From Acorus gramineus (lineage: Eukaryota > Streptophyta > Magnoliopsida > Acorales > Acoraceae): a stretch of 64,000 nt of DNA. How positions within the stretch are numbered: the stretch's first letter is position 1; every line of letters begins with the position of its first letter. Position numbers and translations under genes: made by a program. The stretch lies in contig CM060850.1 of the NCBI GenBank assembly GCA_030737835.1, forward strand, positions 14,452,068-14,516,067. The letters run 5' to 3'. Below the pieces are notes generated by a model. That model ran no database searches and was not told the DNA's origin. It saw nothing but the letters and a program-made list of their open reading frames with translations. This document shows, piece by piece, positions 1 to 64,000 of this stretch.

Positions 1-2173
1 CACCGATAGTCTCTCCCCACTCCGTAGGTCGTTTGGCCACTCCCACATTCAGCACAGTCCTTCTACCAAATCAGGAGGTGCCTACTGATGGGAGCCCCTG
101 CACGGGACAACCTTTCTAACGCTGAGGTAGTCTCTACACGGATCCAACGAAGGGAACAGAACAGCCTATCCATCGCATATGATCCACTCGGATCCGCTGA
201 CAGCACATCTCTACAACTCTAATGTCTTGAATTCATTCAGAATTCCTCCAGCGCGCATAACCAAGATGCGGGGAAATAAATAAGACATAAATGAGGAAAA
301 GAGACCTTGGGAGGGTAACCTGAGGTCCCGATGTAGGACATCCCGCCAACCAAACAAGAACACGGAGTACCCTAACCCGGGTCTCAATGTTAACCTCGCA
401 AGGCCCCCTTATATTCCCCAAAGCATGCTAACAATATTACAAGTTTGCATTTAAGTAAATAAATCAAACTAATAGGACGCATGCATAGGTCAGGGCTTTC
501 CTAGCATGATAACGAGGTGACAGGATGCACGGCTCATGCACAAATCCTAAGGGTGCAAGTCCCTAACATACAAGTCTAGGGTGGCATGCATTCTACACAC
601 ACATCATGCTTACATGTATTACAATACAACAGTTAATACTAACTATGTGCCCCAGGGGAGGACGGTACACGCCCAAGTGCATGTAGCGCCTCCCAAACTG
701 GGTTGGGTTGTCCCACTCACCGGAAGTCGGGTCGACGCGCGACCGTCCGTCGAGATCTGCAAGACAGGGCAACAACTTGGTGAGTAAAACCCACAAATAC
801 TACAAAAGACACAAAAGCATACAAAACCCACGAATACTACAAAATACACAAAAGCATACAAAACCCACAACAAACACCCAACACTCAGGCAAACGTGCAT
901 ACGACCCGCACGCACGCTAGCCCGAGCACCCCGGTAACCACCCGCACCCCCGGCAGCCACCCGCACGGCCACCCGACCGCCCGGGTGCACCGCCGCGCCT
1001 CAGCCCGCGCACCCAGCGCACCGCCGGGCCCCTGCCCACCGCCTGGACACGCCGCCGAGCCTCCCGGGTGCACCGCGCGCCCTCTGTGCCCCAGCGCAGC
1101 CGCCCGCGCACACCCCGCACCCTTGCGCTGGCCCGCGAGCACCTCGCACGCCCCGCACGCACCCCGTGCGCACCACTGCTGCCTCGCCGCGCCCCGCGCG
1201 CACCTCGCGCGCACCCTGCACGACGCCCCTTGACCAGCACCCCCAGCACGCCCACGCCTGCGCCCAGCACACTCGCGCCCAGCGCCCAGCACGTGCGCCC
1301 TGCTGGCCTCCAGCTCCCCCCGAGCGTACGCCTGCGCGCACGCCCGCGCGCGCCCAGCCTGCTGCGCTGCCTGTGCTGCTGCCGGTGCTGCCTGTGCTGC
1401 CTGCTGCCCGAAACAGCAACCCCCATGCCCGAGCACCTCCACCACCCATCCAACGGCCTCCGACGGCCTCCGACCGCCCCCAACCACCTCCGACAGCCAC
1501 CCACAGCCGCCGACCACCACCCAACCCCAAAACCCCCTCCTAACATGCATCTAAGCCAAAAAGAAGAGGAAAAAGAGCTTACCAAGGGGGAGGAAGAGGT
1601 GTCCAGTTGCTCTCCGCGCACCGAAACGCTCCCCCAACAGTCTCTACCACCAAGACCTACTCCCACCTCCGATTTGGCTCGGATCTGAGGAGAAGAGAGG
1701 GCGGATGGGAGGGCTAGGTTGGCCGGAATCGGGATTTGAAAGCACCGGGGTGTAGATCGGGACCCGATCTACACTTTCTATGCTTTAGGTTTTTGGGTTT
1801 GAGGGCTCTAAGGGGCTCAAATGGAAGAAAAGGAGAGAGGGGAGAGAGAAAAAGCTTTTGGTAGGGATGATGAATAGTGGAATCCAAATTTTAGATCTCC
1901 TTTATATAGCAAGTCACTTAAAAACCCGGATACGCCGCAGAACTGTGAAATTTTGGAAACGTTACCGGAATTTGATGAAATTTTCGTGAGTGGCTTCAAA
2001 TGGCACCAGGACACATAATATGCAGTTAGATTTTCAATCGGAGTCCTCTAGCTCAAGACGATAGCTAACAGTCCAAAATTTTAGCGGTTCCGATCGAAAA
2101 CGAAAAAAACTTAAAAACTGCCAAAATGCTCCAATGGTTATCAACAGGCCAAAAAAGTGACACATATATAACA
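1..2173 (+). mobile_element. Solo-type LTR, copy A (5' end outside window)
   Basis: This sequence is colinear with about 5523-7819 of the solo LTR at 4786-7819 and ends with the same GTGACACATATATAACA terminus. About 740 bp of the 5' end should lie left of the window. It contains a CGC/CAC-rich low-complexity block (about 900-1400) and a conserved 3' part (about 1930-2173). The five bases after it are GTAGC, so the matching duplication should sit outside the window. It abuts a LINE ORF1 remnant, which it probably interrupted. No gag or pol is present. The open frames in the GC-rich block reflect composition. Confidence 0.85.
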
Positions 2174-3406
2174 GTAGCCTTATCTATGCCTTTGATATTA
2201 TTGGTAGACTTAGTCTTGTCATTAACAACCACGGGAGCTGCAACGGGCTTCTTACAACATCGAGCTTCATCATGGCCAAAATTTTGGCAAAATTGGCAAG
2301 CAGAAGGTTTCCAATTGTAATCCACACGGAATTTCTCCATAAGGCCAGGAGCGAGTTCCACTAAAATGGAGTCCGGAAGAGTAGTTGAAGCCTCAACTTC
2401 GATGCAAAGTCGGGCAAAGGTCATCATACTACATCATAGGGTGGTAGTGTCCATAAACAAGGGGGGTACCAATGAGACTACCAATACGGCTCAGGCAGTC
2501 CAAGTTCCAAAGATTGAGAGGGAGATTCGGGAATCTCACCCAAATGGGGATGCTACTTAGTCGCTCTTGCTCCATGCGAAGCTCTGGTGACCACTTCCTC
2601 AAGATAAAAGGGCGATGCTCCATGGTCCAGGGGCCTCCTTCAAGAACGAAGTTGCAATCTTCCTCCAAGTCAAACTTGATCGTGAAGAAACCATTTCCAT
2701 GCAGGAAAAGTTGAAAGTCGGCCTTCGGTTTCCATTTCTTTTTGAGAAACTGAAGGAATGGTGTATAGACTGGAGATTTGCCAATGATATACCCAACAAT
2801 CACATTTTCCCAATGCTGAATAAGGGGCTTGAATGAGACTGGGTTGAGAACTACAATCGATTCTTTGTCGTCCACCCGAGGAGGGATGAATGACAGGGAG
2901 CGTTCATTAGAAAGGGAGGAGGAAGGGTTAGTGAAGAGGCTTTTCCAAGAGGAGACTTGCTGACCCACAACAGCAGGGGCAAACTTGGGTAGAAAACGGG
3001 AACACTTGGGGGGTGGAGGGTTGCGTTCAGGACGCACTTGAGGAGCACATGGGGGGTTTAAAGGGGGGGGAAGAGGAGGTGGGGGTGGCAAGTCAAAGGG
3101 ACTGGCCATTAGTGGTGGATGGGATTGGACTTGTGGAGGGTGGGTTTTGTCAAGTGAAAGACTTGGAGAAACAGAGGCATCAGGGGAAATTGAAGGGGTA
3201 ATGGATGAGGTTGAAGATGAAGGTGGAACTGCTATCTGAGAAGCTCCAGGAACCTTCATATGAAAGGCCTTGAAAATGCTATCAATGGTCCCCCCCTTTG
3301 GACGAGGGGGAACCCCAGATGGAAATGGTGAGGGGGAGGAGGGCATACCTGGTGAAGGGGTCGGGAGAGCCACCGTTGGAGGCGGGGGAGGCACTTGCAC
3401 CGGCAT
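2174..3406 (-). pseudogene. LINE (non-LTR retrotransposon) ORF1-like pseudogene, DUF4283 plus zinc knuckle
   Basis: Read on the minus strand this encodes a Pro/Ser-rich N-terminus, then a DUF4283-like domain (landmarks VGYIIGKSP, GPWTMEHRPFILRKW, IPIWVRFPNLPLNLW) and a CCHC knuckle CQFCQNFGHDEARC of the CX2CX4HX4C type. This arrangement is typical of the nucleic-acid-binding ORF1 of plant LINEs. The frame is broken near 2430-2465: after IGTPL it shifts by one base and then meets a stop before resuming at MMTFARLC. The C-terminal side stops at the LTR boundary at 2173. No endonuclease or reverse transcriptase is adjacent. The family call is firm and the element is dead. Confidence 0.85.
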
Positions 3407-3479
3407 GGGGGCTGCCGCCCACGAAGAAGACCCGCCAAAAAGCTGCTCACTGGTTCAATCCCCAACTATTGCAACCCTC

Positions 3480-4780
3480 GAAGAACACACAAGCCACAAT
3501 CTATGATAGTTTGAGCTTCTTTTCTTTATTTTCCTATTGTTTTTGTTGTTATTGGTGGAATAACATATTCTCTATCGTTCTTATATTATTTGAGAAGAAT
3601 CAACATATTCATTGGAGCATACATATCATGTATCTCTTTGTGTGTAAAGTTTGATCGAATCCATGTAAGAGCATAGCCTACCTTACATCATGTACGATGG
3701 ATTAACATATATTAAAAAAATTAAATAAATACTTTGCAGAACGAGGCTAAATTAGTCATCATTAATCACTTGCATTGCGCATACACAAATAGCTAGTATT
3801 ATATAATTATAAGAGTACAAATGTAAGCTTAGCAAACAATCCATATATATTTATATATCTATACTACATATAAAAGTATTAATCTTGAAAAAACTTTCAG
3901 ATTACCCTTTTACTCTTGCCACAAAGTGAAAGTCTATTCTTATCCCAAATGCATCATTGATGCATCACTAAACCTATTGAATTGAAATAGACATGGAATT
4001 TGATTCCATATGAGATTACAAGGAAAGTGTATAAAATCTAGTGTTTGGTTGGTGGTAATCTTGATGGTAATTATGGGCTCCACTGGAATTAAAATCTTGC
4101 ATGTGGGAAAATAGGGTGGAATTAGATTCCCACCATTTGTATTGGTAATTTCAAATTCCACCAGGAATCTTAATTAAGATTACTATTATAACTTTTACAA
4201 ATTAATGAAATTACTATATACACCCATTCTAAAATAAATAGCCTCCTCTTTTATTCTTTTTTTTTTTTTACCGATCACCCATATAATGGGTTTATATAGT
4301 CATTTTGATTTTTTAACTACAAAATTATAATTTTTATATATGATGTGAAAAATCTTAACTGTGTATTAGATGTTAATGTATGTTTTTCAATTCAGTTCTT
4401 ATTTTATATGTGATGGGTTTAGATATTATTATAATAGGTATAATATTCCATTGAGTTAGGAAGATTACTATTATTATATGTTTAATTATATAATCAATTA
4501 TTTTATTTATTTACATTCATTAAATATTTATAAAAAAATTACTCATTTTTTTATTATTGTGATGTGGTAAAGAAATAAATTTTACAAATATATATAATAG
4601 TAAGAGTATTTTAGACATTTAAATCAAATTTCTTATCATTTTTCATGTATGAACCAAACACTGGAAAATGATTCTATGAAGAAATTCACTAGTGAACCAA
4701 ACAATACGATGAAACTCAAAATAATTCATGGTAAACTGATTCCTGATAAAGTATTTCCACACAAAAAAATGACACAAACC
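3480..4780. other. AT-rich intergenic stretch
   Basis: No coding sequence is supportable here. The stretch is AT-rich with long T and A runs, and around 3960-4170 it carries short segments in both orientations (for example GGAATTTGATTCC and GGAATTAGATTCC) that could be a decayed MITE. It ends in AAATG (4781-4785), the target site duplication of the next element. Confidence 0.5.
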
Positions 4781-4785
4781 AAATG

Positions 4786-7700
4786 TGTCACGCCCCAGGG
4801 CGGCCGTCCCCGGGACGCGGCAAGTGTATATATGATATCAGTAAACATGAGTCAATAACATACTCACACAACAGCTAAAATGACAACACAGATAAAAGCA
4901 GGGCTGACATAATATATACACCAAATGCGGAAGCTAAAAAGACTGAATCTGTAATCAAAATATACTACAGACTCGATACATAATCATATGTCCTGTGGGA
5001 GCCAACATGTCCATTTATACACAAATAAAATCCATACATAATCCAAACTAGGTGCCCAAGCATAGAATATATACATACAACAAAGAGAAGGGTGCTGATG
5101 GCCTCAAGACTCGAGGGACATGGCGCTAACTCCGCTACTGGTTAGTCGCTCGGGAAGCTCCTCCTTCAAGTCCTCCTCAGTGATCACTGAAAAGATATTA
5201 TGCGAGGGGTGAGCCACACGCTCAGTGAATAGCACAACCCATGCATACAGTTCATATTAACCACATTTAAATAAAGACAATAGCCCCAAAGCGGCATAAA
5301 CAACACAAATCCGAGGGTTCGTCACATCGTCGAACCGCCATACCCTCACCCTCACCCTCACCCTCAATAGGTGACCAAGGATGTTGGGACTTAATGGGCT
5401 GATAATCATCCATACACAATCCTGTGGGTCGTCGCATCGCCGGCCCACCATACCCTCACCCTCACCTCTCAACAGGTGACCTAGGCTCTTGGGACTGACT
5501 AGGCTGTTGGTCACCCTCGGTCCACCGATAGTCTCTCCCCACTCCGTAGGTCATTTGGCCACTCCCACGTTCGGCGCAGTCCTTCTACCAAATCAGGAGG
5601 CGCCTACTGATGGAAGCCCCTGCACGGGACAACCTTTCCAACGCCGGGGTAGTCTCTACACGGATCCAACAGAGGGAACAGAATAGCCTATCCATCGCAT
5701 ATGATCCACTCGGATCCGCTGACAGCACATCTCTACAACTCTAATGTCTTGAATTCCTCAGAATTCCACCAGCGCGCATAACCAAGATGCGGGGAAAATA
5801 AATAAAACATAAATGGGGAAAAGAGACCTTGGGAGGGTAACCTGAGGTCCCGATGTAGGACATCCGACAACCAAACGAGGAACACGGAGTACCCTAACCC
5901 GGGTCTCAATGTTAACCTCGCAAGGCCCCCTTATATTTCCCAAGGCATGCTAACAATATTAAAGCTTGCATTTAATTAAATAAATCAAACTAATAGGACG
6001 CATGCTCAGGTCGGGCTTTCCTAGCATGATAACGGGTGACATGATACACGGCTCATGCACAAATCCTAAGGGTGCAAGTTCCTAACATACAAGTCTACAG
6101 TGGCATGCATTCTACACACACATCATGCTTACATGGATTATATCAAAGTAGTTAATACTAACTATGTGCCCCAGGGGAGGACGGTACACGCTCAAAGGCA
6201 TGTAGCGCCTCCCAAACTGGGTTGGGTTGTCCCACTCACCGGAAGTCGGGTCGTCGCGCGACCGTCCGTCGAGATCTGCAAGACAGGGTATTAACTGGTG
6301 AGTATAAATCCACAAACACAACAAAAGACTTAAAATACACAAAAACCCACAACCAAACACCCAACACTCGGGCAAACGTGCATACGACCCGCACGCACGC
6401 ACGCTAGCCCGAGCACCCCGGCAACCACCCGCACGGCCGGCAACCACCCGCACGGCCACCCGACCGCCCGGGTGCACCGCCGCGCCCCAGCCCGCGCACC
6501 CGGGCGCACCGCCGGGCCCCTGCCCGCCGCCTGGACACGCCGCCGAGCCTCCCGGGTGCACCGCGCGCCCCCTGCGCCCCAGCGCAGCCGCCAGCGCACA
6601 CCCCGCACGCCTCGCGCTGGCCTGCGAGCACCCCGCACGCCCCGCGCGCACCGCCTCTCCCCGCGCACACCCCGCGCGCACCACCGATGCCTCTCCGCGC
6701 CCCACGCGCACTCGCCTCGCTCCGCGCGCACCATCCGCTCGCACAGCCCCTTGCACCAGCCGCTCGCACAACTCCTCCCGGGTGCACCCGCGCGCCCAGC
6801 ACCAGCACACCCAGCACGCCCAGCACGCACGGCCTGCACGCCCGTGCACAGCTGCTCGACCAGCTCCTCGCACCAGACCCGCGCACAGCTGCTCGACCAG
6901 CTCCTCGCACCAGACCCGCGCACAGCACGCCCAGCACACGCGCCCCTGCTGGCCACCAGCTCCCCCCGAGCGCACGCCCGCGCGCACGCCGCGCGCACGC
7001 CCCCGCGCGCCCAGCCTGTGCGCTGCCTGTGCTGCTGCCGCTGCTACTTGCTGCCCGAAACAGAACCCCCACTGCCCGAGCACCTCTACCACCCACCCAA
7101 TGGCCTCCGACGGCCTCCGACCGCCCCCAACCACCTCCGACGGCCTCCCACAGCCGCCGACCACCTCCCAAACACAAAAACCCCCTCCTATCAAGCATCT
7201 AAGCATGAAAAAGAGGGAAAGAAAGCTTACCAAGGGGGAGGAAGAGGTGACTGGGTGCTCTCCGCGCACCGAAACCCTTCCCAAACGCCCTCTTATGCCC
7301 GGATCTCGCTCGGCCTTCGAAACGGCCCAAATCAGAGGAGAAAGGAGGGAGGATGGGGAGGCTAGACTCGTCAGAAAATGGGATTTGAAGGCACCGGGGT
7401 GTAGATCGGGACCCGATCTACACTTCTTGTGCTTTAGGTTTTTGGGTTTGAGGGGTCTAAGGGCTTCAAAGGGGAGAAAAATGAGAGGGAGAGAGGAAAA
7501 GATTGGTAGGGATGATGAATAGTGCATCTCAAAAATTAGATCTCACATATATATAGTAAGTGACTTAAAAACCCAGATACGCCCCGGAACTGCGAAATTT
7601 CGAAAACGTTGCCGGAATTCGATGAAATTTTCATGAGTGGCTTAAAATGGCACCAGGACACATAATATGCAGTTAGATTTTCAATCGAAGTCCTCTAGCT

Positions 7701-7819
7701 CAGGACGATAGCTAACAGTCTAGAATTATGCGATTCCGATCGAAAAACACAAAAATTTCAAAAACTGTCAAAATGCTCCAATGGTTACCAACAGGCCAAA
7801 AAGTGACACATATATAACA
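4786..7819 (+). mobile_element. Solo LTR, copy B, with AAATG target site duplication
   Basis: The element begins TGTCACGCCCCAGGG and ends ACATATATAACA, giving TG...CA termini. It is flanked on both sides by AAATG (4781-4785 and 7820-7824), a perfect 5-bp duplication. It is 3034 bp long with no internal domain, primer binding site or second LTR, so it is a solo LTR left by LTR-LTR recombination. Inside are a CCCTCA-rich tandem section with two sub-repeats (about 5315-5510), the shared GAGGGGTGAGCCACACGCTC block (about 5199) and a GC-rich block (about 6370-7030). By its LTR start and size it could be a Del/Tekay-type gypsy element, which is a low-confidence inference. Confidence 0.93.
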
Positions 7820-7824
7820 AAATG

Positions 7825-8479
7825 GGCCTAAATTAAATTAATTAAATAAAAAATGTGGATAAAAGATTTAATAGTTAAATGTTATTTAATCTCGTCTCAA
7901 AATCAAATTGAACCCTTCTAGATTCACAGGGCGATCTTTCAATTTTCCAATAATCTTTCAATTTTCCAATACACAACCATTCAAATTCTAACCCTTCCAA
8001 TTTCTTTATTCCAAATAATAGAATTTATAAATATAATTCAATGAGAGGAGAGTGAGAGATTGAAGGAAAAGACTTGGGGAGGAAGCCAGCTGTGAACACT
8101 TGGTCAAATAGTTAAAGTGTCTGAGGAAGAATACACTATTTGTCCATGCTTTTTGATTAACCCAATAATTATAATATAATTGGATATGATTCCTGATTTT
8201 TAAAATCTTCTGGAGGTACTGGGGTTCTTATCCTCATATTTGAAGGATAATATCTACCTAATCTCATTGTTTCGTCATACTCTATATGACAAAGAAATTG
8301 GCAAGAGTGAGTCCACCGATGGGACATGCACGGTTCTGAATAAATCTTTTTTTGACATATAATAATATTATAAAATTCACAACCTTCATATTCAAAACAA
8401 AAAAAAAATCAATATTTACAAAAAAAGAAAAAAAAAACACGATTATGTAAGTTTTATAGATAATTGAAAGGCAATAATA
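7825..8479. other. AT-rich spacer without a gene
   Basis: This is AT-rich single-copy-looking DNA with poly-A and poly-T runs (for example about 8398-8440). No gene, RNA or element ends could be supported. Confidence 0.5.
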
Positions 8480-9064
8480 TGTTGAGTTTGACAAGATACA
8501 GGGTGCGTTTGACAACTGTGTATTTACATACCTGCGAGAATCTATTTCACTTTCATTATATTATACTGGTTTTCCTCCTGTATTTGAGGGTTATTCTGAC
8601 GCCAATTGAATATCTGATTCAGTTGATATTAAATCAACCAGTGGGTTTGTGTGTTTTGATAGGTGGTGCAGCAATAGCATGGAGGTCTGTTAAACAGACA
8701 GTAATTGCTCGTTCCACACTGGAATCAGAGCTTATTGCGTTGGATATTGCAGCTTCAGAGGCAGAATGGTTGAGGAATCTGTTGAGTGAGATTCCATTGA
8801 TGAGAAAGCCTATTCCAGCAATTTCCATAAGATGTGGACAACAAAGTTGTGATTACAAAATCATTACAAAATAATGATAATGAGAAAATATTTAGACACT
8901 TGCGTTTGCGATATAAATCAATTCGGCACCTGATTTCGCAGGGGATAATTACTCTAGAATTTGTTAGATTCGAGAGAAATCTCGCAGATCATTTCACAAA
9001 AAGACTTGTCAGACGACTTGTCCATGATACATCGAGGGGGATGGGGCTTCAACCCATTATATAA
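8480..9064 (+). pseudogene. Ty1/copia RNase H fragment (broken)
   Basis: Three frames together give the C-terminal RNase H of a copia polyprotein: YTGFPPVFEGYSDAN then ISDSVDIKSTSGFV, then GGAAIAWRSVKQTVIARSTLESE with EAEWLRNLLSEIP, then FRHLRLRYKSIRHLISQGIIT with NLADHFTKRL. The conserved Trp after SDAN is a stop codon. The frame shifts near 8650 and again near 8834, where one extra base sits after the conserved RC. No reverse transcriptase or integrase lies upstream. It is followed by a polypurine tract and LTR in the right order for a copia 3' end. Confidence 0.88.
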
Positions 9065-9601
9065 TTACCTACAGCGGGCTCCCTGCCATTGTGATTGAAG
9101 ATCCCATGAAGATGGTTTTCAAGGGGTTAATGAAGCTGTATTGATAAACTTGTGAGTACTGTAGAGGAAAACTCCTCTAACTCATCCCTATGATATCAGT
9201 ACTATACTGTGGCGGAAGAAGGTTGAGCTTACGCTCTTAATGGGTTCAAGTCCTTTTCGAACAAGGTGTGGCCCACGCAGGCACCCTGGAGAACTCACCT
9301 ATATGAGTGCACGGACGTGGGGCCGCGTTCTTTGAGATTTGGGCTAAGTCTCTAAGGCACTCAAAAAAGGATATGAGCACATGACCGTAACGTGCTACCC
9401 CACAAAACAGGACCCATATCCTGTACTGTGTGTGTGACTAGTGAATTCTGGCTTAAGGGGTCGAATTCAAGGACATGGTCTATTCAGAGTTCTCAGTTGG
9501 ATCTAGTTTACACTAAGTGAAAGTTCAAACCCAGAAGGTACCTTCATCTATTATATGGTATAAGATGCTCACATCATATTCTTTCTTTTACAATTTTAGG
9601 T
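9065..9601 (+). other. Copia 3' untranslated region
   Basis: This non-coding stretch lies between the end of the RNase H fragment and the polypurine tract. No open frame or RNA gene is supported. Its place in a copia element is inferred from the flanking parts. Confidence 0.5.
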
Positions 9602-9613
9602 CAAGGGGGGGAT
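9602..9613 (+). other. Polypurine tract of the copia element
   Basis: The tract CAAGGGGGGGAT lies immediately before TGTTAG, the start of the LTR. This is the expected site and composition for plus-strand priming. Confidence 0.75.
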
Positions 9614-10670
9614 TGTTAGTCTTGGGCCCATTTTGAATAACCCATTATTTGGTTGACCAAAAATTGAGTATTCATTTTTCCCTTCCCAACACTTTAGTCC
9701 CATATCGGTTAAAACCACTTCATTGTTTCACCTTATACATAGAGTCAAACCATTTCATTGTTGAGACTTGTTGGACCAAACCCCTACGCGTGCGCACACG
9801 ACGCCCAACCCATCAACCCGTGGGTTTGTTTTTCTGGTGGAAAAACTAGTTAACTGGGCGTGCGCGCTCGCACGTCGCACCTGCACACGAGGCGGGCCAT
9901 GCCGGGCTGGGTTGCGGGCCACACTTTGGCGCGCGCGCAGGGGGGGTGGAAATCCCTCTCCTCGGGCCACTCTAGGCCCTTTCCGCGGGCTTGGCCTGTA
10001 TGCGCGTAGGTTTCTTTTTGTCTCTCGCGACAACTCCTTTTTGAATTTGAATTGTTTCTAAAACCGCCACCATGATTATTTCCAAAACCGTCTGCGCCGA
10101 GATCTCTCAATGGATGCGTGTAATTATTTCAATTAATTGTCCGTTAATGTGCGCAATTATTTCAATTAATGTGCGCAATTTTAAGTGGTCGGGCTACAAT
10201 TTTAATGTGCGCAATTATTTTCCTTTTTTGTGAACGTTACTGGACTGCCTATATAAAGGTGTCAAATTGGTCTCTCTCAATATCAATGAAATCACAAGTC
10301 CAGAGCCCACACTGTTCTTCTGTTTTTGGTTTTTTCCTTTACAGAGGAGTCTGTTCTTTCCACTTTATTTATTCTCTGATCTGAGTGTCTGAAAGGATCC
10401 CGGCTGTTCACTGTGGTCTCCTCGTAGCTCGCACCCCGAGGAGGCATAACCCTGGTGGTCGTATCTCTCAATGGTAGGAGCCGTTCATCCCTGTGCGTGA
10501 GGGGACCTTATTCACTGAGGACAGAGCGTCTCTGCTCGCTTCTACCAAAACTGATATGTTTTTCTAATCCTCTGTTCTTTATTTGCAGAATATTTTGCTG
10601 TGTTTTCATATTGGTTTGAATCTGTGGCCTTACTAAGTTCTTTGCATTGCCCTAATCTTGATAAAGTTTT
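9614..10670 (+). mobile_element. Copia 3' LTR (3' boundary approximate)
   Basis: The LTR starts TGTTAGTCTTGGGCCC directly after the polypurine tract. A TATA box (TATAAA, 10252-10257) is preceded by several copies of AATGTGCGCAATT (about 10145-10220) that look like LTR enhancer repeats. A plausible end is the TTCAACA near 10670, which would pair with the TGTT start, but no second LTR or target duplication confirms it. Confidence 0.65.
10145..10257 (+). promoter_or_regulatory. LTR promoter: repeated AATGTGCGCAATT plus TATA box
   Basis: Three close copies of AATGTGCGCAATT, partly extended by ATTTCAATT, precede CTATATAAAGG by 30-100 bases. The arrangement resembles a U3 enhancer and core promoter. 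It faces toward chitinase gene 1, about 1 kb away. Confidence 0.5.
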
Positions 10671-11124
10671 TCAACATTTACTACAGTAATATAATATAGA
10701 TTGTACTAGTATATACTATACTAATACAATATAAACATGAAGTCTCCCTCCTTGTGGCTGTTTCTTTGATTTTAGGTTAGTCCCTAACTTCTAATATTTT
10801 ATTGTTACTTTGTAATCCTGGCTCTTAGCCTGTAAAACTTTTTGGATATAGCACTAATCACAGTAATACAAATTCTTTTTCATCCACAAAAAAAAAAAAA
10901 AATATAATATAAACTCTACTAGTTAAGTATATAGATGTTTAAAAAATCGTCTCTAGACCACAAATGAACTATAAAACGGACCAGGTATATGACCATTTGA
11001 TGAGAAAAGAACAAATTAAAAAAGGTGTTCCGTGCGTTTTGTAGATAATGTGGTGGCTCCCCCATATGAGAATGACACCAACCATGTGCAATGTGTTGCA
11101 CAAATAAATTTTTTCTTTGAATGG

Positions 11125-11171
11125 ATGTGCATAAACAATGCCACAATTCTCCCTCTCTAATCTCTATAAAT
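11125..11171 (+). promoter_or_regulatory. Core promoter of chitinase gene 1
   Basis: ATGTGCATAAACA (11125-11137) lies 27 bp before the TATA box TATAAAT (11165-11171), and the start codon is at 11221. Genes 2 and 3 carry the matching ACGTGCAAAACA at nearly the same distance from their TATA boxes. In genes 1 and 3 a GCCACAA follows the motif. Confidence 0.65.
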
Positions 11172-11220
11172 TAAACAAGGACCTACCTACCTACCATATC
11201 ATACCTTCATAATAAAAACA

Positions 11221-13187
11221 ATGGGGGCTCAAACAGTGAGGATCATTGTCCTTCTCTTCTTGACAACATTGGTAGCCCATGCCCAACCACAGTGTGCAGA
11301 TGAGGCAGGGGGCGCACTCTGCCCTGATGGCCTCTGCTGCAGTCCATGGGGTTACTGCGGTTCCACCCCTGAATACTGTGGTGGATCAGGCGGCGGAGGC
11401 GATGGTGACAGCGGTGTAGGTTCTCACATAACCCGGTCGTTGTTCGAGGAGATGCTGAAGCACCGCAACGATGTGGCTTGCCCCGCCAAGGGATTCTACA
11501 CCTACGACGATTTTGTGGCCTCCGCGAACTCGTTCGAAGGGTTCGCGACGACCGGTGATGAGGATACGCGTAAGAGGGAGATTGCGGCTTTTCTTGCTCA
11601 GACTTCCCATCAAACCACTGGTATGTATACTTGCATGATTTTTTTGCATTTTGGGGATTTGATGAAAATGAGGTGAAAATAATAAAATACTGAAACAATA
11701 GAGAGAAAGAGAATGAGTGAGATGAATTGATAGACGAAGCCCTGCTACGACGCTTTGAAGCATTATTCAGATCCTTCTTGTACATAAGTCATGAACCGAA
11801 CTACTCCCATGATCCAGTAAGCCTACACAGAGTGCACCTCAGGTGGAATGAGAAACTGGCTTAGAACTCTATCATCACAAAAACACTTGAACTACTGGAA
11901 TAATAGGACTTCAAGGCTATGGGGCTGATTGAAATTCTTGTATAAATTTTGAGATATACAGTAATAGATGCCTAATAAAAAGGCTTAAAAAATAACATGT
12001 CTTCTTATTATTTAGATCTATTATCACTGGATTATGACTCATAAGCATATACAGGTGGATGGGAGGGTGCGGCGGATGGAACCGATGCGTGGGGTTACTG
12101 TTTCAAAGAAGAAGTAAAGCACACTGATAATTGCCAACTGGGTGTGGAATATCGATGCCCACCCGGGCAGCAATACTATGGCCGAGGACCCATGCAAATC
12201 TCTTAGTGAGTGTCTCTGTGTGTTATATTAAAATAATTCAATTCTATTATTTATTTTAGTGAGTAACATTATTGTTTTGGAAAAAATTCAAATAACCTCA
12301 TGTAAATTATCTGAAATTCATATAATTCCTTCACTTTTTCTGAAGTCCATATAATCCCCTGAAATCACTTATGTAACTCCAAATAACCTCGTGTTAAACT
12401 TTTGTTCAGAGATGACGAATATTATGCGAGTATTCCATTTGGTTAACCTTGATTGAAAACACAGAATACCAAAAAACGTTTACAATGTGTTGAAATACGG
12501 AAGACCTTCAATAAATGATGGTTTTACCCCTCTTATAGATGACTTGTCTCATTTTTAACATATTTTAGAGGTGTTTTTTTGGTATACAATGTTTTAACCT
12601 AGGATTAACTAAACATAATATTCGCATAATATTTTTTATATGTCAACGGAAATTTAACTTAGTGGGCTATTTAGATTTAAATATGTGTTTCAAGGAGTTG
12701 TATGAACTTCAGGAAAATTAAAGGGGTTATATGGATTAGGGATAGTTTACAAGGGGTGATATGATTTTTTCCTAATATTTTCATCAGCAACTACAATTAC
12801 GGTCGAGCCGGGAAGTACTTAGGAATTGACCTCCTCAACAACCCCGGCTTGGTCGCGACCAACGGGATCATATCATTCGGCACAGCCTTCTGGTTCTGGA
12901 TGACGCCTCAATCGCCTAAGCCATCGTGCCACGACGTCATGACCGGGAATTGGAAGCCATCGAAAGTCGATGTCGCGGCGAGGCGTTTGCCAGGTTTAGG
13001 CCTCACCACCAACATCATCAACGGAGGGCGCGAGTGTGGGCGCGGAACCGATGCGCGAGTCGAAGATCGCATCGGATTCTACAAGAGGTACTGTGACTTG
13101 CTCGGTGTGAGCTACGGTGAGAACCTGGAGTGCAACAACATGAGGCCTTACTCTTTCATATTGGAGGCCGTCCAATCCATGACATGA
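11221..13187 (+). CDS. Chitinase gene 1: class I-like GH19 chitinase with catalytic Glu replaced by Gln
   Basis: Exons 11221-11620, 12055-12205 and 12788-13187 (400+151+400 nt) join in frame with GT-AG introns to give 316 residues. Domains in order: signal peptide (about 1-21, cut before QPQC), hevein-type chitin-binding domain (22-53), a Gly/Asp linker (54-68), the GH19 domain (about 69-300) and a hydrophobic C-terminal tail that could be a vacuolar signal. In GH19 enzymes the general acid is the Glu of SHETTGGW (Glu67 of barley chitinase). Here it is SHQTTGGW with Gln131, codon CAA at 11611-11613. The second acidic residue (Glu153) and the Gln181, Ser183 and Asn187 positions of [14 protein letters not shown] are kept. 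The hevein domain has six of eight cysteines, lacking the last pair. Intron 2 holds a MITE. The protein is probably a secreted or vacuolar chitin-binding protein with little or no hydrolase activity. Start, frame and splice sites agree with both paralogues. Confidence 0.93.
12279..12772. mobile_element. MITE with ~90-bp inverted ends in intron 2 of chitinase gene 1
   Basis: The left end starts GGAAAAAATTCAAATAACCT and the right end, read in reverse, starts GGAAAAAATCATATCACCCC. The two ends stay alignable for about 90 bp, including CTGAAGTCCATATAATCCCC against CTGAAGTTCATACAACTCCT. Intron 2 of gene 2 is only 82 bp and lacks this block, while the sequence either side (GAGTAACATT and the CAG acceptor) matches. 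The insertion is therefore about 490 bp. No transposase is encoded. Confidence 0.85.
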
Positions 13188-13550
13188 AATGAACATGGGA
13201 AAATATGTTCAATGTTGTAATTAATATAGCCCTGGTTGCCATCATGTATATATGTTTGGTATGGATATAAGTAATAAATGCAATGTATCAAAAATTAAGA
13301 GGTGGCTCACTGTTCTAACTTTATGGATTTATATTATTGGTTGTATTTGAAAATGTGTGGAATATATGAAAATGTTCCATGAGAGACATCTTTGGAAAAT
13401 GATATTTGGAAGATTGTTATTTAAATTCACTGGCATAGATAAGTTTGCTATTTAAATTGTTATTTAAATTCATTTCCAAAAATTGTTATTTAAATTCACC
13501 CTGAGGGTTTGTGATACTCCATTGGACATGAATATTAGATTTTCTACAAT
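13188..13550 (+). repeat. 3' flank of chitinase gene 1, paralogous to 33776-34170
   Basis: Colinear matches continue past the stop codons of genes 1 and 2. Shared landmarks are TTGCCATCATGTAT, AATGTATCAAAAAT, AAGAGGTGGCT, GAAAATGATATT and GAGGGTTTGT. The duplication of the chitinase gene therefore included downstream DNA. Homology breaks near 13550 and resumes at about 22808. Confidence 0.8.
13273..13278 (+). promoter_or_regulatory. Polyadenylation signal of chitinase gene 1
   Basis: AATAAA lies 86 bp after the stop codon, within 3' flank conserved with gene 2 (both followed by GTATCAAAAAT(T)AAGAGGTG). Confidence 0.6.
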
Positions 13551-14079
13551 AATAATTCCAAGCCTCAATTTTATAGACCCCATATAATCCTCATGAGGTG
13601 ACATATGTGTTAATACATATTTGACTGTTTCTACCTTTTTTGGTAACTACTCTCCGTAATCAAGGAGTCGGTTACGATTTTCACATTTGGAACCGTGCGA
13701 CGAGTGGAGAATTAATTACTTTTTTTTGGTTTCTACAATTAAATTGTTATTCATCTATTATAATAGACCATTTTTTTAGAACACTTTTATTATTTTTAAG
13801 AACACCTAGCAGCAGATTGGAAAGTCTTTTTGGAGGTTTTTTTCTGCCATTGATTTGATTTCGAATGATCTGGCTATCGTTTTCAATGTTTGTTCGATTC
13901 AGGTTTGGCAAGGTTATTGTTCGATTATGCAATTGAGTTCTAATTAATGGATTTATATATTTATGTTTTGTTGAATCTGGTGTTTGATGTTAAATTGTGT
14001 TTTATTGGCATGTTCTTTTTTTTTTTCAATAATCTATAAAAAAATCATCTAGATTCGTTTAAACATTTCGGTTTTGGTT

Positions 14080-14701
14080 GAAATTCAGCCTAATAGCTAA
14101 ATGTGTGTTAACATTAGAAATCAGTTACATTTCAAACTATTTTCAATGTCATATGCATTATTGTTTAAAGTTAGTTAGTTACTTTTCATACTAATCTGAA
14201 CTTTTTATGCATTATTTTTTAAAGTCAGGTACATTTCATACTAATTTAAACCTTATGTACAATTTTTTCAAAAGTCAGTTACATTTAATCCTTATATGCA
14301 TTATATTTTGTAAGTCAGTTGCATTTAAAAATGTAACTAATATTTATATGCATTATATAATAAAAGTCAATTACATTCATAAATGTAACTGAATGTGGTA
14401 TATATTTTTATGATTTGAAATTCAATTACAATTTAAAATGTAACTGAACTTAGTACATTATATTTAGTTCTCTATCTTTTTAGGTCCTACAACAATTTTA
14501 AATGGAATGTTATGCAATTGAAAGCATTTAATATGACATGTATTAAATGAAATATACATACTGAAATCAGTTACAATGGCTCAACATTCAATTACATCTC
14601 ATACACTATGAAACATACATTCAACAAAAAGTCAGTTACATTATGAAATTGTTAGTGACATATCACAAAGAGTAAGTTACATGATTTACCAAAAGTCAAT
14701 T
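14080..14701 (+). repeat. Degenerate repeats of GTCAGTTACATTTA, left part
   Basis: The words AGTCAGTTACATT, AATCAGTTACA and CAATTACATT recur about every 40-70 bp, often with ATATGCATTAT between them, some with inverted copies (AATGTAACTGA). The array continues at 18754-19140 after the LTR inserted at 14702. No protein frame fits. It may be the decayed sub-terminal region of a DNA transposon, which I cannot prove. Confidence 0.6.
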
Positions 14702-16029
14702 TGTAACGCCCCCATACCTATTATCCTTAATTAAGGCATGCGATACGGTGCATTACTGCAGCACAATCCACAATATATCAATAATATAAATAAACTTATA
14801 AACTCGCAAGTTTAAAACATGAACCAACCACGTGATCTCAATAATTCATTCTTAAGTTTCAATGAATGCACACGAGTTCTTTATTTAATAATAATAATAA
14901 TTCTTTTGGGTTTGCTGATAAGGCTAAGAACGTTCACTACATGCCAAGAAGAAGGCTTATTTGACACCTACAATGCAACGAAGATAAAACGCGAACTAAA
15001 TTGTCAACGCTTCACCACGAGCGACGATCACCAACAGCTACTCTGAAAGATTGGGAAAAGAGGGGTGACCTACCAGGCGCTAAGTGAATGGACTATAGCG
15101 TCCCAATAATAATAATAACAACAAAAAGTTTAAGAATAATCCAAAAAATCTGAACTAGTAGAATATAACATATACATATAATTTTCACAAGTTTAACGAT
15201 AAAACATAATGCATCTCTTTAGAGGAATAGCCACAAATCTCATACTAATACATGATGCGTATGATGCAACAGACACGCATGTCCGTATGGTACGCAGCCG
15301 AGAGATGCTCCATTTAGAGCTTGGCCATGCAGACGTCACGCAGACAAGGTCCCACTGGACTGGGTCATGCAGACCGGTCATCACGCAGACACGTGTCACG
15401 CAAACGGATGATATGCATGCAAGATCAATTTATCAAATAGTAATTTGCATGCAAGAATAACATAGCTTCCAGTATAGATTATACGTAAAATAATACCTTA
15501 AAATCATGGTGTCATGCTCATGTATTCCATAATCAAGATAACAATTGTATTGATAAAATAGGCATGATGCATTCATGATATAAATATAAATAGTTTCAAA
15601 ATCTATGTAGAGACTAAACCCACTCACCTTTGGTCCAACGAATAACACTAGAAGTCTAAGTCAACCTAACCAGTCCTGAAACAATACAACTCGGTCACAA
15701 TATGTGCAAACAGTACGAAACCTAATAGAACTTGTACACACTAAAACCAACGGCTCCTACAGGGGCCGTCTCTAACAAATCCAACGGCTCCCAAAGGGGC
15801 CGTCCAAAACATGCCCGACGGCTCTAATTGGAGCCGTCCTGAGGCAGAAGCATGAAACCCGAGTACTTTCTATCATCGAAAACCCTACACGAGTTGTTCA
15901 AAACGATATAAAACAGTAAGAACTCATATCGAAGAAATCCAATCATGCGTACGACGATCCGATTAAATAAACCAATAACTCATTTACAACATCTTTGAAA
16001 CAAATCCTAGATTCATCATAGATGAAAAT

Positions 16030-16031
<2 letters not shown>

Positions 16032-16080
<49 letters not shown>
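16032..16080. repeat. (AT)n microsatellite
   Basis: An uninterrupted AT dinucleotide run abuts the left end of the foldback element. A matching run lies at the right end. Confidence 0.95.
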
Positions 16081-16085
<5 letters not shown>

Positions 16086-17304
16086 GACATCTAAGTCCTT
16101 ACAAACATGAAAAAACCCATATAAGTCCCTACTAAAATTGGGACAAACATACGAGTCCCTGAAAACTCAGAAAAACCCAATTATCATCCATGAGTTAAAT
16201 TTTCATCCAAACTTAACAAAATATTCTTATAATATTCCATCGCATATAATTGTCTAGACATTAAAGTCCTTATAAACAGTCATAAAGACAAATTAGTCTC
16301 TGCAAAAGACAAAATCGCCCCTAAAAGAACTTTTACATTAAATTGTGTATATATTGCAATCCCTATAAATAATCATAAAGACAAATTGGTCCCTATAAAA
16401 GACAAAAATACCCCTAAAAGATTTTTACAATTAATTGTGTAGACATTGCAGTCCTTATAAACAATCATAAAGACAAATAATATAATTTATTTATTTATTT
16501 ATTTTATCTTCTATCCTATCGCTCACACTCCACCTAAAGATCTCAATTTGGATGTAAAAAAATATTTTAACCAGTAGAATGCATTCTTTTTATCTTTTTG
16601 TTTGTAAGGAAGTAAAAAAAGTGACATGATTTTATTGAAATTCTCTATGCTAGGAATGTAAATAAACAAATTTTGTGAAAAATCATGTATAAGTATTTCA
16701 AAGCAAGCAAACACCTTAAAGAAAAGAGCATTATTCATTACTTGTTCAGGTGGAGTGTGAACAATAAGATAAAAGATGAAAAAATAAATAAATAAATTAT
16801 ATTATTTGTCTTTATGATTGTTTATAAATAAATAAGGATTGCAATGTCTACACAATAAATGAAAAAATACTTCACGGGCATTTTTGTCTTTTATAGGGAC
16901 CAATTTGTCTTTATGATTATTTATAAGGACTGTAATGTCTATCCAATTAAATGTAAAAATCTTTCAGGGGTAATTTTGCCTTTTGCAGGGACTAATTTGT
17001 CTGTCTTTATGATTGTTTATAGGGATTGCAATGTGTACACAATTTAATGTTAAAGTCTTTCAGGGGCAATTTTATCTTTTATAGTGACTAATTTGTCTTT
17101 ATAACTGTTTATAAGGACTTCATTGTCTATACCATTATATGTGATGGAATATTCTGGGAATATTCCGTTAAATTTGGATTAAAATTTAACTTAGGGATGA
17201 TAATTGGGTTTTTTCTGAGTTTACAGGGACTCGTCCGTCCGTCTCAATTTTAATAGGAACTTATATGGGTTTTTCCATGTTTGTAGGGACTTAGATGTCT
17301 TTAA

Positions 17305-17306
<2 letters not shown>
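16081..17306. mobile_element. Long foldback (inverted-repeat) element nested in solo LTR copy D
   Basis: The left end TTAAAGACATCTAAGTCC is mirrored by GGACTTAGATGTCTTTAA at the right end. The arms stay complementary for roughly 450 bp and include several internal copies of AAAGACAAATTAGTC/GACTAATTTGTCTTT. The arms close on CTCACACTCCACCT (about 16523) and AGGTGGAGTGTGAAC (about 16750), leaving a spacer of about 200 bp. Each outer end meets an (AT)n run, so it probably inserted into an AT repeat and duplicated it. No transposase is encoded. A relative is at 60909-61735. Confidence 0.88.

Positions 17307-17308
<2 letters not shown>

Positions 17309-17359
<51 letters not shown>
17309..17359. 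repeat. (AT)n microsatellite
   Basis: An AT dinucleotide run forms the right border of the foldback element and pairs with the run at 16032-16080. Confidence 0.95.
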
Positions 17360-17363
<4 letters not shown>

Positions 17364-18753
17364 AGGTAAAGCAATGTAAAAACGTTTAGAAGATAGGCCA
17401 AAGATTATATGAATAAAAATTGGTTCAAAACCCTAATTCATGGAAAACGAAAAAATATCGATGAAAAGTTAAAAATACTCAGTATACCCAAGGATCTGAA
17501 TATACTTTACGACATCCTTTGAAAATCACGACAAGTAAGGTATTATTATACCTAACATAATATCCTATTATTTTTAACCTTAGACTCTTTAATAATTTAT
17601 AAAACGTATATATAAGAACGATTAAAAACTTATCCAAAAATCTTCAAAAACCATCGACTTATTATATGAAGAAACAATAATGTGGATGTTATAATAAAAC
17701 TTCAAAATAATCATGAAAACACATATAGGTTCGGATCTAAGCAATTAAGGGTTAAAACGAAACTTTAAACAATTCGTAACATGATTCTATGTTAAATATC
17801 CAAACCTAGGCATGATATATATATATTAACTCTATTCATTTAACATAAAATACATTTAATTTACTTCGAAAACTTCATGATTTCATAGCTCAAACATAGG
17901 GACCCAAAAATCACACAACTACATCAAGATCTATGAAAACCCAAGAAGAAAAGCTCAAGAAATTCATAAACCTGAATCTACACAATCGAGGCCTAATAGC
18001 ATCATCAAAACCTTGTAAAACATCACAAAACATCATGATATCATAGGGACCCGAAATCTCATGAAAAGCTTTAAGAATCAAGAAGAAAACTCGTTCTTTT
18101 TGCTTGAAAAACCTAAAAATGAAGTTATAAAATAAAAGACCTCTAAAGCAATCATTGCATATTCAAAACTCTTCATAAATCGAGGGTATTACTCATAGGA
18201 AATCGCTAATCGAACCCCTTCCCGAGCACCTCAATGATTTCACAGAAAATGTCAAGGGAAAAACCTTTAGGGTTTGAAATTTCTAGGGTTTCAATGCAAG
18301 GAGAGAGAAAAAGAGATTTATAAGCCTCTCATACACGTGGGGAAACAATTTCAGCGCCAATGATTTGCATTAATCCCGATTAATGCACCTGTTCTTTTCA
18401 AAAATGGATCCTATTTTCAAAAATACGATTTTCCAGATCGACGAGTCCTATTGCATCCGTCACCTAGGTTCCCAACGGCACTACTAGGGTCCGTCGCCCA
18501 GGTACCCGACGGCTCCACTAGGATCCGTCGCCCAAGTGCCCGACGGCACCTATAAGATCCGTCAGACACAGTCTGACACCTTGTCACAGTTTGGTCCATA
18601 ACTTGATCTATACGCATCTGATTTATGATCCGTAAGAAGCGTTGGAAAGCCAACGAAACGAGAAATCTAACCATGCCAAATTATTAGAAATTTGGAATAC
18701 TAAACATACCATAAAAGCAGGTTAATTATGGCCTAAAATTCAGAGTCGCTACA

Positions 18754-19187
18754 CAATTACATTCTTCCATGTTTGTCAGTTACATATACAATTAGTGAAT
18801 GATTTTAGATATATCATGACATATACACATAGAACATTTACCAAAAGTCAGTTACATTTAACAAAAAAATCAGAAGCATTATGAATTGAGAGTTACATTT
18901 AACAAAAAGTCAGTTATATTCTTTCATTTGTCAATTACATTTACAATGAATATAATTTTACTTATCGGATACATACTGCCACATGTTCTAGAATTCATAT
19001 ACATTTAGCATAAGACAGTTATATTTATCATAAGTCAAATACATTATCAAAAGCTAGATACATTGTTTTATGATATCTGTTGCAACATACATATTGTTAT
19101 ACAGTTACACTTATCAAAAGTCAGTCACGTTCATCAAATGGTGGAGGTGGATGTCGGAGAAGGTGGAGTCCGGAGGAGGGTTAGAAA
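18754..19187 (+). repeat. Degenerate repeats of GTCAGTTACATTTA, right part
   Basis: This continues the array at 14080-14701 with the words CAGTTACATA, AGTCAGTTACATTTAAC, CAGTTATATT and AGTCAGTCACGTTC. The interruption by copy D is marked by the CAATT duplication. The last bases AGAAA (19183-19187) are the target duplication of copy C. Confidence 0.6.
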
Positions 19188-22100
19188 TGTCACGCCCCAG
19201 GGCCGGCCGACCCCGGGACGCGGCAAGTGTATATATGATATCAGTAAACAGGAGTTCAATAACATACTCACAACAGCTAAATGACAACAAAGACAACAAA
19301 AGCAGGGCTGACATGATATATACACCAAAAGTGGAAGCTAAAAGACTGAATCTGTAATCCAAAAACATATTACAGACTCGATACATAATCAACTGTCCTG
19401 TGAGAGCCAATATATACAAAGACATCCAAATACAATACAAACGCGTGTCCAAGCACGGAATATAATACATACAAGCAAAAGGGATGCTGATAGCCTCTGA
19501 TACTCGCGGGACGTGGCGCTACTCCGCTACTGATGAAGTCCCTCGGGGAGCTCTTCCTCCAGATCCGACTCAGATGACACTGGAGAAAATATTATGCGAG
19601 GGGTGAGCCACACGCTCAGTGAGCAGCACAACCCATGCATCACAATATATATATTAACCACCAGATCTTATTAATCCACAATCTCATTATTAAAAGCCAC
19701 AAAATGGCAACAGCTATACAGGCCAATGGGTCGCTACCGCCAACCCACTACACCCTCACCCTCACCCCTCAATAGGTGACATAGGATATTGGGACTTATT
19801 AGCCTGATAATCATCCATACACAATCATACACCCTCCTCACTCTCACCCCTCAATAGGTGACATAGGATATTGGGACTAACAATCCAGTGGGTCGCTACA
19901 TCGCCAACCCACCACACCCTCACCCTCACCCCTCAATAGGTGACATAGGATATTGGGACTGACTAGGCTGATGGTCGCCCTTGGTCCACCGATAGTCTCT
20001 CCCCACTCTGTAGGCTGTTTGGCCACTCCCACATTCAGCACAGTCCGTCCCAAATCAGGAGGTGCCTACTGATGGGAGCCCCTGCACGAGACAGTCTCTC
20101 TACGCCGGGGTAGTCTCTAAAGGATCCAACGAAGGGAACAGATCAGCCTATCCATCGCATATGATCCACTCGGATCCGCTGACAAACACATCTCAACAAC
20201 TCTAATGTCATGAATTCCTCAGAATTCCTCCAGGGCGCATAACCAGGATGCAGGGAACAGATATTATAAAATAAGAGGTTGGAATATTACCGGGGGAAAG
20301 AACCTTGGGAGGGCAGCGTGAGATCCCGATATAGGACATCCCGACAACCAAACAAGGAACACGGAGTACCCTAGTCCGGGTCTCACCGCTGTCCTCGCGA
20401 GGCCCCTCCCCTATAATATTCACTAAGACATGCCAACAATCACATGCTCGCAGTTGATATATCCAAATTAAACTAAGTGGGAAACATGCATAAGTCAAGG
20501 TTTTCCTAGTAGGGAAACATGATAATAGGATGCATGGTTCTTATACGGGTCCTAAGGGTACAAGTCCCTAGCATACAAAGTCTAAAGTGGCATGCATACT
20601 ACACATTATCATGCTTACATAGTTTTCATATTACACAAGTTAACATTAATTATGGTGTCCCAGGGGAGGACGGTACACGCCCAAGTGCATGTAACGCCTC
20701 CCTACTGGGTTTGATTGTCCCACTCACCGGTAGCCGGGTCGTCGCGCGACCGTCCGTCAAGATCTACAAGATAGGGTAATTAAATCGGTGAGTATAACAC
20801 CCAAATAAATCCACAAATAAATCCAAAAATACCTAAAATACACAACACTCGGACAAGCGTACATACGGCCTGTACGCACGCGAGTCCGAGCACCCCAACT
20901 CATTCCCGAACCCCCGGGCAGCCGCACGCACGGCCACCCGCCCCGGGCGCACAGCCGAGCCCCGGCCCGCGCCCCCAGACGCCCTGCCGAGCTCAGCCCG
21001 CACGCCCGGACACCCTGCCGAGACCTCCCGGGTGCACCGCGCGCTCACTGCGCCCCAACGCAGCAACCCGCGCGCACACCCGCACACCCTGTGCGCCATC
21101 GCCACGCTTCGCACGCACCCCGCGCGTACTACCGGCTCGACCAGCCCCGGGTGCACCCGCGTGCACTGCGCCCCAGCGCAGCGCCCCGCACATGCGCCCA
21201 CCCGCACTGCGCCCCAGCGCAGCGCCCGCACACTTGCCTGCTCACACTCCCCGCTCGCACCCTACTCGCCCCGCGCCCTCCGCGCAGCACCCGCACACCA
21301 CCCGCTCACCACTCCGCGCGCACAGCATGCCCTTCGCCCCTGCGCAGCGCTCCGCGCTCTCCCTGCCCGCACGGCGCCCACGCCCCGCGCCCAGCATCTG
21401 CGCCCAGCGCCCACGCACACACCCGGCAACACGCGCCCAGCGCGCCTGGCAGCACGCGCCCAGCGCGCCTGCCAGCCTGCCCGCGCTGCCCACCCGCGCG
21501 CACTGCCAAGGAGCCCGAGCACTGCCCGCTAGCCAGCCCGAGCACCGCCTGCCTGCTGCCCGAGCCCACCCGGGACAGCTCTCCTATCTGCCCGACGGCC
21601 ACCCATGGCCTCCCACGGCCACCAACCGCCGCCGACAGCCTCCCACCGCCACCAACAGCCACCCCCACTCAAAAACAACCCCCTAACAAGCATCTAAGCA
21701 AGAAAAGGAAGGAAAGAGAGCTTACCCTAGGAGAGGAAAGGAAGGGAAGGGAACCGGGAGCTCTTCGGGCACCGAAATACCTCCACAAGGACCACCACCA
21801 CCTAGATCTCCTCCTAGCCAAAGAAGGGCTGAAATCTGAGGAGAAAAGAGGGTGTGAGGAGGGGCTAAACACACCAGAATTCGAATCCGAAACCACCGGT
21901 GGATAGATCGGGAGCTCACCTTACCTTTCTCTTCTTTGGGTTTTAAGGTCCAAGCTCTCTAACTAGGTCAAAAGAAGGTGTTTGAGAGAGGGAGAGAGAG
22001 AAAATCAAATGGAGAAGAAGATGAATAGTGGGGGGCAAATTTCTTGCTCACTTAAATATAACCTCTCACTTAGGTTAGGGTTAACCTAGGTTTAATTAGG

Positions 22101-22476
22101 TTTAAGAGAGGTTTTAAGTGGGATTTGACTTGGGTCAACCCAATCACACAAAAAAACAAAAAGGGTTGACCAAGTCATGGGCCCAATTTGACCAAGTCAA
22201 CTCTCCCAATGACTTCTCGCTCGGTCAAAACCCGGATACGCCACGGAACTGTGAAATTCTAAAACGTTACCAGAATTCGACGAAATTTTCGTGAGCGGCT
22301 TGGAATGGCACCAGGACACATAATATGCAGTTACATTTTCAATCGGAGCCCTCAATCTCAAGGCGATAGCTAATAGCTCGAAATTTTAGCGGTTCCGATC
22401 GAAAACGAAAAAAACCAAAAAACTGTCAGAATGTCCCAACGGTTACCAGAAGGTTAAAAGTGACACATATATAACA
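19188..22476 (+). mobile_element. Solo LTR, copy C, with AGAAA target site duplication
   Basis: The element begins TGTCACGCCCCAGGG and ends GTGACACATATATAACA, like copy B. It is flanked by AGAAA at 19183-19187 and 22477-22481. It is 3289 bp long. It has about three CCCTCACCCCTCAATAGGTG sub-repeats (about 19740-19970), the GAGGGGTGAGCCACACGCTC block (about 19599) and a GC-rich block (about 20860-21570). The ends and most of the length align with copies A and B. No internal domain is present. Confidence 0.93.
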
Positions 22477-22807
22477 AGAAAAGTAGTCGAACCACCTCTC
22501 ATATAATAAACGGCGACGAGAGGAAACCAGGGTAGTGAAGCCGGTCGTCGAAGATGAGCAAGTCGGCTAGAATTATTTTTTTAAGTGGCAGATGTGTATA
22601 AAAGAAATGATTGAAATTTTTCAAAAAAGGTGAGATGTGTTTCAGGAGGAGGAAAGTGTGGGATATTAAGTGAATGGTAGTATTATATTTTATCTTTTTA
22701 ATTTTTTAAAAATGTCAAACAGACAACTAATAAAAAAAAGTCACTTAATGGGGCTTTTGAGTGTGGCAAAAAAACTGAGGCTTGGGTAGCAAGACTCTTT
22801 ATTTTAA

Positions 22808-24590
22808 AAAAACAACTTAGTGTTGTTTTTTTTTTTTTTAGCCTTATCAAGACATATTGTTATTTATGATGGGAAACAAAGACATGATAATTAAGGATTT
22901 GAAATGGTCTGAACGTCTAACACAAAAACCAAATACAATAATTCCTAACTCAACAATTGAGTTTTATCATATATAATAATCCAACATAATGGAAATAAGT
23001 TGATATAATGACTCATGCTTAAAAATATTAAATCATTCAAAGCAATTAACAGCAATTTAGATAGACACATAAACTATTTTGGGATTTTAATTTATGACTA
23101 TTCTAATAATAGATAATTATATTAGTGGAATAAATGATTTATGTTTGATTGTATTTTTAGTTATTTTCGTTGGAAAATGTAATAATGAAGTTTTTTATTT
23201 TGATTGACCACATACAAGTTATAGATTAAATGCAAAGAAGACATGAATAATGATTTTTAAAATGTAAAAAAATGAGTTGACATATGAGTCATTGATTTAT
23301 AAGAGATGATGACCGTTGATTCGATATATAGACTCCTTTATAATAGTGGAATAAATTAGATGAAATAACAAAAATCTAGGGTTACCTGGAATACAAATAT
23401 CAAATTAATATTCACTTATTCTGGTATACCTATACCCATCTATGCTTTAACAAACAACTTTTTAGACACGGTCTCCTCTTATTCTCTCTTATTTACCCTT
23501 TATTCCACTACCCAAATAGCATCTTAAAGTAATCCACTAGACGAGATAAAGAGCAACATGAGATAAATCATAGATCAGTGAATAATGGTCTACATGTACT
23601 CATCTCATCATATAATTAGGAGAAATTAATTCTAAATATTTTTCTTAATCATATATTCTTTAGGTCCCTAGATTTTTTTAATCATACGAAAAAACCTCTA
23701 AATTCACTATTACATTTTTTTTTAGGTTTTTATTTTTAAGTCCCCACAAACTATCATATTTAGTGATCGATCCCTCACTTCTTTGTATTTGAGTTTTAGT
23801 CCACAAAATTAAAAAATAATTCCTTTTTAGTCCCTAATAGGAACCTATAGATAAAAATTTTTTTTTTTGTTAGTCCCTGATTTTATTTTTCCTAGATCCT
23901 TCTACCCAAACACTGTCAGAATGTGTTTTTTCTCCCGAAAATGTCTTAAAATTAATAATGCGTACGATGTACAACGGTGAATAATAATAGTGTATGATTT
24001 TACTATAAATGACTTATAAACCCTATAAAGCTTTAGTCAGAGGGTAAAATGATTATTCACAGGCGAATTTTTATATTTTTAATGTATTATAAGATATTTT
24101 TAATATGTTGTGTTTTAAATTAAAGTTAACTAAATAAAATATTGATAAAAAAGATTTTCATCAATCAACAAAAAAAAAAAAAAATTAATTCATAAAGTTA
24201 TTTGTTTTCATTGAGAAATATGAATTTTAAAAAAAAAGTGAGAGGTATAGATTTCCCACCGTTCAGAAGAAGAGGTTATATGAATTTTTTTCATATATTA
24301 TTTTACATGTAATTGACGAGATTACGTCAGAGGATATGAAAATGACTATTTGTGACTGGACAAAAATCGGTTTCAATTTCTGTTTCCTTGCGAGAAGGAG
24401 ATTAAATAGACAGGATATGATACTAGCAATTGAAGATTTTGAAAAGATAGAAATGGAATCAAAAGGACATTTTATCATTTTTAATCTTATCCATTACTTG
24501 TTGGCATCAACAAATAAGACAAGACATGCACTCGGAAAAAGGAAAATGTGTTGGCCTTCTTTGTTGGCAAGTGAGTTTGGATTTATATAA
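22808..24590 (+). repeat. AT-rich flank paralogous to DNA downstream of chitinase gene 2
   Basis: Ordered matches to 34180-38850 include TTATTTATGATGG, GGATTTGAAATGG, TTGAGTTTTATCATAT, GTAATCCACTAGACGAGATA and TTTCCTTGCGAGAAG, then GATAGAAATGGAATCAAA at 24447, which matches 38769. No gene is seen. Read with 13188-13550, it is the continuation of the chitinase 3' flank, pushed about 9 kb away by insertions. Confidence 0.75.
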
Positions 24591-25675
24591 ATCTGATTTT
24601 TAAATCATCCTTGTGGTAAAATGAGTGGTTAACATGTTTATGGAGCGATGAACTCAAAAAAATTTACTTTTAATTTTTTTACATAATTACAAAAAAATCG
24701 CCTGGTATAAATGATGTTTTTACTGGAGTTGGATATCGAGAAGATCTTCAAAAGTTTTTTCTATGCCACAATATAAGTTTATTTTTTCATTTTTTCTACT
24801 TTTAGGCCCTCAAAATTACGTTTTTGCTATTTTTAGTAACTTTTTAGATTGAATATCTTTATCATAACAACTCAGATTTGATTTCAATCGATTCTGATGA
24901 TCACCTAGGATCTTGTAGATGTAGTTAAAACAAACATTCGTTTTTACTCTTTTTAGTGTTCTTTAATTAATATAAAAGGGACGGCTTGTAATCTAGGATT
25001 TATAACTTTTTGTTAGTATATTTTTTAGTTTTATTTTTCTTTTGGGAATTAACGCAGCGTGAAACTGATAAAAAGATCCAACCAGCGTTGAGATCTCATA
25101 AACTCCTTGAATCCACAAGGAATCCTTGAATCCACAAGGAAGAAAGCCCCAAAAGAGAGGAAATTCGAAATATTATTGATAAAAAACTGTTAACCCTATA
25201 TTACAAGTCTGCTATTTATACTAATAACATAAAATTAAAAATTTACTAAAAATAGTAAATTTCGAAAACTAATTTTTCTGATTCTATGAGATCCTCAATG
25301 ATCATAGGAATTGATAGAAATCAATTTCGATCTGTTATGATTGAGATATCACAAATCTAAAACTTACTAAAAATAGTAAAATCGCTAATTTAAAGGCCTA
25401 AACGAATTAATTTTTGAAAAATAAGAATTGTTAGTTGTATAACAACTAACCCAGAAGATCTCCTCGATATATTTCACCATGTAAAATTTCGTGCGATTCC
25501 GAGATCGTGACCATTGATTTGTAATTTATCTGATGGACCTCTTTTGGTGCTCCCATCTGCATATTCTGTCCTACATCAATTGTGTGATTGTTGAAGAATA
25601 TCAATGCTTGTTGGATCTTTGTTTAGTTCTTCGCTGCGTTAGGTAGTATTAGAGAGGATTTGCCTAGCTTTGATG
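24591..25675. other. AT-rich stretch before the gypsy remnant
   Basis: No gene is supported. A 19-base unit TCCTTGAATCCACAAGGAA occurs twice in tandem near 25101-25141. The segment about 25040-25640 could be the leader or LTR of the following gypsy element, but I found no second LTR to prove it. Confidence 0.45.
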
Positions 25676-27367
25676 CCAAATAACGAAGGGGAAAACAACC
25701 AATCTGATGACGCTGGTCATGGATTGGGGGATCTATGGAAGGCGGTAGAGGAATAATGCAATCAAATGCGAGAGATTCGAGCGACGATCGTTGGCTTGAA
25801 CCTGAATGCCAATAACAAGCATCTTGAAGGTGATATGAGAGGCGTTGAGGGAGTTGCCCAAGGCTGACCTATTGCTCAGAACGTCATTCAACATCTTCCT
25901 CATTATCAACCTAATGATGAGGAAGAATCGGGGACAAAGGTAATGGATTTAATGTATATCAGCTGAGGGGATGGCGTATGGAATACAATGATTACCAATT
26001 GAAGGAGGGGATATTCCTTATTTCAATGGTAATATGAAGATCGAGAATTTCCTCGATTGGATCTCACAGGTCGAAAGATTCTTTGAGATGATTGAGATTT
26101 CAGAGGAGAAGATGATAAAATTGGTGGCTTTTCAATTAAAGAGCGGTGCCGCCTTTTGGTGGGATCAACTCCAGAAAACTTAGTTGCGACAAGGGAAGGC
26201 TCTTATTCATATATGGAGAAGGATGAAACAACTTCTCATGGATTGATTTCTACCACCAGATTATGAACAATATCTATTCCAATTATATCGAAATTGTCGC
26301 CAAGGTAATCATTCAGTATTTAACAACACTGTTGAGTTTTTATGGATTTCAGATATAAAAAACATCACAGTGACTGAGGGACAACGAGTGGCCCGATACC
26401 TTAACGGGTTGAAGCCTTGGATCCAAGATCGGATTTGCTTACAAGTGGTGTGGACCATCGAAGATGCCAATAACATGGCTCTGAAAGCAGAACTCATGGA
26501 CCAAAAGACGGGGAGTTCTTTGAACTTTCGCAAAAGCAACCTAGAATTTGTCCCTTCCTTTGACAAAAGAAAAGGTGTGGCATCTCAAACTCCATATAAT
26601 TAGATAAGAATCCAAAGAATACCATTCAAGGGCGTGAATAGTGAACCAGATGTTGTCAATCAAACAACTGCCCCAACAAATCGTACTGCGCCAAAGAATC
26701 CAAATCCATGTACTAGACTTGCACATGCAATTGCTATCGGAGTGGGAAGCTAGGACATAGGTCTAATGTGTGTCCAAAACGCAAGACTGTTAGAAGAGGG
26801 CGACAATGATGATGCAAAATATGAAGAATTTGATCAAGATCTTGCATATGATGGTGTTGAGTTTGCGAAGGAAGACGGAGATCGAGTCAGCCTCGTCGTA
26901 GAATGATTATTGTATTCTCTGAGACATGAGGAATCCAATCAAGGACACTCTATTTTCAGATCTTGTTGTACCATCAATATGAAGGTCTGCGATTTGATCG
27001 TGGATAGTGGAAGCTGCAAAAACCTTGTGGCGAAGAAGCTGATGGTTCACATGAAGTTGCCAACAGAAAAACATCATACCCCCTATTCTATAGGCTAGAT
27101 CAAAAAAGGACTGACAGTGAAGGTAACAGAAATTTGTAGAGTTCCTATTCTATTGGCAAATATTATTAAGATGAAGTGTTTTGTGATGTGGTGGACATGG
27201 ATGCTAGCCATATCTTATTAAAGAGGCCCTGACAATATGATATTGATATCACTTATGGAGGACGAGACAACACTTATATGTTCATTTGGAAGTCACACAA
27301 AATTGAAATGGCCCCCTCAGAATAGCAACCAGCCAACAAAGTCCCTAAAATCAATGGTCAACTACTA
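25676..27367 (+). pseudogene. Ty3/gypsy gag-protease pseudogene
   Basis: The gag part is recognisable by [63 protein letters not shown] and RVARYLNGLKPWIQD. The aspartic protease part is recognisable by [20 protein letters not shown] near 26980-27050. The usual Asp-Ser-Gly reads DSGSC. Several stops (after LQKT and after LLMD, for example) and frameshifts break it. It stops at the LTR inserted at 27373 and resumes at 28752. A chromodomain cannot be assessed because the 3' half is missing. Confidence 0.85.
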
Positions 27368-27372
27368 TTGAT

Positions 27373-28751
27373 TGTAGATACCTCAATTTTAACCGTCCAA
27401 AAAGAAGACATTTACTTCCAGTAACATTTTTAAATGACCACTTTTTGATCAAATAGAAAACTACTTTAGAGAATTAGAGGAGAAAAGAAAAAGAAAACCT
27501 GAACCAATACTTAGAAAATTTAATGGCCAGAAATAAGTCGGCTACTCCAAAGTAGCCGCCCCTCCTCTAACGGCTAGAACCAACAAACCGCCCCCAACCA
27601 CTTCCCTTAGATGGGACATAAAGTTGGCATTAAATACTGATCATTGCTGTAGTTTGTTCCAATTAGCCGCCCCTTCTCTGACGGTTCAACCTTAGTAACC
27701 GCCTCAAGCCACCGCTTGTCAAAGATTGGGCGTTTGGCAGGTCATTACACCAGCGACATATTTTAACTAGCCGCCCCTCCTTGGGCGGATAATTACAACT
27801 AGTCGGCCCTGTCCGACGGCTGCATTAGGGTAACCAGCTCTCACCTGGATACATCTATAAAGTATAAATCAACTTTACTTAAAGTGTGAAGTTACTTAGC
27901 CTCACTCTCTTATCCAACCCACGCTATTACCCAATGGACCATTGAGTGCGTCTTTTTGCAATCATGGTTACTTAGCCTCACCCTCTTATCCAACCCATTC
28001 TATTGTCCAAGGGATACTCCTATGCATCTTTTCTACTATAAAAGTGAGGGGTGGGGGTGAGAAAGAAGAAGGTGGAGAATTTCATTCCAAAGTGTATGTT
28101 AGAGAAAGAGAGAGAGAGAGAGAGGGTGAGAGAGCCTTAGTTGAGAGAAAAGAAAAACCATTTTTCACTAAATTCCACTCTCCATAAACCCCCCCTCTAA
28201 CCATTGTCCTAAACCTCTCTTAGCCCTAGCCAAATAAATCCAAATTCCTACCTAGGTGCTGCCCAAATCAAGAAGAAGAAACCTCCATCACCACTTTCAA
28301 TCCTCACTACCACCACCCTAGCCAAGCCAAAACACTTCCCTACCTAGTTTCTACCCAAATCCAAAAAACCAAGAACCGGGTACCAGGCAGCTAGTCAAAA
28401 CCAGCTATCGGACTCAGACAGCTAGGTTCAAGTAGCCGGTTTACCCTCCCTCCCATGTGTCAGCAGCCCCTTTTTCAAGTTCTTATCTAACAGAAAGGAT
28501 TCCCCGTTTTCACCTCTGTGTGCGGCAGGCCGTAGCTCAGAGAGGAGAACCCACCCAATTTCCCCACGAGGGGATCAACATCAACACCAACTTTTCCTGC
28601 TTTTTGAGAAAGCAAGTGGCGATTACAACAAACTCCGTCTTTCTGAGAAGCTGTTGGGTTGCTTAGAAACGACTCTCCAGGCGGTGATCTGATCAGTCGC
28701 AAGACAGACCAGGACCATGTTCGTAGAACCCCCAAGTTTTACATAACGACA
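27373..28751 (+). mobile_element. Solo LTR of the TGTAGATACC family, copy H
   Basis: It begins TGTAGATACCTCAATTTT and ends ACATAACGACA. The flanks are TTGAT (27368-27372) and TTGAC (28752-28756), a 5-bp duplication with one mismatch. It is 1379 bp long with no internal domain. It contains GGCGGCTAGTT/AACTAGCCGCCC-type palindromic words and a (GA)n run at about 28103-28125. It sits inside gypsy pol. Confidence 0.87.
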
Positions 28752-29115
28752 TTGACGTTCACCAAGTCCGAAACAAAGTGCATGGCAAATGTAAAGAAAG
28801 CGAAGGAAGTCTATTGTATGGTTGTTAGGGCTCTTTTGGTGGAGGGACAAGAAGAAAATCCAGTGGTGATGGCCCCCAACATAAATCATTAATGGAGGAT
28901 TTCAAAGAACTCATTTTTAAAGAGTAGCCTAATAAGCTACCACCATTGAAAGATATTCAGTATCACATGTATCTTATCCCTGGGGCAAGTTTGCCTAATC
29001 TACCACACTATCAAATAAGTCCAAAGGAGCATGAGATTTTGAGAGAGCAAATAAAAGGCTTGTAACGAAGGGGTTCATCCCTGAGAGCATGAGTCCCTGT
29101 GATGTTCCAATCTTC
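28752..29115 (+). pseudogene. Ty3/gypsy pol fragment (protease to reverse transcriptase N-terminus)
   Basis: Downstream of the inserted LTR the gypsy reading resumes as KSETKCMANVKKAKEVYCMVV, then [39 protein letters not shown] and GFIPESMSPCDVPIF after correcting stops. This is the linker and N-terminal part of gypsy reverse transcriptase. The catalytic YXDD region is absent. After about 29115 no gypsy protein can be followed. Confidence 0.8.
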
Positions 29116-29713
29116 CTGTAACTGACATTTGAAAAAATAATGCATATAAGTCCAAAATAACATCAAAACTCCAAAAGTCCTCCAAAAAACAAATTTAAAA
29201 TATAAAAAACTAGATTCAAAGAAAAAATTGTAAAGCCAACGCATCATATGGTGCCAGATTTAACGTCAAACACCAAATTTAAGAAAAAAATTATAACAAA
29301 TACAGAAACAAACAAATAAATAAAATCACATATGAATCAACAAACATTGAAATCAATAGCCAAATAGATCAACTGTGATTTCCAATCAAGTCAGATCTAA
29401 AAAAGTTCTCCCAAAAAATAATTACTGGTTGAAAAACCTCCAAAAGACTATCGATTATTCAACATGATAATTGAGGAGTTGATTCAATTATTGATTGACG
29501 ATTTAATTGTGATAAGCCCCAAAAAAAAAAACACAATTGAATGTACTCCACGTACGGTTCCATATGAGGTAATCCTAACCGTCCTATAATTATGGTGAGG
29601 AGTTACCCAAATTGGCTTCAAGACCATATTCAATATTACCACCTATGCCACCCTATGGGGCTTGCATGAGGCCTATGCAATGGGATTCATGAATCATTAT
29701 TCTATGTGGAAAC
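29116..29713. other. AT-rich spacer
   Basis: Short decayed matches to pol-like sequence may continue near 29440-29640, but no frame is convincing. The last five bases GAAAC are the target duplication of the following element. Confidence 0.45.
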
Positions 29714-30234
29714 TGTTGAGATTATGTCTCGATTCGTTGTATCACATCGGATGGCCATTATGAAACCATATTAGGTTGGACACCTAATGAGTTGAATATT
29801 ATTTAAGATTTGATCTTAATTAATATTTAAAGTGAATCTCCTAAAATAGGAAACAATATTTGTTTGTTAATTAGGAGAGTGAATATCTCCTAATTAATGG
29901 AACAATATTTGTTTGTTAATTGAGAGATTACTTGGGGAGGAAGTTATTTATCTCTATAAATATCTTCTAGGGTTTCATGGCAAGGCAAGGCAATGTATAC
30001 AATGTAGAGATCCTAAGGGAAGGTTGAGAGGGTTCTAAGAGAGGGTAACTCTATGAGAGAGTTTGTGAGTCTCTTAATGTATCTCAACTATCAAAGTGGA
30101 TTATCTGTTTTTGCCCCGTGGATGTAGGCCTAGGCTGAACCACGTATATCTTGTGTTCTTCGCGTGATGTGATATTTCGTTCTTGTGTTCGATCTCGTGT
30201 TTGTTGGTGGCTTCCGCGAATAACCTTCCCAACA
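29714..30234 (+). repeat. 5' LTR of the TRIM-like element
   Basis: It begins TGTTGAGATTATGTC and ends CTTCCCAACA. It differs from the 3' LTR at roughly a dozen positions, about half of them in the first 25 bases. Confidence 0.92.
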
Positions 30235-30235
30235 G

Positions 30236-30247
30236 TGGTATCAGAGC
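30236..30247 (+). other. Primer binding site (initiator Met-tRNA type)
   Basis: TGGTATCAGAGC lies two bases after the 5' LTR. It matches the standard plant copia primer site complementary to the 3' end of initiator methionine tRNA. Confidence 0.88.
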
Positions 30248-31158
30248 TCCAGGTTCCGACCTAGGAGGACGAGATTTGAAGAACGATGATCAATGACGAC
30301 ACGGGTCGATGAATCCATACCATCGACGGATGTATTGTTGGAAACTCCAACAACGGTGTGTCGTACATGGTTTCATGCGAAGAAGAAGAAAAAAAAATCA
30401 TGCAAGGTTGCATGGAGCTTTCGGTGGTGGATGAGGCATATCTATTCAGGTGTGCAATGATAATACCAATTTGTTGCAGGTCCAAGATCCACCGAGAAGC
30501 AGACGTGCAAAGACGCTCGGGGTGCAAAGTTCGCAGTGACACGCGGAGGCACGCGGGCGAATCACTTGAAGCGTGGGTGTGGAGTTCATACAGAAGAAGA
30601 TGGAACAGTGCAACACGGTCTAAGGCGTTCTGAACCGGGTATGGGAGGAGCAGCCCCATGTGGTTCGGTTAAAAGAGCGAGTCTAGCCATCTCGTGAGCG
30701 CGTGTGTGGCATGTTCAAGGTGGAGGTAAGATCCAGATCTTCTTCGGAGATCCACAAGGAGCGTCGAATAGATGCATGTGAAATCAAGTCATGGCATTGA
30801 CTTAAGGATGTGCGATTATTGAGTCTCACTCAGGGGTTGATCCATGATAAGGTGAGCGCAGGCTTATGGATCCAACAAAATTGGGCGGTGCAGACGTCCG
30901 GAGGAAGAAGTTCCTAAAATCCATTCAAGGTGGAGTTCTGCGGAGCGGGTCTAGTGCACAAAAAGACTCGTGATAGCCACTTGAAGGCTGGTGAGGCTCA
31001 AGGAAGTCGGAGACCACTTGATTGCAGCTGGAGGTGCATGGTTGCTCGCGCGGTCATGCTTCAGGGACGACATGGAGCAAGGTGGAGACATCAACGGAAA
31101 ATCTTCTAAGGGGTTCGAGGAAGTCTGAGCTTATCGGATACGAGCCAAGGTGGAGATT

Positions 31159-31680
31159 TTTTGGGATTATGTCACAATCCGGTGTATCACATCGGATGGC
31201 CATTATGAAACCATATTAGGTTGGACACCTAATGAGTTGAATATTATTTAAGATTTGATCTTAATTAATATTTAAAGTGAATCTCCTAAAATAGGAAACA
31301 ATATTTATTTGTTAATTAGGAGAGTGAATATCTCCTAATTAATGGGAACAATATTTGTTTGTTAATTGAGAGATTACTTGGGGAGGAAGTTATTTATCTC
31401 TATAAATATCTTCTAGGGTTTCATGGCAAGGCAAGGCAATGTATACAATGTAGAGATCCTAAGGGAAGGTTGAGAGGGTTATAAGAGAGGGTAACTTTAT
31501 GAGAGAGTTTGTGAGTCTCTTAATGTATCTCAACTATCAAAGTGGATTATCTGTTTTTGCCCCGTGGATGTAGGCCTAGGCCGAACCACGTATATCTTGT
31601 GTTCTTCGCGTGATGTGATATTTCGTTCTTGTGTTCGATCTCGTGTTTGTTGGTGGCTTCCGCGAATAACCTTCCCAACA
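31159..31680 (+). repeat. 3' LTR of the TRIM-like element
   Basis: It begins TTTTGGGATTATGTC, with the second base of the expected TG changed to T, and ends CTTCCCAACA. It is otherwise nearly identical to the 5' LTR. Confidence 0.9.
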
Positions 31681-31685
31681 GAAAC

Positions 31686-32176
31686 ATCCCTAAATTAATG
31701 TTTACACTTTTTGCTATGTTTTGATAGAGAATTAAGTTTTACAAGGTTTATGATTATTTTAGTATAAATAAAGATAAAGTAATTTTTTATTTAGTTGTGT
31801 TTTGAATTATTCTTAATAGTAATTATAATAATAAAGTTTTTGTTATTTAAATAAAATGTGAATAAGGTGTGGATAAAAATTGATAAAATGTGAAAAAATA
31901 ATAACAATTGATTTAACAGTGGACCCACATATTCTTTTGGATTGAATAACCTATAATAACTTAATTACAAGGGTTTACTAGAATCCATATACCACTTAAT
32001 TATTACATACAAATTCTCATTTATTCCAGGACGTAGAGGTACCCTCTCTTATTCCCTTCTATTATACACATATGCCACAACCCAAACGTCACCTCATGTT
32101 TTGTTGGAAAATGGTGACTCACTGACCACAAGAGAGAGAACAAACATGTGTTACACGAATATTTTTATGGAGATAG
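31686..32176. other. Upstream region of chitinase gene 2
   Basis: This is AT-rich DNA with no gene. At about 32138-32180 it carries a block (CAAACATGTGTTACACGAAT) that also occurs in both arms of the inverted duplication at 49230 and 63830. Confidence 0.5.
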
Positions 32177-32224
32177 ACGTGCAAAACAATCAAATCCACA
32201 CAACACACACACTGACTATATATG
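32177..32224 (+). promoter_or_regulatory. Core promoter of chitinase gene 2
   Basis: ACGTGCAAAACA (32177-32188) lies 28 bp before a TATATATG box (32217-32224), which lies 38 bp before the start codon. The motif is identical to that of gene 3 and near-identical to that of gene 1. It contains an ACGT core. Confidence 0.65.
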
Positions 32225-32262
32225 AGGATGACCATACCATACCATTCTCCATAACCAAAACA

Positions 32263-33775
32263 ATGAGGACTCACACAATGAGGATCGTTGTGTTTCTCTT
32301 GTTGACAACATTGGTTGCCAATGCCCAAACACAATGTGGAAAACAGAACGGGGGCGCACTCTGCCCTGGTGACCTCTGCTGCAGCCAGTGGGGTTACTGC
32401 GGTACCACCGATGACTACTGTGGTACCGGCTGCCAGAGCCAGTGCGGAGGCGGTGACGATGGAGACGACGATGGCGACGGCGGCGCTGTGGGTTCTCTCA
32501 TAAGCCGGTCGTTGTTCGAGGAGATGCTGAAGCACCGCAACGATGTGGCTTGCCTCGCCAGGGGATTCTACACCTATGATGATTTCGTGGCCTCCGCGAA
32601 TTCCTTTGATGGGTTCGCGACGACTGGTGATGAAGATACGCGTAAGAGGGAGATCGCGGCTTTTCTTGCTCAGACTTCCCATGAAACCACAGGTAAGTAG
32701 TACATATTTTGCAGCCTCATACATTATGATATTACAGTATATAATACACTATATATCATAGTATATGAAGATTTTTTTTTTAAGAAAAAAATATACTATT
32801 GTATCTCAGTACATACTTCATTTCGTATAACAGTATGTATTTCAATGGGCGAGTGTATATTATCTTAGAGAAAGAAAAACTATAGACTCAAACAGGACCG
32901 CAAACGAGACTGGACATACCATTTTCCTGTTGTTAATTGTTCAACTATTTTATTCTTTCGAATAAAAAAATTTGACCAATTTTGTGACGGTTGTTAATGT
33001 AGATGAATCACAAAAATGATAACATCACTATAAAGATGTGATAGAAAGACATGTCATTTTATGATTAGTCTTTTTGTAATTAGCCTAGACCACCGATTTG
33101 ATTAGATCCTTTGCTATATAATGACTCATGTTTGTATAGGTGGATGGGAGACTGCGCCAGACGGACCCTACGCGTGGGGTTACTGTTTCAAGGAAGAAAT
33201 AAATCCCGCAAGCGATTACTGTGTACCGAGTGTAGAATATCCATGCGTGCCCGGGCAAAAATACTATGGCCGAGGACCCATACAAATCTCCTAGTGAGTG
33301 TGTATGTGTGTGTCATCTGTTATTTGTTATCTTTTCAGTGAGTAACATTTATATTTCTTGATTTATTTTGATCAGCAACTACAATTACGGTCAAGCCGGA
33401 AAGTACTTAGGAATCGACCTCCTCAGCAACCCGGGCTTGGTCGTGGCCAATGGATCCATATCATTCGACACGGCGTTCTGGTTCTGGATGACAACTCAAT
33501 TGCCTAAGCCATCGTGCCACGATGTCATGACAGGGAAGTGGAAACCATCGAATGCTGATGTCGCGGCGGGGCGTTTGGAGGGGTTCGGTCTCACCACCAA
33601 CATCATCAATGGAGGGGTCGAGTGCGGGACCGGACCCAATATGTTTACTAATAACCGCATCGGATTCTACAAGAGGTACTGCGACTTGCTCGGTGTGAGC
33701 TATGGTGACAATTTGGACTGTGACAACATGAGACCTTATTCTCTCATATTGGAGGCAGTCCAGGATATGAAATGA
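32263..33775 (+). CDS. Chitinase gene 2: class I GH19 chitinase, active site intact
   Basis: Exons 32263-32692, 33140-33293 and 33376-33775 (430+154+400 nt) give 327 residues. The start at 32263 is preferred over upstream in-frame ATGs because it follows the TATA box, begins a signal peptide and aligns with gene 1. Domains: signal peptide (1-21), hevein domain with all eight cysteines (22-61), an acidic Gly/Asp linker (62-76) and GH19 (about 78-310), then a tail ending LEAVQDMK that may direct it to the vacuole. Catalytic Glu141 (SHETTGGW) and Glu163 (GYCFKEE) are present, as are Gln192, Ser194 and Asn198 of [14 protein letters not shown]. It should hydrolyse beta-1,4-GlcNAc chains of fungal or arthropod chitin by an inverting mechanism. 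Intron 1 (447 bp) holds an AT-rich MITE-like insert and intron 2 is 82 bp. It is the only one of the three with a complete active site. Confidence 0.95.
32718..32865 (+). mobile_element. AT-rich MITE-like repeat in intron 1 of chitinase gene 2
   Basis: The word ATATACTATTGTATCTCAGT with flanking TATACTTCAT and AGTATATGAAG recurs at about 37185-37355 (same strand), at about 60765-60905 (reverse) and more weakly at about 36476-36600 (reverse). I could not fix its ends. Confidence 0.6.
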
Positions 33776-34170
33776 TTTGCTGGGGCTCACTTTGGGGTGA
33801 TCCTATATGGGCAATCTGTTGGCATCATGTATGTGGTATGTGAGTATCTATATATAAGACTATAAGTCATGAATGTATCAAAAATAAGAGGTGATCTACC
33901 TTTATTTGGTACTTTATCTGGGCAATTTGTTGCCATCATGTATGTGGTATGTCAGTATCTATGTAAGTCATGCATGTATCAAAAATAAGAGGTGGCTTCT
34001 TGTTCTATTGTTTGTATTTGTAAATGTTTGGGATATGAGACAATATTCCGGGAGGGACTATCTTTAGAAAATGATATTGAAAGATATTTTAATTCAATTC
34101 TAGTCATCCCATGATATTATTATGAGGGTTTGTTATATCCCATTGGATATGACAAGCAAATTTTATAAAT
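33776..34170 (+). repeat. 3' flank of chitinase gene 2 with tandem duplication
   Basis: A unit of about 110-120 bp is present twice, at about 33810-33900 and 33918-34000. Both copies run from TGGGCAAT(C/T)TGTTG(G/C)CATCATG through GGTATGT(G/C)AGTATCTAT to TGTATCAAAAATAAGAGGTG. Each has its own potential polyadenylation region (AAAAATAAG). Gene 1 has one copy. After it, the flank matches gene 1 to about 34170. Confidence 0.8.
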
Positions 34171-34179
34171 ATATTATAA

Positions 34180-34690
34180 AACAGCTTAGTTTTTTTGTTA
34201 TTAAGCCCTGTCAAGGCAAATTTGTTATTTATGATGGAAATCAAAGAGGGATAAGGATTTGAAATGGACTTTAAAGCAAATACAATAATCTCTAACCAGG
34301 ACGTTTGAGTTTTATCATATAATTAAAAGTCTATGACAATGTGACATAATGAAAATAACAAGAAATAATGACTCATGATTAGTTACCCCAAATTATTTAT
34401 GGCAAATAAAGTAATCCACTAGACGAGATAAAGAGCAACACGAGATACATCATAGATTATTAGTGAATAATGGTCCACATGTACTCATCATATAATTAAG
34501 GAGAAAATAATTTCAAATATTTTCTTAATCATTTATTTTTTGGATTTATAGATTTTTTTTAGCATATGAAAATACCCTCCAATTAGCATCCTTTTATCCA
34601 AATATTGTCAGCATGTGTTTTTTTCTTTTTAAAATGTCGAAAATTTAATAGTATATACAATGTACAAGGGTTGATGACAGTGTACAAGCA
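34180..34690 (+). repeat. AT-rich flank paralogous to 22808-23990
   Basis: This is the gene 2-side counterpart of 22808-23990, with the same ordered words (TTATTTATGATGG, TTTGAGTTTTATCATAT, GTAATCCACTAGACGAGATA, ATTGTCAGCATGTGTTTTT). No gene is seen. Confidence 0.75.
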
Positions 34691-34847
34691 TCCGTAAAGG
34701 AAGTTTGTTGTTTAATTAATTTATTTAAATGTGATTAATTTATTTAAATGCGTACACAGATGCATAACAATTTACAAATTTACATAATAATACACATAAA
34801 TGAATACCCCAATGTATGAACGTCCCGAATACATTTGATCCAAAAAA

Positions 34848-35210
34848 ATGCTGAAATTCTTCATAGATTTCATTGTAACCCCTCCATTACGGACAACTAT
34901 TCTTCATTGGATTCCTCCATCTATAAAATGGTTTAAATTGAATATTGATGGGGCTAAGTCTGGTGTTAGAAGTGGATGTGGTGGGCTGATCAGGGGTCAT
35001 ATAGGACACTTGTTAATAAGACTTTCTAGATAGATACGATCCTCATCCTGTGCATAAGTTAGAAGCTCAAGGTCTTCTGTTTGCCCTGCTTCTTGCTTTG
35101 CAATAGGGGATTCAGCACATACAATCTGAAACTGACTTCAAGTTGGTTGGCATATGGAGTACTAATGGAAAATGTGTTGGTGAAGATGCTGTGAGAATGA
35201 CCGAGACTTC
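34848..35210 (+). pseudogene. LINE-type RNase H (RVT_3-like) fragment
   Basis: WIPPSIKWFKLNIDGAKSGV then GCGGLIRGHIGHLL matches the start of the RNase H domain common in plant LINE polyproteins. It continues after a frameshift as KLEAQGLLFALLLALQ, a stop, then GIQHIQSETDFKLV. The catalytic Asp of NIDG and the ETD are visible. No reverse transcriptase is attached, so it is a 3' fragment. Confidence 0.75.
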
Positions 35211-36600
35211 AATGAACCCTTAAGACAATATTTGCCCCAACCAATAGTGTGCACAAGATATTGCAAATCTGTCTCTAGAATAACTCGAAGTAATTCCACC
35301 AACGATTGCACCGACGATGGTGAGCAGAATACTGTTGAGCAGCCAAGTGACCCATGACCCCAGTGCCAACAAAGCACCACATTGCGCTAATCGCGCATGC
35401 GTGCGTGCAGTGTTTAAGAACCGTGTATATAACATCTTATCATTCATAAAGTAAACAATATTTTACAATCATTACACTTTATATACTATACAAGACTTTT
35501 CTCTTTTTTTAAAATAGAATTAAAACTCAATACACAAACTTACAAACATAAAGCCCAAACTTACTTATAAGACATAAAAAATACATTTTAAAAAACCACT
35601 AACCAAATGCAAGTCCTTAGGAAATGAGGCATAAAATTTTAAAATATAGACTTACCCATCGAAATACATTATCAGTGGTAGACCCACTGAAAAAAATAAA
35701 AATAATACAAAAGCATTATTGATAAATGTTGATCTACCTGGAGTTGGTAGCAGATAAGACAAAAGTTAAAGTGATTTAGGGCCCGTTTAATAACACGATT
35801 GGATGGTGATTCTTTTTTTAATTAAGCAGAAAATTCAAATGTGTTATCCAACGGGTTTCAGAAAGTTGGCTTTATTAAAAAGTTACAGCTTTTAGCGCAA
35901 AATAATTGCTTTTCAAAAAGCGCATAAAATGCGTTTTTCGGGAATCAAAGTCTATTTAAACTACTTTATTCAAAATCTTAAACGTGTTTCCAAACTGGCC
36001 CTTAATCAGGTCATGAAATAAACAATCAACTATCCATATTGAACATGATCAAGAATACATGGCAAGTACTAAATGAAAGAATCCACTCAATGAAAATTAA
36101 TTAAAAAAGACGGAAGAAAATAAAGAACAAGAAACAAAAAGTTTTATTTTACCTATCATAAATAATTTTTTTCAAATTCTGATATGAGTTATATCTCGCA
36201 TTAGTCACCCAAATTAAGATGGTTTCAATAATTTCAAAACACAAAAATTACTAAGAACAATTGTCTTAAACATATATAACAAATTAGTATTTTAAAGATA
36301 CTTATTATAAATGACACAATAGTTTTTTGGTAACTTTTTTTAAAATTGATTTTATTTATCAATTATTTAATAATTATTTTTTAGATTTTTTGTTTGGTAT
36401 TTCGAATAATAATTTCAAGTCTCCTCTAAAAAAAATATTCTGGTCACCCCACTAGTCCACATTGTTAAAAAAGTAAAATATACACTAAGATACAGTAATA
36501 TATTTTTTCTTTGAATTTTTTTAATATTCATATATTATAATATGAAATATATATTATGCTATTATAATATATACTTTACTATCGTTATGTATAACGGATT
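35211..36600. other. AT-rich DNA, no supported gene
   Basis: A minus-strand open frame at 35220-35447 with one possible membrane segment has no recognisable family and I do not call it. The rest is AT-rich. Confidence 0.45.
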
Positions 36601-36649
36601 AAAAAATTATTTTTAAACCATACGATAGACTACAAATTGGATTAAATGT

Positions 36650-38940
36650 ATCAGTGCCATTTCTATTTCCTTGCGAGAAGACAAACTCAAGTGACTAAAT
36701 AATCAGCTGAGTTTAATTGACAAGATGTGATGTAAGAAATGTGAACATGTGGGTTCCATCCAGATCCTGTGCTTTGATATTTCTGTTGTAATCATGATAT
36801 TATTTTAAAAAATGTTAAACTCAATTACATTCATCAATTAAAACTCAAGTCACACATGTTTTTATTTTTTTTAAATAGTAAACATAATCTAATAATGTAT
36901 ATATATACTTTGATAAAAAATACATATCACTCCATTTCGAATTGAATGAATCCATTTTTTATAAGAGTAAAAAAATATTTAATATGATTTATACAACATC
37001 GAAAGAGGTATATATTTCACTGGATTTCTAACGTGGTATATAAGAATGTGTTTTGGACTGAGAAAAAAACTGAGTGTAACAACACTAGTTTGTTTTCCAT
37101 GGGCCTACCATGTGTCACGTAACACATCCAACGACAAAAATCCATTTTTGTTTGAGCACTGATACACACAGCCCTGTTTGGAGTCTGATACGCTATAATA
37201 GCGCAGTATATACTTCGCTATCAAAGTGTATAGCTCTTATCATAGTGTATGACATGATTTTTTTTTAATTTTTTTAACTCGAAAAATAATATACTATTGT
37301 ATCTCAATATATACATCATTTTTATAGCAACATAAACTTCAAAGGGAGAGTATATATGAATTTTTTAAAAAAAAAAGGGGTATGGACTGCAATTGGAGAT
37401 GCAATGGAGGTTGAGTGTATCTTTTTTCCTTTTTGTTTATATGGTGGACCACACTTTTTTTTTTCTCTAGTTGCACACAAGCACACCCTATATGGCACAA
37501 CCCTACTATTTTTCTCTCTCAATCCATACAAGTCTTTCTATTTGCTTTTTATATTGGTGGCAATAGCCAATTCTTGATGTATCATGCATGCATATCCAGT
37601 AACTATTTTTTACCCATTTCAACTTATATGTTTATGGATATCTTATTGGTCACTAAACATATTTGATAGTACAATCACAGAGAAGTGACATGTTCAATCC
37701 ATAATCGTGGGTGTCCTATGCAGATCCCTAATATAATAATTTTCAATTATTACTTCAATAGAACTCAACACATCAACATAGAAATTTGATATTAAGACTC
37801 ACAAGTCTCGAATAGCACAACTATTGAAGATATATAGACAAAGAATCTCAAAACAAATGTTCAAGTAAACTTTACCATGAGGTGTCCTTTTACCTTATTG
37901 TATTGTTTAAGAATTTCTTCATCTATATTTCTATTCAAATATTTTATTTTTTGTATTTCGGTGACTATTATGGTGACTAATTTATGTAATATGTTATGTA
38001 TTTGTTCTGACTTAAAATGTGCAATTTGATTTTCATAAGTACTACAAATGTTATGTAACCCGGTTGTTTCAATTGAAACATATATAGGCAAAACATAAAA
38101 AAAAAGTGACCAATTTCTGTTCCAAAATTTTGACTATGTGAAGACATAAAAAAATATTTTGTTACACAATCATTTTTAAAACTATAAATGTAGTCTCATA
38201 TACTTCGTTAGCCATTCAGTGAAGTAATATCTTTAAGTTAAGTATATACTTTATTATTTTTTAAAAAAATTGCTCAAAATTAATCAATCCATTAAATTTG
38301 AAATGAACGATATATATTTTTTTTATTAAAATATATACTTCTTTAAATAATATTTAATATTTTTAAAAAATTAAAACATCATATATTTTGTGGGACTGCA
38401 TTTAATTTAACGATGTACCTAATACTATCCCTTTGAAAAAAATTACATTTAAAGTTCATTCTATCTCCAGCGAGGGCTAAATGAAACAAATAAAACAAAA
38501 AATAAATATCCACATATGCATGTGAATGAAACAAAAAAAAAAAAAAACTTGTATGGACTGAAAGAAGAAGAAAAAAATAGTAGTGCTGTTCTGGGTCGTG
38601 TTTGTAAAAAGAAAATGGTGGGGTCCACCATATAACAAAAATGGTTTCATGATTGGATGTGTTATATGAAACGTGGCATACCTATAAAAAAACAAAAACT
38701 CTATCGAAACAGAAATATGACGACAGAGGATCCGGGCCCTCCATTTTATGGGACCAGTTTTTGAAAGGATAGAAATGGAATCAAAGTGCAATTTATTATT
38801 TTAATTATATCCAGTACTTGTAGGCATTAGGAAATAAGAAGAAACAAAATATATTTTTTGCGAAAAAGGGAAAATATCAAAATGGTGCGAGGTTTATATA
38901 TGGCATTTCAATCGTTGAATCTGGAAGAATTACAGTAGTG
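36650..38940 (+). repeat. AT-rich flank with pieces paralogous to 24370-24540, separated by inserts
   Basis: TTTCCTTGCGAGAAG at about 36668 and GATAGAAATGGAATCAAA at 38769 occur within 80 bp of each other near 24380-24460, so more than 2 kb has been inserted between them here (or lost there). One insert is the AT-rich MITE-like repeat at 37185-37355. No gene is supported. Confidence 0.6.
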
Positions 38941-38942
38941 GA

Positions 38943-38999
38943 GTTTAAACCCTAAGTATAATACAAAGATTTTCATTAATTCATTCTCTATTTCTAACA
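38943..38999 (+). mobile_element. Truncated 5' LTR of a short-LTR copia element
   Basis: AGTTTAAACCCTAAGTATAA through TTTCTAACA matches the last 57 bp of the LTR half at 48997-49083 (GGATTAAACCCTAAG...TTTCTAACA). The upstream half is missing. Confidence 0.8.
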
Positions 39000-39011
39000 T
39001 GGTATCAGAAC
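39000..39011 (+). other. Copia primer binding site
   Basis: TGGTATCAGAAC follows the LTR end CTAACA directly. It is one base different from the initiator Met-tRNA site at 30236 and at 56468. Confidence 0.82.
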
Positions 39012-39990
39012 AACTACTTCAAAAATCCTAATTTTTCTTTTTCTTATTTTGGAATCCTTCATCACGTCGTCGTCGTCGTCACCGTCAACGCTGCCGTCCG
39101 TCGTCGCTGTCACCGCCGCCGTCATCGTGCTTCTGCCTCTCTGCACGCCACCCCTGTCCTGCCGCGTAGCGCCACCCTGCCGCGCCGCCTTGCTACGCCC
39201 CTCAACCCTGCTCAGCCGCACCGCACCGTGCACCACCCCCTGCCGAGCGCCCTACCCTACCACCCGTTGCCTTGCCGCACATCCCTGCCCTGCCACATGT
39301 CACCCTGCCGCATGTCGCCTTGCCGCACGTTGCTCTACCGCGCACTACCGAGCGCCGCGACAACCTGCCGCGTGAAGCACTGCCGCGCCCTGCAGAGCAC
39401 CCTGCCCTACCGTGCGTCCCTGCCCTGCAACGCACCCCGCCCTGGAGCGCGCCCCACCCTACCGAGCGTCCTCGCCCTGCCACGCGCCGCCCTGCCCTGC
39501 CGCGCATCTACCTACCCTGCTGCGCGTCACAAGTAGATAGTGCGGGTTGTCGAGACACCCAAACACGTCCGAGTTTCCAGGTGCCCTGTCCCTACTAGCT
39601 CGTGCAGATCCGCGTGATCCCAGGATTCTCGGGATCATGTGCGCTCGTCCTGCCCGTCGACAGCATTCACGCGCATTCGCCAGCGTGTTCAGGAATCCCA
39701 CGCGACCGTTTGCGCGCCGTCCAAACGCTCAAACGCGTCCGAGTTTCTCGGTGCCCTGTGCCTACAAGCTCGTGCACGCTGTTGCGCAATCACCGAGCTC
39801 CTGTCCTGCACGCGTTCCGGGATTTTTGGGATATGTCCCTTGGGTGTTCTAGCGACTGTGTGCCAGCGCCCGTGGCCAGTGCCTGCGCGCAACCACCGCG
39901 GCCCGCAGTCCTCCGGTCCCCTACCGCCTCCGCCGCTGTCGCCGCACTCTGCCGCCTCCAACAGCCCTCTGTCAGTCGTGGATGGCGGAG
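39012..39990 (+). other. GC-rich leader of the copia element
   Basis: This is a run of CTGCCGCG/CCCTGCC-type low-complexity sequence (about 39120-39530). An imperfect duplication of CGTCCGAGTTTC...GGTGCCCTGT...CTCGTGCA occurs at about 39568 and 39736. Open frames occur in several phases because of composition, and I call none of them. The minus-strand copia at 54677-56605 has a similar GC-rich leader after its primer site. Confidence 0.55.
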
Positions 39991-40591
39991 GAGTTTCAAG
40001 GTACTCGACTGCCTCTCGATAAGATCGGGGCTCACAATGGGCATGTATAGCGGTGAGATAGGCGTGGAACTCTGGAGAATAGGTACTCACGGATGCAAAG
40101 CCTAATTGGTCAGGTGGTCCAGAGTCAAAACTGAAGAGGGCAGTGGATGACGCTCAAGCTGAGGGTAGCGAGTCGAAGGACGAGGATCCACATCAGAGGG
40201 AGGTGCGTCTGCCGTGGAAGCCGAAGTACCACTAGAGCCATCTGCAGGAGGAGACACAATAAGAGGAGAACAAGGAGGACCATGGGAGTTGGCGGCAGGA
40301 GTGCTAAGAGGAGACGAAGAACCAGAGGAGTTAGCTTTAGGAGTGCCAAGGGGAGACTCAGATAGAGTAGAACTAGGAGTGTGCTCAAGCACAATAGACG
40401 GCACGAGAAGAGGTAGAGACTCAATAGAAGAGGCCTGAACAAGAGAAGGCACAGGAGGAGAGGAGGCAGTGGGTGTAGAAGAAAAATAGGAAACATCCTC
40501 GACAAATGACACATGAGGAGTGAGCTAAAAACGATCTTCAACAGGATCGTAGCAGCGATATCCCTTCTGTTCAAAACTAATCCCCAAGATT
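39990..40591 (-). pseudogene. Copia integrase C-terminus to reverse transcriptase start, inverted
   Basis: On the minus strand the sequence reads LGISFEQKGYRCYDPVEDRF, a stop, then THVSFVEDVSYFSS, a long Ser/Pro-rich linker and finally AHCEPRSYREAV, the segment that opens copia reverse transcriptase. It continues the integrase at 44495-44793, which was split from it by the LTR at 40592-44494. Its orientation is opposite to the LTRs, primer site and RNase H around it. Confidence 0.82.
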
Positions 40592-43500
40592 TGTCACGCC
40601 TTAGGGTGGCCATCCCCGAGACGTAACAATATATATAATATCAACTATCAATACCTGAGGTCAACGACTCCAACAACAACACACAAGGTGGCAAGGCAAA
40701 GATAAATGATAGCTAACTGAAAAGCGGAAGCATAAAATATCAACAATGTCTGTAAACCAAAACATTATTACAGACTCGAATACACAATCACTGTCCTCTT
40801 AGAGCCAAGTCTAGTCCAAATAAAATACAACCAGTGCAACACGCACTATTACAAATACAAGACTCTAGGACTACTGACAGCCTCGCACTCGCCATTCGCC
40901 AGATGGGACGCTCCCACTCACGCAAGACCATGCCACAGGGAAGCTCCAGCTCCATGCCCAACACCACCCTTGTAGAAGAAACAGTACGCGAGGGGTGAGC
41001 TACAAGCTCAGTGAGTGGCAAGAAGCCTAGCACCATAACAACAATTCAATACTAAGGCAATTTCCTTTCAAGAAAAACATGGGTGGGAACCCAATGGATA
41101 ACAAGGTCACGTGGCGGCGTGACCAACCTCACCCTCGCCCTCACTCCCGGAGGGAGGCTCTTGGGACACTTGGGGAGGAACAACTGTTAACCATAACAAA
41201 ATGGTGTTATTGGGTAACAAAATACAACGAGTCAATCCGCTACGAGGTAGAGATATACTTCGATACCTCACGCGTTAGGAGTATCATACCCAGAGTATAC
41301 TCGATGGGTATAAGAGTTACGTGACGACGTGACTCAACTTACCCTCACCCTCACCCCCGCAGGGGTGATCCTAGTGACTTTTGGGATAAAACTGCTTGCT
41401 CTACACCCTTCATCATCCGGTAACCCTCTCCTGAGTAGCCTCTACCTGGTATACCCCCATGATCAGTACATCTTACCGCATGCATCGATAGTACCTACAG
41501 GTGGGGGCCCTCTGTCAGGACAGCTACAACGCTGGGCAGCATCGACACAGATTCGACGAAGGGGAGAACGACTCCAAGCTCGCAATATCATTCGTTAGCC
41601 CTCTCTTGGGTAGCCTCTACCTGGTATACCCCCATGATCAGCACGTCTTGTCGCATGCATCGATAGTACCTACAGGTGGGGGGCCTCTGTCAGGACAGCT
41701 ACAACCCGAGCCGCTTCAACACAAACGATATTGGGAGGAAACACTCCATCTTCGCAAAGCGAACCCAATGGAAAAGTCAACTACTCTCGATAATCACATA
41801 CCGATGATATCAAATACCCTTGAACTCCACACAGATGCGTCGCTCGAACGGGAGGAGTTACCTCTGCTCTCGCGCAAAAAAATGCCAAATGCATATAACC
41901 CAAAAGGCAGTTCATACACGCGCCTGGCACGGGTAGGCCTAACTTAATGCCATGGCCACCGGTTTAACAAAACTGATACAATAATGAATTCTTCTAAATT
42001 CCATATGATTGCATCACACGGATGCAAGTTCGATTACATCGCTTGTGCTCTAACTAATAAGGTACAACACGACTAAGGGTCATACCCACACCTAGCACGG
42101 GTAGGCACAATTAATTAGTCTAACATGCGTATGACATAGGAATTCTATTGTAGTTATGTACATAAACCACATGCATGAAAACATAATAATTAATCATGGG
42201 GGTACTCCCTAACATGGATAAAAGCATAAACAACATATCATGCATACATGGTATGGCCTAATTAAACATGCATACAAGGCCATTAGTCATACAAGCATAC
42301 AAGTATACCCTAACATACGTTGGATATCACCAACTTAAAAGGGAAGGGTGATCTTGCGCATTAACAAGTGCATGCCAATATTCTCAAACGAACCTGAGTC
42401 AAGTAGGAACTACATCTACTTACTCAGTTCGCACAAAGAGAGAGGGCGAGAGAGATCTCATCATCTCTAGAAGTTGGTCATAGCTTTGCCCCATTAGCAT
42501 GGGCGCAACAACTACACCACACCCTCAAGTCTTATTGCAAGGGAATATTAGGCACGTGCCTGTTTATTAACCCAGGCATAATCATGCTGGATATTATGAA
42601 TAATAGGGTAGTATCACTAGAAGTGATTACCTAAGTCATGCCATATTCTATACACCCATATAAACACACAAGATACATGCAACCATGATCATTCACACAT
42701 AAATACTATACATAGGCCAGTATAAGGTAGAATAAGAGGGTTCTACGCAATATACGAGCTATAATAACCTAGCATGCAAATAGCTAGCATATTATGGGTT
42801 AGACATGACCACACTACTTATCTGATTAAGTAGTATAGTCAGGATTCCAAACAGATGCGCAACGCCCGACTACGTGCATCCAACGCTTCCCGATAGATTA
42901 GATCAAACCACTCACCTCCAACTGACAAGATCTGCAAGGCAAGGGCATCAAAAGTGGTGAGTACCTCAAACAAAGACTGCCTAACTCCTGATAGTTTCCA
43001 TAACATGCATAACAACTCCTTGACACACAATCAAACAAAACTGGTAAATCTGCTGCAACCAGCCCTACAATTTGATCTCCACAGCACCAAATACACATCC
43101 AACAATTATGAAATAAATCATACACGTTCACTGACATGTTGGGATCATAATCCATGCAGACATCATAATCTGATTTAATCTCTAAATGCTCGAAATAAAA
43201 TATTTCCAAACAATGGTCAATTCCTACACGAATCTGGACAGTCTATGGAATACAGGTCATAACTTACGACACAGATATCATATTGACACCAAATTTCATA
43301 TATAAGATTTAGACACATATGATCATATTACATGCGGACACAAGCCTCAAAATATGCTTACCCGATTCACAAGGATCTTTAGAAGACAAAAATCTACCTT
43401 ACTACAACACAAAGCCACCACCATTCATGCATAAACACAAACACCTCATGTGCAGCAATTACACATAATAATAATACTCCCCCAATAGCACCCACATGCA

Positions 43501-44494
43501 TGCCCTCTACAACAACCTAGTAAGCATAAAAGAAGGGGAAGAAGATTACCAAGAGAGGGGGAGGAGAAGGGAAGGTGTTGGGTCTCACAATGACACCACA
43601 CACACACCACCACCACTTCACCACCATCGCCACCATCTCCTTTGCTTCTCTTCTTCAAGGCTGAATTAAAATGGGTGGGGAAAATAGGGGATCCATGAGG
43701 GGAGCTGGAGGAGGAAGGGAAAGAAGGGGCAACAACACAAACACACACAAATTCACCTTCACTTGATCTCCCTTCATGCACTATTAATCTTCTCCTTCAC
43801 TCCTACTTCAACCCAACAAAGGGGAAATGAAAAGAACAACTCAGCCCAAAGAGGGCTCAGATGCACTCTTGTGAAGGGAGAGAGACACACACAAAAGGGG
43901 GAATTTAATAGCCAAAAGTGGCAAAGGACCAAATCGTCCCTGACCAAAAATTCTGAACAGGCTTCACTAGAATAGCCATAACTTCCACAATATAGCTCCG
44001 AATTGCACAATTCAAAATCCTTTGGAAAGCCAAGAAGATTATCTACAACTTTTATGTTTATGCTCAGATCAAATAATCCCTCCATCTACTCCAAAATGTG
44101 AGCTAAACATCGAACAGGGCCGCTGCCAGGATTTTCTATTCCCTGGGTATAATTGAAAAAATACCCATAACTTTTGCTACATGAATCTAGTTGATCTAAT
44201 TCCACTTTTGTATGAAATCTAACTCAAAATTGAAGATCTCATGATAAGATCATATTTAAACTACTCCATCTTGGGCATTAACAAAATTAAATCCGAATAC
44301 TAATTGGAATTGCATAACTTCTAAAAAGATTTCAGAATGCGATGAAAATTTACAAGTAGGCCAATCCCAGTACCAGGAGAACAATTATCCAGTCAGATTT
44401 TCAATCAGAGCACCCCAACTCCCACACGGGCTAAAAGCTAAAATTCCAACGACTCCAATCGAAAAATAAGGCCCCAAATGACACTAGCATAACA
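40592..44494 (+). mobile_element. Solo LTR, copy F (no target duplication found)
   Basis: It begins TGTCACGCCTTAGGG and ends ACACTAGCATAACA, like the other members of the group. It has the GAGGGGTGAGCTACAAGCTC block (about 40990), CCCTCACCCTCACC runs and an imperfect tandem pair (about 41415-41550 and 41595-41710, both with CTGGTATACCCCCATGATCA). It interrupts copia integrase cleanly. The flanks AGATT and CACTT do not match, unlike the other copies. Confidence 0.82.
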
Positions 44495-44793
44495 CACTTG
44501 AATGACCGAGCGGTCAACTTGGTGCGTTGATGAGGAGGGAGAAGCATGAAACAAGTACATTCAAAAGTGCGAAGTCTATTATAATTAGATTTGGAGGAGT
44601 AAAGGTGCTCGTGAGGGGTCATACCAGAGAGGACAGAAGAGAGAGTGATATTGATAAGATGAATTGATAAAAGAGCAACCTCATCCCAGAATGTACTGGG
44701 GATGGAAGAAGAAAGTAAGAGGTAACGAGCGGTCTCAAGAATATGGCGATGTTTTCTTTCAGCAACACCATTCTGGTCATGGGTATAAGAGCA
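44495..44793 (-). pseudogene. Copia integrase core fragment, inverted
   Basis: On the minus strand it gives YTHDQNGVAERKHRHILETA, then PSTFWDE, then SSVLSGMTPHEHLYSSKSNY and LRTFECTCFMLLPPHQRTKL, the C-terminal half of the copia integrase core. It ends abruptly at about 44793, where plus-strand RNase H begins. Confidence 0.88.
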
Positions 44794-45195
44794 GGATTTC
44801 TTGGAGATTCCATCATTTCTTGGCGCAGCAAGAAATATGAGGTTGTTTCACTATCCAGCACTAAGGCTGAGTATCGAGCCGTGGCCATCACATCCAAGGA
44901 GATTATTCATCTTAGACGTCTCTTGATGGATCTAGGAGTTACTATGACTGGTCCTACTCCTCTTCATTGTGATAACCGGTCTGCTATTCAGATTGCCAAC
45001 AATCCGGTTTTTCACGAGAGGACCAAAGACATTGAAATCGATTGTCACTTCGTTCATCAGCACTTTCTTGCAGAGATACTATCTCTTCCGCATATTTTCT
45101 CTACTGAACAACTTGCTGATTTCTTCACGAAGTCACATCCAGTTCCTCGATTTCAGTTTATCGTTCGCAATCTCCCTTTGTATGATCCACCGTGA
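44794..45195 (+). pseudogene. Copia RNase H domain fragment
   Basis: An open frame gives GFLGDSIISWRSKKYEVVSL, STKAEYRAVAI, PTPLHCDNRSAIQIANN, FHERTKDIEIDCHFVHQHFL and QLADFFTKSHP, the full copia RNase H C-terminal half. It ends at PLYDPP just before the polypurine tract. No reverse transcriptase precedes it. The sequence is well kept, so the element is not very old. Confidence 0.9.
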
Positions 45196-45208
45196 GTTTG
45201 AGGAGAGC
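45196..45208 (+). other. Polypurine tract of the copia element
   Basis: GTTTGAGGAGAGC lies between the end of RNase H and TGTTAG, the LTR start. Confidence 0.7.
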
Positions 45209-45257
45209 TGTTAGATTATGTGTTATGTCATTATATGTGTAGCGTATTACACGTGTA

Positions 45258-48200
45258 TGTAGATACCCAATTTTGACAGTTCAAAGAGATGAAAATACTT
45301 CAAGTAATATTTAGAAATGACCACATTTGGACATCTAATAGAAAACTTCCTAAGAAACAAATCCAGAAAAAGCCCTAGTCTTGAAGCCTTAGGAATTTCT
45401 AGGGCTAGACAGGGGCAGCTACTTTCAACTAGCTGCCCCATTAAGGGCGGCTAGTTTCAACTAGCCGCCCCCGTGACCGACCCCAAACCGCTTCCCTTGG
45501 ATGAGACATAAAGCAGCATTTAATGCTAATGATTGAGGCAGTTTGTTCCGTTTAGCCACCCCATTTGAGCCGGTTTCACCCTAATAGCCGACCCAATCCA
45601 TAGCTTGTCAGAGATGGTACATTTGACAAATCATCATTGGGGTGGCAACTTGAGAGTAGCCACCCCTCACTGGGCGGCTAGTTTTAACTAGCCGCCCCCC
45701 TCCTGGACAATGTCAGAAGAACAAAGATCTAATGGAGGTCAAATCAAGCACCTTATTTTTCATTTTGATCTATTGTCCATTGGATATTCCTCTGCCTCTT
45801 TTTTACTATAAATAGAGGGGGTCAAAGGCATTTCTACAACATCATGAATTGACAATTCACAACAATCCACCATTCAAATCAACACAATCCCACGCCTACC
45901 ACTTGAAACCTTAGAGAGAGAGAGAAAGAGAGTTCTATTTGTGAGTAGAAAACACATTCCATACACAAATTCAATCTCCAAATCCACTTTCCAAAATCCA
46001 GGTTAAACCTAGTTTAACCTCAATCGAACCCTAACCCATTTTCTACCCAAGTTCTGCCCAAATTGAACCAAAGCTCAGGCGGCTAATCCCAACCACCAAG
46101 AAGCTATTTTTGTAACGCCCCGAATCCACGACTCCATTTTGAAGCGTGAAACCCGGTTGCATTAAATTAATTCCTGAAATCTCAGAGTACTAGTATTCTC
46201 TTATTCTAAAGAACATAAGAAAAACATCACCATATTTATACATTAATTGTCAGGGCTAAAATTCAATACAATTTCAATATACATCGGGAAAAATTGAATT
46301 TATATATATCCACACTATCAAACATATGGGTCCTCTACATGCCAAAGAAATGACCAACACCTTCTACACAAGTCTAGTGCTCCGAAAATCATTATCTTGA
46401 TCGCTACTACATGAGATCCATCAATCTAAGTCTTTAACCTGATAGGGGAAATAATGAGGGGTGAGCAACCACACGCTCAGTGAATAGATTATCATTATCC
46501 CGTTAATATAGTTGTATTCAAAATATCATAATCATAATATGCCCACACATGCATGCTCAGTGAATAGACTATCATTATCCCATTAGTATAGTTGTATTCA
46601 AAATATCATAATCATAATATGCCCACACAGGCATGCAATATATCAAAAGAGTAAATATACAAAAGGCCACAAAGACATGCAATAATATATATATACAATC
46701 CTATCCAACATGATGCATGCAACACCACGAACATGCATGTTCGTCTTCACAGCACCTAGCTCGCAAGGCCTTTCACAAACATGGGCACATAGACATAGCC
46801 ACAAAGACTTAGGTCCTACGTTCTTTGACCTGGCCACGTAGACGTACGCCCACCTAGACGTTGGCCACCAAGACCAAGCCACCTAGGCAGATGTATGCAT
46901 TTGCTAATTTACCACATCTTCAAACCATAAAAAGACAAAGAATGTATGATCTCAAAATACAATCCATAATAATGCATATACCACCAAAAGCATGCTCATA
47001 TTTTTATATCGAAACTAGCAGTCATATTCCATAAAATAAGTTGGTCCTAGCATGAATACATAATATATTATTTGAAATCTACATATGAGACTCAAGTCCA
47101 CTCACCTCTAGTCCTCGCAATACAAACCGATGCATGTGCATGAACACCACACACTCGCACATGGAAAACCTAGCGTAATAATTATGCAATAATAAATCAG
47201 AAATCATTCAATCATGACCCAAACAACTGACAAGCAACTTACAACAACACTAGGCCCATTAATCCTAATAGAGTTGAGTGGACTCACCTTATAGACCTAA
47301 TAGACCTACGATCTGCAACTCACCTTAAAGGCCTAACAAAAATCCCAACTCCAAATAAATATTAAAGTGTTCATATCTCTCACAATGATCTGATAATCAA
47401 TATCATAAGGCTCAAATAATCGATCAATCCTCGAATAAATATTTAGTCAAATAATCCACTACAACTCCAATGATCCACTAAGGCTCCACTACAACTCCAA
47501 AGATCCAAATAACTCAATCCAATCAATTTACATCCAAATAACAATAATATCCAAATAATATTACTTGATCACACTAAACCAAATTATCGATTTAAGATCA
47601 ACATTATCAATTTGAGTCACCGAGATCAACAAAATCATCAAATTATACTCACTAAACATCCATTTGGGATCTCTTAAATCTCTAAAATTTATCAAACTTG
47701 GTCATGAAGCTAAATATTTGAATTCTAATAAACTGCACAAAAATCTTTGAAAAATCATAACTTTCTACCTGTAACTCCGAATTGGACGATTCATAATTCG
47801 TTGGAAAGATATGTTCAACATCTATTTCTGTTTGTGAAATACATGTTTCCCATAAATGACTCTATCATAGTCAAAAATATGATTTAACGTCCATGTATAT
47901 AATCAACCTAAAAATAACCTTTTAATCCTAAAACCAATAAATCTAATTTGATCTTAAGAAATCCTTGGAGATCCATTGAAATCTAATCAAATAATCATCT
48001 AATTAAAATCAATCAAACCCTAACCCTAATACATCTACCTTCTTTCCCAATTAATCGATTGACACAATCATATCCTAACCAAAAATAAAATTGAAACACT
48101 AAACAACAAAAATCAATAGAGAAAGAGTTCTCTTCTTGTGGTACTCGACGGGTAGGGTTAGGTCATCACTACCCTTAATGCCTCATAAGAAATCTGATGC

Positions 48201-48996
48201 AAACCCTAAACCAAAATGTGCTATATTAAAGGGGTTTTTACCAAATTACAAAACAACCCCTCAAGTATTCCTTGTTTACAACGACGTCCTTATCCGATTT
48301 ACAAAAAGAACCCTGTATGATTTACAGACTGATCCCTGAAGGCTATTAAAAGGTATTTTGGATTCGCAACCAGATCCCTGGGCCCAATAACTTAACACAA
48401 AATCCTAAAATTCTAATTTTTTAAACTGTGAATCTCACCAAATTTCAACCAAATACTTTTTGAGGTGGTAAAGATCTCCAAACAAATATAAAATAAATAT
48501 TTCAACATTAATTTATAATTATTATAATTATAAATCAAATTGAACCCATTTAGGCCCACCACCAAAACTGAAAATAAATTAAATAACTTAATTTCAATTA
48601 AAATTTTCATTATATATTCAAAACAATATATAATGTTGAAAAATAGAGAAACATTACAATTTTGCACTAGCCAGCCCTCACCTACACCCCCCTGACTTCC
48701 AAACCCCCTTTGTCAAGTTGTCGAGGCAGAAAACGATTCCTGTTTTTCACCTTTGTGTGCGGCAAACCCGTGTCTCAGAACGGAGACTCCACAAACTCTC
48801 CCCGAAGGCGATCAAATCAAACTCCTACTTTTCCTGCTTTTTGAGAAAGCAAGTGGTGATCATAAACAAACCCCGTCTTTCTGAGAAGCTGTCGAGCGGC
48901 TCAGAAATGACTCTCCGGGCGGTGATCTGATCAGTCGCTAGACGGACCATGCCAGGACCAAGTTCGCAGAACCCCACACGAATTTACATACCGATA
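45258..48996 (+). mobile_element. Solo LTR of the TGTAGATACC family, copy I, with GTGTA duplication
   Basis: It begins TGTAGATACCCAATTTTGAC and ends ACATACCGATA, where the usual ACA end is mutated. GTGTA flanks it at 45253-45257 and 48997-49001. Without the nested LTR it is about 1.19 kb, close to copies H and J. It carries paired GGCGGCTAGTT/AACTAGCCGCCC words (about 45434-45470 and 45673-45700). Confidence 0.9.
46111..48658 (+). mobile_element. Solo LTR, copy E, nested in copy I, with ATTTT duplication
   Basis: It begins TGTAACGCCCCGAATCC and ends GAGAAACATTACA. ATTTT flanks it at 46106-46110 and 48659-48663. It is 2548 bp. It has the GAGGGGTGAGCAACCACACG version of the shared block (about 46455) and a partial tandem duplication of about 85 bp (46548-46632 repeats 46470-46560). 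No coding domain is present. Confidence 0.92.
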
Positions 48997-49089
48997 GTGT
49001 AACTCCTATGTACTTGTATATAGAGGGATTAAACCCTAAGTATAATACAAGGATTTCCATTATTTCATTCTTTATTTCTAACAATTATA

Positions 49090-50400
49090 TTTCATAATTA
49101 ATAAATATTTTCTCCTCCCTCTCGGTGAACATAGAAAACATTTGTCTAACCATGTATATAATTTTTTTTGTAGTTGTGTATTTCATTTTTCAAATACATT
49201 CGATTCGCGATATGATATTTTTCCAACAAATGGAACCAACCATGTGTTATACATATTTTTCTTGATATAAATGTGCATGACTTGAAATAGATCCATCACG
49301 ATGATCTACTGCACATTGCCTACATTGTTAATTAAAAAGTCCAAATTAACTGATAAAATAAAACAAATAATGGGGGGCCGGGCACTGAGAATTCTCTCTC
49401 TTACTCTCTTTATGATGCAACGACATCAACCATTGACAAAGACATAAAATAAAGAGATTTTTATTAAATGTTGATGCAGCGACACCCGTAGGATTTCACC
49501 TTATGATGAATATTAAAAAAAATCAAGAAAACAGAATATCACATAAAATAAGACACAAATTAGCGTGGTTCAATATAATATGTCTACGTCTACGATTGAG
49601 AGCAGAAAACAATTCATTATAACAAACAATAGGAGTACAAAAGTGTGTCAATCTCTCTCATCCACCACTGTCCATTTCTGTGAGAGAAACAACCCTGGAA
49701 CACTATCTCTCATAGAAAATAAAGTCTCTTGATTAACCGTAACAAGGAAAAGAATAAATATAACATGATATATTGAATCAAATATTACAACAATGAGCCT
49801 TTAAAAAAATTCAAATCAAGGCATTGCTTCCGAACGCCCATGTGATATCAGTGCATGACCTGTTCCCTCATGTTAAGTCTTCACGAATAGGCTTTTCATG
49901 CTAGAATACAAGACATCTTGCAATATTATCTAAGACTATAAGAATACTTGTTTAAATATAGCTAGAAGCTTTTCAATTTAATTAGAGGTTGTTTGCAAAT
50001 CCATTCCTATTTGAAAATCCATTCGAACACGCTTTTGTTTTTACCTGAACATGTTTTCAACTCGTTGCTCTTTTAATGGTTTGTACATGTTATACATTTT
50101 GATTTCATTTAGTCATGTAGCAATCATTTACAAGGGGGAAAAATGGGTCTTTCCATAAAAAGTTTAGTTATGAATGATGGCCTTCCGATTCAGTAATTAT
50201 TAGTTTTTTTGAACGGTGAGGAAACAACTTGTCTCTATGTAAACCCCTCCATTCTAGTAGAAGAAATAAAACTTAATGATGTATTCTTGAGTCTTTAGTT
50301 GGTTCGAGATCCTTGACATGCATGAATGCTTTATGGATAATTGATATGCTGATGTTTGAGGGTATATCGGACATGATAGGTTTTTGTTCCGAACATAATT
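49090..50400 (+). repeat. Inverted segmental duplication, arm 1 (left part)
   Basis: This aligns in reverse with about 62700-64000. Landmarks include CTCGGTGAACATA, TTTCAAATACATT, AACAAATGG(A/G)ACCAACCATGTG, ATGTTGATGCAGCGA and ATGACCTGTTCCCTCATGTT. No gene is present. A chitinase-promoter-like block lies at about 49228-49275. It is interrupted at 50401 by solo LTR copy G and resumes at 54480. Confidence 0.88.
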
Positions 50401-53400
50401 TGTTACACCCCGGAGCGGCCGTCCGTGGATCGTACCAATATATATAAATATCAATTGATTAATACAAGAGGTCAATAATGACTCCAAGGGAAACATCAAT
50501 GATCCAATATATGACATATCTGGTACAAAGCAATAATAATAGATAACTTATCAGAAAGTGTGAAAGTATAAAATGACATAAATCTGTAATCCAAAGTAAT
50601 ATTACAGATCCAATTAACATAATTATTGTCATGTGAGAGCCAAGTCTAGTCAAAATCAACTAAAAATAACGACATATGCCTCAAGCACGAGTACCATAAC
50701 ATATAGGTAAGAGGAATGCTGACGGTCTCACGCTCACATAATCAAAAGACCGGACGTTGCAACAACTACGGAATCCAACCTCATGGAACTCCTCCTTCAA
50801 GATCACTCAGCCCTTGGTGGAGGAACAATACACGAGGGGTAAGCTACAAGCTCATTGAATGGTAAGAAGCCACACACCGCATCTATATCACATTAATAGT
50901 ACAATAATGGTTCCAACCAAGACATAGAATAACCTATAATAACATAACATCTCGCAATGACTGTAGATACCCCAATTTTGACTGTCCAAAAGGACAAAAA
51001 TACTTCAAGTAAAACTTAGGAATGACCACATTTGGACATCTAGAAAGAAATTTCCTTTAGAAACCAAAACCGGAAACTCTAGTCCAAAACACTTAGAAAA
51101 ATCTAGGACCTAGACATGGGCGGCTACTTGCGAGTAGCCGCCCCATACCAGGTGGCTAGTTACTAGCTGCCCCCCCGACCGACCCCAAACCGCCTTCCTG
51201 GATGGGACATAAAGCAAGCATGATTGCGACAAATTATCCCTTTTATCCGCCCCATCTCAGCTCGTTCAACTTTAGTAACCGACCCAAGCCACCGCTTGTC
51301 AGAGACGGGACATTTGACAGATTATGATGGGGGCGGCTATTTGCAAGTATCCGCCCCTTACTGGGAGGCTAGTTTCAACTAGCCGCCCCTCACCTAGACA
51401 CTGTCAGGCCACAAAGATCTAATGGAAGGTCAAATCAAGCACCTTATTACCCATTTTGATCTATTGTCCAGTGGACACTCCCCTACACCCTTTTTACTAT
51501 AAATAGGGGGGTCTCCGAACACTTGATATAACCCACAATCATATCATCCACAACAATACACATTCCCAAGCCATACTCACAAGCCCATACCCCCTCCCCC
51601 TACTTGAAACCCTAGAGAGAAAGAGAGAGAGAAGACCCATTTCCAAGCCAAATCTACTCTCCACAAACCTAGGTTAAACCTAGCTTAACCACTGCCAAAC
51701 CCTAACCCATTCCCTACCTAGGTTCTACCCAAATAGAGCCAGATCCCAAACGGCTACTCAAAACCAGCTGCCCCCCACCAGGCGGCTAAACCCAACTAGC
51801 CGGCCCTTCCCCTAGCCCACCTAAGTCACAATTCTCCTTTAGTCAAGTTCCCGAAGTAGAAGAGGATCCCTATCTTCACCTCTATGTACGGCAAGCCCGT
51901 GTCTTAGAGCGAAGATCCCACAAACTCCCCCACGAAGGTGATCAAATCCACCCCCAACTTTTCCTGCTTTTTGAGAAAAGTTGGTGGCGATCACAACCAC
52001 CCCTGAATCCTTCTGGGGACCCGTCGGCCGCTTAGCAAGGAATGAACAAACCCTCCCCCCCCCACCACCCTTCCAAGAGACGATCCGACCGAGCCTACCA
52101 AGGCATGCACCGGATCCGAGCCTCCGAAGAACCCCCACACACGTGGCGCCACCCGCCACCCCAAACCGGAAGGAAAGAGAGGAGGTCCTTTCCGGACCCC
52201 CCTCCCCCGAAATCTGATACCGACAATGACGTGCCCTCACTCTTGCCCATAGGGATGACAAGACTTTTGAAAGAAATCAATAAGCTAACGCCCTATATCA
52301 TCCGGTAGCCCTCTTCTAGGTAGCCATCTTCTTGGTGGCCTTCCAACATCATGGCGACACCACGCAGGACAGCTCCGACGCTGGACAGTTTCAACGCACG
52401 ATGATGTGTAAAAGAAACACTCTACACTCACAATATAACCCTTATAAATCCTCCACCATCGGTTAGCCATTACCGATACGCTATCGAATTCTCGTAAATT
52501 CCCATAAAGTTGCATCCCTCAGATGCGGGACGATTAACTATATTCACAATTGAATAATGTCCTAGCATGACCCTCAAAGGCGGTTCCTACACACTCCTAT
52601 AACTGATAGACAAGGTTTAATATTCAAGTATTTAGGATTAACATTCCATAATATATCAAAGCTAAGCATGGAATCATACAAACTTAATGATAAATAGCAT
52701 ACCACATATTTAACTAATCATGGAGCAAATTCGATACACGAACCACCTATGGCATACCATATTCTATGATACTAGATACATAAGATACAATATCATGCTA
52801 GCAATAGTTGTATAAAAATACGGTTATTTTATGCATGTATTATGATGTACAAACAAGTAATGGGTGCGATATAAGTTGTCCACGCAAAATACAAATTATA
52901 AATATATGTATGCATTATCTAATATGGTAAGTTATAATCATAATAATACGTCCATTTATACGAATACTACATAACTACAGCGCTCTAAGAATACACAGAG
53001 CACGGCTACATGTATTACGCGCTTCCTAAGTGGGTGGATCGAACCACTCACCGTTACCCGGATCGTCGCGAGTTCTGTCAACGAAAGCTGCAAAACACAA
53101 CCAATGATGCTCAATTAAAATATGAAGTCTCCTGACACACATACAAGCCAACTTCATGAAGACACTAACTCTTGATGGTTCTCACATCATGCATAATAGC
53201 TATTTGACACACAATCAAGTAAAACTGGTACATCTACTACAACCAGCCTTAACCTTTAATCTCCAGATCACCAAATACACATCCAATAATTCTGAAGTAA
53301 ATCATGCACGTTCTTTAACATGTTAGGATCATAATACGTGAAGAAATCATAATCTGATTTGACCTCTACATGGTCGAAATAAAATATTTCCAGAAACTGG

Positions 53401-54479
53401 TCATTTCCTATGCGAATCTGAACAGTCCATGCAAATCAGGTTCTAACTTACAACACAGATAATATTATAATACCAAATTTCATATATAGAATCTAGATAT
53501 ATGGATGATCATATTATATGAGAAGACAATCCTAAAAATATGTCTCTAAGTACTAGTTTTACAAGGATTGTTATGGGAGAGAAATCTGCCTTACTACAAC
53601 ACAAAACTCCCAACAACAAGAAAAGGGGAAAACACATACAATAGCACCTATGCATCCTTGCTGACCACCCAAAGCACTAGATAACAACACTCATACTTCA
53701 TTGAAGCATAAACACAAACACCTACATGACACAAAGGGGAAACAAACATACCATGAGAAGAAGATGGGAAAAGGATGTACACATGGGATTACACCACCAC
53801 CACCACTACCACAAGCAATCAAGTCATCACACATGCATTGCCATAACCACCACTAAATCAGCACCCTCATATAAGCCAAAACAACAGTGAGGTCAAAAGA
53901 ATACCATGGAGAAGAAGAGGGAGTTGGGGGAAATACAAGGTTCACACACACTCACCATCCTTTTCACTCTTCCTTCATTTCCTTCTCTTCATCTTCATTT
54001 GCACCACCAAAATCACACACAAAAAGGGGGCTGACCTAGAGAGAATGAGAGGGGGGGGCAGAGAGAGAGAAAGAGAGAGAGAGATTAAACTCAATTTAGG
54101 GTTTTGAGAGTGTGAGATGGGGGCAAAAGAGGTACAAATGAGCTTGGTGTGATGAGTTAATGAGAGAGTATACTTAGACTTACACTCACCTCTAATAGAG
54201 ACATTAAGAACCAAGAGTTGGAGAATGGGGTGATACTTGCCTAGAGTCACCACCCACCCAATCAAAGAACCAACCAAAACCCAATAACAGCTAAACACAG
54301 ATACCATTTGGAACTGTATAATTTTTAAAACGATGTCAGAACACGATGAAAATTTACAGATAAATCAAAGTAAATACTAGGATCATCGATACGTGGTTAT
54401 ATTTTTAAATTGAGCGCCTAAACTTTTAAAAATAAATAAAATATGATATTAATCACTTAAAAGTGACACAAACATAACA
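50401..54479 (+). mobile_element. Solo LTR, copy G, with TAATT duplication
   Basis: It begins TGTTACACCCCGGAGCGG and ends GTGACACAAACATAACA. TAATT flanks it at 50396-50400 and 54480-54484. It is 4079 bp, including the 1264-bp nested copy J. It has GAGGGGTAAGCTACAAGCTC (about 50837). It belongs with copy F. The unoccupied site is preserved in the second duplication arm (62672-62686). The open frames inside it are not genes. Confidence 0.94.
50962..52225 (+). mobile_element. Solo LTR of the TGTAGATACC family, copy J, nested in copy G, with ATGAC duplication
   Basis: It begins TGTAGATACCCCAATTTTGA and ends GATACCGACA. ATGAC flanks it at 50957-50961 and 52226-52230. It is 1264 bp. It shares with copies H and I the GGCGGCTA palindromic words, a TATAAATAGGGGGG core promoter-like word (about 51499) and the CTTTTTGAGAAA(A/G) block near the 3' end. 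Confidence 0.93.
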
Positions 54480-54676
54480 TAATTGCAGCAAATAAATAAT
54501 CTTTTTAGTTTAGTAGGATATCATGAGAAATTGACCTAAATGAACTGCTGGGTAAGCTAGTTTTGTTGATTAATCATATCAAGATCATTAGTGCCGTTGT
54601 GGAGTCTAATAAAAAATTTCATCGAAAGGACATTCTATCATTTAGATCATGAATTCAGTGACCACACAGTAGCTGT
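54480..54676 (+). repeat. Inverted segmental duplication, arm 1 (right part)
   Basis: It continues arm 1 after copy G and matches the reverse of about 62471-62684 through GCAGCAAATAAATAATCTTTT, GATATCATGAGAAATTGAC and GACCACACAGTAGCTGT. It ends where copia gag sequence begins. Confidence 0.88.
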
Positions 54677-56467
54677 GCTAGAAGACGTAGTGTTAATAGC
54701 GATAGCAACAGAAACATAGGGCGCAATAGAGTGACGCTGTCCTTTTCCTTTTGATCCATAACGCTTTTTAGGGTTGAAGCTTCCAACAGTCGACGATCAA
54801 GTGTTCAGGTTTCTTGCAATTATCACGGATGGACCTCTTTTAGGAAGAGCTTGAGAAGAAGCATGAGTAGTAGCCGCCAAGGCGCCCTCATAGTGGAAGA
54901 TGGAGTGGACTTGTGCAAAGCAATAGTGCGAAGACGAGGCTCTTCAGAAACAATCTTAGAGATAGCTGATTCTAATCGCGTCAGTGGATCATGATGAATA
55001 AGTTGACCAATGAGAGCGGCAAACTTTGGATGAAGATCCATCAGGTATTTGATACAACTCACAATGATCATAGGATGCTTCTCGCTCTGCCAAAGTGGCC
55101 ATTGGTTCAAGTTCAAGTGCATGAAGTTCCCTCAAGTTTGCTCTCATGTGTCCATATAGATCTTGAGCATATAGAGGTAGCCATTTGTGTCTCGATCAGA
55201 AATTGATATTCATGAGCACCGCTTTTCTCCACAAGGTGATCTCGAAGATGAGTCAACAACTCTGCTGATGACGTGAATGGAGCGATCAACAGATTTGACC
55301 ACATATGAGAAGATGCGTCGGTGCAGCTTGCCCCAAGCAGCATAGGTTGGATCTTTTGAAGAAGGTTGCACAATAGAACCATAAATGTGACCAACAAGAT
55401 CACATCGATCAAGAGTTCTCTGCACTGTAACAATCCAAGATTACCAATCTTCTGAAGAATTAAGAGGAAAGTCTATCAATTTCGGAAGCATGTCCTGAAG
55501 AGTCTCAAAACACGCCACCTAAGAGAGGGTAACCACCTAAGAGGGATTGGTCACCGTCACAGATGGTGTAGAAAGAGTACAGCTATCTTTGATTTCTGAC
55601 ATCGTTCAAAACCACCCGGATGAGAATCAGAACCAGATGAGGACGTGGAGAATGAAAAATCAAGCGAAATGGACTCCTAGAACACATTAATTAGACTTCC
55701 AAAGAGGAATTTAGGACCGATTTAGTGATCTGAATTCCCGACGAGGTCACCGGAGGGGGCAAATGGCTGCAAGGGTCGTCGGAGGATGGCCGAAGGGCTG
55801 TCGGATGTGCTGGAAGATGGCCAGAGGTGTCTGAGGCAGCCAGAGGCAGCCGGAGGTTGGCAATGATGGCCGGGGGCGGAGGGCGGCGGCCGGTGGTGGT
55901 GTGCGTTATCGGTGGTGGCATGCAAAGGCTGCAGAGGCGCATGGGGGCTCAAGTAGGGTGGCTCTAGGATGTGTAGGGACACTGGGGAGGTGTTCCAAAC
56001 AGGATCTCGAGAGATCCAGGAGCACGTCAAGGAAAACGAGTGGGCGAGCTGGCATGCGTGCTAGCCAAACACGTGCGGGCAGTCCAACATGATCTCAGGA
56101 ATCATAGTCCGCATGCGCGTGCGCTGGCAAAAGCACGTGGACGCGCTAGTGGGCGAGCAGGATCCCAAAAAATGTGGGATCACGGGTGCAGTGAGCAGGG
56201 GCGCTCAGACGTTGGCTCGGAGGGCAAGGGCATGGCAGGAGCACAATGCGGCAGGCAGGGGCACATCGCGGTGGGACAGGGCAGCGCAGGACAGGTGCAC
56301 GGTGGCATGGGGAGGTGCCGGTCGGAGGTGTGCATGAGAGAGCAAAGTTGCACGAAGGGCGCAAGAGGACTGTTAGTGCCGTAGAGATATGTGCAGAGGT
56401 GTGCGAAACTGCGAGGAGACTCACAGAGATGAGGATTCAAAAAAAAAAATTAGGTTTTTGAGGTGAA
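54677..56467 (-). pseudogene. Copia leader and gag-like remnant, minus strand
   Basis: After the primer site on the minus strand comes a GC-rich leader (about 55690-56440), like that at 39012-39990. Several broken frames follow. One reads VGHIYGSIVQPSSKDPTYAAWGK, resembling the D/H-L-x-G-x-x-DGS...NPAY...W pattern of copia gag. Another ends in a basic GKGQRHS region. Stops and frameshifts are frequent. The rest of the element is missing, because homology with the duplication arm begins at 54676. The gag call is moderate. Confidence 0.6.
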
Positions 56468-56480
56468 GGCTCTGATACCA
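56468..56480 (-). other. Copia primer binding site, minus strand
   Basis: Read on the minus strand it is TGGTATCAGAGCC, directly after the LTR end TATAACA. Confidence 0.87.
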
Positions 56481-56605
56481 TGTTATAATAAGAGAATGAG
56501 AATCCTTGTATTTCACTTAGGGTTTAATCCCTTTATATACAAGTACATATGAATTACATATGTAGCACATTACACATATTATGATATAACACATATAATC
56601 TAACA
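56481..56605 (-). mobile_element. Complete 125-bp copia 5' LTR, minus strand
   Basis: On the minus strand it begins TGTTAGATTATATGTG, contains TATATAAAGGGATTAAACCC (a TATA box) and ends CTTATTATAACA before the primer site. It is clearly related to the split LTR at 45209-49083. Confidence 0.88.
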
Positions 56606-56893
56606 ACTTTAATAACAATTTCAGTGGAAGACTGCAACCATACATCCTTCTTATCTTCTTATTTATGTTAATAAATAAAAATATCTTTTTCACATGTACC
56701 ATTTTTTCAAAAAAAGAAATATACACACACTCCCATCCAATATTGGCACACACTAAACAAAAACATAAGTTTGACGTACGTCTGCAGGCTCATCATAGGA
56801 AAAAAAACTATATGAGGATCTGAATTCTGACCCCTCAAAGAAGAAACTGGGAGAGGATTGGAGCATCACAATCCTTCAAAAGCAAATCACTGC

Positions 56894-57175
56894 CAGAGTT
56901 ATGAGGTGGACTCCCCCGGATCCAGGATGTAAAAAATCAAATTCTGATGGGTCCCTCTCGACTAACAGAGCGGGTTATGGGGCACTAGTGCGTAATGACC
57001 TTGGAGCTTTTCTTGTTGGTGTTGCAGTTCAGTCCCCCAAGGCATCCAACAACTTGCCAGAACTCAAAGAAATCCTTGCTAGGATGACCCATGCACAACA
57101 ACTGAAAGCGCCAAAACTCTGGATTGAGGGAGATTCGAAAACAGCAATCACTTAGATTAATGAAAAGGGCTCTCC
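56894..57175 (+). pseudogene. LINE-type RNase H (RVT_3-like) fragment next to chitinase gene 3
   Basis: RWTPPDPGCKKSNSDGSLST then AGYGALVRNDLGAF, NNLPELKEILARMTHAQQL and APKLWIEGDSKTAIT matches the plant RNase H domain found in LINEs. The visible acidic residues (the D of SDGS, the E of PELKE, the D of EGDS) fit the family. A TAG replaces the usual Trp after AIT. It may be a LINE 3' fragment or a stand-alone RNase H relic. Confidence 0.75.
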
Positions 57176-57537
57176 TTAGGTTGTTCTTCTGTAGGATGAG
57201 ATTTCAACATGGTGAGGATGCAATGTAGCTAGTTCTACGTTTCCCTCTTATCCATGTTTAACTTCCTTCTATGGAAGTCAAATCTTTTTGTAAAGTTCCT
57301 TTACTTTTGTATACGTACGTGTAATTCTTCATAGTAGTACAAAATTTACATTTACCCTATAAAAAAAAATTACCAAACCAACTCTTGATTATTATATATT
57401 ATTATACAACACCGACCTGGCCGACTTTATTATACGTACATACTTTATTACACATACATTATTCAACAATGGCCCAAGCAAGGTAACCAATGTTTTCCAG
57501 AGTCAGCCACAAACAGAGACCTCCCCACAAGCAAAAT
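57176..57537 (-). other. 3' flank of chitinase gene 3 with polyadenylation signals
   Basis: On the minus strand AATAAA occurs at 57444-57449 and 57426-57431, about 90-110 bp after the stop. Either could end the transcript. Nothing else is seen. Confidence 0.5.
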
Positions 57538-58728
57538 TCATTTCATGTCCTGAACAGCCTTGGATGTGAAAGAGTAAGGCTTGGCTTTTTCGCAATCCAA
57601 ATTGTCACCGTAGCTCACACCAAGCATGTCGCAGTACCTCTTGTAGTATCCAATGCGGTCCTCTGCATCCGCATTAGGTCCTTGCCCGCACTCAGCAACA
57701 CCATTGATGATGTTTGTGGTCGCTCCGAACCCCGCCAACCGCCCGGCCTCCTCATCCTCCTCCGACGGCGTCCAACCCCCTGTGATGGCGTCGTGGCATG
57801 ACGGCATAGGTGGATTAGGCGTCATCCAGTACCAGAAGGCTGTGCCGAACGATATTTTCCCTTTCTTCGCGACCAACTCCGGGTGGTTGAGGAGGTCGAC
57901 TCCTAAGGCCTCCCCCGCCTTACCGTACATGATGTTGCTGATCAAAATAGAGAAATTATTTTAGTATATCATATTTTCATCGATTTTTGTCAGTACTCAA
58001 AGGTCTATTTAAAAAAAAAATTAAAAATTAATTAGTTGCTGATCAAAATCGAGAAATTAATTAGTATATTAGATTCTTATCAATTTTTAAATGAGAAACT
58101 AATAAAGGTCTATTTAAGAAAAAATTTAGCAATTTGCCCCGCCTGACCGAACATGTAGGTTTTTTTTTTTTTAAATGATAGTTGAACCTTGTGGTCAAGC
58201 TGGTAGGCTATCTCTATCTGTTTGTCTAAGTCCCACATAAAATTCTTTTAAATTTTGTCAAACAAAAAACGTGATTTTTAACACAGCGTTAAGACTCAAG
58301 TCCAAGACCTACCTTTAACACAAATAGATCATAAACCATACACGTAGTTACTGATCAAAATTGAGAAATTAATTAGTATATCAGATTTTCATCAATTTTT
58401 ATCAGTACTCAATGAGAAACTGATAAAAGTCTATTTAAGAGAAATTTTAGACATTTGTGTAACTTGTTTGTTTGGGTGTGATGAATTGAATTAAGTTGAA
58501 TGATTTAATTATTGACACCCACTATTTGATTTTCATGGGTCCTCGGCCATAGTATTGCTTATTGGGTGCGCAGGGATATTCATCACTCGGTTCGCATTCA
58601 TAGGCGTTGCTTCGTTCTTCCTTCTTACAGTAACCCCACGTGTAAGGTTCTTCTCGCCATCCACCTGTGCATAATATATATATAAATAAACCATTCATCA
58701 AAAACATGTAAAACAAAACAACAACAAT

Positions 58729-58770
<42 letters not shown>

Positions 58771-59863
58771 AAAAGAAGATAAACCAAACTGATAATGGTG
58801 AATCGTGTTCTGAGGATCAGTTCAGCATTTATTTTATTTTCATTTTGCTATAACATCCAGAAAAATTATTTTTGAAATCCTTCGATTCCAATCCTCATTC
58901 ATTTTTAGATATATATTTAAACTAATTTTTTTCATTTCATAGAATCTACTAGAACCAGATTCTTGTGAAAGAAGAATTCACCTTCTTAATTGGCCAGATT
59001 TATCAAACTGGCATTAAGAGTCAATTTAACATTAATTCTCATTCACGTTCTACTAAAACACTTTGGAAAATTATGTTTAGAATTATTTATTCATGTGCTA
59101 ATTGCTGGATATCTAGGAAGAATGTAACAAAAAATAAAGGTTATAAAAAAAAACAATTTTTTGAGGTGTTATGTAGAAGAAGGACAATGAAAATGAACGT
59201 CAAACTCGCATGATTAATTAACAACCTCATACATATATGTATTAGGAATAAAGAGTTTGATTGGGTTAATGCAATAAGATTTGATGTAGTTAACAAATTC
59301 TGGTGAGATTTAAATCTTTCTGTTTATGAAAAAATAATATTAAGAAATGTAGTCTCTTGTGTATTTACATTTCTCTCCGTTCTCTTTTCTTCTCTCCATT
59401 GTATTATCTTTTATTTTAGATTTTAAATTTTCAACAAGACCTACTTACCAGTGGTTTGATGTGATGTCTGAGCAAGAAAAGCCGCGATCTCCCTCTTTCG
59501 TGTATCCTCATCACCGGTCGTCGCGAACCCTTCGAACGAGTTCCCGGAGACCAGGAAATCATCGTATTTGTAAAAGCCCCTGGCGGGGCAAATCGGGTCG
59601 TCACGGTGCTTCAACATTTCGTTGAACAATGACCGGTTGACGAGTGATCCGACTGCGCCGAAGCACGGGCCGCTCTGGCAGCCCGGACCGCAGTAAGCGT
59701 CATTGGTGCCGCAGAAACCCCATTGACTGCAGCAGAGGATATGAGAAGGGCAGAGTGCACCATTGGCTTCTCTTCCACATACGGGTGGTTCAGAGGAAAC
59801 CAATATTGTGGTTGTTGTTAAGAAGAGAAAGATAGTGAGACTTATCAGTGTGTGAGATTTCAT
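57538..59863 (-). CDS. Chitinase gene 3: class I-like GH19 protein with four changed active-site positions
   Basis: Exons 59863-59449, 58664-58523 and 57937-57538 (415+142+400 nt) give 318 residues. The ATG at 59863 is chosen over one 45 nt upstream because it starts a clean signal peptide (about 1-24). A hevein domain with eight cysteines follows (25-67), then almost no linker, then the GH19 domain (about 71-300) and a tail ending SKAVQDMK. Relative to barley numbering, Glu67 is Gln136 (SHQTTGGW), Gln118 is Lys183, Ser120 is Lys185 and Asn124 is Met189 ([14 protein letters not shown]). Only the second acid, Glu155, is kept. Exon 2 is 9-12 nt shorter than in the paralogues, trimming a substrate loop. 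Frame, splice sites and cysteines are intact, so the gene looks maintained but not hydrolytic. The donor of intron 2 is GTGGGT. Intron 2 holds duplicated acceptor copies. It is likely a chitin-binding pseudoenzyme. Confidence 0.88.
58735..58766. repeat. (AT)n microsatellite in intron 1 of chitinase gene 3
   Basis: An uninterrupted AT/TA dinucleotide run lies within the 784-bp first intron. Confidence 0.9.
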
Positions 59864-59907
59864 TGTTTTCAGTTTATGCAGTAAGGTATGGTGTGGTTGG
59901 TGGATCA

Positions 59908-59944
59908 TTTTATAGAGGGGATTTGTGGCAACTGTTTTGCACGT
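59908..59944 (-). promoter_or_regulatory. Core promoter of chitinase gene 3
   Basis: On the minus strand ACGTGCAAAACA (59944-59933) is followed by GTTGCCACAA and then, 18 bp after the motif, by TATAAAA (59914-59908). The start codon lies 44 bp further on. The motif is identical to that of gene 2. Confidence 0.65.
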
Positions 59945-60764
59945 TTATTTCAAGAAATGTATTTGAGTTGCGAATGTTTTGTCCATCTCCTTCTGCTTGC
60001 CACTTTTTTGTAATAAAAGATTGTACTTTATTAATAGAATATATATATATATATTTTTTTTAAATGATTAAAACATGTCCTATCATTTAAATTAAATGAG
60101 ACCACAAATTACTAACGAAAATAGATATATAGTTTTCTTTTTCTTTTTCTTTCTCCCTCCCCCATAGAATGCATTTTGTGTTTTTTTTTTAATTCTTTGG
60201 GAAAACTGATTTCAATTTTTTTTTAATCAGATACTTTTATTGTACTTAAATTTTTTTAGTAAATAAAAACAACCCCACATTATAGTTCTTTTTTATAGGG
60301 TTTTCCGTTCAATGATGTTAGTATATGTGCATGTTAGTTAACAATATAATGTATGTAAGTTGAATTATTAACAATGTACATACATAACAATGTATATGGT
60401 TGACATAACAATATATTAAAAGATTGATAACAATATATATGGAATACCAAATAATTAACACTATACTTATATGGTTGATATGACAATGTAAAATGGATGA
60501 ATATAATATACAATATACAAGTTAAAAATGTACACATATAGTGCATAACTATGTAAAAATTGTATTTCATAGGGCAGGAAACCGTAAAGAAGACAAAAAA
60601 AAAAACTAAAAAAAACATATAACCTCTAATTTAGGAGTGGTTTCATGTGGTAAAAAAAAAACCGAAGGGTTTAAAAGAAAAGAAAATGATATGTCCTTTC
60701 AACCACATCTACAGGTTACACAGGTTTTCTTTTTAAAATAATATACACTCATTTAACTACACAA
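59945..60764. other. AT-rich upstream region of chitinase gene 3
   Basis: No gene is supported. The part at about 60320-60620 is built of loosely repeated AACAATATA/GTTGATA words. Confidence 0.5.
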
Positions 60765-60905
60765 TGTTATTAAAAGTGAAGTATATACTGAGATATACTA
60801 TTATAATTTTTTCTTTAAATAAATAAAAAAAATTAACTTTCATACACTGCGATAGTATAATACCACTATGTCACAGTGTATTACGTACGTCGCAGTGTAT
60901 AAAAA
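60765..60905 (-). mobile_element. AT-rich MITE-like repeat, same family as in gene 2 intron 1
   Basis: In reverse it contains ATAGTATATCTCAGTATATA and TATACTTCAC, matching 32718-32865 and 37185-37355. Its outer part carries several copies of ACACTG(C/T)GA and TCGCAGTGTA. It lies directly before the foldback element at 60909. Confidence 0.55.
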
Positions 60906-60908
60906 TTA

Positions 60909-61735
60909 AGGGTTGAAGGCATCTAAGTCCCTATAAATACTTATAAACCCATATAAATACTTAATTGTAAACTTAGGGTAGGACATACATGTTCCTGCAA
61001 ACATAAAAAATGTCATATAAATCCCTACAATTAACTATTATTAACTCACCTAGGGTTAGAAGTAACTATGGTATACTTTGACTATTATACCCTCTAAAAA
61101 TTTAAAAATCTCTCTATTGTGATGTTGAAGCTTTTGATTTTCGACACCTAGGGTTAGAATTTTTTTTTTTTTTTTTTTTTTTTTGCAAAGTCGTTGGAAT
61201 GACTTTGTTTCTTGGTAAAGTAATCTGATGCATGTTTGGTTTGGGAATCAACAATGAATGATATGTTTTTCCTTTTGCGGGATTTGAAATTCAAATAATA
61301 TATTATTGTTTTTTGAGATTTAGAATTCAGAATATGTTATTGAAGGTTCTATGAGCACCATTGGGATGTTTCATCCCTTCCATGGAGTTATGGGTTCATG
61401 ACATTGTTAAAAGAGATGAGAAGAGGTTGAAGAAATGGAGAGGATTTAAAGAGAGGAAGGTTAAAAGAGACGAAAAGTGAAAATGGGCTCAAGGACAAAT
61501 TGGTTATCTAAAATGACCTATATGTCTTTTTCAATGTTTTCGGGGATTTATATGGGTGTTTAATTTCATATGAATAAAATATTCTGAGAATATTCTATTA
61601 GATCGGATGAAAACTTAACTAAATGACTAAATTGACTAACCATAATAATTTAAAGGATGTGTATCTCCTACTATAAGTTTGCAAGGACTTATATGGGTTT
61701 ATGCATGTTTACAGGGAATTAAATATCTTTAACCC
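60909..61735. mobile_element. Second copy of the long foldback element family
   Basis: It starts AGGGTTGAAGGCATCTAAGT and ends AATTAAATATCTTTAACCC, with CCCATATAAATAC on the left and GGACTTATATGGGTTTATGC on the right. These match the arms of the element at 16081-17306. It is shorter (827 bp), its arms are more diverged, and it has an uninterrupted T run at about 61158-61184. No transposase is present. Confidence 0.75.
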
Positions 61736-61739
61736 AAAA

Positions 61740-62459
61740 ATTAATTTTTTTTTCATATATTGTGATAATGTCGTACACATGTTGCGATGGTGCAATAGCT
61801 GTAGGTGACTGAGGACAGCCTTTGAACATAACACAAGGCCATAAAATGAATTGAGTCTATCATCACTCTAACCCCCGTTTGGGGTGGAACATAAGCAAAG
61901 AATAGGGAAGAATACAGGAGAATAACAAAAAAAAATCTGTATGTTTTAATGAACATTCATAGTTATGTCTGAATAAGTTAAGATAGCACCTGATAACTAT
62001 TCTCATAAAGGACTGGAATTGCTTATCAGGGCTTATCTATGTCAATGGATAAAAATATCATTCTCTGTCAATTTAAAATATTTATCTCACCTAAAAATAT
62101 GTGCACACATTCTAAAAACTGTCACACCTATCATATCACGCACACATCTCTCTTATTTCTAAACACAAATAATTTACGTAGGGGTACAATTGTCATTTAA
62201 AAAATCATAATTTTTTATTCATCTCTTATCTATCACTTATCTTTATTTTATCCAATGTGAACTAAACAACAAAAAGATCACTTTTACGTTTTCCAATGAA
62301 AATAACAGAAAGGGCAACCAAATAAAAATTTACCTATTCAGCATGTATTGTTATATATCTCAGTATAGTTATTCAAAATAAATAATCTTACGTATAAGGG
62401 TAAAAGAAACACATGCAATTAATTTGGCCTATTTTTCATACCAACATCTACTGTATGAG
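61740..62459. other. AT-rich spacer
   Basis: No gene, RNA or element ends were recognised. Confidence 0.5.
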
Positions 62460-64000
62460 ATGAAAATGACAGCTACTGTGTGGTCACGGAACTCACGATC
62501 GAAATGATAAAATGTCCTTTCGATCAAATTTTTATTAGACTCCACGACGGCATTGATGATATTATCATGATCTTGGTATCATTAATCAACAAAACTAGTT
62601 TAACCAGCAGTCCATTCAAGTCAATTTCTCATGATATCCTACTAAACTGAAAAGATTATTTATTTGCTGCAATTATGTTCAGGACAAAAACCTAGCTATC
62701 ATGTTTGATATACCCTCAAACATCAACATATTAATTATCCATAAAATATTCCTACTTAACAAGGATCGTGAACCAACTAAAGACTCCACAATACATCAGA
62801 AATTTTATATCTTCAACTAGAATGAATGGCTACAGCTAGCTATTCCGGCCTTCTCCCCTACCTGTAGAATCATTTATTTTAATTGCTCAAAAAAATACTA
62901 GAATGAATGGGTTTACATATAGACAAGTTGTTTCCTCACCGTTCAAAAAATTAATAATTACTGAAATGAAAGGCCATTACTAAAATGAAATCAAAATGTA
63001 TAAGCATGTACAAACCATTAAAAGGGCAAATTAAAAGTCGAAAACACATTTGTTTTTTTAGATCAGGTAAAAAAAAAGAGTGTTCGAATGGATTTGCAAA
63101 CAGCCTCTAATTAAATTAAAAAGCTTGTAGCTGTATTTAAACGTATATTTTTATGGAGTTGGATAATGTTGCTAGATATCTTGTATTCTAATATGAAGAT
63201 ATACTTGTGAAGGCTCGACATGAGGGAACAGACCATGCACCGATATCACATGGGGTCCAAGGACAACGCCTTGATCTAAATTTTTTAAAAACATATTTTT
63301 GTAATTTTTTATTCAATGTATCATATTTTATTTATTTTTTTTCTTATTATGGTTAATCGGGAGACTTTAATTTTTTGGTGTTTTAGGATTGTTTCTCTCA
63401 TATAAATGTACAGTGGTGGACGAGAGAGATTGACATATTTTTGTACTCCGATTATTTTATTACAGTGAATGGTTGTTTTCTAATCTCTTCAATTGACGTA
63501 GACATATTATATTGAACCACGTTAACCGGTGTCTTATTTTACGTGATATTTTTTGTTTTCTTGATTTTTTTTAAAATATTCATCGTAAGATCAAATCGTA
63601 TGAGTTTCGCTGCATCAACATTTAATAAAAATCACTTTCTTTTCTGTCTCTGTCAATGGTCGATGTCTTTGTCAATGGTCGACGTCATTGCATCATAAAG
63701 AGAGGAAGGGAGAGAATACTCAGTGCGCAGGCCCCCATTATTTGCTTTATTTTATCAATTAATTTGGACTTTTTAAATTAACGGTGTAGGCAATGTGCGG
63801 TAGATTATCGTGAGGGACTGTTTCAAGTGACGCATATCTATATCAAGAAAACATGTGTAACACATGGTTGGTCCCATTTGTTGAAAAAATATCCTGCCGT
63901 GAATCTAATGTATTTGAAAACTGAAATACACAACCACAAAAAAGATATATACGTGGTTAGACAAATATTGTGTATGTTCACCGAGTGGGAGGTGAAAATA
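62460..64000 (-). repeat. Inverted segmental duplication, arm 2
   Basis: The reverse of this segment aligns with 49090-50400 and then 54480-54676 without the copy G insertion. At 62672-62686 it keeps the uninterrupted GCAATTATGTTCAGG (in reverse CATAATTGC), the empty target site. It runs off the window end, so its true length is unknown. No gene is present. Confidence 0.88.

Follow-up and report, generated by a model that had tools for sequence, protein, structure and literature searches.

A chitinase gene that reads glutamine where its family carries the general acid may be decaying, or may encode a protein kept for something other than cutting chitin. This is the question raised by gene 1 of the window, a 64,000-nucleotide stretch of the Acorus gramineus genome with three GH19 genes. 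All three have a Pfam match to the hevein domain (PF00187) followed by one to the GH19 domain (PF00182), and the general acid, Glu67 (residue numbers are those of barley, by offset from Glu67), is present in gene 2 and absent in genes 1 and 3, where Gln takes its place.

Gene 1 and the cluster around it

The features that we refer to are the following.

11221-11620, 12055-12205 and 12788-13187, + strand: exons of gene 1, class I GH19 gene (from translation and splice sites)
11221..11620, + strand: gene 1 exon 1, with a hydrophobic N-terminus, the 6-Cys hevein domain and the first GH19 portion (PF00187, PF00182)
11290..11385, + strand: gene 1 hevein (CBM18) domain without Cys7-Cys8 (Pfam stretch 24-55, Cys positions)
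11611..11613, + strand: gene 1 codon 131, CAA (Gln), replacing the GH19 general acid Glu67
12055..12205, + strand: gene 1 exon 2, holding the retained Glu89 equivalent, residue 153
12276..12775, no strand: foldback (inverted-repeat) element of about 500 bp, most of gene 1 intron 2
12788..13187, + strand: gene 1 exon 3, through the stop
32263..33775, + strand: gene 2, class I chitinase, SHETTGG (exons 32263-32692, 33140-33293 and 33376-33775; from translation)
57538..59863, - strand: gene 3, class I chitinase-like, SHQTTGG (exons 59863-59449, 58664-58523 and 57937-57538)
C4:14710017-14712710 (locus L012:1518-4211): gene 4, splice sites and frame intact

An earlier note on this DNA had reported that gene 1 reads SHQTTGG, and tcccatcaaaccact is what we read at the position it gave; residue 131 is Gln (CAA, 11611-11613) in an intact frame of 316 amino acids, with no internal stops and with consensus splice sites. 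A sequencing error, which that note had named as a way for its idea to fail, is ruled out, since Gln is also found in a second genomic copy (gene 1b) and in the A. calamus orthologue P0001 (92% identity). By eye, the N-terminus of gene 1 is signal-peptide-like, and the C-terminal tails resemble the vacuolar sorting extensions of class I chitinases; according to an excerpt of PMC4100196, vacuolar sorting requires no specific motif. Around gene 1, neither a bacterial promoter scan nor a search for tandem repeats was informative.

Gene 1 retains Glu89, Gln118, Ser120, Tyr123, Asn124, Gln162, Lys165, Asn199, Glu203 and Arg215 (Asn124 and Asn199 being cleft residues of GH19), together with all 8 catalytic-domain Cys. 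The earlier statement that the gene keeps the second Glu and the Gln, Ser and Asn of the cleft is thus borne out by Glu89, Gln118, Ser120, Asn124 and Asn199. In excerpts of the literature, Glu67 is the general acid, Glu89 the base, Ser120 positions the water and Gln118 is accessory (PMC2976769), and Glu203 and Arg215 are coordinated with Glu67 (PMC4100196). The hevein domain of gene 1 has 6 Cys, the Cys7-Cys8 pair being missing, against 8 in genes 2 and 3; a hevein without this pair is described in part of PMC5374622 as the 6C-hevein-like form.

From the coordinates, a second copy of the cluster (L009, L010 and L011) lies 157-173 kb downstream, and is either a segmental duplication or an unpurged second haplotype. 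Over exons and introns together, genes 1b, 2b and 3b match their counterparts at 98.8%, 98.7% and 97.6%; in coding sequence, gene 1b shows one silent base difference and no amino-acid difference, gene 2b 3 silent and 3 replacement changes, and gene 3b 6 of each. Upstream of both gene-1 copies are L013 and L014, pseudogenes of the same array in which pieces of GH19 exons 2-3 carry stops. When 12 GH19 loci of the genome were scanned for the catalytic motif, it was found in 8, with Gln in the 1b and 3b loci and Glu in six; the limits of the pattern may explain the 4 loci without a match.

Gene 2, the Glu-type paralogue about 19 kb from gene 1, is identical to the A. gramineus protein P0004 (P0013 and P0038 are further proteins of this species), and its intron 2 is just 82 bp, against the element-filled intron 2 of gene 1. 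A pair of 521-bp direct repeats (29716-31681), 98% identical and with starts 1.4 kb apart, ends some 580 bp upstream of gene 2 and has the appearance of an LTR element that is short and young. Elsewhere in the window, the ORF at 2432-3454 (- strand) has a DUF4283 domain, presumably linked to retroelements, and nine other ORFs scanned alongside it gave no Pfam match.

Glutamine at the general-acid position

The earlier note had proposed a survey of this residue across GH19. In the 242 proteins read at this position, of which three database searches supplied 239 and the window the other three, it is Glu in 233, Gln in 7, Lys in 1 and Leu in 1. Each search contributed its best 120 listed hits (of 1552, 1563 and 618), and since a Gln-bearing query was used in all three, any bias would be towards too many Gln proteins. 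Acorus supplies six of the seven: genes 1 and 3, P0001, P0038 (the gene 3b protein), P0121 and P0122. The seventh is a Castanea model of 223 residues (P0225), which stands beside two other natural losses at the catalytic site, Lys in Syzygium P0161 and Leu in Dillenia P0090. We also observed SHETTGG in both P0133 and P0134, although the database names them "probable inactive chitinase-like protein LaCIC"; among the open-licence papers listed for LaCIC, none was evidently on chitinases.

The earlier note made no mention of the Gln of gene 3, that is, of recurrence within the cluster. That one isosteric change recurs in related Acorus genes is of greater interest than the single case, and is what is new here and worth following. 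An initial tree that still contained the catalytic column failed to settle how genes 1, 2 and 3 branch, and it grouped the Gln rows with weak support (76/18). Masking that column made genes 1 and 2 sisters with moderate support (bootstrap/SH-aLRT 90/82 and 83/76); SH-aLRT/bootstrap for this pairing was 100/78 under a codon model and only 44.6/50 under GTR. Among the three window genes, 3' flank similarity is found between genes 1 and 2 only.

Gene 4 keeps Glu67 (GAA), although its Gln118 has become His and its Asn124 Met, and by alignment its Glu89 has become Thr, with a Glu one residue earlier. Its A. calamus orthologue, P0121 (292 of 329 residues identical, support 100/99), has Gln. Because gene 4 has Glu and P0121 Gln, the tree requires at least three Glu/Gln switches, and these seem, with P0121 being one public protein model, to have occurred within one Acorus clade. 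A single Gln clade without reversion, which was not rejected before gene 4 was added (p-AU 0.244), was rejected once it was included (p-AU 1.8e-35).

Three losses and one loss followed by two reversions have equal parsimony cost, three changes either way. Genes 2 and 4 might therefore have regained Glu from a Gln ancestor, a historical alternative that is compatible with the function we favour below for gene 1. We consider it quite unlikely: two exact back-changes would be needed, and gene 2 deviates at only 1 of 90 conserved columns (see below), as expected for a continuously active enzyme. By our own count, changing one base of GAA can give 7 different replacements, of which Gln is one, so that three independent arrivals at Gln, one of them taken from the protein model P0121, would be unlikely by chance. 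One might speculate, and we do so tentatively, that the Glu-to-Gln change arose at least three times (in the gene 1, gene 3 and A. calamus gene-4 lineages) because selection favoured chitin-gripping proteins in which the hydrogen bonding of the cleft was kept, the substitution being the one engineered into the rye enzyme for crystallography to hold oligosaccharide.

Gene conversion was also considered, by a run test that compared the three genes of the window pair by pair; it gave a tract between genes 1 and 3 (p 0.009), a tract between genes 1 and 2 (p 0.03) and nothing between genes 2 and 3 (p 0.90). The tract shared by genes 1 and 3 stops upstream of codon 131, and conversion carrying Gln along with it was rejected. 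Differences between genes 1 and 3 flank codon 131 within about 15 bases, and P0121 has Q63H, four residues upstream of the site, in common with gene 4 only among the rows compared. Gln could at most have spread through a very short conversion tract.

Selection and erosion

Pairwise omega between genes 1 and 2 ranges from 0.31 to 0.38 for the GH19 domain, and from 0.38 to 0.45 when all sites are taken. On a tree of eight genes, with the catalytic codon left out, GH19 omega on the gene-1 stem is 0.31 against a background of 0.30, and setting it to 1 costs 2dlnL 9.8; the stems of genes 3, 4 and 2 have omegas of 0.37, 0.29 and 0.27. A three-gene test gave a gene-1 omega of 0.33 in GH19 (omega = 1 costs 2dlnL 6.2) and of 0.48 over all sites, against 0.35 for gene 2, omega = 1 being weakly rejected (2dlnL 4.5). 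The gene-1 stem is under purifying selection, as an average over a branch much of which may predate the Glu-to-Gln change. The branch dN/dS for which the earlier note had asked is thus well below the value of 1 expected under relaxation, with the reservation that part of this constraint may be older than the change itself.

The more recent interval can be viewed through the A. calamus orthologue. Of the 316 residues of gene 1, 25 are different in P0001 (in GH19, 15 of 247), a divergence that cannot be told from the 19 of 309 aligned residues that differ in the Glu-type pair P0013-P0008 (Fisher p 0.44). With the genome-wide A. gramineus-A. calamus Ks peak of 0.058, given in an excerpt of PMC10282084, a gene free of selection should show 33.4 GH19 replacements, against the 15 observed (p 0.0003); at a local Ks of 0.03, neutrality for GH19 replacements is not rejected.

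A comparison of gene 1 with gene 1b, at 1 difference in 951 coding sites and 36 in 2366 non-coding sites (p 7.6e-5), was read as constraint, but this reading was withdrawn, as the 37 differences are clumped: the 5' flank holds 20, and the foldback element 15, all but one of the 16 that are intronic. Over 813 bases of 3' flank there are 0, and over the 434 of intron 1 just 1. A near-zero omega on the gene-1 tip, which rests on the same comparison, was set aside with it. The corresponding coding against non-coding test on the copies of genes 2 and 3 gave no signal (p 1.0 each).

Erosion was scored at 90 columns conserved at 97% or more in a background of 226 rows, after removal of 5 Acorus-clade rows and 8 others (three natural non-Glu, four fused or partial models and one synthetic ancestor); Glu67 is found in 226 of 226 background rows, partly by choice, since the natural non-Glu rows had been removed beforehand. 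Gene 1 deviates at 6 of these columns (G-48A, A37S, E67Q, P76A, P104R and D235E), of which A37S is common to the entire Acorus clade. The earlier claim that only the catalytic acid had been lost is therefore too narrow: five other conserved columns have changed, and the last hevein Cys pair is gone. Gene 2 deviates at 1 column, gene 3 at 12 (2 of them gaps) and gene 4 at 15 (1 gap), where the background has a mean of 0.8 (sd 1.6, maximum 11). With P76A and P104R in gene 1, and W72R in addition in A. calamus P0001, the rim of the cleft is changing. Gene 3, which lacks Gln118, Ser120, Asn124 and Lys165, has a cleft more eroded than that of gene 1 and appears to be a more advanced pseudo-chitinase. 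Its A. calamus orthologue model, P0122, lacks the portion encoded by exon 2 and the N-terminus, through either annotation error or decay.

This gradation, from gene 2 through gene 1 to genes 3 and 4, is what would be expected if a redundant tandem cluster were losing catalysis under relaxed selection, with gene 1 near the beginning, genes 3 and 4 further along and the stop-bearing fragments L013 and L014 at the end; W72R in A. calamus points the same way. However, genes 1, 3 and 4 all have intact frames and splice sites, their stem omegas are close to that of gene 2, and omega = 1 is rejected for gene 1. The intact frame, the second copy with its identical protein sequence, the Gln of A. calamus and the stem omega below 1 argue against simple decay of gene 1, which we regard as a minority possibility, though one to be taken seriously. 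The earlier proposal of a selected chitin-binding or decoy role rather than decay is thus supported as to selection, by the intact gene, its second copy, its orthologue and omega below 1; for a decoy, no specific evidence was found.

Putative chitin binding and known relatives

With its catalytic Glu absent and its GH19 fold intact, as modelled on P0001, gene 1 falls among the chitinase-like proteins (CLPs). We think it probable, from the sequence, that its product is a GlcNAc-binding protein of the HbCLP1 kind, hydrolysis having been lost while cleft and hevein domain grip chitin. This class I GH19 protein, secreted or vacuolar, would have lost hydrolysis when Gln at position 67 replaced the general acid; with its fold, second Glu, substrate-cleft residues and 6-Cys hevein domain retained, the cleft and the hevein module would hold chitin or GlcNAc oligomers uncut, and the protein could serve defence through antifungal binding or chitin sensing. 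Activity loss, kept binding, localisation and defence use are all inferred, cutting lost and binding kept being the likeliest state. A barley chitinase mutant with the same Glu-to-Gln change is said, in the earlier note, to have no activity.

The AlphaFold model, which is of P0001 and not of gene 1, has a mean pLDDT of 81.5 (low at 56-63 and 306-316), and its best matches are plant GH19 chitinases, with TM of about 0.8-0.9 by target length. That gene 1 binds chitin without hydrolysing it is made plausible by two structure titles. PDB 4j0l is a W72A/E67Q rye chitinase, of sequence SHQTTGGA, complexed with two (GlcNAc)4, and PDB 1t0w is a truncated hevein of 32 residues with a triacetyl-glucosamine ligand, which matches the hevein part of the model over just 30 columns and at a Foldseek E of only 0.035.

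The rye complex also bears on the idea that gene 1 is still a weak enzyme, another residue donating the proton or the Gln being deamidated. Glu89 and Glu203 are indeed still there, but the site is Glu in 233 of the 242 proteins and the E67Q form was crystallised, by its title, with uncut (GlcNAc)4; we find continued activity the least credible of the alternatives. Scarcely more probable is that the dead copy is a decoy or sink that absorbs chitin fragments, or fungal proteases or inhibitors aimed at chitinases, thereby shielding gene 2. The little-changed conserved columns and the nearby Glu-type paralogue would suit such a role, which from sequence is indistinguishable from plain chitin binding.

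Inactive plant GH19 proteins are already known, and what the chitin-binding reading of gene 1 adds is a Gln-bearing variant of chitinase-like proteins. We found no paper in the open-licence literature with SHQTTGG, or with E67Q and chitinase, and the word chitinase has 0 occurrences in six Acorus genome or gene-family papers (PMC7720719, PMC10281966, PMC10282084, PMC11082295, PMC9300462 and PMC10743480); on that literature alone, the natural Gln series is unreported. The Gln series, a Glu paralogue about 19 kb off and an orthologue that differs between species make a ready set for tests of cutting against gripping, and the Acorus set could show whether the conversion of enzyme to lectin in plant defence takes a preferred mutational route.

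Among known systems, the rye seed chitinase of 4j0l has the identical Glu-to-Gln change in the same motif as gene 1, and its W72A/E67Q finds a natural parallel in the E67Q and W72R of A. calamus P0001, both being altered at Trp72. The rye protein is, however, engineered and was crystallised as a chain of 244 residues without the hevein domain, whereas gene 1 is natural and has one. In Drosera it is the other Glu that was changed, and E167Q left the enzyme completely inactive, according to an excerpt of PMC12667207. The 6C-hevein-like peptides and Hevein-32 (1t0w, and PMC5374622 in part) have a hevein fold without the fourth disulfide, like gene 1, in which, unlike in those peptides, the 6-Cys hevein is fused to a GH19 domain.

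HbCLP1 of Hevea brasiliensis (4mst; Martinez-Caballero 2014, as cited in excerpts of PMC12667207 and PMC12355970) is, as gene 1, a chitinase-like protein of class I-type GH19 without the catalytic Glu, and is 65% identical to the GH19 domain of the P0001 model; it reads SHATTGG, with Ala where gene 1 has Gln. The inactive plant groups of the GH19ED resource, as far as the available text of PMC8547705 describes them, are CHIT 4 (class VI), with Ala at the site, and CHIT 3 (class VII), with mostly Lys or a deletion, and that paper's section on inactive groups, in the same text, does not mention Gln. As with gene 1, their members are GH19 proteins of plants; they are described as inactive, by prediction or by experiment, and as lectins or regulators. 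By these descriptions the Gln of gene 1, and of the Acorus series, fits neither group; the nearest rows to the Acorus clade in which the change lies, in trees built without CHIT 3 and CHIT 4 rows, are class I proteins of the Glu type.
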